From a virus: DNA of 62,714 nucleotides. The stretch covers positions 1-62,714 of the IMG/VR virus record IMGVR_UViG_3300010885_024601. One strand, 5' to 3'. Below are positions 1 to 62,714 of this stretch, piece by piece (within the stretch, counting starts at the first letter, position 1; each line of letters opens with the position of its first letter). Under the pieces are notes generated by a model. That model saw only the letters and a list, made by a program, of their open reading frames with translations, was not told where the DNA came from and did no database searches. The translations under genes and the position numbers were made by a program.

Positions 1-60
1 CTGCTTGAATTGTTTTGCATGGATGCCGAAGCGGCCCATGCCCTTAAGGAGAACACATGA
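1..60 (+). CDS. C-terminal end of a small early protein (copy of 62337-62474)
   Basis: The frame is open from the first base and ends at the TGA at 58-60 with the residues LKENT. It duplicates the last 20 codons of the 45-residue gene at 62337-62474. In the closed circle there is only one such gene. No function is recognisable. Confidence 0.6.
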   Translation: MLELFCMDAEAAHALKENT

Positions 61-128
61 GCTCTCGCTGGGCCCCTTTGCTCGTCACGCTGCTGATCTG
101 TGCGGCGTATTACTTAGCAAAGAATTGA
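57..128 (+). CDS. 23-residue single-span membrane peptide (left copy)
   Basis: The ATG at 57 overlaps the TGA of the upstream frame (ATGA) and follows AAGGAG at 46-51. The product begins MSSRWAPLL and holds one hydrophobic stretch (LLVTLLICAAYYLA), so it would be a tiny one-span inner-membrane peptide. The right copy at 62471-62542 differs by one residue (Ile for Leu). The role is unknown; small membrane peptides of this kind are common among phage early genes. Confidence 0.5.
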   Translation: MSSRWAPLLVTLLICAAYYLAKN

Positions 129-136
129 GGTGAAGC

Positions 137-319
137 ATGACGGTACCCTTTGACAACTGGCGTAGTGTTGGCGCGAAGGATGACCGTAATCGTTTGGTTA
201 CACCTTGTGCGACCTGACGCAGAGTGTTGGAGCAAAAACCTAGTGGGCCAAGAACCCCGTGGTTTATGAAGCCCCCGTTGAAAGACGGTGAGTGTGAGCA
301 CGTTATATCTGTACATTGA
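137..319 (+). pseudogene. Broken copy of a small cysteine-rich early gene
   Basis: The ATG at 137 opens a frame that stops at TGA 215-217 after 26 codons. Beyond that stop the same frame runs open to TGA 317-319. In the right copy (62551-62714) the codon matching the stop is TGC, and two further cysteines are present where this copy has Trp and Ser. Joined across the contig ends, the intact product is about 60 residues with a CRC and a CATC cysteine group, suggesting a small zinc-binding protein. This copy is more likely a sequencing or assembly artefact than a true pseudogene. Confidence 0.6.
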
Positions 320-330
320 AGGAGAACATG

Positions 331-585
331 ATGACTGAAGAAGATGAAGAATTTAACCGCATTGAGCGTGAGTCCCGCATCAAGCAAAACTACGTGCGCG
401 ACATCAAGACACCATCACGCGAGGCGTTACTAGCAGAGGTTGCAGTGCTTACGGAGTTGGTTCGCGTGTTGTCAGGCAAGGTTGATTCGTTGCATGCGAT
501 GTATGAGCAGGCGAGCAAACAGCGCGACGAATTGATGGACCAACAAAGGGCGCAGGTAGAAGCAATGCGCGGGAGAATGCAATGA
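331..585 (+). CDS. Hypothetical 84-residue coiled-coil early protein
   Basis: There are ATGs at 328 and 331. AAGGAG at 319-324 is best spaced (6 bases) for the ATG at 331. The product is strongly charged: an acidic N-terminus (MTEEDEEFNRIERES) and a long helical stretch from about residue 30 (LLAEVAVLTELVRVLSGKVDSL) that should form a coiled coil. The stop overlaps the next start. No family is recognised. Confidence 0.7.
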   Translation: MTEEDEEFNRIERESRIKQNYVRDIKTPSREALLAEVAVLTELVRVLSGKVDSLHAMYEQASKQRDELMDQQRAQVEAMRGRMQ

Positions 586-758
586 CAGATCAAGAATTGA
601 TTGAGTACTTAGAGACCAAAGCAATTTTCACCATGCTTGATGGCTGCGAGATAGACGATCACCTCGGCCACAAGAGATACGACGTGGGCTCATGGAGTAT
701 GGGGATACGAGCCGACCATCTTAGCCGACTAATTGACCTAGCAAGAGGTGAAGAATGA
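582..758 (+). CDS. Hypothetical 58-residue early protein
   Basis: It starts at the ATG overlapping the previous stop (ATGA at 582-585) and ends in ARGEE with the TGA at 756-758, which overlaps the next ATG at 755. It begins MTDQELIEYLETKAIF. The ATGA overlaps on both sides and conserved phase argue for a real, translationally coupled gene. No family is recognised. Confidence 0.65.
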   Translation: MTDQELIEYLETKAIFTMLDGCEIDDHLGHKRYDVGSWSMGIRADHLSRLIDLARGEE

Positions 759-1012
759 CACAAGATGAAATCATTGAGATGGCTAGGCAGGCTGGACTTG
801 TTGAAAAAGATGCAATGTTTCGTTCTGTATATCTTGCAAGCATTAAAGACCTTGAAGCCTTTGCCAAACTGGTAGCAGCTAAAGAGCGTGAGGCGTGTGA
901 ATTGGTATGCAAGGAAATTTACCGCGCATGGGTTTGCGAAAGTGATGACGATGTTGATTACCCCGACCCTAACGACTGCATGAGAGCAATCCGAGCAAGA
1001 GGTGAAGCATGA
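755..1012 (+). CDS. Conserved small phage protein, 85 residues
   Basis: The ATG overlaps the upstream TGA by four bases. The protein is MTQDEIIEMARQAGL, then LEAFAKLVAAKEREACE, and ends with CMRAIRARGEA. I recognise this layout as a small protein often seen in early regions of phages of Burkholderiales and relatives, with no known function. The two central helices, with Cys residues near 49, 53 and 62, suggest a compact helical protein. Confidence 0.75.
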   Translation: MTQDEIIEMARQAGLVEKDAMFRSVYLASIKDLEAFAKLVAAKEREACELVCKEIYRAWVCESDDDVDYPDPNDCMRAIRARGEA

Positions 1013-1206
1013 GTGAACCAACTTACCACTGCCCTAAATGCGATAGCGATCAAGTAACGACTGAGCATCATCAAATGTTTATGGTCAATACAGGTGAACA
1101 TTATTGTCACAGTATGAAAACACACGATGGCGATTCACCCGCAACATGTTTGACCTGTCGCTGGACTGGAGAACAATACCAACTCAAGGAGAAAAACAAT
1201 GAGTAA
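1009..1206 (+). CDS. Small zinc-ribbon protein
   Basis: The ATG overlaps the previous TGA. The 65-residue product has a CPKC pair near residues 8-11 and a CLTC pair near residues 46-49, with a CH pair (YCHS) and several His between. This is the pattern of a single zinc ribbon, as in Lar-type restriction-alleviation proteins and many phage zinc-ribbon proteins. Function cannot be set from sequence alone. The C-terminal codons contain the AAGGAG used by the next gene. Confidence 0.7.
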   Translation: MSEPTYHCPKCDSDQVTTEHHQMFMVNTGEHYCHSMKTHDGDSPATCLTCRWTGEQYQLKEKNNE

Positions 1207-1681
1207 AGAAGCAATGAAGCTGGCGCTTGAGGCGTTTAAAGCGCCGTCACCTATGGGCAACTACAAAGCCATTACAGCTCTAGAAGAAGCACTAGCCAAG
1301 CAAGAGCCAGCCGCCAATCGAATCTATCCTGACGAATGGGTCTTGCGCGAAGTTCTATTAGATGAAGACGGCGATGTGATTGCGCATCGTGAGGCACTAG
1401 CCAAGCAAGAGCAGGGTGAGCCAGCCGAACTTGAAAAAGCATATTCATTGCTTCTTTGGGATTACCAAGAGCTGGAACGTGCTTTCAACAAAGTTACAGG
1501 CGGCACATGGATTCGCAAAAGCAACACACCACAACAACGCACATGGGTTGGGCTGACGGATGAGGAAATCAAAGCAATGGATGCTGGAAATACTTCAAAC
1601 GCATCTTTCTATGCGGGAGCATTGTGGGCAGAAGCCAAGCTCAAGCAAAAGAACGGCTATGCCGAGGAAAAGAACACATGA
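1199..1681 (+). CDS. Conserved early phage protein with EALAKQE repeats
   Basis: 160 residues starting at ATG 1199, preceded by AAGGAG at 1187-1192. The N-terminus (MSKEAMKLALEAFKA) is followed by two EALAKQE segments (about residues 30 and 62) and a C-terminal block with TWVGLTDEEIKAMDAG and a Trp/Ala-rich helix. Proteins of this layout recur in early regions of proteobacterial phages and vary in the number of Gln/Glu-rich repeats. Function unknown. It ends in EEKNT, part of a recurrent gene-junction motif in this arm. Confidence 0.75.
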   Translation: MSKEAMKLALEAFKAPSPMGNYKAITALEEALAKQEPAANRIYPDEWVLREVLLDEDGDVIAHREALAKQEQGEPAELEKAYSLLLWDYQELERAFNKVTGGTWIRKSNTPQQRTWVGLTDEEIKAMDAGNTSNASFYAGALWAEAKLKQKNGYAEEKNT

Positions 1682-1842
1682 CGTTCCAAGAGCAAATCAA
1701 AGCAATGCCTGAAGCCGACAGAATTAAATTTTTTCGGCAAATTATGGCAGTGGTCGACGCAGGGCGTTTGTCTGGTGTCCCGCCCGAGGAGTGGGCAAAG
1801 ATGTTTGCAGACACATATAAAAGCATTGAGGAGAACACATGA
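1678..1842 (+). CDS. Hypothetical 54-residue early protein
   Basis: The ATG at 1678 overlaps the previous TGA (ATGA); an upstream in-frame ATG at 1624 lies inside the preceding gene and is less likely. The product is MTFQEQIKAMPEADRIKFF, a short helical protein with PPEEWAKMF near the C-terminus, ending IEENT. The same PEEW motif occurs in the protein at 3332-3550, so the two may be distantly related. Confidence 0.65.
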   Translation: MTFQEQIKAMPEADRIKFFRQIMAVVDAGRLSGVPPEEWAKMFADTYKSIEENT

Positions 1843-2042
1843 CGCATGAATCAGCGGGCACTGTAAATGTTAGCGAAGACCTTTCAAGTATTTCTTTTGT
1901 GCGGGGTGTTAGGTTTAAACAAGGCATGACAGACACCATTCTTTGCGGCGTAGGAACACTAACCGTTGGGCAATATATGAGAAAAACATTGCATGTAGCA
2001 CTGGACAAATGGATTGACGACAACCTCAAGGAGAACACATGA
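1839..2042 (+). CDS. Hypothetical 67-residue early protein
   Basis: ATGA overlap with the previous gene; GAGGAGAAC precedes the start. The protein (MTHESAGTVNVSEDLSSISF) looks beta-rich at the N-terminus and helical at the C-terminus (KTLHVALDKWIDD). It ends LKENT. No family is recognised. Confidence 0.65.
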   Translation: MTHESAGTVNVSEDLSSISFVRGVRFKQGMTDTILCGVGTLTVGQYMRKTLHVALDKWIDDNLKENT

Positions 2043-2182
2043 CAGACTACGACAAGGTGCTGCAAATCATCAAAGAATTGCGCCCCCTTCAGGATAACCC
2101 GCTGTTTAAAGACAAGCCAGCATCGTGGTGGCTAGACACGATTGAAGAGATGGTCAAAAAACTTAAGAAGGAGCACACATGA
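2039..2182 (+). CDS. Hypothetical 47-residue early protein
   Basis: It starts at the ATG overlapping the stop at 2042 and is preceded by AAGGAG. The product MTDYDKVLQIIKELRPLQD is helical and charged, with SWWLDTIEEMVKKLKK in its second half, ending KKEHT. The last codons carry AAGGAG for the next gene. No family is recognised. Confidence 0.6.
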   Translation: MTDYDKVLQIIKELRPLQDNPLFKDKPASWWLDTIEEMVKKLKKEHT

Positions 2183-2439
2183 TGCAGAAATTTTTGTACT
2201 GGCTTTATGTCAAGTCTGGTATGCGCAAGAGAGACATGGACATTTACTGGTTCGGCAGGTTGGCCGAGTCGCATCGCAGTGCGATTGATGCTCGCGTTCT
2301 TTGGGCACGTGAGATGCTGCCCGAGATTACCTTGGAGAGAGCCCGTGAATTGGCACATGACGAACTTTATGAGTGTGTGCGTTACAGCCCCGCACAAGAT
2401 GGCTGGATTTGGAAAAGAAAAGATGGGAAGAAAACATGA
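2179..2439 (+). CDS. Hypothetical 86-residue early protein
   Basis: It starts at ATG 2179 overlapping the previous TGA, with AAGGAG upstream; a second ATG directly follows. The sequence has a basic N-terminus (MMQKFLYWLYVKSGMRKRD), a helical middle (LPEITLERARELAHDELYE) and a basic C-terminus (GWIWKRKDGKKT). The mix of aromatic and basic residues could suit nucleic-acid or membrane contact, but no family is recognised. Confidence 0.65.
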   Translation: MMQKFLYWLYVKSGMRKRDMDIYWFGRLAESHRSAIDARVLWAREMLPEITLERARELAHDELYECVRYSPAQDGWIWKRKDGKKT

Positions 2440-2717
2440 GCAAGATCCCCGAGCATAGCGACTTGGTCCGTTATGATTATGAATGCGACGAGCTTAACGG
2501 CACGGAGCTGGTTTGTTTTTTTGACTATGAAGAGGAGGAGATAGGTTCTGTTGAGTCGGGGATAAAGATGGAGCCTGATTACCCTGAAACATGGAATTTA
2601 ATGTTTGTTTATCTGCCTGATGGGCTGGAGATTTTTGGCATTTTGCATGAGTCGATCTTGCAGGATATTCAAACACGGGCAGTAAATTATTTTGAAACAC
2701 AGAAAGGAGATTTTTGA
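2436..2717 (+). CDS. Hypothetical acidic 93-residue early protein
   Basis: It starts at ATG 2436 inside the ATGA overlap. The protein is rich in Asp and Glu (FDYEEEEIGSVESG) and aromatic residues, and ends with GDF at a TGA overlapping the next ATG. High negative charge is common in phage proteins that block host DNA-binding enzymes, but nothing here identifies a target. Confidence 0.65.
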   Translation: MSKIPEHSDLVRYDYECDELNGTELVCFFDYEEEEIGSVESGIKMEPDYPETWNLMFVYLPDGLEIFGILHESILQDIQTRAVNYFETQKGDF

Positions 2718-2968
2718 TGGCTGAATATTACAAACCAACAAAGCAAGAGGTTGAGAAGCTGGGCGAGGATGCCCGTAAGGTGGCGGAGGTCATGGCAAAA
2801 GCTATGTTTGCCGAGAGCCAAGATAAGCGGACCTGCATGATTGCGGCGATGAGGGTAGCTTCGGGAGCCGCGGCTATGGGAGGGCTGGACTTGCACCGTT
2901 CTGTCCAGATGTTTATGGCGTTTTACAAGGAAGCGGAAGCTTCGTTTGGTGAGGGGACAATGCAATGA
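2717..2968 (+). CDS. Hypothetical helical early protein, 83 residues
   Basis: ATG 2717, with AAAGGAG at 2703-2709. The product (MAEYYKPTKQEVEKLGEDAR) is predominantly helical: KVAEVMAKAMFAES, then an Ala/Gly-rich MRVASGAAAMGGLDL segment and a final amphipathic helix. It overlaps both neighbours by a few bases. No family is recognised. Confidence 0.65.
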   Translation: MAEYYKPTKQEVEKLGEDARKVAEVMAKAMFAESQDKRTCMIAAMRVASGAAAMGGLDLHRSVQMFMAFYKEAEASFGEGTMQ

Positions 2969-3159
2969 CACAACCCAAAGGATTAGATGTAGAAAACCTT
3001 GACCAGTTTTTGGAGCAGGCCCTGCAAGGCGATGACGAGGCGATCTTCATTGCTCAGCTGCATCACTATGACCCGCGGGCCGCGGAGAAACTAGAGATGG
3101 CCCGTCACGAGCTGCAAGAAGCTGTGTCTGATTTACGTGCTGCGGGGAAATTGGTATGA
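2965..3159 (+). CDS. Hypothetical 64-residue early protein
   Basis: ATGA overlap with the previous gene. The acidic helical product begins MTQPKGLDVENLDQFLEQAL and continues with a long helix (AAEKLEMARHELQEAVSDL). It ends at the TGA overlapping ATG 3156. Function unknown. Confidence 0.65.
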   Translation: MTQPKGLDVENLDQFLEQALQGDDEAIFIAQLHHYDPRAAEKLEMARHELQEAVSDLRAAGKLV

Positions 3160-3335
3160 CACCACGATTCAAAAAGCTGTTAGAGACGTGCATTGAAAAC
3201 GGTATCGATCATGGTTGGCGCAGAGCGCATAAGCATACCGATGCCCCAACCGAGGACATTATCAAAGGCGAGATACAGCACGCAATTGAGCTCGAGTTGT
3301 ATGAATGGTTTGAATTTGAGGAGCACCCACAATGA
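3156..3335 (+). CDS. Hypothetical 59-residue early protein
   Basis: It starts at ATG 3156 in an ATGA overlap and ends at 3335, overlapping the next start. The product MTPRFKKLLETCIENGIDH contains GWRRAHKHTD followed by an acidic helical tail (IELELYEWFEFEEHPQ). Real by its coupling and phase; no family is recognised. Confidence 0.6.
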   Translation: MTPRFKKLLETCIENGIDHGWRRAHKHTDAPTEDIIKGEIQHAIELELYEWFEFEEHPQ

Positions 3336-3550
3336 AAGTAATTGATATCACTGAACACGAAGACGGCAGCGCAACCATCAAACTGAGCATGTCTAAAGAA
3401 GAGCACCAGACCGTGATGGAGGGCGCGTTATTGCGGGCTATATCACTAGGTGTCACAGCTAAGCACGAGGGTTGGAGCGGTTTTACGCCAGAAGAGTGGC
3501 GCACTGTTGTCAACAATGCCATCGAGGCAAAAAGAAAGGGGCAAGAATGA
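3332..3550 (+). CDS. Hypothetical 72-residue early protein
   Basis: MKVIDITEHEDGSATIKLSM forms a likely beta hairpin, followed by helices including FTPEEWRTVVNNAIEAKR. The first part resembles small phage proteins of beta-hairpin plus helix layout with no assigned role. ATGA overlaps on both sides. Confidence 0.65.
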   Translation: MKVIDITEHEDGSATIKLSMSKEEHQTVMEGALLRAISLGVTAKHEGWSGFTPEEWRTVVNNAIEAKRKGQE

Positions 3551-3816
3551 GCGCGATCATTAATGTATTTCACCCTGACTACATAAAGACATATCATCCG
3601 GAGTTCATAGCGCCGGAGCTGGATGTAGAGCAGGCAAAGGGTAAGAGAAAAAGAAAACCCGCGGTCCGCGGTCCACGGGAATCGGTACATAGCGCAGCGT
3701 CCTTGCCTATGACGGTATTCCCCAAGACTAGGGCAACGCAAAGTACTGAGCTACTCCCACGGGAGTTCTATGTGTACAGCAAAGCAGGCGCGGGCAACGC
3801 GAAGGCAAGAAAATGA
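3547..3816 (+). CDS. Hypothetical basic 89-residue early protein
   Basis: It starts at ATG 3547. A basic tract (AKGKRKRKP, about residues 34-42) is followed by a Ser/Thr/Pro-rich tail ending KAGAGNAKARK. The basic low-complexity character suggests nucleic-acid contact. No family is recognised. A 28-base gap to the next gene, with a fresh GGAG ribosome site, marks a break in the overlapping chain. Confidence 0.6.
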   Translation: MSAIINVFHPDYIKTYHPEFIAPELDVEQAKGKRKRKPAVRGPRESVHSAASLPMTVFPKTRATQSTELLPREFYVYSKAGAGNAKARK

Positions 3817-3844
3817 TTGATTTACAACTAACAGGAGAATTTAA

Positions 3845-4099
3845 ATGACACAACAAACGATTAACGGCCACGACCACTACGAAGTGGTGCCCATGGAAGA
3901 AGTGGGGGAGGACAACAGCCACGATTTGAAGATCAGTATGGAGCAGCGCGGCTGCCTGATCGAGGTGGTGATACCCGTGGAGACTCTGCCTGATGCCATG
4001 CAGCTTAAGGACTACATGCAAAACACTGCGGTGGACATGTATTCACGCTTGCGTTTTATGGTTGCCAGCGTTGAGCACGCCTCGCAAAAGGAGCACTGA
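3845..4099 (+). CDS. Hypothetical acidic 84-residue early protein
   Basis: ATG 3845 follows AGGAGAATTTAA. The product (MTQQTINGHDHYEVVPMEEV) is acidic with two probable beta strands (KISMEQRGCLIEVVIPV) and a C-terminal helix. No family is recognised. The stop is one base before the next ATG. Confidence 0.6.
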   Translation: MTQQTINGHDHYEVVPMEEVGEDNSHDLKISMEQRGCLIEVVIPVETLPDAMQLKDYMQNTAVDMYSRLRFMVASVEHASQKEH

Positions 4100-4100
4100 G

Positions 4101-4418
4101 ATGTCTGATTTTTTAGAAAATGTACTTGCGATGTTTCAAGCGGTTCTTATGGGACTTTTCATGGTCTGTATTTTTGTGGCATTTATCGCTCTTGGTTACT
4201 GGCTGGTCCATGATCCAGTGCAAGAGGCCGCTGACGCAGTTCCACGAATCACGGCCGATGTAGATGGCTGCAAGGTCTACCAGTTCAGGAGCAACGGTTC
4301 GTGGCACTACTTCACGCGCTGTGAGGCCACCACGGTGACCACGCGCAATTACACGGAGAGCTGTGGCAAGGGTTGCACACGCAACCGCACAGAAGATATT
4401 TCAATGGAGAACAAATGA
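4101..4418 (+). CDS. Membrane-anchored small protein with conserved cysteines
   Basis: ATG 4101 with AAGGAG at 4087-4092. Residues about 10-34 form one hydrophobic span (VLMGLFMVCIFVAFIALGYW). The rest would lie outside the membrane and has four Cys (DGCKVYQF, FTRCEATT, SCGKGC). The C-terminal layout (CKVY.F...W.Y.TRC) is that of small exported phage proteins with a disulfide-bonded domain. Possible roles include superinfection exclusion or an envelope function; this is inference from topology. Confidence 0.65.
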   Translation: MSDFLENVLAMFQAVLMGLFMVCIFVAFIALGYWLVHDPVQEAADAVPRITADVDGCKVYQFRSNGSWHYFTRCEATTVTTRNYTESCGKGCTRNRTEDISMENK

Positions 4419-4873
4419 TGACTAAAACCGAAAAAATTATTGACCACTTCATCAAGCGCCCTAACGCAAAGGTGAAGGACGTGGCTGCTAAATTTGACGC
4501 GGCGATTGCCATGGTCTACAAGCTGCGCAAGCGGGTGCATGAAACAAATACGAGGTTGGAAGAATTACTCGCAATACCAGATATGCCCGAGCCAAAAAAA
4601 GACACCGTGGACGATGTTTTAGACACTCGCGGCGAGACCTACGGCAAGTTCATCGAAGGCGCGGAGATCATGCAGATGACCAAGCGCTTGGTGCACAACT
4701 ACGTTGAGCAGCGGGGCACGACACTGGCTTTTGATCAGCTCGAGGCGATTGACATGATCATCCACAAGCTGGGCCGCATCATCAACGGCAACCCTGACCA
4801 CATCGACAACTGGGTGGACATTGCTGGCTACGCCACCTTGGTGGCCGACCGCCTGAAGGGGAATGCACGATGA
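4415..4873 (+). CDS. HTH-containing phage protein, DUF6378-like C-terminus
   Basis: 152 residues from the ATG at 4415, overlapping the previous stop. Residues 1-35 look like a helix-turn-helix (VKDVAAKFDAAIAMVYKLRK). The second half has the pattern TRGETYGKFIEGAEI, then LDQ-type helix, MIIHKLGRIINGNPDH and DNWVDIAGYATLVADRL, which I recognise as the conserved domain of small phage proteins classed as DUF6378. Biochemical role unknown. The HTH suggests it could act at DNA in the early arm. Confidence 0.75.
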   Translation: MMTKTEKIIDHFIKRPNAKVKDVAAKFDAAIAMVYKLRKRVHETNTRLEELLAIPDMPEPKKDTVDDVLDTRGETYGKFIEGAEIMQMTKRLVHNYVEQRGTTLAFDQLEAIDMIIHKLGRIINGNPDHIDNWVDIAGYATLVADRLKGNAR

Positions 4874-5172
4874 GCAAGACACCTGCGAAGATTGCTCCGG
4901 CAGAAGCGCGGGCCATGTTCCTTGCTGCTTTGCGATCTAACAACCACACAGCTTTAACTTCAGAAATTGCATTTTTTACGACACTTCCTGTTTCTGTAGT
5001 CCGCCGATGTGGCCTAAAACTGGCCAGCGAAAACAAGGTCGCAGCGGTCCTTGTTCCGGGCCGAGGCAAGGGTGAGTATCGATTTACGATTACTCAACTG
5101 GATTTATTTGAGAGCAAAGAAATCACACGTACTAGTTTCTGGCAGACATTTAGAAAGATACTAGGATTTTGA
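4870..5172 (+). CDS. Hypothetical protein, possible winged helix
   Basis: 100 residues; ATGA overlap with the previous gene. The helical first half (EARAMFLAALRSNNHT), TTLPVSVVRRCGLKLASENKV and a beta hairpin (GEYRFTITQLDLF) have the order of a winged helix. It is the last gene of the rightward early arm and is followed directly by the hairpin at 5175-5196. Function not assigned. Confidence 0.65.
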   Translation: MSKTPAKIAPAEARAMFLAALRSNNHTALTSEIAFFTTLPVSVVRRCGLKLASENKVAAVLVPGRGKGEYRFTITQLDLFESKEITRTSFWQTFRKILGF

Positions 5173-5174
5173 AC

Positions 5175-5200
5175 AAAGGGCCCCTCGGGGCCCTTTATTT
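5175..5200 (+). terminator. Terminator between early arm and replication operon
   Basis: AAAGGGCCCC at 5175-5184 pairs with GGGGCCCTTT at 5187-5196, followed by ATTTT. On the plus strand this is a strong intrinsic terminator for the early arm. It also overlaps the stop codon of the DNA polymerase gene, and the reverse strand reads into an A/T-poor tail, so it is mainly rightward-acting with possible action on both converging transcripts. Confidence 0.85.
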
Positions 5201-7060
5201 TGCTTCGCCCCAGCTCGGTCCGACTTCTACGTCACAGCGGCTGGGCACCACCATATTGGCAGCCTTGGCCATGATCTCTGCAGCAGCCTCAGCCTCCTCA
5301 CGGGACTTGACGCTCAGGGCCAGCTCGTCGTGCACCTGCAGGATGGGGGTAAATCCATTCTTGGCCAGCGCCACCATGGCTGCTTTTGTCTGGTCAGCGG
5401 CAGACCCTTGGATGAGGCGGTTCAGGCCCTTGTAGGTGCCCGCCCGCTTGATCCGTTGGCCGTATTCAATGATGGCTTGTTCGTGCGGCAGCGCCTTGTT
5501 CACGCCCCACTCCATCGGCTCCCACAATGGGAACCGACATTTACGGCCCAGCAGGGTGCGGATCGCCCCTCCTGATGCTGGGTGGTCGATGCGCTTCATC
5601 ACCGCGTTGACGGTGCCCTTCAGGAACGGGACTTTCTTGTGGAAGGTGTCGATGAGCTCAGACGCCTCGTCCAAGGACAGATCTAGCTGCCCTGCAAGCT
5701 TGTTTTTGCCCATACCGTACATGAGCCCTAGGCCAATCGTTTTGGCGGCCTTACGCTTGATTCCTGCCATGTCTGCGACCATTTGGTGAAAGTCGGTCTG
5801 TGGATCGTTCTGGTAGGCCTCGACCATGGTCTCTGCGCCGGGCAAACCCAGCAGCGAAGCGTAGTGCACCAACAGGCGGGGTTCCTGCGATGAAAAGTCA
5901 TTGGATGCCCACAGCTCGCCCATTTCGGGCAGGAAGAGACCGCGCACCATGGGGCCGATGATCTCGTGGCGGGCAGGGACCTGCTGCAAATTGGGCTGGG
6001 CCATGGACAGTCGTCCTGTGACCGTGCCGCCATCGTCCGAGCGCATTTGGTTGACGTGCGGGTGGATGCGGCCAGTCTTGGCGCTGAAGTCCATGTAGGG
6101 CTGCAAGAAGGTGCTGTGCGTTTTGTTGGTCTCGCGGGCCTCGACGATGAGCTTGGCCACTGGGTGGTCGCAAGAGTCGAGAAAGCCTTTGGTGAAGCTC
6201 GGTGCACCGGCCGAGGTCTTGCCATATTGCACGCCCAGCTTGTCGAAGGCATGGGCGATGGAGGCAGCGGCCCAGATGTCCACGCCGTTGCCGCACAGGC
6301 TGCGCAGCTCCTTATGGATCTGATGCTCGCGCACGATTAGCCTGTCAATCAGCATTCCGCATTTAATGCGGTCAAAGCGGATGCCGTTGTAGGTCATGTT
6401 GAACAGGACGGGGAAGACCTCTGTCTCAAGCTCAAAGATGGACTCGACGTTGTCGATGCGCATCTTGGTTTTGAAGGCGTGCCACAGCTTCAGGGTAAGT
6501 GCCGCGTCTTGCTCGGCGTAGTCGCCCACGTACATGGCAGGGAGCTTCCACAGCTCCTTTTTGGGGTGCACACCAAAGTCGGCGGCCGCTTGCTTCAAGC
6601 CCTGCTCGGACTTCATTTCTTTAAGGTAGTCAAAGCCTAAGGCATTGAGTGAGAAGCTAAAGCGATTTTCATCGAGTAGCGGCGCGGCAAGCATGGTGTC
6701 GTAAATGACACCATTGACTTCAAAGCCTGAGGCACGAAGCCAGCCGAGGTCATATGCAGCGTTGTGCATGATCTTGTCTGCTTGCGTTTTGCAGACGTCT
6801 GCGATCCAGCGTTCGACGAGTCGTTTGTCGAGGTTACCGCCGCCTTGATGGGCGACAGGATAGTAGCCAGCCCATCCGTCAACGGCGACAGCGTAACCAA
6901 CAATAAAACCGTCGTTACGGGGCCAGCCCGGTCCAAAAGATTCCAGATTGGGGTCACAGGTTTCGAGGTCAATTGCAATCTCCTTGGCTTCAGATAGGTT
7001 TGGAAAGGATTGTGGGGCGACCCATTCGGTAGGGTTTGGGAAAAGCGGGATTGTTTTCAT
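5195..7060 (-). CDS. Family A DNA polymerase with 3'-5' exonuclease domain
   Basis: 621 residues, replicative polymerase of the phage. The exonuclease domain starts with IDLETCDPN (Asp-x-Glu, about residue 31) and has YAEQDAALTLKLW. Polymerase motif A is NDFSSQEPRLL (about 383), motif B RKAAKTIGLGLMYG (436-449), motif C QVHDELAL (about 573). There is no 5' nuclease domain, as usual for phage enzymes. At the position equivalent to E. coli Phe762 it has Leu444 (codon 5729-5731), a variant common in environmental phage polymerases. It overlaps the helicase gene by four bases at its start and is last in the replication operon. Confidence 0.97.
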   Translation of the reverse strand: MKTIPLFPNPTEWVAPQSFPNLSEAKEIAIDLETCDPNLESFGPGWPRNDGFIVGYAVAVDGWAGYYPVAHQGGGNLDKRLVERWIADVCKTQADKIMHNAAYDLGWLRASGFEVNGVIYDTMLAAPLLDENRFSFSLNALGFDYLKEMKSEQGLKQAAADFGVHPKKELWKLPAMYVGDYAEQDAALTLKLWHAFKTKMRIDNVESIFELETEVFPVLFNMTYNGIRFDRIKCGMLIDRLIVREHQIHKELRSLCGNGVDIWAAASIAHAFDKLGVQYGKTSAGAPSFTKGFLDSCDHPVAKLIVEARETNKTHSTFLQPYMDFSAKTGRIHPHVNQMRSDDGGTVTGRLSMAQPNLQQVPARHEIIGPMVRGLFLPEMGELWASNDFSSQEPRLLVHYASLLGLPGAETMVEAYQNDPQTDFHQMVADMAGIKRKAAKTIGLGLMYGMGKNKLAGQLDLSLDEASELIDTFHKKVPFLKGTVNAVMKRIDHPASGGAIRTLLGRKCRFPLWEPMEWGVNKALPHEQAIIEYGQRIKRAGTYKGLNRLIQGSAADQTKAAMVALAKNGFTPILQVHDELALSVKSREEAEAAAEIMAKAANMVVPSRCDVEVGPSWGEAK

Positions 7061-8559
7061 AGTCGAAAGCCTTTTTCTTGAAAACGGGGAAGCACTAGGT
7101 GCAATGATTTCTTGGCGCGGGTGATGCCGACGTAGAAAAGTCGGTGGACGTTGTCGCCGTTGTCTGCATATTCCTTGGCAAACTTTGGTGAGAGATCCAT
7201 CATCAACATGACGTTGTCAGCCTCGCCGCCTTTGGCACCGTGGATGGTGGACAGCTTGATTCGGCCAGCAGTAGAGAGTTTGATTTTGCGACGCAGCACC
7301 GCGATCAAGTATTCGCGCTTGTCGTCAGGGATGCGGGTCAGGGCTTCGTGCCAGATGGCCTCGGTGGTCAGGCCGTGACTTTCTTTGAGCTCTCTGATGC
7401 TGTACTCAGTGTTGTCGTCGCCGTTTTTAAAGGTCCGGTGGCCGCGAGTCACGTGCTCACCACCAAGGTACTTGTAAACGTTTTTGATGTCTGCGCCAAG
7501 CACGTAGTCTCCCTTGCGCAGCTGCTCCCATGAGACAACAGCTTTGACCATGGTAGGAGCAAGGCTCGGCACCCCACCGCGCTCGAACAGGATGCCTTGG
7601 CTCTTGAGCCATTCGTGCACGGAGTTGAGCATGTAGTTGGTGGCGGCCATGATGAGCCACTGGCCCTCCCCCACGTCAACGTCCTCAAAGCGGTAGTAGG
7701 TTCGGACCTCGCCTTCGAAGTCGCGGGCCTTCCATTCCTTGGGTTGGCGCTCACGGATGCGGTGCACGATGCGGTTGGCCAGTGCATGCACGGTGGACGG
7801 TACGCGGTAGGACTGATCAAGGACAGTGATGTGGCCTTGGAAAGACAAAAAGCTCTTGACATCGGCCCCTGCCCAAGTGAATACTGCCTGATCGTCGTCT
7901 CCGGCGAGGAATACTCTTTTCGCTTTCGCAGCCAAGGCCTCGACCATTTGCCACTGTAAACGGCTTAAATCCTGAGCTTCGTCAACAATTAGGACTTCCA
8001 GTGAGGGCAATCGTTCATGATCGACTACAGCCATCTCCAACAGGTCAGTGAAGTCCAGCAAGTCCTTGCTGCGCTTGTAATGACGATAGGACCGCTCCAC
8101 AAACTCGAAGTGATACCACTCGATATCCAAGCCGCTTTGGTTGTAGTGCTGGCGCAGGTCCACGCCCCTGATGCGGGCTAGGTTGATCTCGTTCAAGATG
8201 GGGTTGTCGGCCTTGGCCACGTCCACTTCGTCTTCGGTGGTGATGCTCAACTCAATGCCCACTTGGGCAGCAAACTCGCGGTAGTGTTCTGGCTGCATGA
8301 TCATGTCGGCCTTGACCGACATGCAGCGAAAGGCGAGGCTGTGCAGCGTGCGAAAGAATGGGAAGTCTGTCTTAGCGTTGAGAGAAGGGAATTTTTCAGT
8401 GGCCCTGTCGCGTGCTTCGTTAGCTGCTTTCCGGGTAAAACTGAAATAGCCGATATGCATCGGGTGGATGCCATCGGCCAACTCTTTCTCCACCACGTTC
8501 AGCAGATACGTGGTCTTTCCTGACCCGGGTGGACCAAAGACCTTGTGGACATGGCTCAT
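7057..8559 (-). CDS. UvrD/PcrA-like superfamily 1 DNA helicase
   Basis: 500 residues. Walker A is GPPGSGKTTYLL near residues 8-17, motif II VDEAQD, motif III GDDDQAVFTWAGAD, motif IV-like DQSYRVPSTVHALANRI, motif V STIHGAKGGEADNV and motif VI YVGITRAKKSLHLV. It should unwind DNA 3' to 5' using ATP. It is shorter than host UvrD (about 720) because the accessory subdomains are reduced. With the SNF2-like protein at 12121 it is one of two helicases; no DnaB-type ring helicase is seen, so it may do fork unwinding. ATGA overlaps on both sides. Confidence 0.95.
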   Translation of the reverse strand: MSHVHKVFGPPGSGKTTYLLNVVEKELADGIHPMHIGYFSFTRKAANEARDRATEKFPSLNAKTDFPFFRTLHSLAFRCMSVKADMIMQPEHYREFAAQVGIELSITTEDEVDVAKADNPILNEINLARIRGVDLRQHYNQSGLDIEWYHFEFVERSYRHYKRSKDLLDFTDLLEMAVVDHERLPSLEVLIVDEAQDLSRLQWQMVEALAAKAKRVFLAGDDDQAVFTWAGADVKSFLSFQGHITVLDQSYRVPSTVHALANRIVHRIRERQPKEWKARDFEGEVRTYYRFEDVDVGEGQWLIMAATNYMLNSVHEWLKSQGILFERGGVPSLAPTMVKAVVSWEQLRKGDYVLGADIKNVYKYLGGEHVTRGHRTFKNGDDNTEYSIRELKESHGLTTEAIWHEALTRIPDDKREYLIAVLRRKIKLSTAGRIKLSTIHGAKGGEADNVMLMMDLSPKFAKEYADNGDNVHRLFYVGITRAKKSLHLVLPRFQEKGFRL

Positions 8560-8777
8560 GATATGACCTTGACCTCTGCCTGCGTCTCAATCCAAACGTG
8601 CGCCCCGCAGGACAGGGGTTTGTCTTCGCTGTAGACCACTTTGGATGGGCCCAAGATCTCCACCTCATGCGCATAAGTGTTGCTCTTGTAGGTTTTGACA
8701 GTCAAGACGGGGTCCGTGGCCCCTGTCTTGCGGTTAGAGCGGATGACATGCTGATTGACGTGAATAATCGTTTTCAA
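8556..8777 (-). CDS. Small conserved replication-operon protein, 73 residues
   Basis: MKTIIHVNQHVIRSNRKTG is followed by VLTVKTYKSNTYAHEVEI and ends AHVWIETQAEVKVIS. It looks like a small all-beta domain. It overlaps the primase stop and helicase start by four bases each, so it is translated together with them. Short proteins of this form occur widely in phage replication regions without known function. Confidence 0.75.
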   Translation of the reverse strand: MKTIIHVNQHVIRSNRKTGATDPVLTVKTYKSNTYAHEVEILGPSKVVYSEDKPLSCGAHVWIETQAEVKVIS

Positions 8778-10306
8778 AATGGGCTCCCTTCCACGCGAGT
8801 GGTGTGTGTGTCAAACGGTGCATCCTGTTTATCGAACTTCGGTATACGCCAGCAGCGTACAGTTCTATTTTTCAGGAACAGACTGACTGGTTCGCCACCC
8901 ATGTCACGCAGACGCTGGGCCATCTTCGGTGCAGACAGGCCAGCAAAGTTGTTGCGCTTCAAGTGGGCTTCGAGGTCCTTCATGCGGAAGTAGGTCTTGG
9001 CTTCGTCGTCGTCAGTCCATGGACGGCCCATGAGCATTTCGTCTCGAGCCATGGCCTGCTGCATATGGGCAGCAAACTCTTCCAACAAGTCGTTGAACTT
9101 GCCGGTGACGCTGGTGTCTTCCGATGCTTCCGTGATCTGCTCTGTCTCCACCATCTCTTTCAAGAGGGCGTTCAACAAGTTCTCCCAGTCCTGTTTACGC
9201 AGGGTGGGGGGCAGTAAGTTGATCTTCTCAAGGCACGCTTTTTGGAACAGGGTCTGTGTGTGCAGAGCATCTGTCTCGAGCTCGATGCGACGGCCGTTCA
9301 CATCCAAGAACCATAGGGGTGGTTCACTGGCGTACTTTGAGAGGGAGGCTATCTGAGGCGCATCAGGACTATTGGCTCCGATACCGTGCTTGCGCGTACG
9401 GCAGAGCCCGCTGTTGCAGAAACCGTTAAGGGGTGCGTCTTTGCACTTGTAGTGATAGTCCTTTTTATTGGCCTGCTTGAGAACAACTTGGACCTCATTA
9501 TTTGGTAGTGGGGGAGATACGTACTTAAAGTTGTACTCCACCATCTTGTCTTCCCACGTGCTTGGGTGGGCCTTCTTAAGATACACAGCAATGTTGAATA
9601 GTCCATTATTGCGCGTACCCTCTGGGAATCCTTGGGCACATAGAGCTTGCAGGCAAGGCGGGCCGTCTTTGATGGGGCTCTCAGCTTGTTTCGGCGGTTC
9701 AGGCACAAAGTCCAATGAGTCTTGGACATTGGCATCATATAGTGCGTAAAACTCTTCCATCGATGCCGCTGACCCATCACTGTTGAAGGCATAGCGCGTA
9801 CTAGATTCACCTGCGAAGTAGGGCAGGTTGAGGAAGTTTCCTGTGTCACCGCGGTCGATAAGAATCTCCGCTTGCTTAGGGAATATTTCGCGGCCCGCTT
9901 CTCCCAAAAGTGCAGCAGCGTTTTTGAGATATGTCTGGAAGTCCCGAGCTGGGACAGGCGTGCGAGTAAAGAGAAAGACATGTGCGCCTCCTGATTTGCT
10001 TCGGCATACCACCATGGGCAGCTTGAGTTGTGCTACTTTTTCAACCAAGCCTTTATGGTCGAGAGGGTACTGGTCAATGTCAATGCAGCCCCATATGCAA
10101 CTGTTATCGGCACGAATAGGGATAATGCCAAGAGAAGGCTCAACGCCTTCCAAATGTTTGACCCAAAGATCATCTGTTGGTGGCTTCCTAACCACCGTGG
10201 CCTGTCCGGCTTGTTTTCCATCGCCTCGCTCCGATTTAATTCTGTACGTGCCATATGCAATATCCAGACCGCTGAATATTGTTTTGAATTTTGTAATGTC
10301 GGTCAT
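8774..10306 (-). CDS. Archaeo-eukaryotic primase (TOTE-type PrimPol)
   Basis: 510 residues. The catalytic AEP domain has the DID metal-binding pair in WGCIDIDQY (about residue 74), the SGGAHVFLF motif (about 106-113) and GNFLNLPYF, as in primases of TOTE conflict systems and related phage primases. A Cys cluster follows (CKDAPLNGFC, SGLCRTRKHGIG, about residues 285-305), probably a zinc-binding primase C-terminal element. The rest is helical. It should make primers, perhaps with polymerase activity, for the family A polymerase in the same operon. Downstream genes are coupled by overlaps. Confidence 0.9.
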   Translation of the reverse strand: MTDITKFKTIFSGLDIAYGTYRIKSERGDGKQAGQATVVRKPPTDDLWVKHLEGVEPSLGIIPIRADNSCIWGCIDIDQYPLDHKGLVEKVAQLKLPMVVCRSKSGGAHVFLFTRTPVPARDFQTYLKNAAALLGEAGREIFPKQAEILIDRGDTGNFLNLPYFAGESSTRYAFNSDGSAASMEEFYALYDANVQDSLDFVPEPPKQAESPIKDGPPCLQALCAQGFPEGTRNNGLFNIAVYLKKAHPSTWEDKMVEYNFKYVSPPLPNNEVQVVLKQANKKDYHYKCKDAPLNGFCNSGLCRTRKHGIGANSPDAPQIASLSKYASEPPLWFLDVNGRRIELETDALHTQTLFQKACLEKINLLPPTLRKQDWENLLNALLKEMVETEQITEASEDTSVTGKFNDLLEEFAAHMQQAMARDEMLMGRPWTDDDEAKTYFRMKDLEAHLKRNNFAGLSAPKMAQRLRDMGGEPVSLFLKNRTVRCWRIPKFDKQDAPFDTHTTRVEGSPF

Positions 10307-10325
10307 CTCGTCTCTCTATCGGAAG

Positions 10326-10348
10326 AGGGGCCCCTTTTGGGGGCCCCT
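10326..10348 (-). promoter_or_regulatory. GC-rich intercistronic hairpin upstream of primase
   Basis: AGGGGCCCC at 10326-10334 can pair with GGGGCCCCT at 10340-10348 across a 5-base loop. Read leftward it is not followed by a U tract, so it is not a canonical terminator. It lies in the only sizeable gap of the replication operon, between the gene at 10353-11126 and the primase start, and may reduce readthrough or protect the upstream mRNA so that the upstream protein is made in excess. Confidence 0.55.
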
Positions 10349-10352
10349 TAAA

Positions 10353-11126
10353 TCAGAAGGGGGCGGCTTCGGCACTCGTGCCAGCACCCTCGTGCTCGTG
10401 CTTGACCTTCACGTCTCCTGCACCCACTTGTGCAGCAAACGCTTTAGCGGCAGCGTACTGATTCATGTCCTCAATAGGACCAATTTTCTCGACTTCCCAA
10501 CCAAACCACTTGCCCTTGTCATTTGATTCGGCTTGCGAGCTAAGACGGTACATGTGGGAGTACATAGGAGGTGTAAAAGGACCGTTCTTCCCCATCAACT
10601 TGGTAGACATCAACATGCTGTTCCACTTGCGTGATTTTTTCAGCTGTGTCGACTTCATCACAATCAACGCTGGCTCAGGAATACCTTGATCGGTCAAAAC
10701 CATCACGTAGTGATTGGCTGTGTTCTCGATGTAGTTACCGTTGTCCAAAAAGTCTTTGGATTCGCCGGGTTCGCGGTGAGTGCGAGTCAGGATGTCTGAC
10801 GTGGCGGGGTAGATATTGATTGGTGCGCCGCTGCCGGAGCCGCGTGGTGCCCATTCAATGTACTGACGCACGTAGGCGACTGGAATGACAGTGATGCCCT
10901 TCTTGCCGTCGTGCAACTCGCCTGTTACGGTGTTCATGATGAAGCCGGGCATAGCGCCGTCCACTTCGCCCACTTCGGGGCTGGTGTTGGTCAAAAGCTT
11001 CAGGAAGGGAAGCGCAAAGTCTTCCTGACCCATGCCCTCAAAACCGCCATTTGCGTCATCTTCAAAACCACCGACCAATGCCAATGCAGGGTTGGCTCCT
11101 TTTACTGCAACTTCGTTCTTTGACAT
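10353..11126 (-). CDS. Conserved phage replication protein, possible ssDNA-binding protein
   Basis: 257 residues from the ATG at 11126, which follows AAGGAAAATTTATC; an open upstream extension to 11399 lies within the neighbouring gene in another frame and is unlikely. MSKNEVAVKGANPALALVGGF leads to DFALPFLKLL, a beta-rich central domain (GITVIPVAYVRQYIEW, NHYVMVLTDQG, ALIVMKSTQLKKS) and an acidic, disordered tail ending EAAPF. Size, beta-rich core, flexible acidic tail and place at the head of a replication operon suit a gp2.5-like single-strand-binding protein. I do not recognise its family with certainty. Confidence 0.7.
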   Translation of the reverse strand: MSKNEVAVKGANPALALVGGFEDDANGGFEGMGQEDFALPFLKLLTNTSPEVGEVDGAMPGFIMNTVTGELHDGKKGITVIPVAYVRQYIEWAPRGSGSGAPINIYPATSDILTRTHREPGESKDFLDNGNYIENTANHYVMVLTDQGIPEPALIVMKSTQLKKSRKWNSMLMSTKLMGKNGPFTPPMYSHMYRLSSQAESNDKGKWFGWEVEKIGPIEDMNQYAAAKAFAAQVGAGDVKVKHEHEGAGTSAEAAPF

Positions 11127-11143
11127 GATAAATTTTCCTTCGT

Positions 11144-11698
11144 TTATGCTGATTTGATGGTTGCTTTTTGGCCTACGAATACGCCAAACAGCTCTGTGGG
11201 GAACTCGCTTCCGCGTTCCACCTGCTCGCGAACCCAAGCTTTCAAGGTCTGGGGCTCGATCTTCTGCGCTTGCTGAACTGGGTAGTTCTGCTCGCGCAGT
11301 TGATTCAGTAGTGTGTCGCACAGGCCGTCTTCGCCACGGCCAAACTGCACGGACACAGTGTTCTTGATAATGTCGTCGTAGCCGTTTTCGCGCAGCCATT
11401 CAAAGGCTTGCGCACGGTTGTCATCCTTGATGGATGCGCTGTAAAAGGGCTTGACAGTGATCTTGCTACCGTCAGCCATAGTGAAGTCGGACATGCCTAG
11501 TTCCTGCAGCATTGCAGGGATAGTCTCTTCCAACATCTTACGCAGCTGGTTCTTGCGCTCAGTCAAAACATCATCGATATCGGTGATTTCTTTCTCGAGC
11601 TCTTTGGCACGCTTGGCCAAAGCACCAACGGACGACAGGTCCTCATTCTTGATTTGCAGTGCATCAGCGTCCTGCTCAAACACGTTTACGTTACTCAT
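11144..11698 (-). CDS. Coiled-coil replication-associated protein
   Basis: 184 residues from the ATG at 11698, overlapping the upstream stop. Residues about 18-55 form a coiled coil (SSVGALAKRAKELEKEITDI). A beta-rich part follows (MADGSKITVKPFYSASI), then a helical end. The layout is like small phage proteins found beside single-strand-binding proteins (sometimes compared with Gam-type DNA-end-binding proteins), but identity to Gam cannot be claimed. It sits second in the replication operon. Confidence 0.7.
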   Translation of the reverse strand: MSNVNVFEQDADALQIKNEDLSSVGALAKRAKELEKEITDIDDVLTERKNQLRKMLEETIPAMLQELGMSDFTMADGSKITVKPFYSASIKDDNRAQAFEWLRENGYDDIIKNTVSVQFGRGEDGLCDTLLNQLREQNYPVQQAQKIEPQTLKAWVREQVERGSEFPTELFGVFVGQKATIKSA

Positions 11699-12032
11699 CT
11701 CTTTCTCCATTCTCGGTAATGTCAATACTAACAGGGATGTACATGCGCTCGCGGCGGTCCCACTTCAGCACACGGAAACGGCCAGAGTTATAGGCTGCGG
11801 CTATCGAGCTGGCCAAGCCCATAGCCACAGGGTCTCCTGTCAACAACAGGAAATCCTTGTCTGTGAAACCACGCAGCTTGCGTTTGAGCAAGCGCACAGT
11901 AGGCACAGTAGAAAAAGCAATTTGAGTGTTGGAGGGCAGCAATACTTTTAATTCACCATATTTCATCGCCGGAGCAATGTCATGGTTAGGCATCTCTTGC
12001 ACAACATACACAATTGAAGTCTGTTCAGTCAC
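11691..12032 (-). CDS. First gene of replication operon, hypothetical
   Basis: 113 residues starting at GTG (complement of CAC at 12030-12032), preceded by the shared leader AGAAAGGATAG (12039-12049). The product begins MTEQTSIVYVVQEMPNHD and holds LLLTGDPVAMGLASSIAAAY, then KWDRRERMYIPVSIDI. It is conserved-looking and globular but I do not recognise it. The GTG start combined with the shared leader suggests controlled translation. Confidence 0.7.
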   Translation of the reverse strand: MTEQTSIVYVVQEMPNHDIAPAMKYGELKVLLPSNTQIAFSTVPTVRLLKRKLRGFTDKDFLLLTGDPVAMGLASSIAAAYNSGRFRVLKWDRRERMYIPVSIDITENGERDE

Positions 12033-12063
12033 GTTACGCTATCCTTTCTAAAAACGTACGATT

Positions 12064-12091
12064 AGTGTACACTACTTTTCAGGGATGTCAA
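12064..12091 (-). promoter_or_regulatory. Promoter of the replication operon
   Basis: On the minus strand TTGACA (12086-12091) and TACACT (12064-12069) are 16 bases apart, a near-consensus sigma70 promoter reading into the GTG at 12032. The -10 lies inside a perfect 12-base palindrome, TAGTGTACACTA at 12063-12074, that could be an operator or allow some rightward start towards 12121. The shared leader AGAAAGGATAG follows. Confidence 0.75.
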
Positions 12092-12120
12092 CACCCTTAA
12101 AAAGAAAGTGAAGAAAGATT

Positions 12121-13572
12121 ATGGATTATTTTTTAGAACGGTACCCGTTCAAGAACAAACCATTCGTCCACCAAGCCGCGTATTTGCAGCGTTTCTGGAA
12201 GGACGAAGGGGCTGCCCTCTTTGCCGAGATGGGCACTGGCAAGAGCTTTATGCTCATCAACAATGCTGCCATGCTGTACGACAAAGGCAAAATAAATGCG
12301 ATGCTTATCGTAGCACCAAAAGGCGTTTACCGGAACTGGTACACCTCTGAGATCCCCAAGCATATGCCTGACCACGTAACCTATGCCATGGCCGCATGGA
12401 GCCCCAGCCCCCGCAAGGCGGAGAAGCTGGAGATGGATGCCATGCTTAACGACTTGGACAAATTGCGCATCTTGGTCATGAACGTCGAGGCGTTCAGCAC
12501 GGAGAAAGGCATCTCCTTTGCACGCACCTTCTTGCGCGTCACCAACGCATTCATGGCCATCGACGAGTCCACCACCATCAAGAACTCCAAGGCCAAGCGC
12601 ACCAAGGGCATCGTCAAAGTGGGCCGTGAGGCGCGGTACAGGCGCATCGCCACGGGCTCCCCCGTCACCAAGTCGCCGCTGGACGTCTATAGCCAGTGCG
12701 AATTCCTTGGGCCCGAATACCTCAACTACAACAGCTACTTTGCCTTCCAAGCACGGTACGCGGTCCTTGTAGAGCGCAAGATGGCCACCCACACGTTCAA
12801 GCAGATCGTTGGCTACCGCCACTTGGACGAGCTGCAAAAGAAGCTCGAGCACTTTGCCTTCCGCGTGACCAAGGACGAGTGCTTGGACCTGCCCGACAAA
12901 GTGTTCTTGCGCCGTGAGATCGAGCTCACGCCAGAGCAAAAGAAGTATTACGACCAGATGAAGCTGATGGCCCTTGCGCTGATTGACGGCAACCTTATGT
13001 CTACAAACAACGCGTTGACGCAAATTATGCGTTTACACCAGATTTGCTGTGGCCACGTGAAGTTTGACGATGGCCAACAAGTCGACATCCCCAGCAACCG
13101 CGTCAATGAGCTGATGTCCACGCTCGAGGAATGCCAAGGCAAGGTCATCATCTGGGCCAATTACCGCAGGGACATCGAGAACATCAAGCTGGCCATCCAA
13201 AAGGAATACGGCATGACCTCTGTGGCCACCTACTTCGGCGACACCGAAGCGGAGGAGCGCCAAGAAATCGTGACGAAGTTTCAGGACCCGGCCAGTGAGC
13301 TGCGCTTCTTTGTTGGCAACCCCAGCACGGGCGGCTACGGGATTACCCTAACTGAGGCCAAGACCGTCATCTACTACAGCAACTCGTTTGACTTGGAAAA
13401 GCGCTTGCAGTCCGAGGACCGCGCACACCGTATCGGCCAGACAGATAAGGTAACCTACATCGACTTCATCAGCCCCGGCACGGTGGATGAGCACATCGTG
13501 AAGGCCCTGCGCAATAAAATCAACATCGCCAACCAAGTGCTTGGCGAAGAACTTAAAGACTGGATCAAATGA
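12121..13572 (+). CDS. SNF2-like superfamily 2 helicase/ATPase
   Basis: 483 residues. Motif I is AEMGTGKSFMLI (about residues 38-49), motif Ia IVAPKGVYRNW, motif II AIDEST (a DExx variant), motif III ATGSPVTKSP, motif IV KVIIWANYR, motif V GGYGITLTEA and motif VI QSEDRAHRIGQTDKV. This set and order are those of SNF2-family ATPases, which translocate on double-stranded DNA. It is transcribed away from the replication operon and shares four bases with the exonuclease gene. Probable role: recombination-dependent replication or fork remodelling. Confidence 0.95.
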   Translation: MDYFLERYPFKNKPFVHQAAYLQRFWKDEGAALFAEMGTGKSFMLINNAAMLYDKGKINAMLIVAPKGVYRNWYTSEIPKHMPDHVTYAMAAWSPSPRKAEKLEMDAMLNDLDKLRILVMNVEAFSTEKGISFARTFLRVTNAFMAIDESTTIKNSKAKRTKGIVKVGREARYRRIATGSPVTKSPLDVYSQCEFLGPEYLNYNSYFAFQARYAVLVERKMATHTFKQIVGYRHLDELQKKLEHFAFRVTKDECLDLPDKVFLRREIELTPEQKKYYDQMKLMALALIDGNLMSTNNALTQIMRLHQICCGHVKFDDGQQVDIPSNRVNELMSTLEECQGKVIIWANYRRDIENIKLAIQKEYGMTSVATYFGDTEAEERQEIVTKFQDPASELRFFVGNPSTGGYGITLTEAKTVIYYSNSFDLEKRLQSEDRAHRIGQTDKVTYIDFISPGTVDEHIVKALRNKINIANQVLGEELKDWIK

Positions 13573-14339
13573 TGCAACTCGTACCCCTGCGCCCACGCTA
13601 CAAATACCCCAAGCTCATCCGTGTGGATGATCCTGCGGGGCGTTACTACCAGCTGCGCGGCACAGAAGAGCGCCTGTCCAGCGTCACCACCATCCTGTCG
13701 GCTACTAAGGATCGGGGGCACCTCGATGCGTGGGCCGCGAGGATCGGGCAGGAGGAGGCGGACCGCATTCGTATGGATGCTGCACTTGTTGGCACTCACA
13801 TGCACAATGTAATCGAACGATTACTCTTGAATAGGGATTTACCCGCACCCCGAACATGGATGGCCGCCAAAGGCTACTGGATGGGCTACAAGCTGCTGGA
13901 AGAGTTCTTCCCGTATGTCGATGAGGTGTGGGGCTCCGAGGTCAGCGTTTACTCAAACCAGCTGCGCTATGCGGGGTCCACGGACTGTGTTGGGGTGTAC
14001 CGCAGCCGTCTATATGTCGGCGCGGGCGCAAAGCCCTGCATCATGGACTTCAAGCAGGCCAACAAGATGAAGGAGCGCAAGTGGATTGAGGATTACTTTG
14101 TCCAGTTGGCTGCGTACGCTATTGCACACAACGAGAACCACGGCACCACGATTGACCAAGGGGTCATCATGATGGTGTCGCAAGACGGACAGACCAAAGA
14201 GTTTGTGTCCTGTGGCCGCGAGTTTGAGGGCTACAAAGACCAGTGGAAACGCAGGGTGGAGGCGTTCCATAAAAAAGACCCGGACCTTGTGGGCCCGGGT
14301 CAAATTGCCACCCCGGGGGGAGAAACCCCGCCTTTATGA
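13569..14339 (+). CDS. RecB/MGME1-like PD-(D/E)XK exonuclease
   Basis: 256 residues. The nuclease core reads GTHMHNVIE (about 74-82), EVSVY, YAGSTDCVGVY with the metal-binding Asp, IMDFKQAN with D-x-K (about 158), and VQLAAYAIAH with the Gln-x3-Tyr motif. This is the order of RecB-like or MGME1-like exonucleases of phages. Coupled to the helicase by a 4-base overlap, it probably resects or degrades DNA together with it, supporting recombination or host DNA breakdown. Confidence 0.92.
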   Translation: MMQLVPLRPRYKYPKLIRVDDPAGRYYQLRGTEERLSSVTTILSATKDRGHLDAWAARIGQEEADRIRMDAALVGTHMHNVIERLLLNRDLPAPRTWMAAKGYWMGYKLLEEFFPYVDEVWGSEVSVYSNQLRYAGSTDCVGVYRSRLYVGAGAKPCIMDFKQANKMKERKWIEDYFVQLAAYAIAHNENHGTTIDQGVIMMVSQDGQTKEFVSCGREFEGYKDQWKRRVEAFHKKDPDLVGPGQIATPGGETPPL

Positions 14340-14351
14340 TGACAACTGCAA

Positions 14352-14510
14352 TTAGCCCTTTTTGGCGGCGCGGATGTTGTCCACCATGTTGGGGTAAGGT
14401 CTGCCTGCCTTCTTGGCCATTGCCTTGGCAGCGGTCTTCTTGGCAGGAGTGAGCTTCTTTGGTTTGGCAAGGCCCTTGGGGCGGGGCTTGTCCCAGACTT
14501 CTTTTTTCAT
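14352..14510 (-). CDS. Small Lys/Ala/Pro-rich basic protein, 52 residues
   Basis: ATG at 14510 (complement of CAT 14508-14510), stop at 14352. The product MKKEVWDKPRPKGLAKPKKL continues with an AKK-rich histone-like stretch and PYPNMVDNIRAAKKG. Nearly a third of residues are Lys or Arg. It is the last gene of the leftward late block, beside virion genes, so a DNA-binding virion or nucleoid-type role is possible; no family is recognised. Confidence 0.65.
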   Translation of the reverse strand: MKKEVWDKPRPKGLAKPKKLTPAKKTAAKAMAKKAGRPYPNMVDNIRAAKKG

Positions 14511-14521
14511 GGTGTTTTCCC

Positions 14522-14896
14522 TTACTTTAGTTTACGCAGTTTGTAGAGCGCAGACAGGAACGTGGCCACGGCCTCGTCCACGATGTTCTGCAGGGCGGTA
14601 TCTTTTTTGTCGATGGCGTCGTAGCGAATCTTCTCCACGTCGTCCAGCAGCATCTCAAGCGCCTTGACAGGGTCCTCTTCGGTGATCATGTCCAAGTACG
14701 GGATCTCGATGATGTCGTGGCGGCCTTGGTAGGCTTCTGTCAGCTCATCGGCACGGTCAATGATGGCAAGATAAAACTCGCCCAAAGCAGAGTGCTTGGC
14801 GAAGCTGCCGGGGCCCGTCACGCGCAAGTGCGCCCGGTGAGCATACTCACGGGCCAAGAACAGCGTGCCTACCAAACGTCCAATCATTTCCATCAT
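14522..14896 (-). CDS. DUF5856-like helical protein, ferritin/Dps-like pattern
   Basis: 124 residues. MMEMIGRLVGTLFLAREYAH leads to HLRVTGPGSFAKHSALGEFY, then IDRADELTEAYQGRHD and two further helices. I recognise the pattern as a small phage protein family (DUF5856). The spaced His, Glu, Asp and Glu in KHSALGEFY and DRADELTEAY resemble the metal-site arrangement of ferritin-like or Dps-like four-helix proteins. Iron binding is inference. It lies between the internal virion proteins and the end of the late block. Confidence 0.75.
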   Translation of the reverse strand: MMEMIGRLVGTLFLAREYAHRAHLRVTGPGSFAKHSALGEFYLAIIDRADELTEAYQGRHDIIEIPYLDMITEEDPVKALEMLLDDVEKIRYDAIDKKDTALQNIVDEAVATFLSALYKLRKLK

Positions 14897-14904
14897 TTAC
14901 TCCG

Positions 14905-17900
14905 TTATTGTTGTGGTGCCATGCCCGCTTGGCGCTGCTGTAGCAGGGCGCTGATCGGGTCGTTGGGGAACATGGCAGGATACATCAAGGGCACTTGGGA
15001 CTGGCCGGGCTGCACCGCGGGAGCGGTAGGCAAACGTGGGTTGAAGTTCGTGCCGCGTGTTGCGGGAGCCGGGGGCTGTGCTTTGAGCATCTGTGCGGCT
15101 GTTGGGCCGGACGTTCCACGTGGAACCACAGGCAGGCTGGCCATGTTGGTGGGCACGGGCTCATTCCCCTGCTGTGCCAAGCCTTGGGCCTCGATCACCG
15201 CTGCACGGGAAGCTGCGGGCGCAGTCAGGATATCCGACAGACGCCTTGGTGACACCCCAAACTCTTGAAGCTGCTTGGCTACCGCGGCGGCCGCAGAAGG
15301 CGTGTTCAAGTTGGTCATCTTGTCCGCAAACTTTGGATCCTCAAGCGCCCGAGTAAACATGCGCTGAAACACCTTTTGTTCCTTGGCGTTCATCAAGCGC
15401 GTGCCAAGGGTCACCATCATGGTTTCTTTGGACACGTTGCGCATGGCCACGTTGCGGATACTGGTGGTCAGGTAGGGGATGCTTACGCCAAACAGGCCCT
15501 GCAGCTGCTGGTCAGCAGTCTCAAACACAGGAACTTGGCCCGTAATGTCGGAGAAAGCGTTGACGCGGCGTTGGATGTTGGCCAACTTCTGCAAGTTGTC
15601 AAAATGTTCAGTGCCACCAAACAAAACCTTCATCGACTTCTCGTTGTTGCGCAGAAAGCCTTCTAATGCGCCACCCTTGGACGCACCCTCGGTGGCAAGC
15701 TCAAACACTGAGCGGCGCAGCGCGGCCAGATTCTCAGGGTCCTTGGACATCTCATTGACCAAGGTACGCATTGCTGCGGGGTCCTTGATCGCTTTTTCGA
15801 GTGTCTGGCGTGGGTCAGCATCCGTCTTGGATGCCTTGGCCAAAAGTGAGTCTAGGTCGGCATCCTTGGTTTGGATGCGGCGCTCATCGAGCTCGGCCAA
15901 CCGCTTGGCAATGTTGTCAGAGAACTGGACCTCATCCTGAATCTTCAAGCGAACGCTGGCAGGAAGGGTTTCGATGATATTCTTGTTCTGGTCCATGACT
16001 CGGCGCAACTTGTCCGCGTCGATCAGGCCGTCTTTGTCGAAGATAGGTTTGCCGCGCAGCCAATCCACAGCGCCCTTTTCGAGCAACTCTTTGCCTTGAG
16101 GGTTGTTGCCGATTGTCACTTGCAGCTGACGCAAACGGTCCGCATTCTTGAATGCGGTGGCCATCAGGTCCTCGTTGGGCAAGTAGTATTCTTGGCCACC
16201 ACGGGTCTTTTGCGTCATCAACAGGGGCAGGCTGTTCTCGTAGCCTGCCTTGTAGTCGTCAAGGATCATTTTCAGACCCTCGTACTCCTGCTTGACCTTT
16301 GGCGCGTGGTCCAAGACCAATTTTTCTATGTCACGGAACACGGCATCGCCTGTGTCCGTAATACGCTGGGCATCCGTCAAACGTGTACGCCCCTTCATCA
16401 TGGCGGCGTTGTAGTTGCTCAATGAATCGTTGCGGAAACGCTGGGCGGCCTTCAAATAGTCCAAGGCCTCTGGGACGTTGATGTCAATGCCCGTGTTGGC
16501 AGCGGCAATACGCGCAGCATCCTCTTGGAGCTGTGCAGGGTTGACCGTCACCTTGCGGCCGGGGATACCCGTGGCCACAACAATATTGCCGTTGGAGTCA
16601 GGCTTGGCAGCAATATCCGCCAAAGTCACTTTGCGTTTAGCGCCCTTGCCCGTGTCCCCTTTCACCAGTTGGAGCACGGAGTCGCGCAACGCTTGTTGGA
16701 AGTCGGAAGGCAGCTCCTTAGCCAGTGGGCCAAGTTGCTCGGCAATTGTCTGGTCAGTCAGCTGGGTCAGCATCTTGTCCGTCATGGCGTCACGTGCCTG
16801 CTGCTGGCCTTTTACAAAGCGCTCAAGCAACTGAATAGGCTCTGGAACTGGCACGCGCATTGAAGGGCGCTCGATTCGGTACTTTTTAATCAACGCCGTA
16901 GCAGCTGCTTCCATGTCGCGAGCAGGAAACAGCGATTGGCCATCTTGGCGTGTGTCCATCGGTGTGCCGTCCGGGGCCGTGGCCTGCTTCAGTCCCATCT
17001 TCTTCAAGATGTTCTGGCGCATGCTGGCATCCATCTCCATGCCCGACATCAGTACGCCGCGCAATTCATTGTTAATCTGGTCTGGGTTTTGTGGCCCAAA
17101 ACGCTGGTTCAACAACTCTCGCTCAGAGTCAGTCAAGCCTTGGCGCTCGGCCATTAGGCCATCAAAAAAGGCTTGGCGCTCTTGTTGTGCAGCGCGGAAT
17201 GCCTCTTCCACGCCTTTGCGTGACGAAGGAGAAAAGGTAGAGAACAGCTGCTCGAGTTTGGCTTGGTTTTCAGCGTACTGCTTACGGAAAGGTGCGAGGT
17301 CCGCGGGTGACATGCCTTGCAAAATCTCAGCTTGCTTTTGCATCAAAGCAGGATCCATGTAGCGTTCGGCCACGCCAAACTGAAAGCCCAGCTTTTCAAT
17401 GTCGGGGCTTGCAAGGATGGTATTGAGCTCATCCAGCGCCTTCAAGGCTTCTGGGTTCTTTTGGATGTCCCCGAACACGCTGGTGAGCTTTTTCTCGGCG
17501 CGGCCAATCAAGAATGAAGGAACAATCCGAAACCCCGGCAATTTAAATAAACCGGTTTCTTGGGCCAGCACTTCTTGGCCCACGGGGCCGAGGCTGTTGG
17601 TCAGTTTGTCCTGTAACTGCTTACCACCGCGCACGGCCAAGGCAGAGGGGCTCAACGTGGCAGCGGCTAAAGGCAGACCAACAAAAGTTGCGGCAGGCAG
17701 CAGCTCCTTGAGCAACGGTTTGTATTGGTTGTCATCGCTGACGTTTTCTTCAACCGCTTGACGCAGACCTTCATAACCTGCACCAAATGCCAAGTCCAGC
17801 GCAGCTGTTTTCACAGGGGCCTGTTGGGCCATTCTGATGGCATCGTTGGCAATGCTTTTAATGACGCCAGCAGTGGGCTGTGCAGCCATGACCATGGGGC

Positions 17901-18288
17901 GTGCGCGGGCAGCGGCGGCCAAGATACCTGTGAAGGGAAGCGTGCCACCCAAGCCTTCGCCCGCGGCTCGGGCATAGCGTTCTTCGGAGTTGCGCGGAGC
18001 CACTTCACCAGAGTTAAAGATCTTGGTGAGAGTGGTGATCTCCTCGGGCTTCATGCGCATCTGACGGCCAATTTCTTTGACCGCTGCGTCAGGCAAGGCA
18101 AACAACGCCGCGTTAAATCCCCATGAGGCATTGTTCACAAGCCCCATGATTGGATTGGAGACAGTCTGTTCCTGACCAGTGTTTTTTCTTGGGTCCTGCA
18201 CAGTAGCAGGCGCACCCTCGGTGCGTCCCACAACTTCTCCCGTGGTCAGATCAACTAGCTCTCCGTTGGCGTTGGTAAGCGTGGTCAT
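14905..18288 (-). CDS. Very large internal virion (ejection) protein candidate
   Basis: 1127 residues, beginning MTTLTNANGELVDLTTGEVV. Residues about 100-240 are Ala-rich and hydrophobic in patches (GTLPFTGILAAAARA, ATFVGLPLAAATL), with long helical segments for most of the rest and a Pro/Gln-rich, disordered C-terminus ending AGMAPQQ. No enzyme motif was found. Position after the nozzle-like gene among other giants, and the helix-rich, membrane-prone make-up, suit a podovirus protein ejected with the genome. Overlaps the next gene upstream by four bases. Confidence 0.6.
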   Translation of the reverse strand: MTTLTNANGELVDLTTGEVVGRTEGAPATVQDPRKNTGQEQTVSNPIMGLVNNASWGFNAALFALPDAAVKEIGRQMRMKPEEITTLTKIFNSGEVAPRNSEERYARAAGEGLGGTLPFTGILAAAARARPMVMAAQPTAGVIKSIANDAIRMAQQAPVKTAALDLAFGAGYEGLRQAVEENVSDDNQYKPLLKELLPAATFVGLPLAAATLSPSALAVRGGKQLQDKLTNSLGPVGQEVLAQETGLFKLPGFRIVPSFLIGRAEKKLTSVFGDIQKNPEALKALDELNTILASPDIEKLGFQFGVAERYMDPALMQKQAEILQGMSPADLAPFRKQYAENQAKLEQLFSTFSPSSRKGVEEAFRAAQQERQAFFDGLMAERQGLTDSERELLNQRFGPQNPDQINNELRGVLMSGMEMDASMRQNILKKMGLKQATAPDGTPMDTRQDGQSLFPARDMEAAATALIKKYRIERPSMRVPVPEPIQLLERFVKGQQQARDAMTDKMLTQLTDQTIAEQLGPLAKELPSDFQQALRDSVLQLVKGDTGKGAKRKVTLADIAAKPDSNGNIVVATGIPGRKVTVNPAQLQEDAARIAAANTGIDINVPEALDYLKAAQRFRNDSLSNYNAAMMKGRTRLTDAQRITDTGDAVFRDIEKLVLDHAPKVKQEYEGLKMILDDYKAGYENSLPLLMTQKTRGGQEYYLPNEDLMATAFKNADRLRQLQVTIGNNPQGKELLEKGAVDWLRGKPIFDKDGLIDADKLRRVMDQNKNIIETLPASVRLKIQDEVQFSDNIAKRLAELDERRIQTKDADLDSLLAKASKTDADPRQTLEKAIKDPAAMRTLVNEMSKDPENLAALRRSVFELATEGASKGGALEGFLRNNEKSMKVLFGGTEHFDNLQKLANIQRRVNAFSDITGQVPVFETADQQLQGLFGVSIPYLTTSIRNVAMRNVSKETMMVTLGTRLMNAKEQKVFQRMFTRALEDPKFADKMTNLNTPSAAAAVAKQLQEFGVSPRRLSDILTAPAASRAAVIEAQGLAQQGNEPVPTNMASLPVVPRGTSGPTAAQMLKAQPPAPATRGTNFNPRLPTAPAVQPGQSQVPLMYPAMFPNDPISALLQQRQAGMAPQQ

Positions 18289-20669
18289 TGCTTAATCAAT
18301 CCTTGTAGTTGGCTGGGGTTAAATGCCTGTGTCGTGCCGTTTGGCAACCTCAAGTACACCATAGCCGAGGGGTTTTGAATACGCCCAATGGTACTGCCAA
18401 GGAAGTTAAACATCTGCGATTGCGCTTTTGGATCGGTAGGCACAACGAACGGATCGTTCTTTGTGCCCGTGTTGGGTGTGCGCATGACATAGTCGCCGCT
18501 CTCGTAGCCCAGCTGCGTGAGCACCTGTTGGCGAGAGTTGCGCAACATGGCTTCCATGCTGCTGAACTGCTTGGCAGCCAATTCTTTGTCCGAGAAGAAC
18601 TTGGTGGGGTCGCTGATGCCCTTGGCCGTCTCACGTGCCCATTCTTGCTCTTGTACGGCCACTCGACCACCATCATTGGCAGAAGCAATGTTCTTCAAGA
18701 TGCTGTTCATGCCAGTGCTGATGCGGGTGGAGGTATCGGCCAGATTGACGTCTGGGCGCACAACGGCGGAAGGCACCACAGGCACCAACAAGTTGTTGAT
18801 CTTGTCCGAGAACCACGCTCCGGGGCCATAGGCTCCTGCGTAATCGCCCTTCAAGTTGTCCAAGGTAGACAGGCTGTTGTCCAACGAACGCAGGGTAGAA
18901 GTGAGCTTGATGCGCTCTGCTTTGTCGGTCTCGACAGATGTAGGCGCTTGACCGCGGAACTCCACAAATGGGTTTGCGTCGTTGAGCGTCCAACGGCTGG
19001 TAACGGCAGATTGCACGGTTGGGTTCTTGGGATCAATCGACACCCCTGCAAAACCACCTTTCGGCGTGCTTGCGATGACCAAGCCTGCGCCGCCGTCCTC
19101 GAGCTTTGCTCCGCCCGCTTTGGCCTGCTCGGCCAAGATGCGGTAGTCGCCTTTAAGGATTTCCAGCTTGAGTGCTTGGGTTTCTTTCTTGGCAGTCGTG
19201 ACATCGGAGACTGCTTGTTGCAGTGCGGCGGTGTTGATTTTGATTTTTCGATCCTGTGCCTGTGCGGCCAAATTGGCCATGCCTTTTGGCAAGTCACCAA
19301 AAGCTTCAGCAAAAATAGTGAAAGGTGTTGAACCTGAAGTTGGACGTGCGCTGGCGTACTTAAAGCCCGCATCGGCCAACAGCAACATGGCGTTTGTGCG
19401 CATGTCGTCTTGGTTGTCGCCCAAGATCTCTTTAAACAAGGGGCCGTACTCTTTGTATTTGTTGCGAATAGAGTCCACATCGGAAGTAGCGGCAACAGGG
19501 GCGACCTGCCCCATGGCAGCACCCGCAGGCTTTGCTGCTTGGTCCTTGATGAACTGATCAGTGGTCTTTTCGCCAGTACCTTCAGCGACAGCAGCAATTG
19601 CGGCTTCAGGCACAGGGGCTGCAGGTTTTTTGGGCGCTGAGGGGACAGGAGCAGGCGTTGTAGTAGGCGTTGTAGTAGGCGCTGTGTTTGTCAACTCATG
19701 CGTCGTTGGAATCTGGCTGAGCAAGTAGTTACGACGTTGTTGTTCTTCTGGAGACAGCTCATTTGAAGACATCATGTCTCGGATGAAGGGGATAGACGCA
19801 CCCAAGGTGGCTGCACCAGCAACCACAGGCTGCGTGACCGCGTTCAACGCGCCTGCAGCACGGGGATATTCCTCGGCCAGCTTCGTGCCGATGTTGCCCA
19901 AATGCTGAGTCAGCGTTGGGTATTTCACCATTTGCTCTGCAGTGAATTTACCGCCGGGACCGCGCAGGTTCTCAAGGATGGCAGGGAACTGCTGGGGAAA
20001 ACCCTGAGACGCCAAACGGCCGCCAATGATGTTGGCCTCTTGGCCGAGCATGGCAGCCTTGTCTGCACCCATTTGGGCGAGCCGTGCGCCTTGGCTCACG
20101 AACGAACCCAAGAAAGCATGCATCGGAGGCATGCCATCAGGAGTTGCAGGTTCTACCGCGCCGCCGTGGCTAAATTGTTGGGGGGCTGATTCCCCCTGTG
20201 GAAAAGGGGGTGCACCCTCTGGCGTTTGCATGCCAGCTCCTTGAGGCGGCATACCAGCCATTTCAGGGGGCATGCCGGGCATCGCGCCTTGAGGCGCAGC
20301 TCCGGGAGCCGCGGGCATACCTGCGGACTGAGGGAGGGCACCAATACCGCCTTGAGCCTGCTGGGCCAGTTGCGACTGCAACAGCGCCAAGACTTCTGGA
20401 GGGGTTTCCATAGCGGCTTCTTCGCCCACCATTTGTGCAAGTTCTTGTACACGTGCGTCAACAGAACGCATGTCACCGCGCAGGGTGTTCATCAAGATTT
20501 CAGGATTTTGCGGCGTACGGGCCATGGGAGACATCTGCTCTTCTGGCTCCTGTGGCTGCATGTCATCCATTTCCTCGTCGTCAAAACCAGCCATGATGCC
20601 AGAGCTACGGGTAGCTTTGGTCATAGGCTTGTTGAACATGGAGCGGCTTAAAACTTCGTCTTGCATCAT
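18285..20669 (-). CDS. Large internal virion protein candidate
   Basis: 794 residues. The N-terminus is acidic, followed by Gln/Met/Pro/Gly-rich disorder (about residues 20-180), then an Ala-rich hydrophobic part near 250-300 (VTQPVVAGAATLGASIPF), a Pro/Thr linker (TTTPTTTPAPVPSAPKKP) and a helical C-terminal half ending PSQLQGLIKQ. It lies in a run of four large genes with the same character. Function is inferred from position; no enzymatic motif was seen. Confidence 0.6.
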   Translation of the reverse strand: MMQDEVLSRSMFNKPMTKATRSSGIMAGFDDEEMDDMQPQEPEEQMSPMARTPQNPEILMNTLRGDMRSVDARVQELAQMVGEEAAMETPPEVLALLQSQLAQQAQGGIGALPQSAGMPAAPGAAPQGAMPGMPPEMAGMPPQGAGMQTPEGAPPFPQGESAPQQFSHGGAVEPATPDGMPPMHAFLGSFVSQGARLAQMGADKAAMLGQEANIIGGRLASQGFPQQFPAILENLRGPGGKFTAEQMVKYPTLTQHLGNIGTKLAEEYPRAAGALNAVTQPVVAGAATLGASIPFIRDMMSSNELSPEEQQRRNYLLSQIPTTHELTNTAPTTTPTTTPAPVPSAPKKPAAPVPEAAIAAVAEGTGEKTTDQFIKDQAAKPAGAAMGQVAPVAATSDVDSIRNKYKEYGPLFKEILGDNQDDMRTNAMLLLADAGFKYASARPTSGSTPFTIFAEAFGDLPKGMANLAAQAQDRKIKINTAALQQAVSDVTTAKKETQALKLEILKGDYRILAEQAKAGGAKLEDGGAGLVIASTPKGGFAGVSIDPKNPTVQSAVTSRWTLNDANPFVEFRGQAPTSVETDKAERIKLTSTLRSLDNSLSTLDNLKGDYAGAYGPGAWFSDKINNLLVPVVPSAVVRPDVNLADTSTRISTGMNSILKNIASANDGGRVAVQEQEWARETAKGISDPTKFFSDKELAAKQFSSMEAMLRNSRQQVLTQLGYESGDYVMRTPNTGTKNDPFVVPTDPKAQSQMFNFLGSTIGRIQNPSAMVYLRLPNGTTQAFNPSQLQGLIKQ

Positions 20670-20675
20670 ATTTCC

Positions 20676-22436
20676 TTAAATGAGGCTCATGGCCTTGCCT
20701 GCCCCGGCCAAGCCAAGAATACCAGTACCTACGCCTGCAACCTGCTGGAATGGGCTTGGAGATGCTGAAGCTTGTTGCGATACCGCCATCTGTGTGGATG
20801 GCGCACCCTTGTAGATGTCCGATTGGAAAGCGATCTGCTGGTAGGGCTGCATCGCGTTTTGCATCTCAGTGGCGCGTTGGGCGTCCAGCACGGCTTGGTT
20901 TTGCTTTTGCTGCGTAGCGCCCAAGCTGTACAAGTTGTTGACGTCGTTCGTAGCCAGCTGTTGTGCTGTCTGGCCCAAAGCGGCTTGCTGCACACCCATG
21001 TTGCCAAGCGACGTGCCCAACGAACCAAGGCCCTGTGCCATACTTGAACCAATGCCATACTGCTGGCCAGCCAATGTACCAATACCTTGGCCAATGGCTC
21101 CCTGCGCCTGCGCCTGCTGGCCCAAAATGTTGGCCTGCTGCCCCGCGATGTTGGCATACTGGCCCGCCAAGCCTGCTTGGTTGGTGCCGAGGTTGCCGTA
21201 CAAGTTGGCTGCGCTTTGGCCCAGTTGAGCGTTTTGCATTTCCTGCGAACCCAGTGCTTGGCCCACGTTGGAAGCTTGTTGCGCTGCCTGCAAACCCAAT
21301 TGGGCCCTTTGGACACCGTACTGGCCCTCCAAAGCTTGGTTGGCCAAGTTGGTCTGCTGCTGCACGCCTTGGTTGGCCAAAGCGGCTTGCAGTGCCTGTT
21401 GTGCGGTCATGCCACTTGCTTGCAACTGGTTTGCCGCATTTTGCACGTTGGCTTGCTGCTGTGCACTGAGGTTTTGCGAGCCCACAGTGAGGCCTGCCTG
21501 TTGGTTGGCTTGTTGGGCCGCGAGCCGCGCTTGCTGCTCGGTGTTGAATTGATTCTGAGCTTGTTGGTAAGCACTCTGCAGACCCGTAGCCTGAATGTCC
21601 CCCAGCTGGGTGTTCAGATTGCGCTCGGCCTCGGCGTTCTCAATTGCTTGACGGGAGCCGCCAAATGCTCCTGATCTGGTGGCCGCTGCATTGCGTTGCA
21701 GACCCATAATGCCTGCATTGCGCATTGCTTCGCGCTGCTGGGCCTTGACCACCGCGTCCATGTAGGGCGACATCATGGTGGATGCCGCGCCGGGCTGTGC
21801 AAAGCTTTGTGTCTCTACTTGTTGGGCAGGACCCATCTGAGCCGCTTGAATATTGCCCGCAGTGACCTGTTGATTTGAGACGTTGCCCGCGGCCTGCGCC
21901 TGCGGAGCGTTGCCCAACTGCGAAGCATTTAAGGCCTGATAAGCAGAACCGCGCAAGAAGTCTTGTGATTCACCAAGATTAGCGGATTGATTCCGGGCAG
22001 CCATTTGCTGTGCAATGTCGATGTCGTTGCTGCCTTGGCCAAGAAGGCCCATGCCTGCACCAGCAACGTTAGACAGTGCGCCAATACCAGAAGCTGCGCC
22101 AGCAGCGTTGTTGTATGCGTTTTGGGCGGCGGCAAATTGGCCACGAGTGTCCGAGCCACGCAAAACATCAGCAGCTTCACCGATGACGCCCGCGCCACCT
22201 GTTACGTTTTGTGCGCCGCTTTGCAAGTACGGCACATACGCGCCAATACCTTGCTGACCTGCTGTGATTGCCGCCTTTTGCTGGTCGGTCATCCCTGCAA
22301 TTTGGTAGTCAGGCAATTTAGGCATTGTCAATGCCTGCGCCGACTTCATTAAGCCTAGCTTATAGGCTTCGATGTCCGGTGCTTCCCGGACGTACTGTTC
22401 ACTGATGTTTGCGGATGGTGCGCCTGTAATTGCCAT
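20676..22436 (-). CDS. Gln/Ala/Asn-rich internal virion protein candidate
   Basis: 586 residues, start ATG 22436. After MAITGAPSANISEQYVREAP the protein is largely Gln-Ala-Asn-Gly in long helical tracts with a conserved-looking motif AFGGSRQAIENAEAERNL (about residues 255-275), and a C-terminal hydrophobic piece (VAGVGTGILGLAGAGKAMSLI). This motif and low-complexity form recur in virion proteins of environmental podoviruses. It probably belongs to the ejected set with its neighbours. Confidence 0.65.
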   Translation of the reverse strand: MAITGAPSANISEQYVREAPDIEAYKLGLMKSAQALTMPKLPDYQIAGMTDQQKAAITAGQQGIGAYVPYLQSGAQNVTGGAGVIGEAADVLRGSDTRGQFAAAQNAYNNAAGAASGIGALSNVAGAGMGLLGQGSNDIDIAQQMAARNQSANLGESQDFLRGSAYQALNASQLGNAPQAQAAGNVSNQQVTAGNIQAAQMGPAQQVETQSFAQPGAASTMMSPYMDAVVKAQQREAMRNAGIMGLQRNAAATRSGAFGGSRQAIENAEAERNLNTQLGDIQATGLQSAYQQAQNQFNTEQQARLAAQQANQQAGLTVGSQNLSAQQQANVQNAANQLQASGMTAQQALQAALANQGVQQQTNLANQALEGQYGVQRAQLGLQAAQQASNVGQALGSQEMQNAQLGQSAANLYGNLGTNQAGLAGQYANIAGQQANILGQQAQAQGAIGQGIGTLAGQQYGIGSSMAQGLGSLGTSLGNMGVQQAALGQTAQQLATNDVNNLYSLGATQQKQNQAVLDAQRATEMQNAMQPYQQIAFQSDIYKGAPSTQMAVSQQASASPSPFQQVAGVGTGILGLAGAGKAMSLI

Positions 22437-22439
22437 GTC

Positions 22440-24575
22440 TTATCCCCGTGCTGCGTTTTTCTCAAGGCGATGCATGAGAGCGTACATTTTCTTTGCGCCT
22501 GCTCGGCGGCTGCCGCCTCCTGCGCCTTTTACGGCCTTGGCGGTCATCACGAACTCACCGTCGGAAAGCATTGCAGGGATATCATCTGAGGTCTCGGTCC
22601 CCGGACCGCTGATTTGACCAGTGCGAGGAGGATAACCTCCCGCCGCTAAACTGGCAATACCTACGGGAGGCATCCCGCCGTTTGCAAAACCCATAGGCAC
22701 GTTCATCGGCACGCCAGAAGTGTTCATGGGCAACGGCTGTGCACCCATGGCCATAGCAGGATTACTTTGCATGGTCAGGGGATTGGCGGGGAATGCACCT
22801 TGCGTCTCCATCATGCCCCCTTGGGCCGCATATTGTGGAAGCGGCATGATGGAGGCGTCGTAGCGTGGAGGCATCAAATTGGTGTACATGTCAGCCGTGT
22901 TGTAGGGCTGAGGGACTTGAGGACTGCCAATACTGTTGGAAGGGGTTTTGTAAGTAGGCAAGGTGAATGGAATGTAGTTGGCTGAACCAATTTCCGTTTG
23001 CTCTGCTTTACGAGGTGTCCAAGGTGCAGACCCTGTGATGTTGCCTTTGGCGTCGTACTGCACGCCGGGGAGGTTTTGCACCAAATAGTCCTTGGGGTTG
23101 GCCGCCATCAAGTCGCGCGTGGCTTGGCCCGATGCAATGTTCATTGCGTTGGAACTGGCGTGAACAGGCTTTGGACTAAAGCCGCCCATCAGTGCCGCCG
23201 CGCCCATACCTGCCCCAATGATTGGGCCATAGGTGCTCAATACGCCGGGTGTGGCAGCAGAAAACGCTTTTGCCAACGGAGAACCAGCAGGGGCCATTCC
23301 AATTTGCTCGGCCGTAACGCCGGGAAACTGCTTTTGCACTGCCTTGATTGCATCTGCATTTCCAGCTTCTGCACGGGCAGAAGGCGAGAAAAAGTCAACA
23401 GTCTTATCTAAAAATGTGCGCTCTGCGCCAGCTGGGGCATTTTGGTCCACAGGGGGTGTGCCGCTCGTGGTGACTTGCCCAGTCTTGGGATCAACCGAGA
23501 CGTTGCCCGCTTGCGCAGGGGTATTGAATCCTTGCGATGCGCCCGTGCTGAGGCCTGCAACCGTAGCAGCGGTTAAACCAGACTTCACAGAATCCTTCAA
23601 GCTCTGGCCAGTCAGGAGGCCCAAACCTGTGCCTGCTGCGCCAGCGCCCAGAGCTGCTTGGCCCGCGGCGCTTGTCACGCCTACAGGGGCACCCAATGTT
23701 GAACCAGCTGCACCGCCTACCGCGCCAAGGAAGTAGCCCTTTGCACCTGCTTGCAAAGCATCTTTAAGGTTGCCCCCGCCCAGAATGGAAGTGCCTGCAG
23801 AAGCAAGACCCAGTGCCGCACCTGCGCCAAGGTTCATGCCTGCAATACCAAATGCGCCCGGGCCGAGGAACGTGGCCAAAGCGGCTGTAATCAAAATCTT
23901 GCCTGCTGTGGACTTGGCAAAATCCTTGACCGTGTTTACAACACCGCTGACCACGCCTTTAATCGCGCCAGTAGCCCCTTTGAAGATGCTCTTAAAACCA
24001 CCGTATTCTGGCAAACCCGTACTGGGGTTGATCGTGCCCACACCACCGTGCTTCTTGAGCATGGCAGCTTCTTTTTTGTTGATGTGTGCCAACATTGTGT
24101 CACCGCTGCGGCCGCGGCCCGCCACCATACGTGCAGCTTCAGCGATACCGCCGCGGGCCATGCCCGCAGGAGGCTCGGGCATCTGAGGAGCCGAAGCACG
24201 GCGTTGGCGCTTGGCTTCCAGCAATACCATGCCCAAGGTGGCAATCACTTCGGGGTCATACTGTTCAGGGAAAACACCCTCGTCCACAACGCCTTGGCTG
24301 ACCAGTTCGGAGACCAACTGTGGGTACTCTTCCTCGTGGTCATTCATGTACTGCACAACCTGCAAAAGGCTGTCCAGCTGCTCATCCGTCAACTGGTCCA
24401 GTGCGGGCAAGAGTGCATTGAGCTGCTCCTGAACCTGTGCAGAAGCTTCAGGGCTGGCCTCGCTCAGGCCCCCTCGGATCGCGTCGTAGGAATCATCGAG
24501 GCCGAGTTGTGGTGCTTGCTGCTCTTGGCCGCCTTCTGGAAGCGCCATGATGCCTTGTTGGGGTGTGGTAGCCAT
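22440..24575 (-). CDS. Internal virion protein candidate with membrane-prone core
   Basis: 711 residues. The N-terminal third is acidic and helical, then MARGGIAEAARMVAGRGR, and a long Gly/Ala hydrophobic core (about residues 205-345, such as ILITAALATFLGPGAFGIAG). The C-terminus has the motif GTETSDDIPAMLSDGEFVMT followed by a basic helical tail (RRAGAKKMYALMHRLEK). I recognise this end motif from structural or ejection proteins of many uncultured phages. The core suggests insertion into the host membrane during DNA entry. Confidence 0.7.
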   Translation of the reverse strand: MATTPQQGIMALPEGGQEQQAPQLGLDDSYDAIRGGLSEASPEASAQVQEQLNALLPALDQLTDEQLDSLLQVVQYMNDHEEEYPQLVSELVSQGVVDEGVFPEQYDPEVIATLGMVLLEAKRQRRASAPQMPEPPAGMARGGIAEAARMVAGRGRSGDTMLAHINKKEAAMLKKHGGVGTINPSTGLPEYGGFKSIFKGATGAIKGVVSGVVNTVKDFAKSTAGKILITAALATFLGPGAFGIAGMNLGAGAALGLASAGTSILGGGNLKDALQAGAKGYFLGAVGGAAGSTLGAPVGVTSAAGQAALGAGAAGTGLGLLTGQSLKDSVKSGLTAATVAGLSTGASQGFNTPAQAGNVSVDPKTGQVTTSGTPPVDQNAPAGAERTFLDKTVDFFSPSARAEAGNADAIKAVQKQFPGVTAEQIGMAPAGSPLAKAFSAATPGVLSTYGPIIGAGMGAAALMGGFSPKPVHASSNAMNIASGQATRDLMAANPKDYLVQNLPGVQYDAKGNITGSAPWTPRKAEQTEIGSANYIPFTLPTYKTPSNSIGSPQVPQPYNTADMYTNLMPPRYDASIMPLPQYAAQGGMMETQGAFPANPLTMQSNPAMAMGAQPLPMNTSGVPMNVPMGFANGGMPPVGIASLAAGGYPPRTGQISGPGTETSDDIPAMLSDGEFVMTAKAVKGAGGGSRRAGAKKMYALMHRLEKNAARG

Positions 24576-24634
24576 TGTTTTTCCTTGCGCCGTAAGGGTG
24601 GGGGTATCTTATCAGGTGTGAGTGGTCAAGACAA

Positions 24635-24964
24635 TTACGCTTTGACGCGCAGTGGGTAGCTGGTGCCCCCGCTGGATGTGTCGCAATAAACATCGCCGGA
24701 GCGCAAATATGCAAAGTCTGCCTGAGTAGGCAAGCTAAGTTTAAAAGCGCCCCGAACTGCGGGATCAGGTTCTGCAAAACTGATTGCAGAGATCACGGGA
24801 GATGTGGTTGATCCCACGTTCTGCGACGCCGCCAACATGGGGGACGGGTTGTCTAGCTGCGTAAAGTACAAACGCAAAATGCTTATAAACTGTTCCATGA
24901 ACTGCCTGTCATACTCGTCAGGAGCAACAGGCAAACGCGGGGCAACAAATGTTTTACTGGCCAT
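24635..24964 (-). CDS. Hypothetical virion-associated protein, 109 residues
   Basis: MASKTFVAPRLPVAPDEYD is followed by RQFMEQFISILRLYFTQLD, a helix seen in many small phage structural genes, and a beta-rich C-terminus (AFKLSLPTQADFAYLRSGDV, then DTSSGGTSYPLRVKA). It sits two bases downstream of the nozzle-like gene, so it may be a tail-associated component. Family known to me only as a conserved phage protein of unknown role. Confidence 0.65.
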   Translation of the reverse strand: MASKTFVAPRLPVAPDEYDRQFMEQFISILRLYFTQLDNPSPMLAASQNVGSTTSPVISAISFAEPDPAVRGAFKLSLPTQADFAYLRSGDVYCDTSSGGTSYPLRVKA

Positions 24965-24966
24965 GC

Positions 24967-27204
24967 TTATCTCCGCCCATCGGGCCTGATTTCAATTCGT
25001 GGAACACCCAGCTGCCACGCCGTACCAAGGTCCTCAGATCCAACCCGAAACGCCATTTGGCGGCCACGGATTCGGACATACACGTACTGGGTAAATTGCT
25101 GCACGTTGTAGTAGCGCTGCTCAGCGTAGTTGTTTGCGCTCACCACATCTGGGTAGTCCGCTGCCCCGTAATTAGCCCCGGGGTTTTGGCGAGGTCGAAC
25201 ACCAAACGTCACAACTGATTCAGCAGAGGTAGATCCGTCAAAAGTAACATCAGGGATGATGCGGTTTACAAACCCAAAATTGTGACCGTCACCAATGTCA
25301 AAGTCAGAAGACTGGCAGTAAGAGAGAATTGGGCTTGCTGGGCTTGTTGTGCCATCGTCGTTACCGGTCTCGTGGTATAAGAGTTGTCCGTTGTATCCGG
25401 CGGCCATAGGCACCGTACGCAAAGGACTGTCCAGCCAGTAAGTACGTGCCATGTTTCCGTAATACCACGTGTTCTCAAGGTAGTTAAAGATCACGTATCT
25501 ATCAACAGTGGTGTTGGGATTTGAAATTGTGCCCGTGCCGTCTGGTCCGGTGATAGAGCAATAAAACCACCAAACCTCGTTATAGCCTTCATTTGTCCCA
25601 GCAAAAAACTGATACGACTGTTGAGGATTAAGGTCCGTGAACACGTATTGACGCACAGTACAGGGAAGCGTCTCCACCCGCCCTGAATACATGTAGAACT
25701 TGTCAGTGCCCATCCAATAGGTCACGTTGTTTGCGGCGGCCACCACGTTTGGACCAGAGATTGATATGTTATCTGCCATGAGTTGGAAGCCCCAAACATA
25801 AGGGGGGCCTAAATACTGCATGGAATAGATAGCGGCATCCGTAAACACCAAGATTTCTTGACGTGCTTGAAAAGCTGTGATGATTACCGAGCCGTGGCTT
25901 AATCTGTAGTCACCCGCTTGATTGGTAATGGCAGGAATCCATGTGCCGTAATCTTCCTGATTCGACCAACGAATGTACATCGGGTCTTGCGCAACCAAAG
26001 ATGGAATGCTTGGGTCATTTGTGCCAAACGCAATTACAAAACGCGACGCATCGGACACCATGACCGTGTTGGCAACGGAGGGACAAGACGCATCTAATGC
26101 CACTCCACCTACCGTGGTTCCAGCGGCCATGACAACACCGCGATCAAAGACGTTTGGATCGGTGTTCACGTCCCAGTAATACAGGGCACCGCCACGGGGA
26201 TTAAAAATTAAGTTTTCGCCGTAGTTTGATTGGCTCCACAGGCGCAACTGCTGCCCAATGCCTCCGGAAGATACACCAGCTCCCCAGCCGGTCCAAGCCC
26301 CTGCTCCGGAGGTAATTACCTGAGTAACAGCGGCCCCGGTCAAATGAGCTGCCGCAGTTGAACCGTTTGCTCCGCGAACACAGCCGGTTAAAGTGTTCGT
26401 CGATTTTCCAGAATATGTGATGGACTCGGTGTCAATCACAATGGTGCCTGAAGTGGAAAAACTAGCAGCAGACGTAAGCACAATAGACGTCACAGAGCTG
26501 TTGATGCCGCCATTTAAAGTTGTCGCAGCCGAACCAGAAACAGAACCACCCCATGCGCCCGCACCCCAGCCAGTGGCCACCGTGTAAGTTGCCAAGCCCG
26601 TTGTAATTTGGTATCTAAAAGTTGCTGTACCCGTAGGACCGCCGGACGATGTGGCTGGAGAATTGACAGCAATATTGAATTGGTTACTGTTCAAGTACGT
26701 GAGTTGAAACTCTTTGTTTAGAGACGCAGCTGGAATACCGTTTACAGCGCCAACAACCCCAGAGATTGTTACAAAGTCCCCCGTCTGAGCGCCGTGGCCG
26801 GGAGCATTTACCGTTACAGTTGTTGACGCGTTTACAGTCGTGAACGACGTGCCCGTTATGGTTGTGCCCGAAGGATTGCGAAGTGGCGTGATGTCGTAAA
26901 ACAAACCATCAGCGCCGTTTTGAATGTAGTATTTTAAGTTTGTGCCAAGGCTTAAATAGTTGTTGCCTGCCAACGCAATCCAATTCCACATTGAACGACA
27001 GACCCCCCAATAAGAGCCAGTAGGTGGAGCAACAGAGATGCCGTTGTTGTAATACGTACCCGCGTCTTGTTGCCACCCACCTAGTTTCTCTGGAAGGCCA
27101 GAACGAAAACGAATTTTGTCGCAATCAAACCAGCCGCCCTCGTTTGAGAGTGTCGTGCCTTCACGGTTAATACCGGGGCGAAATTGAAGTTTCTGTAAGG
27201 GCAT
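24967..27204 (-). CDS. Tail nozzle/stabilization-type virion protein with FCCH-like domain
   Basis: 745 residues. MPLQKLQFRPGINREGTTLS and GGWFDCDKIRFRSGLPEKLGGW form a conserved N-terminus that I know from podovirus-like virion proteins placed like a tail nozzle or DNA-stabilization protein. Residues about 120-200 hold a beta domain (VTVNAPGHGAQTGDFVTISG) of the type annotated as FCCH-like, also seen in two other proteins here. A second inserted beta module (VTSIVLTSAASFSTSGTIVI) follows, then a beta-propeller-like C-terminal half rich in Trp and Tyr. Confidence 0.75.
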   Translation of the reverse strand: MPLQKLQFRPGINREGTTLSNEGGWFDCDKIRFRSGLPEKLGGWQQDAGTYYNNGISVAPPTGSYWGVCRSMWNWIALAGNNYLSLGTNLKYYIQNGADGLFYDITPLRNPSGTTITGTSFTTVNASTTVTVNAPGHGAQTGDFVTISGVVGAVNGIPAASLNKEFQLTYLNSNQFNIAVNSPATSSGGPTGTATFRYQITTGLATYTVATGWGAGAWGGSVSGSAATTLNGGINSSVTSIVLTSAASFSTSGTIVIDTESITYSGKSTNTLTGCVRGANGSTAAAHLTGAAVTQVITSGAGAWTGWGAGVSSGGIGQQLRLWSQSNYGENLIFNPRGGALYYWDVNTDPNVFDRGVVMAAGTTVGGVALDASCPSVANTVMVSDASRFVIAFGTNDPSIPSLVAQDPMYIRWSNQEDYGTWIPAITNQAGDYRLSHGSVIITAFQARQEILVFTDAAIYSMQYLGPPYVWGFQLMADNISISGPNVVAAANNVTYWMGTDKFYMYSGRVETLPCTVRQYVFTDLNPQQSYQFFAGTNEGYNEVWWFYCSITGPDGTGTISNPNTTVDRYVIFNYLENTWYYGNMARTYWLDSPLRTVPMAAGYNGQLLYHETGNDDGTTSPASPILSYCQSSDFDIGDGHNFGFVNRIIPDVTFDGSTSAESVVTFGVRPRQNPGANYGAADYPDVVSANNYAEQRYYNVQQFTQYVYVRIRGRQMAFRVGSEDLGTAWQLGVPRIEIRPDGRR

Positions 27205-27223
27205 GGCTGGATTTTCCCACGGA

Positions 27224-27691
27224 TTAAACGAATGGTCGAGTGCCTTGTTTATCGATAATCAGTTTGGACATTTTAGGCACATCACCAGCGTTTGTGGGGA
27301 TGGCGATATGGGTCCACCTGTCGAATTCTCGAATAATTTGTTGGTAGGTTAAATCGCTGGCAATGATGGCGCGAACCACCTCGTCGGGGGTCATGCCGGG
27401 TACTCGAATGTCAGCCGCGCACCCACGGCGATGGTCACTCTTGTTGCTCGAGCCCACAGCGTCATTCACCGCCTCAGAGCGAAATGCGCTGTTGACCATG
27501 ATAGGCTTGCCGCCCAAGACCGTCTTGACCTCCTCTAAGAAAGCCGCCAAGCGCGGTAGGTTGGCCACGGCATTGACCAAAACCTCTTTGCCGTCAATGA
27601 TGCACTTTTCCTGCTCGGTGGGAGTGTTGTCCAACGTGCGGTGGTCGGTGTGGGTCAGTTCTTCAAAGGTGAAGTGTTCACTCAGTTGCAT
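27224..27691 (-). CDS. M15 peptidase endolysin (L-alanyl/D-Ala peptidase type)
   Basis: 155 residues. The zinc peptidase motifs are visible: VNSAFRSEAVNDAVG, then SDHRRGCAADIRV (S-x-H-x-x-G-x-A-x-D) and a C-terminal WTHIAI with the last zinc His. The N-terminal HFTFEELTHTDHR is usual for phage M15A enzymes. It should cleave peptidoglycan cross-bridges or stem peptides at lysis. No signal peptide, so a holin is needed. It overlaps the small membrane gene upstream by 14 bases. Confidence 0.92.
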   Translation of the reverse strand: MQLSEHFTFEELTHTDHRTLDNTPTEQEKCIIDGKEVLVNAVANLPRLAAFLEEVKTVLGGKPIMVNSAFRSEAVNDAVGSSNKSDHRRGCAADIRVPGMTPDEVVRAIIASDLTYQQIIREFDRWTHIAIPTNAGDVPKMSKLIIDKQGTRPFV

Positions 27692-27923
27692 CGTTCTTCT
27701 CCATTACGTTGTTGATTTTGATTGCCGCCAACCAGCCGATGAAGCCACCAATGACGGTGGAGTAGGCTGGGGCAATGATGGGGAAAATGTCTTTGTTGTC
27801 GATCACTGCATTGGGCATGAATAGACCGCCCAAGAGCGTCAGCGTCATGGTCAACAGGATGAACGCCAGTGTGTATGTGATTACTGTGGCGAGATGAAGA
27901 ACTTCTCTTTGAAACGGTGTCAT
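27678..27923 (-). CDS. Two-span membrane protein, holin candidate
   Basis: 81 residues with two hydrophobic spans: residues about 12-36 (VITYTLAFILLTMTLTLLGG) and 51-68 (APAYSTVIGGFIGWLAAIKI), a short charged tail (NNVMEKNDATE) and no cleavable signal. It overlaps the M15 endolysin by 14 bases and the holin-like gene upstream by four. Position and topology suit a class II holin or antiholin. Confidence 0.75.
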   Translation of the reverse strand: MTPFQREVLHLATVITYTLAFILLTMTLTLLGGLFMPNAVIDNKDIFPIIAPAYSTVIGGFIGWLAAIKINNVMEKNDATE

Positions 27924-28375
27924 TTTTTACCTACCTTATCTGCGATTTTTTCCATAGTCCGACCACCGAAGTAGAAAGACATGACGAGCATCCCCCACTG
28001 CCCAAGCAGCTCCACGTAGGCGCCTCGAGTTTCCAAACCAAAGATCGAGGCAACAGCAAAACCACTGTAAGCAAACAAGAGGAATATCAACGTAGCTGGA
28101 CGGATATTCTTGGACAACCAAGAATCAGAAGACATGTCAGCCTTCAAACGTTCCGTCAGGTTATTCTGTTCTGTTTTGTAGAACTCCAGCTCTAGCTCTT
28201 GGAGTTTCTGGGCAGCAGCGGGGTCACCTGCAATGGCTTTAGCCACCGCCTCCACGCTATCTCCCACCCCAAGGCGAGTAGCAATGGCACTGACAGCAGC
28301 ACCCCCAAGAGGACCAGCAACAGCAGTTGCGAGAGTGGGCGCAATACCCTTGAGAAGACCGAGTAACTCATTCAT
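27920..28375 (-). CDS. Holin of the GTA/3TM type
   Basis: 151 residues from ATG 28375; a longer open frame to 28480 overlaps the upstream gene and lacks support. The N-terminal hydrophobic helix (IAPTLATAVAGPLGGAAVSA) is followed by an amphipathic helix with LQELELEFYKTEQNNL, the conserved SWLSKNIRPATLIFL motif with a span, and a final span (LLGQWGMLVMSFYFGGRTME). This is the order of 3TM holins found in gene-transfer-agent and phage lysis cassettes. Confidence 0.85.
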   Translation of the reverse strand: MNELLGLLKGIAPTLATAVAGPLGGAAVSAIATRLGVGDSVEAVAKAIAGDPAAAQKLQELELEFYKTEQNNLTERLKADMSSDSWLSKNIRPATLIFLLFAYSGFAVASIFGLETRGAYVELLGQWGMLVMSFYFGGRTMEKIADKVGKK

Positions 28376-28544
28376 CGCCTTTCCTTTCCGAAAGTTTTTG
28401 CTTGCGTTCAAGTTGCTCTGCACGTTGCAGAATGATCTCAGCTTTGCGGATTTGCTTGTCTGCGTACAACGCCAATGCAATTGAGAACCCCAACAGCACG
28501 ATTAAGCATGTGACGATTGCTACCCACAAATAAAACTCCTTCAT
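28368..28544 (-). CDS. Small membrane-anchored coiled-coil protein
   Basis: 58 residues from ATG 28544, overlapping the upstream stop (ATGA). One N-terminal span (LWVAIVTCLIVLLGFSIALA) is followed by a charged helix (KAEIILQRAEQLERKQKL). The topology matches an i-spanin (Rz-like) or a holin regulator, though it is shorter than most Rz proteins. It lies between the coiled-coil gene and the 3TM holin. Confidence 0.65.
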   Translation of the reverse strand: MKEFYLWVAIVTCLIVLLGFSIALALYADKQIRKAEIILQRAEQLERKQKLSERKGDE

Positions 28545-29275
28545 AGTGCTGAATACAACGCCGTTATCCACAGGCCCACCACTAGCATTACGACTGCGTA
28601 CCCTAGCTTGGCTATCAAAATCTGCTCGCGGTGCTCGTGTTGCCATGCGGTGTCTCGCTCTTGTTTGCGTTTCAACTCACGAGCAACTTCCTGCTCTTCC
28701 AAGATCTCATCCTGCTTTGCCAAGAATTCTGCGTACATCGCGCCCAAGCCCAGTGACTCAGGGGTTCCGTAGATCATAGACTGCTTAAGTTGTGCGGATA
28801 GTTGTTTCATTTGCCATTGAATTTCTATGCGATCAATCGCACTGTCGGCAACCTTCTCGGTAGTGAGAGCTTCTTCTTCAAGTTCCCGACAATGGATTTT
28901 GAGCTGGCGGATAGCCTCAAAATAAACTTTCAAATTCTCGCAAATCTCATGCACTGCACGAGCTTGAAACTCCTCGTAGGTTAGTTCTGGTTCTGGCTTG
29001 CGACTTGCCTTTTTCTCCACAGGCTTGGTTTCGATTGATTTTTTTTCCGCAGGAGCAGCAGTTGGATTCTGTTTCTCCACCACTCCAAAAAGGCTCTGTA
29101 TCCAAGCCCAAAGTCCAGTGACTTCTTTGTAAATTGCTTTAGCGTCAGCCACGCCGCCTTCGACTTGCTTTTTAAACTTGCCAATCTCGGCCTTGCCTTC
29201 AGAGAGCATTTGACAGCCAGCGCGGATAGCGCCGACCGCACTTTGAGCCATGAGTAAAAGAGAGATTGGGTCCAC
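28541..29275 (-). CDS. Coiled-coil protein with C-terminal membrane anchor
   Basis: 244 residues starting at GTG 29275, four bases after the previous stop. MDPISLLLMAQSAVGAIRAG is followed by helices, a Lys/Pro/Glu linker (residues about 70-95), a long coiled coil (about 95-215) and a C-terminal span (LGYAVVMLVVGLWITALYSA). It starts the lysis cassette. A C-tail-anchored coiled coil could bridge membrane and wall at lysis, or belong to the virion; I do not recognise the family. Confidence 0.65.
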   Translation of the reverse strand: MDPISLLLMAQSAVGAIRAGCQMLSEGKAEIGKFKKQVEGGVADAKAIYKEVTGLWAWIQSLFGVVEKQNPTAAPAEKKSIETKPVEKKASRKPEPELTYEEFQARAVHEICENLKVYFEAIRQLKIHCRELEEEALTTEKVADSAIDRIEIQWQMKQLSAQLKQSMIYGTPESLGLGAMYAEFLAKQDEILEEQEVARELKRKQERDTAWQHEHREQILIAKLGYAVVMLVVGLWITALYSAL

Positions 29276-29278
29276 ATC

Positions 29279-29632
29279 TTACGCGGTTAGCTTGTATTTA
29301 GTTAGCAAATCCCACGCTTGGTCATACGTAATGTTGGGTGATGCTACGTCATCAACCCCGTCACCGCCACGGATGGCGTGGATACAGCAAAATATAGTTC
29401 CGGCTTGCAGCGCGGTGAACTGATGTGTAATGCCTTTTGGGGTGACGATAAGGTGTGGGGCGGTAAATTCTTCTTCGCCGTTGTCGTGCTTCATCAACAC
29501 TTTGCCGGTGGCTAAAAGCGTGATGTGGTCAAACGTATGCGCATGTCCATCGTGAGTGTCACCAACTTCGTGAAAATAGTGCATTTTGACAAACACGTTG
29601 TCAACAAGCTTTAGGTCTGTTGCAGGCTTCAT
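29279..29632 (-). CDS. Small cupin-fold protein
   Basis: 117 residues from ATG 29632. Cupin motif 1 is THDGHAHTFDHITLLATGKV with the H-x-H pair and a following His; motif 2 is APHLIVTPKGITHQF, again with His. These His residues would bind a metal inside a single beta barrel. The C-terminal helix NITYDQAWDLLTKYKL is outside the core. Cupins beside fibre genes may modify sugars or act as small virion proteins; substrate cannot be told. It overlaps the next gene by four bases. Confidence 0.82.
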   Translation of the reverse strand: MKPATDLKLVDNVFVKMHYFHEVGDTHDGHAHTFDHITLLATGKVLMKHDNGEEEFTAPHLIVTPKGITHQFTALQAGTIFCCIHAIRGGDGVDDVASPNITYDQAWDLLTKYKLTA

Positions 29633-29979
29633 AAACGAGTAACCCCTGTAAATGTTGATGGCGTTACATCTATCCATGTTCCAGACTGCTCATCTAGATT
29701 GAACATCTTGCCTTCTTGCACCGGCTGTGGTGGTATAAATGCATCAAGTTGAGAACTATAAGAATAACCAATGCCAGCAAAGTTTTTCCTAAATGGCGTA
29801 CCCCCCAGCAAGTGAACATTGCCTTGCGTGTTGTAGCTGGTTTGCAACCACACAGTATCAGCGCCAAATAAACGCTTGCAAAAATCGACGCCAGCTTCTT
29901 CTGTTGGGGCCATATCTTCTGCAATAACAATTACTTTAATCACCGTGTTATCCGCATTAAGCTGTGCAAAGTGCGCCAT
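29629..29979 (-). CDS. Conserved fibre-adjacent phage protein
   Basis: 116 residues from ATG 29979 (MAHFAQLNADNTVIKVIVIA). The middle has FCKRLFGADTVWLQTSYN and LGGTPFRKNFAGIGYSYSSQ, a pattern I know from many environmental phages and cyanophages, always small and near tail or fibre genes, with no proven role. The start codon overlaps the stop of the Gly-rich fibre gene. Confidence 0.75.
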   Translation of the reverse strand: MAHFAQLNADNTVIKVIVIAEDMAPTEEAGVDFCKRLFGADTVWLQTSYNTQGNVHLLGGTPFRKNFAGIGYSYSSQLDAFIPPQPVQEGKMFNLDEQSGTWIDVTPSTFTGVTRL

Positions 29980-30845
29980 CACACGAACCTCCATTCAATA
30001 ACCACAATACCACTGCCGCCAGCAGCTCCCGTTCCAAGACCTACGCCCCCGCCCCCGCCGCCCGTGTTTGCCGTACCTGCGGTCGCATTGTTAGCATATC
30101 CGCCAGTGCCCCCGCCACCAGAGCCGCCGGTTCCTTGATAAGACCCGCTACTTGAATAACTAGAACCGCCACCACCGCCACCGCCATAAGTGCTGCCCGT
30201 ATGCGGCACGCTACCCGCTGACGTTACAAAACCATCACCGCCATTGCCAGCTTTGTATAGAAGTGTGGCGCTTGCGTTTTGTCCATTTGGGGTGACTGCT
30301 TTGTTTCCCCCGCCCCCGCCACCAACGTAAACATCGCTGCCTTTGCCAAGAGGGTAAAAAGCACCATTGCCACCTTTGCCTGCATAAGTCCCACCACCAG
30401 CAGCTCCGGTCAAGAAATATGCACTACCACCTCCGCCGCCTCCGCCAGAAGCTGCGGCTTGACTTGAATTTGCTGCACGTCCGCCGCGCGCAGCAGTAGC
30501 TTTCCCACCAGAAATAGAAGACAAATTTCCATAACTTCCCGGAGTCCCCCCCGCGCCCACTGTAACTGTAAAGGTTATGCCAACATCAGCTTCTGTAAAT
30601 GTTGGGGTTACGTATTCAACAGCACCCGCGCCGCCGCCACCGCCGCCACCGTAGCCGCCGCCAGCACCGCCACCGACCAGAAAAGCGTTCATAAAATTAA
30701 CGCCGGACTGCCCAAGGCCGGTAATCGTGAACGTGCCAGAGCCTGTAAACGTGGCAACTGCATATCCAAAAAACGTGCTTAACGTAGCCCCAGAGGTCGT
30801 AACCTGCATGAACGAGGAGCCAAAAGATTTGGTAGCAGCAAACAT
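29979..30845 (-). CDS. Glycine-rich adhesin-type tail fibre tip protein
   Basis: 288 residues. A beta-type N-terminus (ATFTGSGTFTITGLGQSGVN) leads to LVGGGAGGGYGGGGGGGAGA and several more Gly runs, ending with GGSGIVVIEWRFV. Long Gly-rich strands of this type form polyglycine-II bundles in phage receptor-binding tips. It has no chaperone or enzyme motif. Sitting at the end of the fibre genes, it probably sets host contact. Confidence 0.75.
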   Translation of the reverse strand: MFAATKSFGSSFMQVTTSGATLSTFFGYAVATFTGSGTFTITGLGQSGVNFMNAFLVGGGAGGGYGGGGGGGAGAVEYVTPTFTEADVGITFTVTVGAGGTPGSYGNLSSISGGKATAARGGRAANSSQAAASGGGGGGGSAYFLTGAAGGGTYAGKGGNGAFYPLGKGSDVYVGGGGGGNKAVTPNGQNASATLLYKAGNGGDGFVTSAGSVPHTGSTYGGGGGGGSSYSSSGSYQGTGGSGGGGTGGYANNATAGTANTGGGGGGVGLGTGAAGGSGIVVIEWRFV

Positions 30846-30853
30846 ATAACCCC

Positions 30854-32482
30854 TTACGCGGCGTAGTTCAGGCCACCAACCGCGCCGTACCAGCTTGTGC
30901 CATCGCTAAAGAAAGACAACATACAAACAGAGTTTGCAGTCAATGTAAGCGATGGCTGTACACCTCCGGGCCAGTAAAGGTTATACGTAACTGGCGCTGA
31001 AAGAGTAACAGACCTGTTCCCTGTGCCATCTTGCTTAACCATCAGCACAAAAGACTTTCCAGCTCCAACGACAGGCAAGGTAATGGTAATGTTTCCTGTG
31101 ACTGTAATTCGTTGCACCGTTCCGTTTGCCAAGTCAAGCCCGATATTTGAGCCAGTCGAAGCAGAATACAGCGTCTCTACGTAGTTTGTCACCGTTGGGT
31201 TGGTCAGTGCGGGTGTGGTTCCAAACACCAATGCGCCAGTGCCTGTTTCGCCAGTCACAGCAGCCGCCAAGTTTGCCGAAGATGGAGCGCCCAAAAAAGT
31301 CGCAACCCCAGTACCCAACCCAGACACCCCAGTTGAGATTGGCAGGCCCGTAGCGTTGGTCAAAGTGGCTGAAGTTGGAGTTCCAAGAATAGGCGTTACA
31401 AGCGTTGGGCTGGTAGCAAATACGTTAGCGCCTGTGCCTGTCTCATCTGTCAGTGCTGCGGCTAAGTTGGCAGAAGATGGTGTGGCTAAGAATGTGGCAA
31501 CCCCAGTACCCAGCCCAGATACACCAGCTGAGATTGGCAGACCCGTAGCATTTGTCAGCGTACCAGAAGAAGGAGTGCCCAAAGCACCTCCGTTCAGTAC
31601 GGGAGCGCCAGCAGTGCCTACGTTTACCGCCAGAGCAGTGGCTACACCTGTACCAAGACCAGATACACCAGTTGAGATTGGCAGACCCGTAGCATTTGTC
31701 AGCGTGCCAGAAGAAGGAGTGCCCAACACGCCGCCGTTTACCACGGGAGCGCCAGCAGAACCTACGTTTACCGCTAAAGCAGTAGCAACGCCTGTACCTA
31801 ATCCAGAAATGCCCGTAGATACGGGTAAACCCGTAGCGTTAGTCAGTGTGCCCGAAGCAGGCGTGCCCAAAGCACCTCCGTTCAGTACGGGAGCGCCAGC
31901 AGAACCAACGTTGACTGCCAAAGCTGTGGCTACGCCTGTACCCAGCCCAGACACCCCAGTTGAAATAGGCAGACCCGTTGCATTCGTCAACGTGCCCGAG
32001 GCAGGCGTGCCCAAGGCTGGGGTTGTAAATGAGGGGCTGGTTAAATGAGTGTTTTGCTGAGCAAAGTTTGTGCCGTCGCTCCAAATCGTCATTACCTTGC
32101 CAGCAGGAATGGCCACGCCCGTGCCTGCCGCAGTGGTGTTACCAATGACGGTCGAGTTGTAAATCGTAGCTACGTAGCTGGAAGCGTTGTAGATCGTGTA
32201 CTGCTTAGACGCAGGAGGCGCGTAGACAGCAAAGTTTGCAGTGGTTGTTGTGGTCAATGCAAGGGCTGAATGCACCGACTGGTTTTCCGCGGCAATCGTA
32301 GACGCCCCGTTGATGTAAGTGAGCGCTTGATTAGCGGAGGTCACAGACACCGAGACGTACCCAGCAATAGCCTGCTCAAGAACGTAGGCCAAGTTGTTGT
32401 TGGTCGTTGAACCCCAAATACCAGCTTGGTCGCCCGTGCCGATAAGTTCAATGCGTAAATCTGGTGAGTAGGAGCTTGACAT
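30854..32482 (-). CDS. Repetitive tail fibre protein
   Basis: 542 residues. The N-terminus (YSPDLRIELIGTGDQAGIWG, then STTNNNLAYVLEQAI) is a widespread phage fibre attachment motif. Residues about 157-429 are built from five repeats starting LGTPxSGTLTNATGLPIS; the first three are 48 residues, the next two about 65. The C-terminal domain (VTNYVETLYSASTGSNIGLD) is beta-rich and ends in GAVGGLNYAA. A trimeric fibre shaft with an N-terminal virion anchor is likely. Confidence 0.85.
   Translation of the reverse strand: MSSSYSPDLRIELIGTGDQAGIWGSTTNNNLAYVLEQAIAGYVSVSVTSANQALTYINGASTIAAENQSVHSALALTTTTTANFAVYAPPASKQYTIYNASSYVATIYNSTVIGNTTAAGTGVAIPAGKVMTIWSDGTNFAQQNTHLTSPSFTTPALGTPASGTLTNATGLPISTGVSGLGTGVATALAVNVGSAGAPVLNGGALGTPASGTLTNATGLPVSTGISGLGTGVATALAVNVGSAGAPVVNGGVLGTPSSGTLTNATGLPISTGVSGLGTGVATALAVNVGTAGAPVLNGGALGTPSSGTLTNATGLPISAGVSGLGTGVATFLATPSSANLAAALTDETGTGANVFATSPTLVTPILGTPTSATLTNATGLPISTGVSGLGTGVATFLGAPSSANLAAAVTGETGTGALVFGTTPALTNPTVTNYVETLYSASTGSNIGLDLANGTVQRITVTGNITITLPVVGAGKSFVLMVKQDGTGNRSVTLSAPVTYNLYWPGGVQPSLTLTANSVCMLSFFSDGTSWYGAVGGLNYAA
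31196..32014 (-). repeat. Coding repeats of 144 bases in a tail fibre gene
   Basis: Three tandem 144-base units (48 residues each) followed by two longer related units of about 195 bases. Each begins LGTPxSGTLTNATGLP and contains SGLGTGVAT. Third-position differences between units show that they are not fresh copies, though residues are almost constant. Confidence 0.85.
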
Positions 32483-32490
32483 GGTTTTCC

Positions 32491-33522
32491 TTATTCAGCG
32501 GTAGGCACATCGCCCCACCCCGGAGTTTGCCCGTCATTGACGTTATTCCAAGTTGTGCTCTGGGCATTGTTAATATTTTGCCACGTTGTTGACTGGGCCG
32601 TGTTTAACTGCGCCCACCCCGACGTTTGTGCGTCGTTGACATTTTGCCACGTGACAGTCTGGCTGTCATCAATAATTTCCCACAAGAAGCGGGCCAGAAT
32701 TGTGTCAGCACTTTGCGCATTTTCAGAAACTGCTGACAAAAATGCCGCAGAAGCAATAAGGGTGTCGAGCGCGTTAGTTATCTCTAGGACCGCAGCCCCA
32801 AAGGTAGACGGAGCCACCAAGGCAGCATCAGCGACCAACACGGCTTCAAGAATGGTCGCGGCAAACCCAATTGTGGATACGTTTGTCTCTGATCCGGCAG
32901 CGGCCTCGATAATGCTCACCAATAGATTCAACTGAGAAACAGTCGTTTCCGTTGCAGAAACAGTCTCGGCAAGGGCCGCGTTTAACACCCCTAAAGCAGC
33001 TGCTGTTTCCGCTGCCAAAGCAGTCTCGAGGTTTATTGCCGAAAACGTACTGGCGGCAACAAGCACGGAATCAGTGGCCGTGGCGTACTCAGCAATTTGA
33101 GTGCTAAAGGAGGGGATACCAAAAACAGAGTCAGTGGCAAACGCTGACTCGTCAACCTGAGTGTTAAAAGAAGGAACCCCAAAAACAGAGTCAGATGCAA
33201 ACGCCGACTCATTAACTTGCGTGCTAAAAGACGGAACTCCAAAAACAAAGTCAGAGGCAAACGCCGACTCGTCAACCTGCGTGCTAAAAGACGGAACCCC
33301 AAAAACAGAGTCAAAGGCAGATGCCGACTCGTCAACCTGCGTGCTAAAGAGCGGAACCCCAAAAATAGCGTCATTGGCCGAGGCAAGCTCAGTGATCTGT
33401 GCATTTAGTTCACCCCCAACCGATACCGTGTCTGTCGCCGTAGCGGATTCAACAATAGACGGGTAAAGAAACTCCCCTACCGTTGAAAACGACGTTGACG
33501 ATATGGGGTTAAGGCCAAACAT
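32491..33522 (-). CDS. Repeat-rich fibre-associated protein
   Basis: 343 residues in three parts. Residues about 35-155 are 20-residue repeats of the form SFSTQVDESAFASDSVFGVP. A middle helical/beta part (about 155-285) varies the same ESAxAxD theme (EAAAGSETNV, ENAQSADTIL). The end (about 286-343) has short Trp repeats (TWQNVNDAQTSGWAQLNTA). No family is recognised. Its place among fibre genes and its repeat form suggest a fibre or adhesin component. Confidence 0.7.
   Translation of the reverse strand: MFGLNPISSTSFSTVGEFLYPSIVESATATDTVSVGGELNAQITELASANDAIFGVPLFSTQVDESASAFDSVFGVPSFSTQVDESAFASDFVFGVPSFSTQVNESAFASDSVFGVPSFNTQVDESAFATDSVFGIPSFSTQIAEYATATDSVLVAASTFSAINLETALAAETAAALGVLNAALAETVSATETTVSQLNLLVSIIEAAAGSETNVSTIGFAATILEAVLVADAALVAPSTFGAAVLEITNALDTLIASAAFLSAVSENAQSADTILARFLWEIIDDSQTVTWQNVNDAQTSGWAQLNTAQSTTWQNINNAQSTTWNNVNDGQTPGWGDVPTAE
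33061..33420 (-). repeat. Six tandem 60-base coding repeats
   Basis: The sequence repeats with an exact 60-base period for about six units; the four central units (33121-33360) are very similar and the outer ones degenerate. Each codes for a 20-residue unit (SFSTQVDESAFASDSVFGVP type). The near identity at DNA level suggests recent expansion or homogenisation. Confidence 0.9.
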
Positions 33523-33792
33523 TTAAGCGTCTTCAGCGCCTTCAAACTCAGGCTTTTGCTTAATGATTGCGTACAAGGTTTGGCGATCAGCACCTGCAAC
33601 GTATTCGTCACCAGCGATCTGCACCTTACCTGCGCTCAGAGGCTGCTTGCCTTGCTCACGGGCTTCTTTAGATGCGTAGCCGTAGAAGGTCACTTCTGTG
33701 CCTTGGCCTTTGAAGTCTTCTTGGACTGCGCCGATGTTCCAATAAGCAGCGGGGACGCCGTAGTCGGTCATGATTGATTTGATGAGAGCCAT
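33523..33792 (-). CDS. Small fibre-adjacent protein, 89 residues
   Basis: MALIKSIMTDYGVPAAYWN, IGAVQEDFKGQGTEVTFYGYA, then a helical EQGKQPLSAG region and an end in FEGAEDA. It appears to be a compact alpha/beta protein. The same end (GAEDI) and length occur in the next gene (33805-34074), so the two may be related in function. Unknown role; perhaps a fibre assembly or head-tail component. Confidence 0.7.
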   Translation of the reverse strand: MALIKSIMTDYGVPAAYWNIGAVQEDFKGQGTEVTFYGYASKEAREQGKQPLSAGKVQIAGDEYVAGADRQTLYAIIKQKPEFEGAEDA

Positions 33793-33804
33793 TTTGATTT
33801 CCTT

Positions 33805-34074
33805 TTAGATGTCTTCTGCGCCAGCGTACTGGGTAAAGGTTTTGAGAACATTGTAGATTGCGGGGATTAAATCACCCTTCAAGTCTTCAACGGAGATGTA
33901 GTGAGCGTCCTCACGAATAGTCTGCATGTTGCCATGTCGGGCATCTTCAGTTGCGTGGATAGCCACCTGAACTTGGATTTGGTCTTTTGTACCAAAGAAG
34001 TTGGTGATTCGAGCATAAGCCGTGCTTGTGGCTTGGCCTGTGGTCGGGTTAGTTGCTGTGATTTTAAGTGCCAT
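33805..34074 (-). CDS. Small fibre-adjacent protein, 89 residues
   Basis: MALKITATNPTTGQATSTAY and ARITNFFGTKDQIQVQVAIH suggest beta strands, followed by YISVEDLKGDLIPAIYNVL and the tail YAGAEDI. Same length, start (MAL) and end motif as its neighbour. Conserved in form but no role is known to me. Confidence 0.7.
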   Translation of the reverse strand: MALKITATNPTTGQATSTAYARITNFFGTKDQIQVQVAIHATEDARHGNMQTIREDAHYISVEDLKGDLIPAIYNVLKTFTQYAGAEDI

Positions 34075-34083
34075 GATTTCTCC

Positions 34084-37000
34084 TTAATATGTCATTTCGG
34101 TTGTGCGGATTTGTGCAACGCATCGTATTGTCGTTGCCGCCTGTCCTGTGAATGTTACTGCCAAGCCGCCGTTGGTTGTGTCGGCTGATAGTGCGATTGT
34201 CCATGTAGCAGCACCTACGTCAGCGTACATAGATGTTACTGTGCTACCGACAAGAACTGTTGTACCTACGCCAGCGCCACGTTTAATTAGCCCCTCAATA
34301 GTCCAGCTTTTTGAGTTACCACCGCCTGTTACACCTGCTACGATTTCACCTCGGAAAGTGTAGGCTGAGTTGTTGGGTAGGATTACTTGGTTGGTTGTGG
34401 AGGCTGTTGTATTTTGATCACTTGTTAAAATACTTGCTGTAGCATCCGTTGTTTGTCTGGCAAGAATTAATAATCCAGATTGAGATATTCCCGCAGAAGA
34501 ATTTGAAATTGGAACGCTAGATGCCGCAAATACGGTATTCCCAACAATGCTTCTAGTTGTTGCATTATTTCCTCCAATTACAGAAGCATAATTAGAGTTT
34601 GCTACATTGTTGCCGCCGCCAATAATAGAAGAACCCGTAGCATTTGCGTTATTGTTAATTCCACCAGTAACAACAGATGCAACACCACTTGATGTATTTG
34701 TGTATCCAGCACCAACAAATGAAGATGAATTGCTTGCAAGGTTTGGGTTTACAAGACCGCCCCCCGACCATCCCCCACCCACAACAACAGAACCTACGCC
34801 AGAAGCAGTGTTTTTAATACCACCACCAACAAAGCTCCAATCCCCAGAAGCCACGTTCCTGTTCGCAGCAGTACCAGCGTCACCACCACCACCGATGAAA
34901 CTGTAAGAGCCTGTGGCTTGGTTGTTACCTCCACCTACTACTACTCCGTGTGGTGTGTAGAAAGATAAAGTTGATGTTGATGAGCCTGATGCGGCTTGAG
35001 ATAGGGTCAGGGATGTACCGCTGATTGCTGCTACATAGGTGTTTGTGGCAATGCTTGTACCTGTGATGTACTGACCAACTTTAATGTTTGCGTTTGTAGC
35101 TGCAAGTGTTACGGCTGTTGTGCCGTTCATTGTGGAAGATTGGGTGGTTACGGCAGTTCCACTTGTTCCCGAATTTGTAAAGCCTGCGCCAATAAAATTA
35201 AGGTATCCTGCCGCAGTGTTTGATGAGCCACCACCAACAAAAGACCTTTCACCAGTTGTTGTATTAGATAAACCACCACCAACAACCGTATAAATATTGG
35301 TAGCTGCTTGATTTGTAGAGCCTCCACCAACAACACCGCCAAAGCTAGTTACAGTATTGTTTACACCGCCAGTAAGAACGGCATATTGACCACTAGCAAC
35401 CTGAGAAGCCGCACCTCTACTTGTCTGCCAATCAACAGCGTTAGGCCCCCTAGCATTACCACCTGTGGCAGTAGAGTCTGTCTGTTGGGCTTGTAAGGCT
35501 CCTGTGCCTTTTGGTTGAAGGACTATGGGAATGTCTGTGTCTGTGCCTTGAGCTGAAATTCCAGCTCCAAAACCAGCGGCGGCAGGGTCAGCCCTTGGAT
35601 AATTAGCAACGCTTGCGCCGCTTGTGGTAACAGCAAAACAGATATTTGAGCCGTTATTGTTTTCAACTCTAAAACCCGGCCCAAATGGATTACCTTTAAC
35701 TCGGAGATACATACCTACACTTGCGTCACTTCCTTGTGTAGAAATTATTACTGGTAGTGTAGTAGCAGCACCCGTTACTTGTACGTAGTTAACAGCAGAG
35801 GCTGTGTGGGATATGTTGAATTGTTGTGTTCCGCCGTTTGCCGTTTGAAAACCAATTGATCCTGTACCTGCTGCGGCTATGTTAAGCGATACGGCAGCAT
35901 CACCTCCGTTGGCTGAAATAATTGGCCCCGCTCCAGCACTTCGGCCTCTAATATAAACATAGTTTGCCGATGTACCACCAGTATATGTATCACCAACTCT
36001 TAACTGTTCACCACCGGGTGAATAAACCGATAAAGAACCACCAAGTGTTCTAACAATAGGATTTGAACCCACAGTAGCATAAGCAGCAGCACTAGTACCT
36101 CCGCCACCTGAGAAAGTGACTGTGGGTTGTTCTACGTAGCCTGAGCCTGCGTTGGTGATGTTAAAAACACTTTGAACATAATACGTGACATTAAGTGTTG
36201 CGCCTGAACCTGTGCCGCCTGTAACGCTGACTGGGTTTGTTGGCAATACTGTGTATGTTAAAAAGTTTGTAGAACTTACTGAAGTTATTACGCCGCCAGA
36301 AACTCCAGTAACGGTAAAAGTTGCAGCACCAGCTACAGAAGTTCCTCCAACTAATGTAAGCACATCACCGTTTGTATATCCTGTTCCCCCCGATTGAATA
36401 GTTGCGGCAGTTGCACCCAACTGGGCAACAGTAGCAGTTGCTTGTACACCACCTGCCGTAGTTGGCGCAGAAATAGCAATGCTTGGAAAACTTGTATATC
36501 CACCACCGCCCGCAGTTCTAGTAATCGCAGTAACAGTACCACCGTTACTAATGTTCACACCGCTAGAACCAGCAGCTAGGTCAATCGCTCCCGTGCCCTT
36601 GGATAGCAAAGCTAAAGCAATGTTTCCGTCTGAACCTACTGAAGCTAACTTTGGTGCAAAACCTGTCAATGAACCTGATGCTTGAAGTCTGTTAACAACC
36701 GCTGTACCTGCCGTTTGGTCAATAATAAAATTAGCCGCACTACTTCCGTTTTGAAATGAATGGTTAAAAATACCTTTAGTGCGGTATATCAATTCAGCAC
36801 TTCCGTCACTACCTTGAACACTAATAGTTGGGCCAGCGCCAGTAGCCCCGCCCGTTACTTGTATGTAGTTAACAGCAGAGGTTGTGTTGGATACACGCAT
36901 TTGTTCTGTAATGCTTGTACTTTGTGTACTAAATCTAACACTTCCAGTTCCTCTTGCTCCCACATACAAACTAGCATTAGCGTTGCTTCCTTCGGCTAAA

Positions 37001-38901
37001 ACTTGCGCATAACCTGATGCAGTGGGCACTATCATTACGTGTGCATCAATTGGGCCTTGTCCGGGGTCTCTAAGCAACAATGAGTTACCCGCAGGGGTTT
37101 GAAACATTATGGATTGGTTGGTAATTGTCCCTATGCTTGTACCTAACCCTTTAACTATTGTTTGACTTCCCACAGTAGCATAAGCAGCAGCACCAGAGCC
37201 GCCACCGCCTGAGAAGGTTACTGTTGGTTGTTCTACGTAGCCACTACCTGCGTTGGTGATGGTGAAAATACCAGACAAACCCCATTGAGTTGTTGCAGTA
37301 AATGTTGCACCTGTTCCACCTGCGGGACTAACAGTTGTTGAAATTGGGTTTGAAGGAAGTACTGTGTAAATACCGTTGAGAGAAATATTAACGCCTGTAA
37401 TTGCACCTGAAGAAACAGTAGAAACAGTTAGTTGAACTGCTTGCGTAAATGTTCCACCAACAAATGTTAAAACATCGCCTACGGAATACCCAGTACCACC
37501 ACTTGTAATTGTTGGAGTTCCAGCGTTTAAAGCAAGCGCTGATGTTGCCGTAGCCTGTACACCACCAGCAGTAGTAGGCGCTGAAATGGCAATTGTGGGA
37601 GGCGATGTGTATGCTGAACCGTTTGCTGTACGAGTCAAAGCAGTAACAGTACCACCGTTACTAATGTTCACACCGCCTTGGGCAGACAGATCAATAGCGC
37701 CTGTTGTGCCTTTGGATTGAATAGCAAGGGAAATGTTTGCGTCTGAACCTGCTACCGAATGAACGGGGGCAAAGGTTGTTGCGGAACCTGTTAGCGTTTG
37801 GTAGTTGACTGCGGATGCTGTGTTGGTTACACGTAGCTGTTCTAGCGTGTTGTTTGTGTAAAACTTGATGCTGCCCGTACTAGCAGAAGTTTGATATATT
37901 GAACCATCAGACTGAAGTCCAACTGTGCCGCCACCAGATAATGAAATTACAGGATTTGCAGATGCTGCTACAGTTGTAGTAACTTGATAAGCATGAACCG
38001 TTGGAGATGTCTCTAATTGAGCGCCCCAAAGAAAAATTCCCGATGTTCCATTGCCCGTAAATGTTTCGTCAGTAGCTAATGTTTGAGTACTGTTTACTTG
38101 TAAAAATCCCACAACAGCACTTTGCGATGATGACGCTGTTCCTGTTATAGTGCAACGATACCAACCGTTTCCAGCAGACGTAATTGTTGCTGTTCCTGAA
38201 CCTGTTGTACTTATCGCGCCTGTTGATATATTAAATGTAGTCCTGGCATTAAATGCGCCATCCCAATTAAAGTACAAGTAATTGTAGCCATTGGCCTTTG
38301 CATAAACACTTGCTGTATACGTTATACCGGAAGTAATAGAAGCAACTTGGCTAAACCTATGGAGTGAGCTGACTGCTGTTGGGGTAATACTATTGCCAGT
38401 TGTTGTTGAGTCAGGCGCAGTTGTGGCGGTTTGGTTTATGGTTACCTGAGTTGGCGACCAAGGACTTACGTTAAATGTTTGGCTTTGTAACAATAGGTTT
38501 TGTAGCCCACCAGTGACAGCAACCGTAGTAAACGTACCAGCAGCAGGGGTTGTGCCGCCAATTGCAGGAGGGTAGGCCAGTGTGTCAGTCGTTACAGCTT
38601 TACCTGCGGCGTAGTCAACCCAGACATCTTTAGTTCCAGCAGAGAAGTTGACCAGCGAGCCGCCGTTTGAAGACGATAAAACTGTTGTACGCGCAAGTGT
38701 ATTGCCTGCTGAGGCGTACGTACCAATGCCCACTTCCCACGCGGAAGTGCCTTGACCAGCAATGACGTAATACGTGGTGTTGCCGTCACCAACAGCAGCA
38801 GAAAACGTCTGAAAACCTGTTAAAGCTCCAGCAAGTGTGACACTACCCGTACCTGTTGTAGTGGTCGTTTCTCTAACGCGGTCCGCAAGAATCAGAGCCA
38901 T
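34084..38901 (-). CDS. Giant tail fibre with YadA-like head region
   Basis: 1605 residues, the largest protein in the window. The N-terminus (LADRVRETTTTTGTGSVTLA, then WEVGIGTYASAGNTLARTTV) is a known phage fibre anchor. A carbohydrate-binding-like beta segment follows near 145-310. A long module of about 250 residues (TVTALTRTANGSAYTSPPTI onward) occurs twice, near residues 400-640 and 755-980. From about 1150 to 1480 there are degenerate 14-residue YadA-head-like repeats (VVGGGLSNTTTGERSFVGGG). The C-terminal domain is a short beta unit. It probably forms a trimeric receptor-binding fibre. Confidence 0.85.
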   Translation of the reverse strand: MALILADRVRETTTTTGTGSVTLAGALTGFQTFSAAVGDGNTTYYVIAGQGTSAWEVGIGTYASAGNTLARTTVLSSSNGGSLVNFSAGTKDVWVDYAAGKAVTTDTLAYPPAIGGTTPAAGTFTTVAVTGGLQNLLLQSQTFNVSPWSPTQVTINQTATTAPDSTTTGNSITPTAVSSLHRFSQVASITSGITYTASVYAKANGYNYLYFNWDGAFNARTTFNISTGAISTTGSGTATITSAGNGWYRCTITGTASSSQSAVVGFLQVNSTQTLATDETFTGNGTSGIFLWGAQLETSPTVHAYQVTTTVAASANPVISLSGGGTVGLQSDGSIYQTSASTGSIKFYTNNTLEQLRVTNTASAVNYQTLTGSATTFAPVHSVAGSDANISLAIQSKGTTGAIDLSAQGGVNISNGGTVTALTRTANGSAYTSPPTIAISAPTTAGGVQATATSALALNAGTPTITSGGTGYSVGDVLTFVGGTFTQAVQLTVSTVSSGAITGVNISLNGIYTVLPSNPISTTVSPAGGTGATFTATTQWGLSGIFTITNAGSGYVEQPTVTFSGGGGSGAAAYATVGSQTIVKGLGTSIGTITNQSIMFQTPAGNSLLLRDPGQGPIDAHVMIVPTASGYAQVLAEGSNANASLYVGARGTGSVRFSTQSTSITEQMRVSNTTSAVNYIQVTGGATGAGPTISVQGSDGSAELIYRTKGIFNHSFQNGSSAANFIIDQTAGTAVVNRLQASGSLTGFAPKLASVGSDGNIALALLSKGTGAIDLAAGSSGVNISNGGTVTAITRTAGGGGYTSFPSIAISAPTTAGGVQATATVAQLGATAATIQSGGTGYTNGDVLTLVGGTSVAGAATFTVTGVSGGVITSVSSTNFLTYTVLPTNPVSVTGGTGSGATLNVTYYVQSVFNITNAGSGYVEQPTVTFSGGGGTSAAAYATVGSNPIVRTLGGSLSVYSPGGEQLRVGDTYTGGTSANYVYIRGRSAGAGPIISANGGDAAVSLNIAAAGTGSIGFQTANGGTQQFNISHTASAVNYVQVTGAATTLPVIISTQGSDASVGMYLRVKGNPFGPGFRVENNNGSNICFAVTTSGASVANYPRADPAAAGFGAGISAQGTDTDIPIVLQPKGTGALQAQQTDSTATGGNARGPNAVDWQTSRGAASQVASGQYAVLTGGVNNTVTSFGGVVGGGSTNQAATNIYTVVGGGLSNTTTGERSFVGGGSSNTAAGYLNFIGAGFTNSGTSGTAVTTQSSTMNGTTAVTLAATNANIKVGQYITGTSIATNTYVAAISGTSLTLSQAASGSSTSTLSFYTPHGVVVGGGNNQATGSYSFIGGGGDAGTAANRNVASGDWSFVGGGIKNTASGVGSVVVGGGWSGGGLVNPNLASNSSSFVGAGYTNTSSGVASVVTGGINNNANATGSSIIGGGNNVANSNYASVIGGNNATTRSIVGNTVFAASSVPISNSSAGISQSGLLILARQTTDATASILTSDQNTTASTTNQVILPNNSAYTFRGEIVAGVTGGGNSKSWTIEGLIKRGAGVGTTVLVGSTVTSMYADVGAATWTIALSADTTNGGLAVTFTGQAATTIRCVAQIRTTEMTY

Positions 38902-38911
38902 CTAGCCCTCC

Positions 38912-39430
38912 TTATGCTGCGTCGAGGCTAAATGTGTATGTCACGTTCAGTGTGTCACCAGCAACAACCACGCGGTCGCCGGGAGACTGGAAATCAGAAG
39001 CGGAGAACAACGTACCCGAAGTGCCGGTAGCCGCTGAACACAAAAACGCGCCAGCAACCGTACCACCAGCGCCACTGATAATGAACGACGCAGGGGATGC
39101 CGAGTTTGTCACCACCGATGGGTCAGCCGTTGTAGCCGTAGCAAACGTGGCCGTTTTGCGGCTGCCTGTGTAGTTTGTGAATTCAGTCCAGCCTGTATGA
39201 GAGGCCAGCGTGTCACCAGCGGCAATTGTTGTGCCAGAGCCGGGGCCAGTAATCAGACCTACGTACCAAGTCGCAATCTGCGTGGCGCTGGCGAAGTATG
39301 TGGCGTTCATCGTCTGCAAACCTTGGTTCACAACTAGGTTTGGCGTTTCTTGGGCCCACTTCAAATTACCTTGCGCATCGCGGCACTCGATTGTGTAAAT
39401 ACCACCGGCTTTTGCTTTATTAGTCAACAT
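38912..39430 (-). CDS. Virion-associated protein, 172 residues
   Basis: MLTNKAKAGGIYTIECRDAQ is followed by WAQETPNLVVNQGLQTMNAT and WYVGLITGPGSGTTIAAGDT, then a beta-rich rest ending YTFSLDAA. I recognise the pattern as a conserved small structural protein found next to fibre genes in environmental phages. It may be a fibre adaptor or a base component. No enzyme motif. Confidence 0.75.
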   Translation of the reverse strand: MLTNKAKAGGIYTIECRDAQGNLKWAQETPNLVVNQGLQTMNATYFASATQIATWYVGLITGPGSGTTIAAGDTLASHTGWTEFTNYTGSRKTATFATATTADPSVVTNSASPASFIISGAGGTVAGAFLCSAATGTSGTLFSASDFQSPGDRVVVAGDTLNVTYTFSLDAA

Positions 39431-39439
39431 GTTTGTTCC

Positions 39440-39856
39440 TTAAAGAATGCGTACAAGCGCAGTTTCTGGGTTGTTGTAAGGGAATTGAATGGTGAAATTT
39501 TGATTCAAAGTTGTTTGGTCAACCCCAAAATTCAACACACCCACTGATTTATTCCCTTTAGTGTAATTGTAGATTAACGCCCCGCGAACAGCAAAGCTTG
39601 TGCCTAGCCAACTGGGGTTATCAAACGACACGTACCCCGTATTATTTCCAGCTCCAACCACAGGGTTTAACAGAACTTGACCTCCCGCGATGTACCCTGC
39701 ACTACTGACCTCGCCCGTAGTTGAGTAGACAGCGGTATTGCTATCGAGTACGGCCGTAGGACCATACAACGCAATTTTGAATACGTCCGTGTCAAAATTA
39801 TGGATGGCCTGCAATAGTTGCTGTTTAAATGATTGGGTGAGACCTGCAACAAACAT
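39440..39856 (-). CDS. Virion-associated protein, 138 residues
   Basis: FVAGLTQSFKQQLLQAIHNF leads to DVFKIALYGPTAVLDSNTAV, GYIAGGQVLLNPVVGAG and a beta-rich end (LNQNFTIQFPYNNPETALVR). It belongs to a conserved set of small phage structural proteins placed between the neck and fibre genes. Function unknown. Confidence 0.75.
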   Translation of the reverse strand: MFVAGLTQSFKQQLLQAIHNFDTDVFKIALYGPTAVLDSNTAVYSTTGEVSSAGYIAGGQVLLNPVVGAGNNTGYVSFDNPSWLGTSFAVRGALIYNYTKGNKSVGVLNFGVDQTTLNQNFTIQFPYNNPETALVRIL

Positions 39857-39859
39857 AAA

Positions 39860-40717
39860 TTACCTCGCTGGAATTTTGGTTTGACCATCGCGGTATGCAT
39901 CGCCACGCTGTTTGCCTGCGCCCAAGTTCTGGAGCAAAGCAAGTGCCTCTTTGTACTTGCCGTCATACAAGGCCATGAGGTCCTGCTCGCCTTTCAAGAA
40001 CGTGTATGCTTCCACAAGAGAGCCATACAACAACGCAGAGCTGAAGTTGTCGCCCAGCCATGTGGTCCCCGCCGTGACAATTGACTCTGGGTAGTAATAG
40101 TAGTGCAGTTCAGCACGGTAAGCTGCATCTGGTGTTGGGCCAAGAATAAACGACAGCTCATTGGTGGTCGTAGGGGTTGGGCCCCCTGTTGTGGTTGGTC
40201 CAAAAATAGCGTAATATTTTGGTTTGGCCCAAACGCCCTGATTTGGGTAGACTTCTCGAATAAAGTTGACGTCTTTGCTTAACAAATATAAAAAATCGCC
40301 CTGAAACACTAGTGTTCCCGACACCGTTCCAGAGTTTGCAATACTTAGTGTGATGGTGGTACCGTTAATCAAAGTGACCAAGGACCCCAACGCAATGCCC
40401 GTACCGGATACTGCCTGCCCTACTTCAATGCCTGTAGCACTGCTCACCACAATGGTGGATTGCCCCGAAACGCCTGTGGCCGTTGGAGCTGCATAGCTGT
40501 AAATAGCGATTGAGTACGCTGACAAGAAATCAATCGGGGCAGATAGATATTTGTTTCCTGCTGACAGGTTTCCCTCCACGTTTTTTCGCAAATTTGCTAA
40601 CTGTATGGAGTTGTATATGCGCTGTTCCGCCTGCTGCACAAACGTGGCAAGGTCCGTCGACTCGAAAGTGTTTTCGGTGTACTGTTGAATGGCAACGGTA
40701 AGTTCTGCGTAGGTCAT
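39860..40717 (-). CDS. Neck/adaptor-type structural protein with inserted beta domain
   Basis: 285 residues. MTYAELTVAIQQYTENTFES, then FVQQAEQRIYNSIQLANLRK, is a conserved N-terminus of a phage neck or tail-tube-like protein. An insertion of about 55 residues (VSGQSTIVVSSATGIEVGQA, ending VSGTLVF) is a small beta module like those in the nozzle-like protein. The last part (LHYYYYPESIVTAGTTWLGD and a helical end) completes the core. Probable head-tail connection role, by position. Confidence 0.72.
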   Translation of the reverse strand: MTYAELTVAIQQYTENTFESTDLATFVQQAEQRIYNSIQLANLRKNVEGNLSAGNKYLSAPIDFLSAYSIAIYSYAAPTATGVSGQSTIVVSSATGIEVGQAVSGTGIALGSLVTLINGTTITLSIANSGTVSGTLVFQGDFLYLLSKDVNFIREVYPNQGVWAKPKYYAIFGPTTTGGPTPTTTNELSFILGPTPDAAYRAELHYYYYPESIVTAGTTWLGDNFSSALLYGSLVEAYTFLKGEQDLMALYDGKYKEALALLQNLGAGKQRGDAYRDGQTKIPAR

Positions 40718-41049
40718 GTGATTCGCACCGTCACTTGTGCCAGCAGCCCCGTGGCTGCCAACTGTTTAGAAGGGGGCATAGGCATCATACCAACACTGGC
40801 AAAAGATGTGTCAGAAGTTTCGCCGACGTAGACCGTCAGCCCCATACGCTGCTCTGGGCGAGGCTGGTACAAGGCCTGCGGCTCCGTGATGTTGCGTTTT
40901 GGCTCAAGTTGAGGATGCTTTGGCTCGTAGCACTCATTGCAGACTTTGAAGCCTTTCCAGTCTTTAATGAGCTCCAACAGCTTAAAGCGCTGTCCGCATT
41001 GATCGCACAGCGCTATCGCAAACTTGCCGGAAGCAAATCCTGCGCCCAT
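40714..41049 (-). CDS. Zinc-ribbon virion-region protein, 111 residues
   Basis: CDQCGQRFK (about residues 15-23) and CNECYEPKH (37-45) are two CxxC pairs that would bind one zinc. A Pro-rich linker and a beta C-terminus (GLTVYVGETSDTSFASVG) follow, ending VTVRIT. It overlaps the next gene by four bases and lies between neck genes. A zinc-ribbon protein in this position is seen in related phages but has no known role. Confidence 0.75.
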   Translation of the reverse strand: MGAGFASGKFAIALCDQCGQRFKLLELIKDWKGFKVCNECYEPKHPQLEPKRNITEPQALYQPRPEQRMGLTVYVGETSDTSFASVGMMPMPPSKQLAATGLLAQVTVRIT

Positions 41050-41051
41050 GC

Positions 41052-41729
41052 TTACCTCGCCGTGTAGGTTGGGACCAAGAAGACACTTGCTGTGTCGCGG
41101 TCTTCAGTGGCTGCGCGGGCAAATTCTTCTTCGTACAGCACCTTGAGCATCTGCATGCGGTCTGGAGCCTTCTTGACGGACAAATGAAACGCCAGACCTG
41201 CCGTCAAAGCAGGCAAGAAGCGGAACACAATATCGGCCGTGTTGGTGTAGGTCCCTGCATTGTCTATGCGGCGGATGGCGTAGTAAACAAACGTCCACTG
41301 CTGCGTTGCATCCGGGGCGGGGTAGAAATACACCGTGGTGGGCACCGAACGCTGCACATAGTACTGCGCTGGCCGCGACTGCGTGTTCTTGTTGGGCACA
41401 TGTAGCCACTCTGCACGGCTGATACGGTCAATTGTGATGTCCTGCTGCGTAGGTAGCCCCACATTGGTACGAATGACCGCGGACAGGGCGTTGACCGTGT
41501 CTGAAGGCAGGTTGTACTCGTAGGTGCCCGCAATCAGCGGTAACGAACGCTGCTCAATCGTCCACAGGTTCAAGCCGCGGTTGGCCCACTCTGCAAACAT
41601 CAGGTTGAGCGAGCGCAGCGCCGTCTTCATGTCGTAGCCGTCCCTGACCTCGATGCCGCAGCGTTCGTACGCCTCGGCAATCATGTCATCAAACTGCAGG
41701 TCGAAGTCTGCTACGCCTGAAATTGCCAT
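41052..41729 (-). CDS. Head-tail adaptor, P22 gp4-like
   Basis: 225 residues. FDLQFDDMIAEAYERCGIEV and MKTALRSLNLMFAEWANRGL form two helices, followed by LWTIEQRSLPLIAGTYEYNL, DRISRAEWLHVPNK, a beta middle and FRFLPALTAGLAFHLSVKKA. I know this pattern as a conserved neck protein of podovirus-like phages, resembling the P22 tail accessory factor gp4 that extends the portal. The assignment rests on recalled family patterns plus position after the head genes. Confidence 0.78.
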   Translation of the reverse strand: MAISGVADFDLQFDDMIAEAYERCGIEVRDGYDMKTALRSLNLMFAEWANRGLNLWTIEQRSLPLIAGTYEYNLPSDTVNALSAVIRTNVGLPTQQDITIDRISRAEWLHVPNKNTQSRPAQYYVQRSVPTTVYFYPAPDATQQWTFVYYAIRRIDNAGTYTNTADIVFRFLPALTAGLAFHLSVKKAPDRMQMLKVLYEEEFARAATEDRDTASVFLVPTYTAR

Positions 41730-41732
41730 AGC

Positions 41733-42089
41733 TTAATAGATCTTGGCTGTACGGGAACGAGCTGCGCCAACACCGCGGACTTTGACTGTATCGCCAAGGA
41801 CCGTAGTGTGAGTGGGCCTGCTCAGTATCTTGCCTTGGGACTGAGCCATGCCTGACACCGTGCCTCCTTTTGCAAAGCCCTTTTTAGCAACGCCTTCGCC
41901 TTTTTTGGCCAAGCCGCCTTTTGCGTAACAATTTTTCATAGCGTCACCGCCTTTCCTGAATTTTTGACCTTTGCTGGCCACACTAAACTCTTTGGCAACC
42001 TTGGAAGGAATGCCCACCTTTTTGGCAAATGCAGGGTTGTGTGCCGCCGCATCCATCAATCGTTTTTGCTTTGCGGACTTAGCTGGCAT
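41733..42089 (-). CDS. Small basic virion-region protein, 118 residues
   Basis: MPAKSAKQKRLMDAAAHNPA is followed by FAKKVGIPSKVAKEFSVAS and Lys/Gly-rich segments (GGLAKKGEGVAKKGFAKGG), ending VRGVGAARSRTAKIY. Strongly basic and flexible. The first part is a common phage motif (QKRLMxAAAHNPxFAKKVGI). A DNA-contact role in the head or neck is possible. Confidence 0.75.
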   Translation of the reverse strand: MPAKSAKQKRLMDAAAHNPAFAKKVGIPSKVAKEFSVASKGQKFRKGGDAMKNCYAKGGLAKKGEGVAKKGFAKGGTVSGMAQSQGKILSRPTHTTVLGDTVKVRGVGAARSRTAKIY

Positions 42090-42321
42090 GTTTGTTCCCC
42101 ATCAGTCGATCCAGTTTTTCATCTAGCCGGTCAAGTCGGTCAAGCACTCGATTAATATCTGCATGAACTTCCGTTTTTGTGACGTACTCTTTGGCAATCT
42201 CTTCTCGCGTACGATTCAAAAGAATCATGACACGATTCAATTCGTCCGACTTTTCTTTCATGACCCACCCGAGCACCCCGACTACTGCTGAAAGTGCCAC
42301 GTTCCAAACTATGGTTTCCAT
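42079..42321 (-). CDS. Small membrane-anchored coiled-coil protein
   Basis: 80 residues. One N-terminal span (IVWNVALSAVVGVLGWVM) is followed by a charged helix and a heptad-like coiled coil (INRVLDRLDRLDEKLDRLM). It overlaps the next gene by 11 bases. Similar small proteins occur in many phages near head genes without known role; a lysis or exclusion role is also possible. Confidence 0.7.
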   Translation of the reverse strand: METIVWNVALSAVVGVLGWVMKEKSDELNRVMILLNRTREEIAKEYVTKTEVHADINRVLDRLDRLDEKLDRLMGNKHAS

Positions 42322-42322
42322 A

Positions 42323-42565
42323 TCAGCACTTCCACTTCTTCAAGGATTTGTTAATCCGGCTGTTTGGGTCTTTCGCCGTCTTCTCGGAAGTCAACTTCTT
42401 CTTCATGCCACTCATCCGGGCACAAAACGAGTCCTTTCGCTTCCCGCCTTCTGGCTGCGGAGGCTTTAAGTCCATCCCCTGCTTTTTTGCGGACGCTCGT
42501 CCCTTGGCGTTCAAGCCGCCTTTTGGGTCCTTGCCTTCCTTGCGCTGCCATGCTGGAGACTTCAT
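42323..42565 (-). CDS. DUF6321-like small basic protein
   Basis: 80 residues. MKSPAWQRKEGKDPKGGLNA, then DLKPPQPEGGKRKDSFCARM, SGMKKKLTSEKTAKDPNSRI and a KSLKKWKC end. This very conserved basic pattern, with an invariant-looking FCARMSGMKKK, is that of a small phage protein family (DUF6321) usually found near structural genes. Role unknown; nucleic-acid binding is plausible. Confidence 0.85.
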   Translation of the reverse strand: MKSPAWQRKEGKDPKGGLNAKGRASAKKQGMDLKPPQPEGGKRKDSFCARMSGMKKKLTSEKTAKDPNSRINKSLKKWKC

Positions 42566-42605
42566 TTCCGGCCTTTTTTAAAAATCCATGCTTTTGCCGG
42601 AAACA

Positions 42606-42791
42606 TCAGTACATCTTGCACTGCTTGTTGCGAGCTTGGCCCACGCCTCGTGGAGCCACTGAGCCTGATGGGGCCTGAGCTTTACGTTGGCTTGTCTGCT
42701 TAGGACCACCTTTACTCATATCTTGACGTTGAGCACCGGGCTGGCGCTCGCCTTGATAGTTGGGGTCTTCCATTTTTGTTGCACGTCCCAT
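42606..42791 (-). CDS. Small Gln/Arg-rich hypothetical protein
   Basis: 61 residues: MGRATKMEDPNYQGERQPGA, then QRQDMSKGGPKQTSQRKAQA, ending VGQARNKQCKMY. Basic and likely unfolded. A good ribosome site (AAGGAG) lies before the ATG. It has the same character as its neighbours at 42323 and 41733, forming a group of small basic proteins after the head genes. Confidence 0.65.
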   Translation of the reverse strand: MGRATKMEDPNYQGERQPGAQRQDMSKGGPKQTSQRKAQAPSGSVAPRGVGQARNKQCKMY

Positions 42792-42801
42792 GATGAACTC
42801 C

Positions 42802-43311
42802 TTATCCGTAGAAAATGTTTGCTGCTGCCGCGTTTGTCAACAAGGCATAGACCCCGTTATACGCTACCACGCCGTCACCGGGAATAAGACTGACGTTGTT
42901 GTAGGTGTCTCCTGCCGACACATCAAACGTCATCAACCAACGAGAGGCATACGCCATTGAAGCGCCCGCAGTGATTGATCCAGAGTTGATGTCTGTCAGG
43001 GTGAACGAGTTGGCATTTACTCGAGTGATTGAGTAATTACCATTGGTGGCTGAGCCGCCTGTTCCATCGCCAAAATCTACACCAATCACATCCCCCGTAG
43101 CCAATCCATGACCAGTTGAAGTAACGGTCACTGTAGTGCCCGATCTACCGTAAGTCGCAGTGGTTACAGGCGCAGTCGTGGTGTCAAACAGCGATATTGA
43201 CCCAGCACTTGCCCCGCCAGTAAACGAAATGGCTTTAACACGGGTTCGACCTAGTCTGAGGAAACCGCTGGTGTTTATGTGCGCCTGTTTTACGTCATAT
43301 TGAAAACCCAT
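42802..43311 (-). CDS. Structural protein with FCCH-like beta domain
   Basis: 169 residues. MGFQYDVKQAHINTSGFLRL and a small beta region are followed by GTTVTVTSTGHGLATGDVIG and YSITRVNANSFTLTDINSG, the same type of beta domain seen in the nozzle-like protein. The end (MTFDVSAGDTYNNVSLIPGD) resembles phage decoration proteins. It is probably a virion surface or head-decoration component. Confidence 0.7.
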   Translation of the reverse strand: MGFQYDVKQAHINTSGFLRLGRTRVKAISFTGGASAGSISLFDTTTAPVTTATYGRSGTTVTVTSTGHGLATGDVIGVDFGDGTGGSATNGNYSITRVNANSFTLTDINSGSITAGASMAYASRWLMTFDVSAGDTYNNVSLIPGDGVVAYNGVYALLTNAAAANIFYG

Positions 43312-43330
43312 AATTAATCTCCTTGTGAAC

Positions 43331-43346
43331 GGGGGCCTAGGCCCCC
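43331..43346. promoter_or_regulatory. Perfect 16-base GC palindrome between virion genes
   Basis: GGGGGCCTAGGCCCCC is its own reverse complement and lies just after the stop of the gene at 43355-43873 (leftward). No U tract follows, so as a terminator it is incomplete. It probably forms an mRNA hairpin that stabilises the upstream message or lowers readthrough. Confidence 0.6.
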
Positions 43347-43354
43347 TAGATTAA

Positions 43355-43873
43355 TTAGGCCGTACGGGTGAACACGTAGGCTGTTGCGCTCGAGAACATG
43401 ATGGTGAAACGGCCAAGGCCTGTTGCACCTGCGGCAACGGTCAAATCACCAAAACTGCCAGCTGTGTCAGCAGCAGCTGTAGACAAGATACCGTTGGTGG
43501 CCACAGCAATAGTCACTGTGTTTGCGCCGCCAGTGTTGTCAATGTACAGGTCTAACACAGTACCCTTGGTCGCGCCAATCGCTGCACCCAACAAAGTGCC
43601 AGTGGGCAAAGTGATGGTGGTAGCGGCCGCTGAGGTAGATGTGATGTAGCCCGTTGCAACTTGAGCTGCAGTAGCGGTGGCCGTAGCGTTGATCGCTGCA
43701 GTGGTTGGGTGGTTTTGGTCAGTGAAAACCAAATTTGTGGTCGACAAATTAGTCACACTGGTGGATGCACCAAAGGTGCCAGTGACCGTAACTGCGCCAG
43801 TAGTGGCGTTCTTGGTGATGGATTGGAAACCGTTTTGCGAGCGTACGGGTCCGTTGAACGTGGTATTTGCCAT
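43355..43873 (-). CDS. Probable head decoration/fibre protein
   Basis: 172 residues, rich in Ala, Thr, Gly and Val. MANTTFNGPVRSQNGFQSIT leads to a collagen-free, beta-type repeat (TTGAVTVTGTFGASTSVTNL) and a compact C-terminal domain (VAAGATGLGRFTIMFSSATA). A promoter lies directly upstream (43967-43994) and a stable palindrome downstream, so the message is likely abundant, as for a decoration protein. Family not certain. Confidence 0.7.
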   Translation of the reverse strand: MANTTFNGPVRSQNGFQSITKNATTGAVTVTGTFGASTSVTNLSTTNLVFTDQNHPTTAAINATATATAAQVATGYITSTSAAATTITLPTGTLLGAAIGATKGTVLDLYIDNTGGANTVTIAVATNGILSTAAADTAGSFGDLTVAAGATGLGRFTIMFSSATAYVFTRTA

Positions 43874-43898
43874 GATTTTTCCTTACATGCAAGTGGGG

Positions 43899-43946
43899 GC
43901 GCATCTATCTGCATGTCGTCTAGTCCGGAAACTAGTCAGATGCGCC
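43899..43946 (-). promoter_or_regulatory. Structured 5' leader of the 43355-43873 gene
   Basis: GCGCATCT near 43899 can pair with AGATGCGC ending near 43946, and inside it CTAGT pairs with ACTAG around TCCGGAA. The sequence GTCCGGAA occurs twice within 30 bases. It lies between the leftward promoter and the start codon and may be an operator region or a folded leader. Confidence 0.5.
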
Positions 43947-43966
43947 GGTAAGTCCGGAATGGCTTA

Positions 43967-43994
43967 AATATACACGAAATCTCTCTGGCGTCAA
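43967..43994 (-). promoter_or_regulatory. Leftward promoter inside the late block
   Basis: On the minus strand TTGACG (43989-43994) and TATATT (43967-43972) are 16 bases apart. It reads into the gene at 43355-43873 and the neck and fibre genes beyond. It lies just beyond the inverted acetyltransferase/HNH island and would restart late transcription after the terminators at 44836-44849 and 45199-45227. Confidence 0.7.
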
Positions 43995-44032
43995 GCATCA
44001 TTTTGTCACATTCTCGGAAAACAATATCAAAC

Positions 44033-44461
44033 ATGCGCTACAAAATTCACCGTGTTGATCTAGGCTGTCTGGACACACAGCTGGCGCTAACTCGACTCCA
44101 AAAACAGTGCTTGCCCCATGACGAACCTTCTATTACAACATTTGGCTACTGGTGGCTCGTTTATTCTGAAGATGGCGTTCCGGTTGCTTTTGCTGGTCTT
44201 GTTCCCTCTCAGCGTTGGAGTGATTGCGGCTATCTGTGCAGGGCAGGCGTTTTACCGGCTCATCGTGGACAAGGCATACAGAAAAAGCTTATTCGAGTCC
44301 GCGTCCGACAAGCACGTGCGCTAGGTTGGAATTGGTTGGTCACCGATACGCACGACAACCCAGCGTCTGGTAACAGCTTGATAGCTAGGGGTTTCAAGTT
44401 GTTTAATCCGACAAAACCTTGGGGGGCAGATAAGACCCTTTATTGGCGACTTAAGCTCTGA
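44033..44461 (+). CDS. GNAT-family N-acetyltransferase
   Basis: 142 residues from ATG 44033. The acetyl-CoA-binding core is CRAGVLPAHRGQGIQKKLIR (R/Q-x-x-G-x-G/A pattern at about residues 79-98), followed by GWNWLVTDTHDNPASGNSLI and GFKLFNPTKPWG. The N-terminal half carries the beta strands WWLVYSEDGVPVAFAGLVP. The substrate is unknown. It runs against the surrounding virion genes. No Shine-Dalgarno is seen before the start; TTGTCA and TATCAA 16 bases apart end two bases before the ATG, so a leaderless message is possible. Confidence 0.85.
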   Translation: MRYKIHRVDLGCLDTQLALTRLQKQCLPHDEPSITTFGYWWLVYSEDGVPVAFAGLVPSQRWSDCGYLCRAGVLPAHRGQGIQKKLIRVRVRQARALGWNWLVTDTHDNPASGNSLIARGFKLFNPTKPWGADKTLYWRLKL

Positions 44462-44472
44462 ACAGACAACAT

Positions 44473-44853
44473 ATGCCCTATAAAGACCCCGCGGTGCGTA
44501 AAGCTAAATACAAAGAATATTCGGCAGCTCATTACAAGCGCAATACCGAAGAAGTCAAGGCGGCAAACAAAGAAAAACGGTCTTCGCTTAAAAAGGAGTG
44601 GAAGGCATACAAAGCCACCTTGTATTGCGCTAAATGCGGGTTTAACCACACAGCAGCGCTAGATTTCCACCATATAGACCCCAGCACCAAGACCGGTAGC
44701 GTCAATCAATTTATCAGCGATGGGCGCTTCAAAGCAGCGTTTGAAGAAGTGAAAAAGTGTGTTGTTCTATGCGCAAATTGCCACCGCATACACCACCACG
44801 AAGAACGCCACGCCGCCAAGAAGAAAAAGAAAAAAGGGGCCGAAGCCCCCTGA
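44473..44853 (+). CDS. HNH-type endonuclease-like protein
   Basis: 126 residues. A basic helical N-terminus (KAKYKEYSAAHYKRNTEEVK) leads to CAKCGFNHTAALDFHHIDPS (first zinc pair and the HH of the HNH core), then CVVLCANCHRIHHHEE (second pair and final His). The tail is Lys-rich. This matches small HNH endonucleases of phages, either free-standing homing nucleases or packaging helpers. It follows the acetyltransferase by 11 bases and is convergent with the acidic gene at 44855. Confidence 0.85.
   Translation: MPYKDPAVRKAKYKEYSAAHYKRNTEEVKAANKEKRSSLKKEWKAYKATLYCAKCGFNHTAALDFHHIDPSTKTGSVNQFISDGRFKAAFEEVKKCVVLCANCHRIHHHEERHAAKKKKKKGAEAP
44822..44849 (-). terminator. Leftward intrinsic terminator within HNH gene end
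   Basis: Read on the minus strand, GGGGC (44849-44845), a UUCG loop and GCCCC are followed by a run of T residues with few interruptions (complement of the A-rich 44822-44835). It lies two bases beyond the stop of the acidic gene at 44855-45118 and would stop leftward transcripts before they run antisense through the HNH and acetyltransferase genes. Confidence 0.85.
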
Positions 44854-44854
44854 A

Positions 44855-45118
44855 TTACTCTTCGATTCGGGTAATCACGTAGGTAGAGACTGTTACTGCT
44901 TCGTCTTCTTCAGCCAGCTCTTCTTCCTCTGCCTCGTCTTCCTCTGCCTCGTCTTCATCAGAGAACTCAACAATGTGCTCATAGTCAGCAGCCCAGCCGT
45001 TTTCCTTTTGGAACTCGATGAACTCTTGCAAAATTTGCACCTTTTCAAAGTCATTGGTCTCGATGGTTACGAACTCGTCGCTGCACCAATCGCTGATGTC
45101 AATTTTCACTGTGTACAT
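44855..45118 (-). CDS. Highly acidic small protein, 87 residues
   Basis: MYTVKIDISDWCSDEFVTIE is followed by helical ENDFEKVQILQEFIEFQKEN and a low-complexity acidic tract (residues about 58-78, almost all Glu, Asp and Ala), ending VSTYVITRIEE. AGGAG precedes the ATG. It sits alone between two terminators, so it must have its own promoter; a weak candidate with TATGAT lies at about 45130-45165. It may mimic DNA charge; function unknown. Confidence 0.7.
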   Translation of the reverse strand: MYTVKIDISDWCSDEFVTIETNDFEKVQILQEFIEFQKENGWAADYEHIVEFSDEDEAEEDEAEEEELAEEDEAVTVSTYVITRIEE

Positions 45119-45198
45119 ACTAACTCCTGTGAATCATAAATACAGCAACAGCGCTGTAACGTCATCCTAATCAAGCACTGTGAAGGTTGAAAGACAAG

Positions 45199-45227
45199 AA
45201 AAAAGGCCCCTTTTGGGGGCCTTTTTT
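45199..45227 (-). terminator. Terminator after the major capsid gene
   Basis: AAAAAAGGCCCC (45199-45210) pairs with GGGGCCTTTTTT (45216-45227). The symmetric A and T runs make it an efficient terminator in either direction. It lies 19 bases beyond the stop of the capsid gene and probably ends most head-gene transcripts there. Confidence 0.9.
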
Positions 45228-45245
45228 AGAAACCGAAGTTTCTGT

Positions 45246-46157
45246 TTACGCGCCGGGTGAGCCGTAAATACCGCGTGGGTCAGACCAGCCGAAGCTGTAA
45301 CGCTCACGGGCTTTGTAACGCACGTTACCAGTTTCAAAGTCGCCTTCAAAGGCAGTTTTGATTGGTGAACGCTCGAACATTTTCAAGCCGTTAGGTGCGT
45401 CGGTCATCAAGAACCAAGCGTTTGTGTCTGTCAAGAAGTGGTTGACAGCGTAGCCTTCTGGGACCAAGCCCATAGACTTGATGGCGTTGACATCGTTATC
45501 AGCAGAGCTGGTACGCAATGTCGACTTCATCAAACGCTCTGCCGTAAATTGGAGTTCCTTAGGAACAATCATTTTACGAACGGTCAAAGCCACGCGCAGA
45601 CCGCGTTCGTCAGTGAACGCTGCCACGTCGATGATGCCTTGCTCGAGAGAAGTCTCGTTCAAGTCAGCAGCAATTGCAGGAGTGTTACTGAAGTTAGGGC
45701 CCAAGGCAGTTGGGTGAGCGTTAGAGCACAAAGCCACGCCGTCGCCGCCAGCATAAGCGCCGCCAGAGAAAGCGTTGTTTAGCACAGAAGCGCCTTTAAC
45801 TTGCTTGGTGTTGGCCATAGAACGAGCCAAAGCCTTGGTGTAACGGCCAGACAGACGGTCGTAGAGGTTGTCCTCAACGGCTTCTTCTGTCAAAGCGAAC
45901 GCCATAGCAATGGTTTCGTGTGTGTAGCGAGCAGTGAACGATTCGATTGCGTTGTCATATTGCAAGCCAGCGCCTTCAGTCTTCACTGGGGCAGTGCCAA
46001 AGCCTGTCAACATAACTTCTTCTTCGAATGCACGGTCAGAAGTCTCAATTGCAAAGATTTCTTCGTGCTCGTTTTCGTAGCGCTTGTACTCCAAACCGAA
46101 CAAAGCGTTCAGGCCGGGTTCCAGTTCTTTAACGAGTTGTGAACGTGTAATAGCCAT
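45246..46157 (-). CDS. Major capsid protein
   Basis: 303 residues. MAITRSQLVKELEPGLNALF and LEYKRYENEHEEIFAIETSD are typical of an HK97-fold phage coat family with EEVMLTGFGTAPVKTEGAGL and RYTHETIAMAFALTEEAVED; the end has RYSFGWSDPRGIYGSPGA. It forms the icosahedral shell. It lies after scaffold and decoration-type genes and just before a strong terminator, as usual for the most abundant head protein. Confidence 0.88.
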   Translation of the reverse strand: MAITRSQLVKELEPGLNALFGLEYKRYENEHEEIFAIETSDRAFEEEVMLTGFGTAPVKTEGAGLQYDNAIESFTARYTHETIAMAFALTEEAVEDNLYDRLSGRYTKALARSMANTKQVKGASVLNNAFSGGAYAGGDGVALCSNAHPTALGPNFSNTPAIAADLNETSLEQGIIDVAAFTDERGLRVALTVRKMIVPKELQFTAERLMKSTLRTSSADNDVNAIKSMGLVPEGYAVNHFLTDTNAWFLMTDAPNGLKMFERSPIKTAFEGDFETGNVRYKARERYSFGWSDPRGIYGSPGA

Positions 46158-46159
46158 GA

Positions 46160-46747
46160 TTATGCTCCGTCAGATGCAACACCGACGCTACCGTACTGGT
46201 GTTGGTTGAGTTTTACAACTACGACTGCGTAGTTACCAAATGCATTTTCAGGAGATGTGTCGATACCGACAATCTTGAATGTCAATGCGGCGGTTTTGGC
46301 GATAGAAGCAGAGCTCAAAGAGCCGTTCGACACGCCGGAGGTTGTGCTACCAGTTGTGGAAGCGGTTGGGTCAGCGTTCTTACCGATGTTTGCCGCAACG
46401 ACAGAGCCGTCCGCTTGCACCAAGAACAACTGGTTTGGATCATCCAACACTTCGCAAATGATGATGCCGTTCTCAGTCGTAATACTACCGGGGTAGTAGT
46501 TCTTCCAAGTGGGCTTGTTTGCACGGGTTGGGTCGTTGTATTGAACACCGTTGAACACGCCAGTTACGGCAGTGTGAGTCGCTGGGTCATACTTGATGAT
46601 GTAGCCGTCATACACGACGACGAGGTCGCCCTGATAGATGGCTCCGGCCTGACCGTTAGCAATCGAGTAGCCATACTGCTTTTGAGCACCAGTGGCCGAC
46701 AAGTTACCAACAGGACGCAGACCAAAGGCTTTATTTACGTTTGCCAT
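46160..46747 (-). CDS. Head decoration-type structural protein
   Basis: 195 residues. MANVNKAFGLRPVGNLSATG is a widely conserved phage head protein N-terminus, followed by GAIYQGDLVVVYDGYIIKYD, FNGVQYNDPTRANKPTWKNY and a beta-rich end. It probably sits on or in the capsid beside the major coat protein, whose gene follows after two bases. It may be a minor capsid or cement protein. Confidence 0.8.
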   Translation of the reverse strand: MANVNKAFGLRPVGNLSATGAQKQYGYSIANGQAGAIYQGDLVVVYDGYIIKYDPATHTAVTGVFNGVQYNDPTRANKPTWKNYYPGSITTENGIIICEVLDDPNQLFLVQADGSVVAANIGKNADPTASTTGSTTSGVSNGSLSSASIAKTAALTFKIVGIDTSPENAFGNYAVVVVKLNQHQYGSVGVASDGA

Positions 46748-46779
46748 TTGTAGCTCCTACGAGTTTGGGTTTATCAACC

Positions 46780-47253
46780 TTACGGTTGACGGAATGTTGT
46801 GCGCGAACTCCGCTCTGGAGATTGGATTCGCATTGAAGAGTGAGCGTTCTCACGCATCATCTCGTTGTCCACAGCAGTCAACTGATCCTGAGCCTTGCGT
46901 CGGAAATATTCCGCACGCTCTGCAAGCGTTTCTTTGGGGATTCGTGCAAGCATAAGTCCACCAACTGAAACCACTCCAGCGTGCTTTCCGTCATCCAGTG
47001 TAGGCAGCATTGCCTGATATTCCTCAGGCAACTCTTCCAAGCGAACGAGCTCATAACCTTCGCGCAACTTGGAATACACGTTTTGTTTGTCTTGATGACC
47101 GTTGACTTCTGCACGAATCCAACGGTGCTCGTAACCTTCAGGGGCAGGTGGCGCGTCAAGACGAGAAGGAGGGGCCCATGGCTTGCGACGCTCATCTTTG
47201 GCACGTGTTGCAGTGCTACGGGGTGCGCGGTCGATAACTAAGTCTTTACTCAT
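46780..47253 (-). CDS. Conserved head-region protein, 157 residues
   Basis: MSKDLVIDRAPRSTATRAKD is followed by HRWIRAEVNGHQDKQNVYSK and LPTLDDGKHAGVVSVGGLML, with helical RIPKETLAERAEYFRRKAQD and a basic Arg-rich end. I recognise a conserved protein between scaffold and capsid genes in several environmental phages, probably a minor head component. No enzymatic motif. Confidence 0.75.
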   Translation of the reverse strand: MSKDLVIDRAPRSTATRAKDERRKPWAPPSRLDAPPAPEGYEHRWIRAEVNGHQDKQNVYSKLREGYELVRLEELPEEYQAMLPTLDDGKHAGVVSVGGLMLARIPKETLAERAEYFRRKAQDQLTAVDNEMMRENAHSSMRIQSPERSSRTTFRQP

Positions 47254-47257
47254 GATT

Positions 47258-48187
47258 TCACTCCTTTACGTACTTGGCATATTCCTCGAGAGGAACGCCC
47301 AGTTTTTTTGCAATAGCAACCTGACTCGGCGATAACCGGACAGTTCTGCGCGCACTATTTATTCCCGAACTACGGGTTGCAGGTGCAACAGCTGGCGCGG
47401 AACGCTGTTGTCTGGTGTTTTGGTTGGACGATTGCTCGCCCGCGAAATGCTTCGGAAATTCATCACGAAGTCTTCGGTCCAGCTCAGTATAATACTCTTC
47501 TGAGTCGGGTTCAACCCCCTCCTCCTCAACAAGAGACTGATGGATACCCCAAGCACCGTATGTCAGCATACGGTTTTGGCCATACCAAGTGTTTCTAGCC
47601 GCCCAGTCTTCCGCTTTTGCGCTAGGACGAGGCTGCTGTGGAGCGGCTTGCTGGGGCTGTGGAGCGTACTGCTGCTGCACTTGTTCTTGATTGCTTTGTG
47701 GGCGTTCTTGCAACCAGCCAGCAACTTGACGCTGCTCCTGAACCAAAGCCGACAAGCGCTCTTGCGCTTCCAACTCCGTGTTCATATCATTCTCTTCACG
47801 CGCCTTCATGATGATCTGGCGCAGTTGAGTCTGCTGCGTATCCAAGCGAGCTTTTGCCTCAGTCAAGCGGCTAAAGTCCGTCTGCACCAGCTTTTGCTGC
47901 AACGTCTGGGTTTGCGTTTGCAGCCCCTTGGCGTACTCCACCGCTGCTTGCTCACGGCGCTCGGCCTCGCGCATGCGGGCAGTCAATTTGGAGATGCGTT
48001 TTTGCACCGCGTCGTTGACTGTTTCTAGCTCACTGCGAGTATCGTTTTGTTCGGCGGGCGTTTCAGCTGCCTGTACTTGTTCGTTTTTACCGACGTTTTC
48101 CTCATTCTCGACTGAGACATCGGTAGCCTTTTCATCGGCACCAAGGTCAAATTCAAGCTGGTCATCGTTCATTAAGTTTGTTGCCAT
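47258..48187 (-). CDS. Capsid scaffolding protein
   Basis: 309 residues. Acidic N-terminus (NDDQLEFDLGADEKATDV), a central coiled coil from about residue 55 to 165 rich in Glu, Gln, Arg and Ala, a Gln/Pro stretch (NQEQVQQQYAPQPQQAAP), then a compact basic C-terminal end (ARRTVRLSPSQVAIAKKLGV) that would bind the capsid. Composition, order and place before the capsid gene are those of a phage scaffold. No protease domain is fused. Confidence 0.85.
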   Translation of the reverse strand: MATNLMNDDQLEFDLGADEKATDVSVENEENVGKNEQVQAAETPAEQNDTRSELETVNDAVQKRISKLTARMREAERREQAAVEYAKGLQTQTQTLQQKLVQTDFSRLTEAKARLDTQQTQLRQIIMKAREENDMNTELEAQERLSALVQEQRQVAGWLQERPQSNQEQVQQQYAPQPQQAAPQQPRPSAKAEDWAARNTWYGQNRMLTYGAWGIHQSLVEEEGVEPDSEEYYTELDRRLRDEFPKHFAGEQSSNQNTRQQRSAPAVAPATRSSGINSARRTVRLSPSQVAIAKKLGVPLEEYAKYVKE

Positions 48188-48195
48188 TGCTCACC

Positions 48196-48669
48196 TCACA
48201 TATGCAGAATGTCTTCTGGGTCTTTTATCGTGGCCAGAATCTCATCATCGTTCAAGATGCGAATCTCACCTCCGTCAATGGCCATACGCGCACCCGCGTA
48301 GCGGCCAAAGATTATCCAATCGCCCTCCTTGCACCAAGGGCCCGTAGGAAACTTGGCTTTGTCTTGGAAAGCAAGGTCCCCCACGGCCAAGACGTACGCG
48401 CACGTAGTCGTCAGTTGTTGGCGTTCCAGAGTTTGATCGGACAATTCAATACCGCCCTTGGTCTTGCGAGCACCACGGTACGGCAACACAATTACGCGCC
48501 AGCCAGTGGCTTGGGGTAAGTGCGACTTGATGTCAGACACCTGTTCTTGATGCTCTTTTCGAGCTTCTGCAGTGGCAATGGCGTCGGCGTTGGCCTTCTC
48601 TGCAGCGGCGATCTCTGCAGCGGCTAGTTCCTCCGCCCATTTCTTCTCCAATGGGGTCAGTTCAGTCAT
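48196..48669 (-). CDS. GroES-like co-chaperonin
   Basis: 157 residues. A helical, Ala/Glu-rich N-terminal extension (about 1-45) precedes the chaperonin-10 fold: TGWRVIVLPYRGARKTKGGI (mobile-loop region), TTTCAYVLAVGDLAFQDKAK, GPWCKEGDWIIFGRYAGARM and EIRILNDDEILATI. It probably pairs with host GroEL to fold the large capsid or portal proteins. The gene lies between portal and scaffold, and overlaps the upstream small gene by a few bases. The core shows the usual G-D-W beta strand and IDGGEI motif. Confidence 0.88.
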   Translation of the reverse strand: MTELTPLEKKWAEELAAAEIAAAEKANADAIATAEARKEHQEQVSDIKSHLPQATGWRVIVLPYRGARKTKGGIELSDQTLERQQLTTTCAYVLAVGDLAFQDKAKFPTGPWCKEGDWIIFGRYAGARMAIDGGEIRILNDDEILATIKDPEDILHM

Positions 48670-48866
48670 CTTAGGTCCTCTTTTAAGTCGGGGTTATTGT
48701 GGAGAAGGTTGTTTAGCCCCTCCCTCACAAATCGGTACCCCTCAAGACGGCCCATCAAAAACTTGTACTGCTCCATATCCCGCACTTTTCCGGCCACAAC
48801 GATTTCTTGCGTCTCGCGCTCAAGATCTCGTATGGTTTTGTGCAGTCTCTCAACAAACTCAAGCAT
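48666..48866 (-). CDS. Small helical head-region protein, 66 residues
   Basis: ATG at 48866 with GGAG eight bases before it. MLEFVERLHKTIRDLERETQ and KVRDMEQYKFLMGRLEGYRF form two long helices. A conserved small protein beside portals in many phages; role unknown. It overlaps the co-chaperonin start by four bases. Confidence 0.75.
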   Translation of the reverse strand: MLEFVERLHKTIRDLERETQEIVVAGKVRDMEQYKFLMGRLEGYRFVREGLNNLLHNNPDLKEDLR

Positions 48867-48910
48867 GGATAACTCCAATGAAGCAGACAGATAGGCCCCT
48901 GTCCGAGGGA

Positions 48911-48927
48911 TGTGTGCACATTATGCA
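48911..48927. promoter_or_regulatory. Inverted repeat upstream of small head gene
   Basis: TGTGCA and TGCACA flank CATTA. Minus-strand reading gives GCATAATG near the centre, similar to a -10 element, but no clear -35 element is seen. It could be an operator or a weak promoter in the gap after the portal gene. Confidence 0.35.
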
Positions 48928-48934
48928 CAAAAAG

Positions 48935-49093
48935 TTACGCAATTTTCACTTTTTTGAACGCGTCTTTTCGATAAACGTACTTAACGTCAGGATTGGGGTT
49001 GGCTGGCTTGCTGCGCTTGGGCGATCCGGTCAGCATTTTGCTGCTGGACGGCTTGCGCGTTTTGGATCGCTTGTTGGGTGAGTTGGTTTGCAT
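48935..49093 (-). CDS. Small basic protein overlapping the portal gene out of frame
   Basis: 52 residues. The ATG at 49093 has a strong ribosome site, AAGGAG, six bases upstream (49100-49105). The first 107 bases lie within the last codons of the portal gene in another frame; the frame then runs on to 48935. The product (MQTNSPNKRSKTRKPSSSKM) is rich in Lys, Ser, Pro and Arg and ends KYVYRKDAFKKVKIA. It is not a recognised family. The ribosome site and extension past the portal stop favour a true gene. Confidence 0.6.
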   Translation of the reverse strand: MQTNSPNKRSKTRKPSSSKMLTGSPKRSKPANPNPDVKYVYRKDAFKKVKIA

Positions 49094-51443
49094 GCTGTGC
49101 TCCTTGTTGGTCGATTTGGCGGTGCTGCACACCGTGCTGGGCTTCCAGCTTCTCGCGGTCCAGTTGCAGCTTGGCTGAGTCCTGTGCTTGGTCCGCTTGT
49201 TCCTTTTGCTGGTCCAATTGCAAGTGCTGTTGGTCCAGCTGGAGCTTGGCTTGGTCGCGTTTGGCGCTTTGATCCAGCTCCTGCTTCTTCAGGCCCACCA
49301 ATGGGTCTTCCTGCGGGCCCTGCATCTCTGTCTGCATCTTCTTGGCTTCTTGGTAGAACTGGGCCGTCTTCATGGCGACCATGCCCTCGCGTTGCAGCGC
49401 AGAAATCATGTTCTGTGGGTCCATGCCGTACTGCTTGAACAATTCCGCTTCCACATCCTCTTCCGCCTTGAGGCGCAAGTGCTCAAAGATGTGCTTTTGC
49501 AGATTGACCGCGACGTTGGGCATGCTTGCCACCAAGGGGGACATGCCCATCATCAAGTGGGACATGATGTGCGCATCGTGCTGCTGGCCAGCGAAGGCTT
49601 TGAGCGCCACGCCGTCCAACGCCTGTGCGTTTTCGCTCATCGGGTCCTTTGGCTTGTCCACGTTAGAGCCATTGAGCAAATCATCGATGTCGCGCACGCC
49701 AATCGCCTCATACATGCGGCGGTATGCCTCGTACATGTTGTGCATCTGCGGTGCGCTCTGCGCCAGCTGCAGCTGCGTCTGCGCCATGGTGATGCGCTGG
49801 GCCACGGAGAAGATGTTGGGGTCAGAAACAGGCAACACATCGACGCGGTCGTCAAAGTCGCGCTTCTTGATGAAGCGGCTCTCGCCGGGAACGTCGTATG
49901 GGTACTCGTCGGGCATGTACTCGCCAAAACCCTTGGCCAACAAAGCAAACTCCAGCTTCTGGCTGTAGTGCATGCGCTTGTGGATGGACGACATGACCGC
50001 GTTGCCCTTCTCGAGCAAAGCAATCGTGGTGCCCACGGCAGCGTTTTGGTTGCTGTCGCCGACCTGCATGTCGGTGATGCTTGCCAAGCGGCGGCCAGCA
50101 TCGATACAAGAGCCCAACAGGGCCATCAATGTCTGGCTTGGCTCCTTGTATGGCAGCGGCAGGATAGATGCCTGCAAATCGGCACCGCCCACGTCAATGT
50201 CGCGCCACTCGCCGGGGCTCAGGGGCACGTCGTCGTTCATGATACGAGCGCCCTTGGCCTTGAAACCTGCTGGCAGGTTTGACAAGGTGCCCGAGTCGAT
50301 CAACTGCTGCAAAGCAGAGGTGGAAGTCTTTGTCAGGCCGCCGATGAGGTGCAAGAAGCCAAGGCCGTATGCGCCGGGACCCTGAACCAAGAGGTAATGG
50401 ATGTAGTACTGCTTGCGGGCGTAGGTCTCGTCGCCCTCTTTCCAGTTGCGGCGCACGCCAACCACGTCACCCGTAGTCTCGTCCAGCGTGACTATGTACG
50501 GCAGGGCAATTCCTGTCTCTTCGCCGTCTTCATCCTTGTGCTCAAAGCCCTGCAAGTCCAAATCAACTTGGAACTCCAACAAGGACATCTCTTCCTCGGT
50601 TGAGTTGGGCTGGACACCCGTAGTCTTGTCGACTTCCTTCTTAATAATGCTCTGGCCCGCTTCACCAGAGGTGGTGGGCATGGCGTTGTCAAGGTACTGC
50701 CCGCGCACGACCGCCTTTTGGTAGTCGTTGGTGGTCATGAACACGCGGTGCGTGATCCGCGAGCATTCGCTCATCACTGACGAGCCGTTGTACGGAATGT
50801 ACAAGTTGTCTGGCAACACGAGTGCACTCACCATGCGCTGCTTGTTTTCGTCAAAGTAGACCTTCTTGAACGCCGAGCCGCCGTAGCCGACGTAAAACAG
50901 CATCTGGTCGAAGTCAGGGGTGTACTCTTCCATCACCGAGGTGATTTGGTAGTTCATGAAGTTGCGCACGCGCTCTGCCTGCGCCAACTTCTCGCGTGTC
51001 TCTTTGCCCAGCACCTGTGTACGCACAGGGCCTTCGGCGGGCATCAGCTCTTTCAGGGCTGTGGACTGGAACTGCACGATGGCCTCGGTCAACAGAGGGT
51101 GGCTCACGCCGCACGCGCCTTTGAACGGTTTGGTACGCTCTTCAAACGTGAAGCCCAAGAGCTTCAGGCCCTTGCCGTACTGCTCTTCCCACTCCTTGCG
51201 TGAGGACTGGTCTGCCTCGAACAATGACTGCAATTCAGAAGACATGGTGGCCAAGACCGATGAGTCAATGACCTCTGCAAGGTTGCTGTCAAACGCAACC
51301 TTGCTGTCCTCTTCCTCGCCAATGCTGACTGTTGCGCCGCCTTCGTCATCGATCTCAATCTCGATGTCCGGCATTTCTGCTTCTTTGTCAAATTCAATCA
51401 GCGCTTCACCCGCTGGCATGTCATTGTTGCGTTCGATAGCCAT
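48987..51443 (-). CDS. Portal protein
   Basis: 818 residues. After an acidic N-terminus come LQSLFEADQSSRKEWEEQYG, KPFKGACGVSHPLLTEAIVQ, FQSTALKELMPAEGPVRTQV and DQMLFYVGYGGSAFKKVYFD, a pattern conserved in large podovirus-like portals. The middle has DVPLSPGEWRDIDVGGADLQ and QVGDSNQNAAVGTTIALLEK. The C-terminal 130 residues are Gln/Lys-rich coiled coil, which may form a barrel. Twelve copies would form the DNA channel at one vertex. Confidence 0.9.
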   Translation of the reverse strand: MAIERNNDMPAGEALIEFDKEAEMPDIEIEIDDEGGATVSIGEEEDSKVAFDSNLAEVIDSSVLATMSSELQSLFEADQSSRKEWEEQYGKGLKLLGFTFEERTKPFKGACGVSHPLLTEAIVQFQSTALKELMPAEGPVRTQVLGKETREKLAQAERVRNFMNYQITSVMEEYTPDFDQMLFYVGYGGSAFKKVYFDENKQRMVSALVLPDNLYIPYNGSSVMSECSRITHRVFMTTNDYQKAVVRGQYLDNAMPTTSGEAGQSIIKKEVDKTTGVQPNSTEEEMSLLEFQVDLDLQGFEHKDEDGEETGIALPYIVTLDETTGDVVGVRRNWKEGDETYARKQYYIHYLLVQGPGAYGLGFLHLIGGLTKTSTSALQQLIDSGTLSNLPAGFKAKGARIMNDDVPLSPGEWRDIDVGGADLQASILPLPYKEPSQTLMALLGSCIDAGRRLASITDMQVGDSNQNAAVGTTIALLEKGNAVMSSIHKRMHYSQKLEFALLAKGFGEYMPDEYPYDVPGESRFIKKRDFDDRVDVLPVSDPNIFSVAQRITMAQTQLQLAQSAPQMHNMYEAYRRMYEAIGVRDIDDLLNGSNVDKPKDPMSENAQALDGVALKAFAGQQHDAHIMSHLMMGMSPLVASMPNVAVNLQKHIFEHLRLKAEEDVEAELFKQYGMDPQNMISALQREGMVAMKTAQFYQEAKKMQTEMQGPQEDPLVGLKKQELDQSAKRDQAKLQLDQQHLQLDQQKEQADQAQDSAKLQLDREKLEAQHGVQHRQIDQQGAQHANQLTQQAIQNAQAVQQQNADRIAQAQQASQPQS

Positions 51444-51452
51444 GTGTATTCC

Positions 51453-54095
51453 TTATAGGTAGCGGCGATTATCGCCGTTGACGCGCTCTACTGCGCCGCC
51501 GTGTGCCATATCAACTTGTCCCCAGCCGGGAGGATTATCACTGCGTTGCACGCCTTGCATTGGATCAATCCCATCTTTCCAGTCGCGATAAGCACGGTTC
51601 CAGTCTACAACCGACCCGGAAACCGAAGCTCCAGTGCGATCTTTGGTGTAGCTATTTTGCTTAAGTTGACCAATATGCTTTTCGCCTTTTTCAATAAATT
51701 TAAAAATGTCATCCCACTGGTTTGTTGCGGGTTCTGAGTTAAACGCCCCACGAATTTGAGTAATGTTCCACTTGTCGCCCTTGCCTGCGTCCGACTTAGC
51801 CATCTCCAACGTAACTGTTGGTTGGCCCTTGTCGTTGCGCAAAGAGTAGACCTTGACTAGGCCTTCATCAAACGCTTTTTTGCCTCCGTACGGCAGCCCT
51901 GTATATGCCATTCCATATGTATCACCATCAGAATAGCCGCCTACGGAATGATTCATGAGCTTACCTTCAAGGGACGTGGCGCGAGCATCTGTAATTTGTC
52001 TCCACTCGCCTGTGCCCCCTGACAAGAAAGACTTGGTGAACATTTCAAGGACAGGCTTGGGTATCGTGCCGCCCTTGTCCGCCCTAGCAATCGCTGTGTC
52101 GTAGTCGCGGTATACCTGCAGCTTCTTTCCGCCTTCGATCATGGCGTCGGCAAAACTCATGTTCTTAAGTTTATTGGCGGGCACCGCAGCTATATTTTCC
52201 GCCACCTGCTTGGGCGACAAGAAATCAAGATATGGCTGCTCAATGTCATAGATTGGTTGCTGGCGCTGCAAAGCCCCCTGTACTCCAGAAGGAAGCGTGC
52301 CTTCTTCACCCGCTGCAACAAGATTTCTTAAGATGCGAGTAGAGCTTGGGTAACTTTCGAGGTCGGGAAGGGCATAGGTTGACAGGCTTGCGTTTTGGAA
52401 ATCGTTTGGCACGCCTTCTGCCGTCATTTGCTGTCGTTGTTGCTCTCTAAGATCCGTCATGTGCTTATTAAACAAGCTGCGAGCATCCGCATCCGATGGG
52501 TTATGTAGCCCCAACACCGTGCCTTGAATATTTGTCTGCTCGTCGTAGAACTTTTCCAAGTGGCGCTTGGCCATCTCATGCCCCGGCGCGTTTGGATCAC
52601 GGGCAGCCGCAAGCAAGTAAGGCGGGAACCTTTCAACATCACGGCCCGACAAGGGCAGATCGCCCGTGCGCATGGCGTTTCTCAACGAATCGTCGCCCGT
52701 GCCGTACTCGGTAGTGAAATACTTGCGGGCTTTCTTGTCAATAAAGTCAGTAACCATGTCCCTGTTTTCCTCGGGGACCTCTTGCCTAGTACGGGCGTTG
52801 TACCTGTCTAGCAATTCATCAAACTTGGACAGTTCCTGTTTATCCAACGACCCAGAAGTGGCAAACGTACCGCCGCGTGGCTTGACTGCGTAAGCAATTG
52901 GCGGGCTAATCGGAGCCAGCATGCCTTCGCCTTCCATACCGCGCAGCACCTGACGGGCAGTTTCCTTACCCACGAACTTTGCAGCGGGGGCAGCCGCTTT
53001 GCCAAAGCCCGGAGCCATGATCTCACCCATAGACTCCATGCCAGAAGACTCTGGGCGGGCAGGAGTGATACGCGGGACCATGCCGCGGATCTCTTCACTG
53101 GTCGGAGCAATGGTTTTTTCATCTACCTTCACGCCGCCCGGGCCAAAGGAGAAGTTGATACCCTTGCGGCCCAAGGATTCCACATCCCCCACAAGACCGG
53201 GGACCTGAGACACCGCTCCGCGGACAAGAGACTCCGCATTACTGGCCGCGCCGCGGCCAACATCAGTGCCCACACTCTTCAACGCCTCCAAAGCTGCGCG
53301 GGCCGTGGTCGGTTGTGCAAGGACCTTGCGTGTTTCCTCGTTGATACCGCCGTCACCAATGGCAATTTCGCCGTAAATCGGGCTGCCGTCGTACCTGTGC
53401 ACCACTCCGCCGTCCTTAAACCGCGCAACTTGCGGTTTTTGCGTTGGAAATGGGCTTTGATAGGTCAGATCTAGACCGGCTAATGCGTTTGGCGTCGTAT
53501 CTGGCTCTTCAACAGGCGCTTGCGCCTCTTTCCAGATGTCCTCATCGGGAGTTTCAGGCTTGTCATCGGCCAAAAACATCATGGCCATCGCCGCTTTGTA
53601 GCCGGGACCCGCATCTTTGACAATATTTTGTGCCGAGAGCCCCGATCCAAGGGCCTTGGTCATGGTTTTCTCGCTTGCCGTGGGCTCCGCAGCAGGCAAA
53701 GCAGCCACTTTGTCCCCACCAAGCGTCTTAGAAATCCGTGCAACATACCCCTGAGTCTCCGCTGGCAAAGCTTTTGGGTCCGCACCCGACGCCAACCACT
53801 TGTCCGTGTTGCCCGGACCCCAGTTGTACGCAATCAAAGCCTTTTGCGTGTCCCCATACTTGTCCACCATGGCCTTCAAATAATCCTTACCCACCCGCGC
53901 CAACTCATCCGGGCCCTTATCCTGCGCCGGGGCCACACCAAAACCGGGAGACTTCGCAGTCTTTGGCATGACTTGCATCTCACCTTGCGCACCCTTAGGT
54001 GACGTGAGCAAGTTGCCCTTGTCATCGTAGCGCTTGCCTTGGCTCTCGGCTTGCTTTACCGCTGCGTGGAGTTGATCAAAAAAGTCTTGGGCCAT
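51453..54095 (-). CDS. Large virion protein with N-terminal lytic transglycosylase
   Basis: 880 residues. The N-terminal 110 residues read AAVKQAESQGKRYD (catalytic Glu in ES), SPKGAQGEMQVMPKTAKSPG and ALIAYNWGPGNTDKW, the motifs of SLT-type lysozymes that cut glycan strands. A long disordered and helical part follows. The C-terminal part has VYSLRNDKGQPTVTLEMAKS and WNITQIRGAFNSEP, resembling the PcfJ-like domain seen at the end of phage structural proteins. It probably cuts the cell wall locally on DNA entry. Its place between terminase and portal is unusual. Confidence 0.82.
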   Translation of the reverse strand: MAQDFFDQLHAAVKQAESQGKRYDDKGNLLTSPKGAQGEMQVMPKTAKSPGFGVAPAQDKGPDELARVGKDYLKAMVDKYGDTQKALIAYNWGPGNTDKWLASGADPKALPAETQGYVARISKTLGGDKVAALPAAEPTASEKTMTKALGSGLSAQNIVKDAGPGYKAAMAMMFLADDKPETPDEDIWKEAQAPVEEPDTTPNALAGLDLTYQSPFPTQKPQVARFKDGGVVHRYDGSPIYGEIAIGDGGINEETRKVLAQPTTARAALEALKSVGTDVGRGAASNAESLVRGAVSQVPGLVGDVESLGRKGINFSFGPGGVKVDEKTIAPTSEEIRGMVPRITPARPESSGMESMGEIMAPGFGKAAAPAAKFVGKETARQVLRGMEGEGMLAPISPPIAYAVKPRGGTFATSGSLDKQELSKFDELLDRYNARTRQEVPEENRDMVTDFIDKKARKYFTTEYGTGDDSLRNAMRTGDLPLSGRDVERFPPYLLAAARDPNAPGHEMAKRHLEKFYDEQTNIQGTVLGLHNPSDADARSLFNKHMTDLREQQRQQMTAEGVPNDFQNASLSTYALPDLESYPSSTRILRNLVAAGEEGTLPSGVQGALQRQQPIYDIEQPYLDFLSPKQVAENIAAVPANKLKNMSFADAMIEGGKKLQVYRDYDTAIARADKGGTIPKPVLEMFTKSFLSGGTGEWRQITDARATSLEGKLMNHSVGGYSDGDTYGMAYTGLPYGGKKAFDEGLVKVYSLRNDKGQPTVTLEMAKSDAGKGDKWNITQIRGAFNSEPATNQWDDIFKFIEKGEKHIGQLKQNSYTKDRTGASVSGSVVDWNRAYRDWKDGIDPMQGVQRSDNPPGWGQVDMAHGGAVERVNGDNRRYL

Positions 54096-54139
54096 GGTCC
54101 GGGGTCCTCGGATAAAGTTGCCACATTTTAGGGCCTATG

Positions 54140-55606
54140 TCAATAATACTCAACAGGCTCTTGATTTGGCTCGGGCTCATCCCAGTCATCATCCTGCAAG
54201 GAAATAAACCCGCCCTGACGAAAACGGTTCCATGCCATCACCGCCGTGTCCACTTGGTCATCGTTCGATCCGTTCGGAAAAGCAGCACACTCCTCCACCA
54301 TATCATCCGCCCACTCCTGATCCTCAGGGTACCAAACCATCCCCGACTCCAGAATCGGTGCAACAGAGTTGGCGCGACTGATTTTGTCCTGACCAGTCCT
54401 GCGGCCGCCCGGAGAGAACATCGTGACAGGGATGCCGAGCTTACGCAGTTCTTGCTGCAGCGGAGTTCCAGTGGCCTTGGCCTCGATCAAGACGTTGTCG
54501 GGCTTCCAATACTGGTACTCGTCCCGTGCAACGCGTTTCAACTCCGGGAAATCCCAGCGACCTTTGCGCACGTTTAACAAGATGAGGTTGGGGCCCGAGT
54601 CCGCATCGGGATGGAACACGCCCCATGTGCTGATGACCGAGAAGTCAGCGGTCTCTTTTTTGGAGTACGCCGTGTCCATGCATTGCAAGATGTACTCACA
54701 AGACGGGGGTTCTGCAAAAGTCCACTTGCGCCACCACTCGCGTTTCAGGATCGCACCCTCAGAGTTGGTAGGCTGCTGCTGCCACTGGGCATTCCACTTG
54801 GGCAAGCCAATGGAGAACTTGACCTTCTCTAACTCGTCAATCTTCCAGTAGCCCGGCCAAAGGGGCTTGCCGCTTGGCAGGATGGCTGGGAACTCCAACA
54901 CCTCCCACTGGTCAGCCTTCAAGTTTTTCTGCATCTTCAGCAGACGGCCAGCAACGTCGTCGGTCTTCCAACGGGTGTTGATCAGGATGATTGCGCCGCC
55001 CGGTTGTAAACGCTGACGGGGGCCTGACTCGTACCAATCCCAAGTGTTTTGCATCGCCGTGTCCGAAATCGCATCCTGTTCGTCCAAGATGTCGTCCAGC
55101 ACAATGATGTCACCTCCGCGACCCGTCATCGCACCGCCCTTACCAATAAAGAAGGCTTCCCCGCCTTGGGCCGTGTTCCACCGTCCGGCGGCCTTGCTGT
55201 CAGCAGAAAGCTGCATGTTGGGAAAAATTTCCTTGTACCGCTCGTCATCAACAAGGTTACGGATCATCCGGCCAAAGCGTTGCGCTAGTTCAGCAGTGTG
55301 GGATCCAACGATGAGCTTGGACTGTGGCAAACGGCCCATGAGGTAGGCAGGAAAGAGATAGCTCCCAAGCTGGGACTTCCCGTGCCGGGGCGGCATGGCG
55401 ATGATCAGGCGTTTGCATTCCCCGGTGATGACTCGGTCGAATTTGTCCGCAATGATTCGATGGTGCTCCCCGACCAACATCTCAGGCCAAACGTATTGGC
55501 AAAAGTCGATGAATTTGGTTGTTGCACGCTCATGCGTTTCAAGGAGCTTGAGCCGCAGCTCCAAGCGTAATTGTTCTTCTTCAATGTCGGCAGGTACGTG
55601 TGCCAT
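54140..55606 (-). CDS. terL: Terminase large subunit
   Basis: 488 residues. ATPase: Walker A MPPRHGKSQLGSYLFPAYL (about 73-91), Walker B DIIVLDDILDEQDA (about 170). Nuclease: CMDTAYSKKETADFSVIS (first Asp), NVLIEAKATGTPLQQELRK, and DDQVDTAVMAW (last Asp). It pumps and cuts DNA at packaging. The T4 gp17-like form goes with headful packaging, and the circular contig agrees. The small subunit is 4.3 kb away at 59947-60621. Confidence 0.95.
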   Translation of the reverse strand: MAHVPADIEEEQLRLELRLKLLETHERATTKFIDFCQYVWPEMLVGEHHRIIADKFDRVITGECKRLIIAMPPRHGKSQLGSYLFPAYLMGRLPQSKLIVGSHTAELAQRFGRMIRNLVDDERYKEIFPNMQLSADSKAAGRWNTAQGGEAFFIGKGGAMTGRGGDIIVLDDILDEQDAISDTAMQNTWDWYESGPRQRLQPGGAIILINTRWKTDDVAGRLLKMQKNLKADQWEVLEFPAILPSGKPLWPGYWKIDELEKVKFSIGLPKWNAQWQQQPTNSEGAILKREWWRKWTFAEPPSCEYILQCMDTAYSKKETADFSVISTWGVFHPDADSGPNLILLNVRKGRWDFPELKRVARDEYQYWKPDNVLIEAKATGTPLQQELRKLGIPVTMFSPGGRRTGQDKISRANSVAPILESGMVWYPEDQEWADDMVEECAAFPNGSNDDQVDTAVMAWNRFRQGGFISLQDDDWDEPEPNQEPVEYY

Positions 55607-55850
55607 GGCAGACTCTCAAGTTCTGGAATTTTTATATATTACCCCACCCTAGCCTTTTTTAAAACAAGGGGGTGGTTTTGTGGGTTGCCTGATAAGTATT
55701 TGTGGGGAAATTGTTTGTCTCAAACCGAGGCGGAGGCTGACTCTAAACAGACGGGTGCAAATATGGCCCTCCCCCTACGGAAAAGACAAGGAAAGCCGCA
55801 GTCATAGACAAGGTATCCGCGGGCCCACCCACCCCCGCCACCACCCATTG

Positions 55851-55879
55851 GGAATACTTTTACAAAATCAGCCTGTCAA
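55851..55879 (-). promoter_or_regulatory. Candidate late promoter before terminase and head genes
   Basis: On the minus strand TTGACA (55874-55879) is 17 bases from TATTCC (55851-55856). The -35 is perfect, the -10 poor, a usual sign of an activator-dependent promoter. Directly upstream lies the 26-base palindrome 55890-55915. It would drive the terminase, portal, scaffold and capsid genes. Confidence 0.6.
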
Positions 55880-55889
55880 GTTATTTCTT

Positions 55890-55915
55890 CCTATCACCTC
55901 GGCCGAGGTGATAGG
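55890..55915. promoter_or_regulatory. 26-base perfect palindrome
   Basis: CCTATCACCTCGG is followed at once by its exact reverse complement. It lies 10 bases upstream of the -35 of the candidate late promoter. It contains ATCACCTC, also present in the inverted repeat at 57586-57609. It may be a binding site for a dimeric activator or a leftward terminator stem. Confidence 0.65.
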
Positions 55916-55940
55916 CGGAGGCTATGGCACAGGCCAAAAG

Positions 55941-55962
55941 AAACCCAGCAGCTGCTGGGTTT
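55941..55962 (-). terminator. Terminator-like palindrome after gene 55975-56445
   Basis: AAACCCAGCAG and its exact reverse complement CTGCTGGGTTT adjoin (22 bases in all). Leftward, the stem is followed by CTTTTGG, a short U tract. It ends the leader-cassette gene block just before the late promoter. Confidence 0.7.
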
Positions 55963-55974
55963 GTGCGGATCAGG

Positions 55975-56445
55975 TTAGTTGCACTCGATCCGGTATGTTG
56001 TGACTTCCTCTATTCGTGTGCCAGTTGCCACCTTCCTACAGGTGGGGGATCCGTCTCGCACGTAAGCGCTGATGCTGATGCGCACATCATCCAGCTGGAT
56101 CGTGTAGTCCTTGTTCAAGAACCGGGCCCACTCTTTCTCTTCCACCTTGTCGGTGAACTGCAAAAAGAAACCCAGCATGTCCACCAGCTTGGGGTCCTTG
56201 AATCCCTCCAAGTCATGCAGGGTCAAGTGGATGACTGGGCAATGATAGCTCGTGCTGGTAATGAACAAGGTACTGGCCTCTTCTGCATTCAAATCCTTGA
56301 ATGCACCGGAGTACTTTGCACGAATGATCATTCGTTGTTCTTCCATTTGCTTTGCTCTAGTGATCAGCGCATGCCCCTCTTGCTTGGATGACTGGACGTA
56401 GTTATTGATCGCTCTGATCAGAGGGTTTACTTTGCGAGTGTTCAT
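55975..56445 (-). CDS. Hypothetical early-type protein, 156 residues
   Basis: ATG 56445 with leader AGAAAGGATAG (56450-56460); an in-frame extension to 56523 would cover the promoter and is rejected. The product begins MNTRKVNPLIRAINNYVQSS, has a helical, charged first half, then ITSTSYHCPVIHLTLHDLEG and a beta-rich end with two Cys. No family is recognised. It has its own promoter. Confidence 0.75.
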   Translation of the reverse strand: MNTRKVNPLIRAINNYVQSSKQEGHALITRAKQMEEQRMIIRAKYSGAFKDLNAEEASTLFITSTSYHCPVIHLTLHDLEGFKDPKLVDMLGFFLQFTDKVEEKEWARFLNKDYTIQLDDVRISISAYVRDGSPTCRKVATGTRIEEVTTYRIECN

Positions 56446-56493
56446 TTCTCTATCCTTTCTAAGTTGTACTGGACCGGCTGGTCCAGTAACTAC

Positions 56494-56522
56494 ATTATAG
56501 GGGCAATGGGCCCGAGGGCCCA
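56494..56522 (-). promoter_or_regulatory. Cassette promoter for gene 55975-56445
   Basis: Minus strand: TATAAT at 56494-56499; 17 bases upstream TGGGCC (56517-56522) stands for the -35. Between promoter and leader lies the inverted repeat ACTGGACC/GGTCCAGT (56468-56487). A second inverted repeat, CAATGGGCCC/GGGCCCATTG, covers the -35 region (56504-56526). Confidence 0.65.
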
Positions 56523-56532
56523 TTGATTGTTG

Positions 56533-56964
56533 CTATCGGGCCCGCACTACCAGATCGATAGAGTTAATCGTGTCATGGATGTGAGATTCGAGGTATTCGT
56601 TCATCCACTCGCTGATGCTGTTGTCGATGTCGATGTTGTCGTTTATGTAGTCCTGCACCTTGTCGTTGATGTCGAGGTTGTCCTCGACCCAGCTCTCGAC
56701 GCGGCTGTCGAAGTTGGAGCTGGCCCAGTTGTCGATCTCATTGCGGATCAGGTCGAGCAGCGCCAGCTTCTCGGGGCTTGGACCGCGGGCCTGATCGAAT
56801 GCATTTGCGGCAGTGTTCAACACTACCATGACCGCGGTCATGGCATGCGCTTGAGATTCAGTTGGCAATGCAGCGATTACATCGTTTGCATAGATGACGG
56901 CTTCGTCGATGTCGCAACCGCGTGATGCGAACATGGTGCTGGTGTGTTTACGAATCGGGTTCAT
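56533..56964 (-). CDS. Hypothetical early-type protein, 143 residues
   Basis: ATG 56964 with leader AGAAAGGATAG (56969-56979). MNPIRKHTSTMFASRGCDID is followed by a helical region (ANDVIAALPTESQAHAMTAV) and a very acidic, Asp/Asn-rich C-terminal half with repeated short segments (SWVEDNLDINDKVQDYINDN). It may mimic DNA charge. It ends just before the next cassette; the stop TAG is part of the conserved GATAG at the cassette start. Confidence 0.75.
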   Translation of the reverse strand: MNPIRKHTSTMFASRGCDIDEAVIYANDVIAALPTESQAHAMTAVMVVLNTAANAFDQARGPSPEKLALLDLIRNEIDNWASSNFDSRVESWVEDNLDINDKVQDYINDNIDIDNSISEWMNEYLESHIHDTINSIDLVVRAR

Positions 56965-57010
56965 ATCTCTATCCTTTCTAGGTTGACCAGCATTGTTGCT
57001 GGTTGCATCC

Positions 57011-57039
57011 ATTATAGCCCAGCTGGGCAGCTGGGCTAA
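57011..57039 (-). promoter_or_regulatory. Cassette promoter for gene 56533-56964
   Basis: Minus strand: TTAGCC (57034-57039), 17 bases, TATAAT (57011-57016), followed by a leader with inverted repeat ACCAGCA/TGCTGGT (about 56986-57003) and AGAAAGGATAG. The region between the promoter elements is itself palindromic (AGCCCAGCT/AGCTGGGCT). Confidence 0.7.
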
Positions 57040-57049
57040 TGAATTGTTT

Positions 57050-57073
57050 CTATCAGGGCCGCGGCCCTGATAG
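57050..57073 (-). terminator. 24-base palindrome after gene 57076-57564
   Basis: CTATCAGGGCCG is followed by its exact reverse complement. It starts two bases beyond the stop codon and leads into GATAGAAACAATT. The A/T tail is imperfect as a U tract, but a terminator or mRNA-end stem is likely, separating this gene from the next cassette promoter. Confidence 0.65.
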
Positions 57074-57075
57074 GG

Positions 57076-57564
57076 TTACCTGTACCAGTAGTCGACGCCG
57101 TCGATGTTGATGCAGGAATAATCCGCGCGAACATTGCCCGCGGTCCTGTGCCAATCAATCTCAATATATGACGGCAGCTCCCGCGGGAGGTCTCCGATGT
57201 CCGACACCAGATCCGCTACATACTCCACAAAATAGCTTTCACGAATCAGGGTGATTGGGTACCAGTCCCCGCGCCACTGCTCATCTCCGCCATACCCGCG
57301 GAGATCCTCCATGATGGTCATCAGGCCCACGCGCTCGAGATTATCGGGACCGTTGTCCCATTCCAGCAGCTCGGCCCGAGCTGTCTCCAGATCTTTCCAT
57401 TCAGGCGTCGACTGTGTGTCTTCGCTGTCGTGGTAGTTGTACGCGTCCTCGCATGCGTCGACGTGGTCTTGCAGCTGCTCGCGCTCGGCCTCCAGCTCCT
57501 CGATTCGCTCAATGAGCGAGCGCACATCCAAGATATCGTGCATATTGTTTTCAGTGATTGACAT
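57076..57564 (-). CDS. Acidic coiled-coil protein, 162 residues
   Basis: ATG 57564 with leader AGAAAGGATAG (57570-57580). The first half is acidic coiled coil (MHDILDVRSLIERIEELEAE); the second half has WYPITLIRESYFVEYVADLV and LPSYIEIDWHRTAGNVRADY, ending GVDYWYR. I know this C-terminal pattern from phage and plasmid proteins that lie near antirestriction-type genes, but no function is established; similarity to ArdA is only in charge and context. Confidence 0.75.
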   Translation of the reverse strand: MSITENNMHDILDVRSLIERIEELEAEREQLQDHVDACEDAYNYHDSEDTQSTPEWKDLETARAELLEWDNGPDNLERVGLMTIMEDLRGYGGDEQWRGDWYPITLIRESYFVEYVADLVSDIGDLPRELPSYIEIDWHRTAGNVRADYSCINIDGVDYWYR

Positions 57565-57585
57565 GGTCTCTATCCTTTCTGTTAC

Positions 57586-57624
57586 TGAGGTGATCAGTAT
57601 ATCACCTCAGGGCCCGCGGGCCAT
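57586..57624 (-). promoter_or_regulatory. Cassette promoter and operator-like repeat for gene 57076-57564
   Basis: Minus strand: ATGGCC (57619-57624), 17 bases, TATACT (57596-57601). The -10 is at the centre of an inverted repeat, TGAGGTGAT/ATCACCTCA (57586-57609). This fits repressor binding over the -10. Leader AGAAAGGATAG follows. Confidence 0.7.
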
Positions 57625-57633
57625 GAATAATTT

Positions 57634-57855
57634 CTATCGGATATGCACCACCGATAGATGGGCAGCGGTCCAGCTGGGCGCGGCCCCAGCTCGCGCCCCT
57701 AGATCCTCGGCCGTCGGATCCGCGGGCCACGTGATCCGACGCCAGCAGTAGGGACAATGCCCCGCCATCTGTCGGGGCAGCTCGCGCACCTCACGGACCG
57801 CGGGCACGTTGTGCACGGGGCAGCGCCCCGTCATCTCAAAGTGCGAGGCCGTCAT
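57634..57855 (-). CDS. Small zinc-finger-like protein, 73 residues
   Basis: ATG 57855, overlapping the upstream TAA (TAATG). CPVH (about 12-15) and CPYCWRR (about 34-40) give a CxxH/CxxC zinc site; the rest is TWPADPTAEDLGARAGAAPS and ends SVVHIR. The stop TAG is within the conserved GATAGAAATTATTCAT of the next cassette. No precise family. Confidence 0.7.
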   Translation of the reverse strand: MTASHFEMTGRCPVHNVPAVREVRELPRQMAGHCPYCWRRITWPADPTAEDLGARAGAAPSWTAAHLSVVHIR

Positions 57856-58160
57856 TATGCGCACCTCATCAGCTCGGCCCACTCTTCGCCCATGGTATCG
57901 GCCACGAATTCAAAACTGCCCTTGGTCCCCTCTTGCACTTGGGAGCGGCTCGGGATGTGATTCCCATAATAGTCTCGAGCATCACGCGGCCCCAGCATGC
58001 AGCATCCCGATTCAATCGCGTCCATCATGGCGCGGCCGTAGCTGCCCTGAAAACTCCACGCGCTGCCTGAATTAATGGCCCGCTGAATGCTCAAGTAATA
58101 CTCTTCGGCCGTGGCCTCTTCGTCGCATTCAATCGTCTCAATGTCGTTCAATGTAAGCAT
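57855..58160 (-). CDS. Hypothetical early-type protein, 101 residues
   Basis: ATG 58160 with leader AGAAAGGATAG (58165-58175). MLTLNDIETIECDEEATAEE, then YYLSIQRAINSGSAWSFQGS and YGRAMMDAIESGCCMLGPRD, a pattern I have seen in small phage proteins of unknown role. It shares a promoter with the zinc-finger gene. Confidence 0.72.
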   Translation of the reverse strand: MLTLNDIETIECDEEATAEEYYLSIQRAINSGSAWSFQGSYGRAMMDAIESGCCMLGPRDARDYYGNHIPSRSQVQEGTKGSFEFVADTMGEEWAELMRCA

Positions 58161-58193
58161 CTCTCTATCCTTTCTAGCCCCAGCACTATTACT

Positions 58194-58231
58194 GGTGCGA
58201 TAAGTATATCGCACCACGGCCCGCGGTCCAA
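58194..58231 (-). promoter_or_regulatory. Cassette promoter and operator-like repeat for gene 57855-58160
   Basis: Minus strand: TTGGAC (58226-58231), 17 bases, TATACT (58203-58208). The -10 is centred in the inverted repeat GGTGCGATA/TATCGCACC (58194-58215). Same geometry as the unit at 57586-57624 but a different repeat sequence. Confidence 0.75.
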
Positions 58232-58241
58232 TGAATAATTT

Positions 58242-58265
58242 CTATCGGGGCCGCGGCCCCGATAG
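58242..58265 (-). terminator. 24-base GC palindrome upstream of cassette
   Basis: CTATCGGGGCCG plus its exact reverse complement, followed leftward by AAATTATT. It is the sister of the palindrome at 57050-57073 and probably acts as a terminator or insulator for transcripts from the right. Confidence 0.65.
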
Positions 58266-58461
58266 CCCCCCGAACCACGGCCCACGCACCACCACCAAAG
58301 CCCCGCGGGCCACGGCCCGCGGCCCTCGCGCCACGTTTACAGCGCTAAACAGCAGGGACCGCGGGCCTAGTTTACGGGTTGAACATTACCCGCGTGACCT
58401 GTCCCCAATTACCCGCTCTTCCCTGCAGAAACGGGGCAACCTGTCCCTAATTAGTTGTTGG
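58266..58461. other. Gene-free GC-rich stretch
   Basis: No supported gene. It holds several copies of GCGGGCC/GGCCCGC-type sequence and two similar pieces, CCTGTCCCCAATTA (58399-58412) and CCTGTCCCTAATTA (58440-58453). These may be decayed cassette remnants or protein-binding sites. Confidence 0.5.
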
Positions 58462-58527
58462 TTAATCGAATTGATCTAAAAACCACCAAAGCAGCATAAA
58501 AACAGCAAGCCCCACGAATATCAACAT
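58462..58527 (-). CDS. 21-residue single-span membrane peptide
   Basis: The ATG at 58527 overlaps the stop of the upstream gene. The product MLIFVGLAVFMLLWWFLDQF(D) is one hydrophobic span with a short acidic end. The upstream 231-residue gene is translated just before it, so coupled translation is likely. Role unknown; too short for family detection. Confidence 0.45.
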   Translation of the reverse strand: MLIFVGLAVFMLLWWFLDQFD

Positions 58528-59216
58528 GCCACCACCTCGCGCCCGATATCGCCCGCCACATGATGACGCAGCAGGGAACCAGTAGGCAGCGATTTTGCAA
58601 ATGCTTTGATAGCCGCGGCGTCGTTGTCTGTCTTTGCTTTTTTGGTGCCGTGCCATTGGATCGCAGTAGGGCCGCTCGCAGCGTAGCAGCCACCTTCCCC
58701 CGTGCCTACTTTCTTAGCGCCCGTGCCATGGGCCACAAAAACAATGACGTCTTGGCGGTCAGGGCGTGCGCACAACGGGGAACCATTGCCGCATTGTGCG
58801 CAGGTGAAATTCTCGGCCAGCTCTGCAGGGCAGCGATAAAAACGCACGTCGTCAATTATTTGCGGCCATTGTGTGCCAGTAGGCGCGGCCAGTACAGCAG
58901 GGCGCCCCAAGCGCACAGCGGCCACAGCTTCGGCCGTGGTGTCACAGCTCGCATTGATCACAGTTTGCCCTTTCTTAGCCTTAGGCAGCAGGGCAGCAGC
59001 AAAATGCGAATAAGTCCAAGCGATACCACCACGGGGCACAGCGGCCAGCAATGCGGCCATGTACTCCGTGTCTAAATCATTGGATCCTGTTTCACTTTTT
59101 GGGTGCAGGGCGCAAGACTTAGGGCAGGTGCCATAGGTTTCGTGTGTGCCTGAGCGATAAGTAACAGCAATCGGGCCAGTTTTACGGTTTGCCGTTACGG
59201 CTACAGTTTTTAACAT
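58521..59216 (-). CDS. Cys-rich conserved hypothetical protein, 231 residues
   Basis: ATG 59216 with leader AGAAAGGATAG (59221-59231). MLKTVAVTANRKTGPIAVTY leads to YGTCPKSCALHP (CPxxC), AVPRGGIAWTYSHFAAALLP, ASCDTTAEAVAAVRLGRPAV, then FTCAQCGNGSPLCARPD (CxxC and Cys) and VIVFVAHGTGAKKVG. The Cys groups and Gly/His motifs suggest a metal- or Fe-S-binding enzyme-like fold. I have seen similar proteins in phages and plasmids but no proven function. Confidence 0.75.
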   Translation of the reverse strand: MLKTVAVTANRKTGPIAVTYRSGTHETYGTCPKSCALHPKSETGSNDLDTEYMAALLAAVPRGGIAWTYSHFAAALLPKAKKGQTVINASCDTTAEAVAAVRLGRPAVLAAPTGTQWPQIIDDVRFYRCPAELAENFTCAQCGNGSPLCARPDRQDVIVFVAHGTGAKKVGTGEGGCYAASGPTAIQWHGTKKAKTDNDAAAIKAFAKSLPTGSLLRHHVAGDIGREVVAC

Positions 59217-59246
59217 TTCTCTATCCTTTCTGTTGATGCAGCCACA

Positions 59247-59275
59247 ATTTTAGCAGCTTAATAACTGCGATCCAA
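59247..59275 (-). promoter_or_regulatory. Cassette promoter for gene 58521-59216
   Basis: Minus strand: TTGGAT (59270-59275), 17 bases, TAAAAT (59247-59252). GATCCAAT/ATTGGATC (about 59269-59295) flank an A/T-rich loop upstream and could form a stem. Leader ends in AGAAAGGATAG. Confidence 0.75.
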
Positions 59276-59309
59276 TTGATTTTTTATATTGGATCCAGCT
59301 CTTCAATAG

Positions 59310-59468
59310 CTATTGCGACATGTGCGAGTCAGTAGGTTCATATCTTTCATATTCCAAAAACACGGCAATCACCGTTTGTTTGGTGATTTTGAACTCGTCA
59401 GCAATTTCGGTGACGCTCCACCCAGCTGCATCCGCTTCAAAAATTTCTTCAATGAGGTCGTTTGTCAT
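59310..59468 (-). CDS. Small helix-turn-helix protein, 52 residues
   Basis: ATG 59468 with leader AGAAAGGATAG (59473-59483). MTNDLIEEIFEADAAGWSVT, then EIADEFKITKQTVIAVFLEY: a clear helix-turn-helix (about residues 15-38) with ADEFKITKQTV as the turn and recognition helix. It lies in the block of genes with operator-like repeats, so it may be their regulator. Confidence 0.75.
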   Translation of the reverse strand: MTNDLIEEIFEADAAGWSVTEIADEFKITKQTVIAVFLEYERYEPTDSHMSQ

Positions 59469-59498
59469 CTCTCTATCCTTTCTGTTGATGGAGCCATA

Positions 59499-59527
59499 AT
59501 CTTAGCACCACGATAACCACGGTCCAA
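59499..59527 (-). promoter_or_regulatory. Cassette promoter for the HTH gene
   Basis: Minus strand: TTGGAC (59522-59527), 17 bases, TAAGAT (59499-59504). The leader (ATGGCTCCATCAACAGAAA) nearly matches that of the 59216 gene, so these two cassettes are recent duplicates of one another. Confidence 0.75.
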
Positions 59528-59537
59528 TTGATTTTTT

Positions 59538-59957
59538 CTATTGCGTTTCGGTTTTTGATAGCCATGCATATAGGTCTGCCCATGGCATGCCATGCGACGG
59601 CCATACAGCAACTGCAGGATGTCTCAGGCCGTGCGCGGCCACGTCAATTGCATCACTGCCGCGGTATAAATGAATTCTCGCAGGCTTCAGCGTCGTGCCC
59701 CCCTCTTGCAGCACCAAAATAAAGCAGGGCCTACCCTTGGCAGCATGCCTCGTCAGGAATGAAATTTGATGCGGCCGCAGTGACACCTTCAGGCCACTCG
59801 CCACCACTTTCAGCTCCATCATCACAAAGCGATCATGTACGCCCACCAGCATGTCAGGAATGCCAAGGTTGACGCGGTTTTCAATCCGCTCAATGGCCAC
59901 ATCAAACCGCAGCAGGGCATCCCGCACGCGTGCCGAAAATCGTGCCTCAGGTTTCAT
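59538..59957 (-). CDS. VRR-NUC-like PD-(D/E)XK nuclease
   Basis: 139 residues from ATG 59957, overlapping the terminase small subunit stop. MKPEARFSARVRDAL has the early Glu, ENRVNLGIPDMLVGVHDRF the PD motif, and VMMELKVVASGLKVSLRPHQ the E-x-K and following Gln. This is the order of VRR-NUC or Holliday-junction-resolvase-like nucleases of phages. It may process branched DNA before packaging, in keeping with its place beside the small terminase. Confidence 0.82.
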   Translation of the reverse strand: MKPEARFSARVRDALLRFDVAIERIENRVNLGIPDMLVGVHDRFVMMELKVVASGLKVSLRPHQISFLTRHAAKGRPCFILVLQEGGTTLKPARIHLYRGSDAIDVAAHGLRHPAVAVWPSHGMPWADLYAWLSKTETQ

Positions 59958-60621
59958 CGTCGGGCTCGTCGTCGTTGTCGCGCTCAAAGATGTCCAGCGG
60001 GGGCTCTTCTACCCCTGCATCAAACACAGGGTCGCGCTCGCGGTCTATCGTCTCAATGACCTGCCCCGTGCTCGCCTCAATCAAAGCAGTAGGCGGCGGC
60101 CCACCATACAGTTTTTTGAGCTCGTCCAACTTCTTTTGGACCTCCTCTTTGCTCATGCTGTCAATGGTGCCCGTGCGAATCTCTTTGCGGTCCACATAGA
60201 TGCTGCCCAAAGCCTGCCCGCGGCGATATTCTGCCTGCACAGCGGCTGCATATGCCCCCGCGTCCAAAGCCTTGTCACGAATGATTTGCAGGTCCCGCAT
60301 GTGCCGTTCATACGATGTGTTGTACTTGCTGTTGAGCTCTGCCCTGTAGGCCTGAATGGCGGCCACCACGTGAGGGTTGATTTCAGGGTTGGTCAGCTTC
60401 CACGCCATCACCGAAGCAGAGGTTGATTTGTACCCTGCGCGGATCGCTGCCTCCTTCATGGTGACACGGCCATCCCCACTCACCAACTCAGTGATGAACT
60501 TCCATTCCTTAGCGTTGACAGTACGGGGCTGCTTACGCAGCGGGGCCACCTCTGTGGCCATTCGCGCAGCTGCCTTATCTCGCAGCGCAGGGGGCACGTT
60601 GTACACGTCCTTTTTGCCCAT
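59947..60621 (-). CDS. terS: Terminase small subunit
   Basis: 224 residues from ATG 60621. MGKKDVYNVPPALRDKAAAR and RTVNAKEWKFITELVSGDGR lead to a helix-turn-helix (VTMKEAAIRAGYKSTSASVM) and a long central helix region (INPHVVAAIQAYRAELNSKY). The C-terminal quarter is acidic and disordered. It should recognise the packaging site. It is split from terL by the 4-kb block of cassette genes. Confidence 0.85.
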   Translation of the reverse strand: MGKKDVYNVPPALRDKAAARMATEVAPLRKQPRTVNAKEWKFITELVSGDGRVTMKEAAIRAGYKSTSASVMAWKLTNPEINPHVVAAIQAYRAELNSKYNTSYERHMRDLQIIRDKALDAGAYAAAVQAEYRRGQALGSIYVDRKEIRTGTIDSMSKEEVQKKLDELKKLYGGPPPTALIEASTGQVIETIDRERDPVFDAGVEEPPLDIFERDNDDEPDDET

Positions 60622-60836
60622 TATTTGATTCTCCACAAGCGCCAGCCATTTTCAACGGTACGCAAGGAAAACTTCCAATCAAGCCCGTGGGCCTTGGTCC
60701 ACCGCATACCGCTAACACGTGCCTTGTCTGCATCAGGCCGCTCTGCAAACAAGATGCTGTCGCCTACCCCCATGTCATGGAAAGGGTACTTAGTCCGCAT
60801 GACTGGATACTCAATGCCATTGTCTACTTTGTACAT
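60621..60836 (-). CDS. Small conserved phage protein, 71 residues
   Basis: MYKVDNGIEYPVMRTKYPFH, DMGVGDSILFAERPDADKAR and WKFSLRTVENGWRLWRIK: a small beta-rich domain seen in many phages. The stop and the terS start share a base. It begins the leftward transcript from 60869-60898. Function unknown. Confidence 0.78.
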   Translation of the reverse strand: MYKVDNGIEYPVMRTKYPFHDMGVGDSILFAERPDADKARVSGMRWTKAHGLDWKFSLRTVENGWRLWRIK

Positions 60837-60868
60837 TTGGTAATTTCTCCGAAACTTTCCTGTACGCG

Positions 60869-60898
60869 ATTGTATCCCAGCGTACGCCCAGTGAACAA
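60869..60898 (-). promoter_or_regulatory. Leftward promoter before terS operon
   Basis: Minus strand: TTGTTC (60893-60898), 18 bases, TACAAT (60869-60874). GGAGAAATTACCAA precedes the ATG at 60836. It would drive the small protein, terS and nuclease genes. Confidence 0.6.
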
Positions 60899-60993
60899 GA
60901 GGCTGCCCTATAGAGACTTTTTGGGGAAGAGAGTGTTTTACAAAAACAAAAAGTGACTTCGCGGATCCCCCCTGAAAATTGCCTATTATTTAA

Positions 60994-61089
60994 TCAATTA
61001 CACCCAATAATAACCCTGTAATGTCTCCGACTACTCTCTACACCGCATGAATATTGATCCTTACGCCAATTACACCCATTACGCCAATT
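60994..61089. repeat. Iterated short direct repeats
   Basis: CAATTACACCCA occurs at 60994-61005 and 61067-61078, and TTACGCCAATT at 61061-61071 and 61079-61089, so that 61061-61089 reads as one 18-base unit and the start of a second. Iterons in an A/T-rich gap between divergent promoters could be operator sites or part of an origin. Confidence 0.6.
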
Positions 61090-61272
61090 CTCACAAAATA
61101 AAATAAAAAAACACCTCTTACCCTAAAATCCCCTATAGGGACCCTCAAAATAGCATAAGAACCCCGGTCCACGGACCAAAATCCATATATAGAACCCCTT
61201 TCCCCCCTCTGCCCCCACCTTGTATAGGTATAAACCCCTATAAAATAGTTCAAAAAAGAATTAAAAAAGTGT

Positions 61273-61300
61273 TTGCAAGTTCATAATCGTATGCTATAGT
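61273..61300 (+). promoter_or_regulatory. Rightward early promoter
   Basis: TTGCAA (61273-61278), 16 bases, TATAGT (61295-61300), with leader AGAAAGGATAG (61326-61336) before ATG 61341. It is the only clear promoter for the rightward early arm and uses the same leader as the minus-strand cassettes. Confidence 0.75.
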
Positions 61301-61340
61301 AACCCCGTTACTTACCAAAACCCCCAGAAAGGATAGCTAA

Positions 61341-61577
61341 ATGAACCCGAACATCAATGAACAAGACTTGGTCCGTGAGACGTTAAACGCGTCGCGCATG
61401 TTGTTGTCCATCCTGTCCGACAACTTCTCTAACCCCGTGGATGCCTACGTTGCCTTGGTCTTTACCTTGGCTTCTTTGTCCCATGGTATGGGCATTGATT
61501 TGGAGCACACCGTGGCGGGTGTGACCTCTGCTTACAACGATTTGGCTGCCAGCCGTGCAAAAAAGGATGACCTGTGA
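61341..61577 (+). CDS. First gene of the early arm, 78 residues
   Basis: ATG 61341 with AAAGGATAG five bases before it. MNPNINEQDLVRETLNASRM and LLSILSDNFSNPVDAYVALV form helices; the rest is GIDLEHTVAGVTSAYNDLAA. All-helical; no family known to me. Position directly after the early promoter suggests strong early expression. Confidence 0.7.
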   Translation: MNPNINEQDLVRETLNASRMLLSILSDNFSNPVDAYVALVFTLASLSHGMGIDLEHTVAGVTSAYNDLAASRAKKDDL

Positions 61578-61894
61578 TGCTTGACCGTACTTATTTCAAA
61601 TTTTTGGCACATTGTGACTCTACCGATTTAGGCGTGGACCGCGTTGCGGTGGCCTTGTTGGATGAGATCTGCTTGTGTGAGGTAGATCCGTTGACCGTGA
61701 CTGAAGCCATGTCGTTGGCCTATGTTGCTTCGCCTGCCACTGTTCACCGCAAGATTGACGAGTTGATTGCTGCGGGCCTGATTGAGCACAAGCAGGAGGA
61801 GGGCAATCAGCGCACCAAATTCTTGGTCCCCACGATGAAAGCCTTGGACCACTATGCCCGTTTGGGCGCAGCTATTCGGGAGGCGGTCAAATGA
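61577..61894 (+). CDS. Winged-helix DNA-binding protein, MarR-like
   Basis: 105 residues from ATG 61577, overlapping the previous stop. DPLTVTEAMSLAYVASPATV and HRKIDELIAAGLIEHKQEEG are the recognition and wing-leading helices, with NQRTKFLVPTMKALDHY as the wing and last helix, as in MarR or ROK-type winged helices. Second gene of the early arm, so probably an early regulator, perhaps of the shared-leader promoters. Confidence 0.78.
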   Translation: MLDRTYFKFLAHCDSTDLGVDRVAVALLDEICLCEVDPLTVTEAMSLAYVASPATVHRKIDELIAAGLIEHKQEEGNQRTKFLVPTMKALDHYARLGAAIREAVK

Positions 61895-62094
61895 AGGACA
61901 ACACACCAGCCTTTCCGACTGGAATCATCACCGACGATGTGGGCCTGATCGTTGGTGGCAGCAACGGCATGAACCTGCGCGATTACTTTGCTGCCAAAGC
62001 GATGCAAGCGTTAATTGACAACGATGGTTTGTTTTCAGAGATACCAACACAGGCTTACAAATTAGCAGACGCAATGATGGAGGCACGCAAATGA
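61891..62094 (+). CDS. Conserved small phage protein (MNLRDYFAAKAMQAL family)
   Basis: 67 residues: MKDNTPAFPTGIITDDVGLI, then GMNLRDYFAAKAMQALID and a helical end (AYKLADAMMEARK). This is a well-known small phage protein pattern (G-M-x-L-R-D-Y-F-A-A-x-A-M), often with a variable tail and no known function. ATGA overlap with neighbours. Confidence 0.85.
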   Translation: MKDNTPAFPTGIITDDVGLIVGGSNGMNLRDYFAAKAMQALIDNDGLFSEIPTQAYKLADAMMEARK

Positions 62095-62186
62095 CTTGGC
62101 CCTTCCCCCCATTTCCTAATCCATTGGATCAGGGCAACAGCATCCCGAAGTTCAACCCTGCCAACCATGAGGAGGCACCACTGTGA
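62091..62186 (+). CDS. Pro-rich 31-residue peptide
   Basis: ATG 62091 overlapping the previous TGA. MTWPFPPFPNPLDQGNSIPK ends with NHEEAPL. Pro/Phe-rich and likely unfolded. The last codons carry GAGGAG for the next GTG start. Translation is likely by coupling, but its function is unclear. Confidence 0.45.
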   Translation: MTWPFPPFPNPLDQGNSIPKFNPANHEEAPL

Positions 62187-62344
62187 ACTTAAACCAAGGA
62201 AAGGTGGCCGGTGGCCTCGTAGAGGAATTGCTGGATTTGGTCCACAAGTACGACGAGTCGCTGTACATGGCCACGGTGATCGGCTGCTTGGAGCTGGTCA
62301 AACAACAACTCATCAACGATGCGATGGAGAACAACGATGAATGA
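62183..62344 (+). CDS. 53-residue helical early protein with GTG start
   Basis: GTG 62183, with GAGGAG 6-11 bases upstream, overlapping the TGA of the previous frame. The product (MNLNQGKVAGGLVEELLDLV) is helical with YMATVIGCLELVKQQLINDA, ending MENNDE. No family is recognised. Confidence 0.6.
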   Translation: MNLNQGKVAGGLVEELLDLVHKYDESLYMATVIGCLELVKQQLINDAMENNDE

Positions 62345-62474
62345 CCGTGAATTATTTTTGAAAGCGCTGCACAACGCCATTGCTTGGCAAAACCGATGTG
62401 TCGAGCTCTATGAGCTGCTTGAATTGTTTTGCATGGATGCCGAAGCGGCCCATGCCCTTAAGGAGAACACATGA
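62337..62474 (+). CDS. 45-residue helical early protein
   Basis: ATG 62337. MNDRELFLKALHNAIAWQNR and CVELYELLELFCMDAEAAHA, ending LKENT with AAGGAG in the last codons. Its C-terminal part is repeated at 1-60 by the contig overlap. Function unknown. Confidence 0.6.
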   Translation: MNDRELFLKALHNAIAWQNRCVELYELLELFCMDAEAAHALKENT

Positions 62475-62542
62475 GCTCTCGCTGGGCCCCTTTGATCGTC
62501 ACGCTGCTGATCTGTGCGGCGTATTACTTAGCAAAGAATTGA
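62471..62542 (+). CDS. 23-residue single-span membrane peptide
   Basis: ATG 62471 in an ATGA overlap, with AAGGAG before it. MSSRWAPLIVTLLICAAYYL(AKN): one membrane span. The left copy (57-128) has Leu for Ile. Role unknown. Confidence 0.5.
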   Translation: MSSRWAPLIVTLLICAAYYLAKN

Positions 62543-62550
62543 GGTGAAGC

Positions 62551-62714
62551 ATGACGTTACCCTTTGACATCTGTCGTTGTGTTGGCGTGAAGGATGACCG
62601 TAATCGTTTGGTTACACCTTGTGCAACCTGCCGCAGAGTGTTGGAGCAAAAACCTAGTGGGCCAAGAACCCCGTGGTTTATGAAGCCCCCGTTGAAAGAC
62701 GGTGAGTGTGAGCA
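62551..62714 (+). CDS. Small Cys-rich early protein, runs past the contig end
   Basis: ATG 62551 after GAGGTGAAGC. The frame (MTLPFDICRCVGVKDDRNRL, then VTPCATCRRVLEQKPSGPRT) is open to the end and would continue from base 301 to the stop at 317-319 on the circle, giving about 60 residues. CRC and CATC suggest a small zinc-binding protein. The left copy is broken by sequence differences. Confidence 0.7.
   Translation, partial: MTLPFDICRCVGVKDDRNRLVTPCATCRRVLEQKPSGPRTPWFMKPPLKDGECE

Follow-up and report, generated by a model that had tools for sequence, protein, structure and literature searches.

Organization of the terS-terL interval

Six small genes lie on the minus strand between terS (phrog_51) and TerL in the window, that is, the whole 62,714-nucleotide stretch of DNA, from a freshwater phage, analysed here (IMG/VR record IMGVR_UViG_3300010885_024601). 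Each gene is preceded, 2-3 bases ahead of its ATG, by an exact copy of the 13-base leader AGAAAGGATAGAG, and each leader stands behind a -10 box with a -35 hexamer at 17-base spacing. The cassettes (A to F), their genes and the neighbouring elements are as follows.

59471..59527 (-), cassette A: -35 TTGGAC (59527-59522), 17 bases, -10 TAAGAT (59504-59499), a 15-base gap, leader AGAAAGGATAGAG (59483-59471)
59310..59468 (-), gene A: 52 aa, weak helix-turn-helix match
59219..59275 (-), cassette B: -35 TTGGAT (59275-59270), -10 TAAAAT (59252-59247), leader (59231-59219)
58521..59216 (-), gene B: 231 aa, DUF7227 (E 1.5e-31), the array gene of widest spread
58163..58265 (-), cassette C: upstream palindrome (58265-58242), -35 TTGGAC (58231-58226), -10 TATACT (58208-58203) within a palindrome (58216-58193), leader hairpin (58195-58180), leader (58175-58163)
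57855..58160 (-), gene C: 101 aa, weak DUF7417
57634-57855, open reading frame of 73 aa that overlaps gene C and has no cassette
57568..57658 (-), cassette D: upstream palindrome (57658-57633), degenerate -35 ATGGCC (57624-57619), -10 TATACT (57601-57596) within a palindrome (57610-57585), leader (57580-57568)
57076..57564 (-), gene D: 162 aa, phrog_25535
56967..57073 (-), cassette E: upstream palindrome (57073-57050), -35 TTAGCC (57039-57034), spacer palindrome (57038-57015), -10 TATAAT (57016-57011), leader hairpin (57003-56986), leader (56979-56967)
56533..56964 (-), gene E: 143 aa, with 55 members of its family behind cassettes
56448..56525 (-), cassette F: spacer palindrome (56525-56504), degenerate -35 TGGGCC (56522-56517), -10 TATAAT (56499-56494), leader hairpin (56487-56468) beginning at the predicted transcript start, leader (56460-56448)
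55975..56445 (-), gene F: 156 aa
55941..55962 (-), candidate intrinsic terminator, picked out by eye: stem AAACCCAGCAGCTGCTGGGTTT followed by CTTTT at the array end
55850..55915 (-), candidate promoter of terL: perfect 26-base palindrome (55915-55890), then TTGACA (55879-55874) and TATTCC 18 bases apart, with no AGAAAGGATAG leader
61326..61577 (+), opposite-strand leader AGAAAGGATAGCT ahead of a gene encoding 78 aa
12037..12049 (-), lone leader AGAAAGGATAGCG downstream of TTGACA and TACACT, ahead of a GTG start codon

The six minus-strand cassettes with a constant leader, and their six -10 boxes, had been described in an initial annotation of this DNA, and all were found again. Its further claim of a TTGGAC-like -35 followed by exactly 17 bases holds for A, B and C but fails for D, E and F, in which the -35 boxes are poor. 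Given these boxes and the weak -10 of A, some of the promoters may need an activator. The predicted transcript starts fall at about 56487, 57004, 57589, 58196, 59240 and 59492 (each ±2). Cassettes A and B are 77% identical. The whole window holds two near-copies of the leader in addition to the six exact ones, and AGAAAGGA is the ribosome site only of leader genes, the other genes using AAGGA, AGGAG, GAGGT and others. The stem at 55941-55962 likely closes the array as an intrinsic terminator; a pattern scan for terminators did not list it.

Recurrence of the cassette frame in related contigs

A generic sigma70 scan did not single out the array promoters (3 found versus 4.5 expected); it is the comparison of relatives that marks them. 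The initial annotation had proposed scanning related phages for the cassette motif, and related viral contigs contain the leader frame at 292 non-redundant sites. A sigma70-type -10 is clear at 225 of these 292 sites (77%), and a strong one (score >7) is present at 48% of sites versus 8% of shuffles. The mean -35 match is weak, with its maximum at 17 bases, and the relatives share an A-rich block at offsets -33 to -29 and a CA at the predicted start. As 64 of the 292 leader sites are without a clear -10, the leader appears to be used within operons as well. Among 627 sites, TAG follows AGAAAGGA in 85% and an ATG lies 7 bases on in 64%, though some of the loci had been retrieved with this very motif. 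Altogether the frame precedes 103 protein families in hundreds of related contigs, many of which also carry a lone opposite-strand copy similar to that at 61326..61577 (+). No close relatives were found among named phages at the DNA level.

Palindromes and hairpins

The four cassette-specific inverted repeats of the initial annotation are all present (56467-56488, 56986-57003, 57585-57610 and 58193-58216). To these we add palindromes in the spacers of E and F, upstream of the -35 in C, D and E and before terL, as well as the leader hairpin of C; cassettes A, B and D have no leader hairpin. Stems with arms of at least 8 bases are concentrated here, 18 of the 35 in the window falling inside 55890-59295, which makes up 5.4% of its length (binomial p ~3e-14). 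The palindrome sequences vary from cassette to cassette, both in the window and in its relatives. A comparison with Rfam gave no credible match to a known RNA family.

In the relatives, perfect leader stems of at least 7 base pairs occur in 42% of cases versus 1.9% of shuffled sequences, and the 5' arm mostly begins at offsets 10-13, the expected transcript start. With G-U pairs allowed, the proportion is 52% versus 13% in chimeric leaders, and the stem then mostly ends 3-9 bases before the leader. Overall, about half of the long leaders have a hairpin that begins where transcription is predicted to start, and orthologous leader stems show compensating changes. For repeats situated at the predicted transcript 5' end, an mRNA hairpin would be a simpler reading than an operator, and for part of the repeats the data lean toward mRNA 5' hairpins. 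The excess of G-U over A-C mismatches in leader stems (11:4, p=0.12) is suggestive only, and the ortholog comparison shows no such excess (24:21); we dropped this asymmetry as a proof of RNA hairpins when an early 12:3 (p=0.035) shrank to the present ratio with more data.

Palindromes that overlap the promoter, in the spacer or at the -10, could act as operators. One alternative is that the palindromes around the -35 and -10 are gene-specific DNA switches, each read by its own or by a multi-specific regulator, as has been proposed for the ESAS repeats discussed below. Spacer palindromes with arms of at least 7 bases are found in 21% of promoters versus 1.8% of shuffled ones, and several orthologous pairs retain the palindrome through paired changes, such as AGTGGAC..GTCCACT to AGCGGAC..GTCCGCT. 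The poorest -35 boxes of the window coincide with such palindromes in cassette F and, imperfectly, in D. Spacer palindromes show no bias of G-U over A-C, so nothing ties them to RNA. However, 79% of promoters have no spacer palindrome of this arm length, and no single ordinary regulator could read palindromes that differ within one genome. An operator-controlled promoter set would share an operator or a conserved regulator, whereas no shared operator sequence was found among the cassettes, and among 102 informative cassette-bearing relatives the 52-aa helix-turn-helix protein of gene A is present in 1 and the winged-helix protein in 6, which is too rare for a general regulator. We thus regard gene-specific switches as unlikely. 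The statement of the initial annotation that each gene has its own switch is not borne out, given these rare regulators, the missing common operator and the location of some repeats at the predicted transcript 5' end.

Another reading is suggested by the PeSL (promoter-early stem-loop) elements of the T4-like phages RB49 and phi1, reportedly described by Arbiol et al. in 2010 and Comeau et al. in 2014. These are said to combine a sigma70-type promoter with a stem-loop between small variable genes, in a plastic region of gene gain and loss, the stem-loops reportedly being effective terminators; we know of no report of a fixed extended Shine-Dalgarno leader in PeSLs. By analogy, upstream and spacer palindromes would end or insulate the preceding transcript, and the promoter would start the next gene. 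The layout fits, with sigma70-type promoters between small variable genes and genes swapped at cassette joints (66 family pairs), yet gene starts lacking the leader carry joints too. Upstream palindromes with arms of at least 7 bases are enriched (23% versus 3.3%) and often overlap the preceding gene's stop codon or begin immediately past it. Nevertheless, a run with at least 5 T in the next 8 bases follows only 4 of the 36 upstream and 4 of the 32 spacer stems, the commonest form bears an A-rich tail, and the only likely terminator of the array is the one at its end. The missing T-runs led us to reject ordinary intrinsic terminators, and in this respect, as in phage lineage, the cassettes appear to differ from PeSLs. 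Promoter-terminator cassettes of the PeSL kind are thus an improbable explanation. Still less probable is that selection acts on the palindromic shape itself rather than its letters, as a sequence-independent control through a DNA cruciform or a read-through RNA hairpin; if so, each freely swapped promoter unit would bring its own insulator or switch and need no matching regulator.

Re-pairing of promoters and genes

Near-identical promoter units stand before unrelated genes in 66 family pairs, and conversely the same genes stand behind unrelated promoters. Such re-pairing is frequent and has happened many times over. Together with the recurrence of the frame before so many families, it supports the view of the initial annotation that the constant frame is a modular expression system.

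The mosaic joints concentrate at gene starts, which raises the possibility that the leader is retained as a recombination target, with homologous exchange at the 13-16 shared bases shuffling genes and a role in translation only secondary. Shared blocks have their 3' ends 10-25 bases after the leader start in 31.7% of cases versus 1.1% at random, and exact insertions of a gene plus its leader are found between leaders. Against the control of non-leader gene starts, the 29-fold excess over random largely vanished: on one side the odds ratio is 1.7 (joints at 31% of leader genes versus 21%; p=0.012), and the 5' block starts show no leader excess (27% versus 20%). Selection for working gene starts accounts for most of the clustering, and we rejected the leader as a special recombination site; its retention primarily as an exchange target is very unlikely.

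A putative model of the cassettes

Read from sequence, the frame, its recurrence, the position and enrichment of the hairpins and the re-pairing of genes with promoters underlie a putative model, in which promoter activity, use of the host polymerase, mRNA protection and uniform translation are predicted. Each small gene would be read independently by the host RNA polymerase. Its unit would begin with an upstream element rich in A, followed by a -35 that varies in quality, a spacer of about 17 bases and a -10 of the TATAAT type; then would come, in many cases, an mRNA 5' hairpin, the fixed leader AGAAAGGATAG, and an ATG usually 7 bases past AGAAAGGA. Within the leader, AGAAAGGA would be complementary over 8 bases to the 16S rRNA 3' tail of the presumed host, and the leader would supply uniform translation. 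The hairpin probably shields the mRNA from 5'-end-dependent decay and probably also keeps the ribosome site free of upstream sequence that could otherwise fold onto it. As each unit would be self-sufficient, genes and promoters could be freely re-paired with no loss of expression.

The presumed host genus is that assigned to a metagenome-assembled contig with an 89% identical TerL. Two genomes of this genus have a 16S tail ending in ...CACCTCCTTTCT and contain TCCTTTCT, to which AGAAAGGA is complementary; the tail is absent from the bin with the nearest TerL itself. Other TerL relatives fall in bins of different phyla, and the TerL of HTVC027P is 52% identical. HTVC027P is reported to encode no RNA polymerase and to rely on that of its host, and gp33 and gp34, which lie in its terS-terL interval, make up a separate expression cluster (PMC12753301). 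As one joint reading, we consider it fairly probable that the host polymerase transcribes each small gene independently, with an extended Shine-Dalgarno leader, that the terS-terL stretch is a locus for variable genes in a lineage related to HTVC023P-type podoviruses of Pelagibacter, and that the cassettes resemble, by analogy, the SAS/ESAS of Cluster K mycobacteriophages and the PeSLs of T4-like phages in their working.

Comparison with known systems

SAS/ESAS elements are known from Cluster K mycobacteriophages and Cluster EF Microbacterium phages, the SAS being an unusually conserved 13-bp motif that occupies the ribosome-site position in many genes; it is complementary to 16S rRNA, has conserved bases beyond the complementary part and, in about half of the cases, follows an inverted repeat (PMC3203893, PMC7302621, PMC11373665). 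In Adephagia, the ESAS has SigA-like -35 and -10 boxes 17-18 bp apart; upstream stop codons may fall within the SAS motif, and the ESAS inverted repeats follow one consensus per genome and were not considered to pair at the RNA level (PMC3203893, PMC7302621, PMC11373665). The leaders of the window likewise are short motifs at the ribosome site, more conserved than ordinary sites, with complementarity to the 16S rRNA of the presumed host and the TAG beyond (85% of sites), and a subset has promoter-like hexamers at the same distance, albeit with a weak -35. Unlike the ESAS repeats, those found here vary from one cassette to the next, and paired changes preserve them; moreover, the cassettes crowd together in the terS-terL interval, and promoters are directly seen to be re-paired with genes. 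Set beside the Cluster K and EF motifs (GGGATAGGAGCCC, GGGAAAGGACCCC), the leader resembles, by eye, the EF motif in its GAAAGGA core alone, and we claim no homology. Since SAS/ESAS and PeSL elements have the same layout, the description of the cassettes as the most novel regulatory design in the genome was overstated.

With the cassettes, the SAS/ESAS design of actinobacterial phages would extend to a lineage of aquatic phages that is widespread and offers natural variants by the hundreds. This depth makes two questions testable: does the start motif function in translation or in gene exchange, and do the inverted repeats work at the RNA or at the DNA level? The cassettes, with their predicted promoters, would also offer a ready natural set of portable promoter-plus-leader parts.

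Morons of lambdoid phages are added genes with their own promoter, as are the cassette genes; they are single insertions with promoter and terminator, whereas here a whole array shares one frame and has no individual T-run terminators. In the terS-terL intervals of HTVC027P, HTVC023P, 023Pt_psg01 and DSL-LC04, several genes also have, by eye, repeated leader or promoter sequences, namely AGAAAGGTAT behind TTGACA-17-TAGGAT, ACTAACAAA..GGAG, AGAAAGGATA and ACATACAGGAGAAA, but each phage has its own leader wording in few copies per genome.

The array between the two terminase genes of the window, which spans an entire IMG/VR virus record, is best read as a set of independent, putatively host-read transcription units sharing an extended ribosome site, each array gene forming its own unit. 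In this interval, the exact leader AGAAAGGATAGAG precedes six small genes on the minus strand, each with its predicted promoter in a cassette (A–F). The flanking genes are:

59947-60636, at one flank of the minus-strand array: terS (phrog_51)
54140-55606, at the other flank: terL

All −10 boxes of the initial annotation were found in place. Its −35 boxes at a 17-base spacing held for cassettes A, B and C (TTGGAC or TTGGAT), but not for E, D and F, which carry TTAGCC, ATGGCC and TGGGCC, respectively. As a generic promoter scan of the window placed the array sites no higher than chance, it is the shared frame and the relatives that carry the case for promoters.

Viral contigs contain hundreds of relatives of TerL, of terS and of the DUF7227 gene (231 aa). 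Among named phages, TerL is closest to that of DSL-LC04 (61% identity), followed by 023Pt_psg01 (56%) and the Pelagibacter phages HTVC027P (52%) and HTVC023P (50%). Most related loci, on contigs that are fragments, carry several leader copies on the terL strand and one on the opposite strand. Leader-anchored sites were made non-redundant at 80% (n = 292), a clustering that leaves some relatedness, and 225 of the 292 possess a −10. Alignment on the −10 revealed a TATAAT consensus, an A-rich block 29–33 bases upstream, a weak TTG-type −35 with a spacer centred on 17 bases, and CA at the expected start. A strong −10 occurs in 48% of sites against 8% of shuffled sequence, a sixfold enrichment. The DUF7227 gene (58521-59216) is the most widespread array gene among the relatives, with 74 members. 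A 318-aa family, missing from the window array, has 56 members behind cassettes, mostly next after the DUF7227 gene (e.g., loci L010, L017, L020 and L044). By eye, DSL-LC04 (L172), HTVC027P (L174) and HTVC023P (L364), all distant relatives, each seem to have their own repeated leader wording in the terS–terL region, with a GGAG-type core in DSL-LC04.

Besides the six array genes, only a 78-aa gene (61341) and an isolated site (12037) carry the leader within the window; the remaining genes have varied ribosome sites. Its AGAAAGGA complements TCCTTTCT, the 16S tail in two genomes of the putative host genus; a MAG contig whose TerL is 89% identical has been assigned to this genus. TAG follows AGAAAGGA in 85% of 627 sites, a figure inflated by loci fetched with the same motif; this conservation goes beyond the need of 16S pairing. 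According to a published RNA-seq study, HTVC027P encodes no RNA polymerase and depends on that of its host; in the same study, gp33 and gp34 of its terS–terL region form a separate cluster among mosaic-like expression classes (PMC12753301). TTGACA lies upstream of both genes.

The four inverted repeats described initially are all present, and further ones had been overlooked. First-order random sequences give 11–20 stems with arms of at least 8, whereas the window holds 35, more than half of which (18) lie inside 55890-59295. In the relatives' cassettes, palindromes with arms of at least 7 are enriched at three positions.

Palindromes in the relatives' cassettes (arms ≥7), observed vs shuffled
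Upstream of −35: 23% vs 3.3%
Between −35 and −10: 21% vs 1.8%
Leader region: 42% vs 1.9%

The leader stems start 10–13 bases from the −10, at the expected transcript start, and mostly end 3–9 bases ahead of AGAAAGGA. Such 5′-terminal hairpins occur in window cassettes F, E and C; the short leaders of A, B and D lack them. Work of the Belasco laboratory established that mRNA in E. coli can gain stability from a stem-loop at its 5′ terminus. Orthologous stems are distinguished by paired changes; thus, pairing, be it of RNA or of DNA, is kept while the letters change. An excess of G-U over A-C would point to RNA; it is no more than suggestive in leader stems (11:4, p = 0.12), compared to 9:7 and 3:2 at the other two positions. 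T-runs are mostly lacking after the upstream and spacer stems. The 52-aa HTH protein (59310-59468) and the winged-helix protein (61577-61894), proposed earlier as regulators, are rare in cassette-bearing relatives, which argues against a general role. At L080:8346-9418, three consecutive cassettes share almost one promoter and leader (TGTTTATAGTAGTGGCACG..CCGGCGGATAAC), unlike the cassette-specific repeats elsewhere. A likely intrinsic terminator marks the array end (55941-55962). Beyond it, ahead of terL, lie a perfect palindrome of 26 bases (55890-55915) and then a TTGACA box.

The array has the layout of the start-associated elements (SAS/ESAS) of Cluster K mycobacteriophages and Cluster EF Microbacterium phages in its fixed start motif with 16S pairing, its inverted repeats and its SigA-like hexamers, 17–18 bp apart in SAS/ESAS. 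However, the repeats of SAS/ESAS follow a common consensus, and RNA pairing was judged not to occur in them. Promoter-early stem-loops of T4-like phages match the array in position and plasticity; they are, however, reportedly terminators. Given these resemblances and differences, we regard the array as a variant of a known design.

Promoters and genes are freely re-paired. The genes behind 568 leader sites fall into 103 protein families, including 54 singletons. Median promoter-unit similarity within most larger families (0.32–0.43) hardly exceeds that between families (0.32), except for one family of close relatives (0.82). In 66 family pairs, unrelated genes follow near-identical promoter units: identity is about 94% as far as the leader and falls to about 30% over the coding sequence. 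Equally clearly, ten families have one gene behind unrelated promoters, and exact insertion of a single gene with its leader was also seen. Repeats of the SAS/ESAS type were suggested to be possible recombination targets (PMC3203893), an idea of which our data are a partial test. Joints of shared DNA are enriched at leaders relative to random positions, and at 3′ block ends they occur at 31% of leader genes versus 21% of leaderless gene starts (p = 0.012); 5′ block starts show no excess over this control. Since joints are also frequent at leaderless gene starts, leader targeting receives little support and the outcome is mostly negative, whereas the re-pairing itself stands.

At the genome ends, the window start (1-100) seemingly repeats sequence near the end (62400-62714; ORF ...CMDAEAAHALKENT), a possible sign that the genome is circular or has terminal redundancy.
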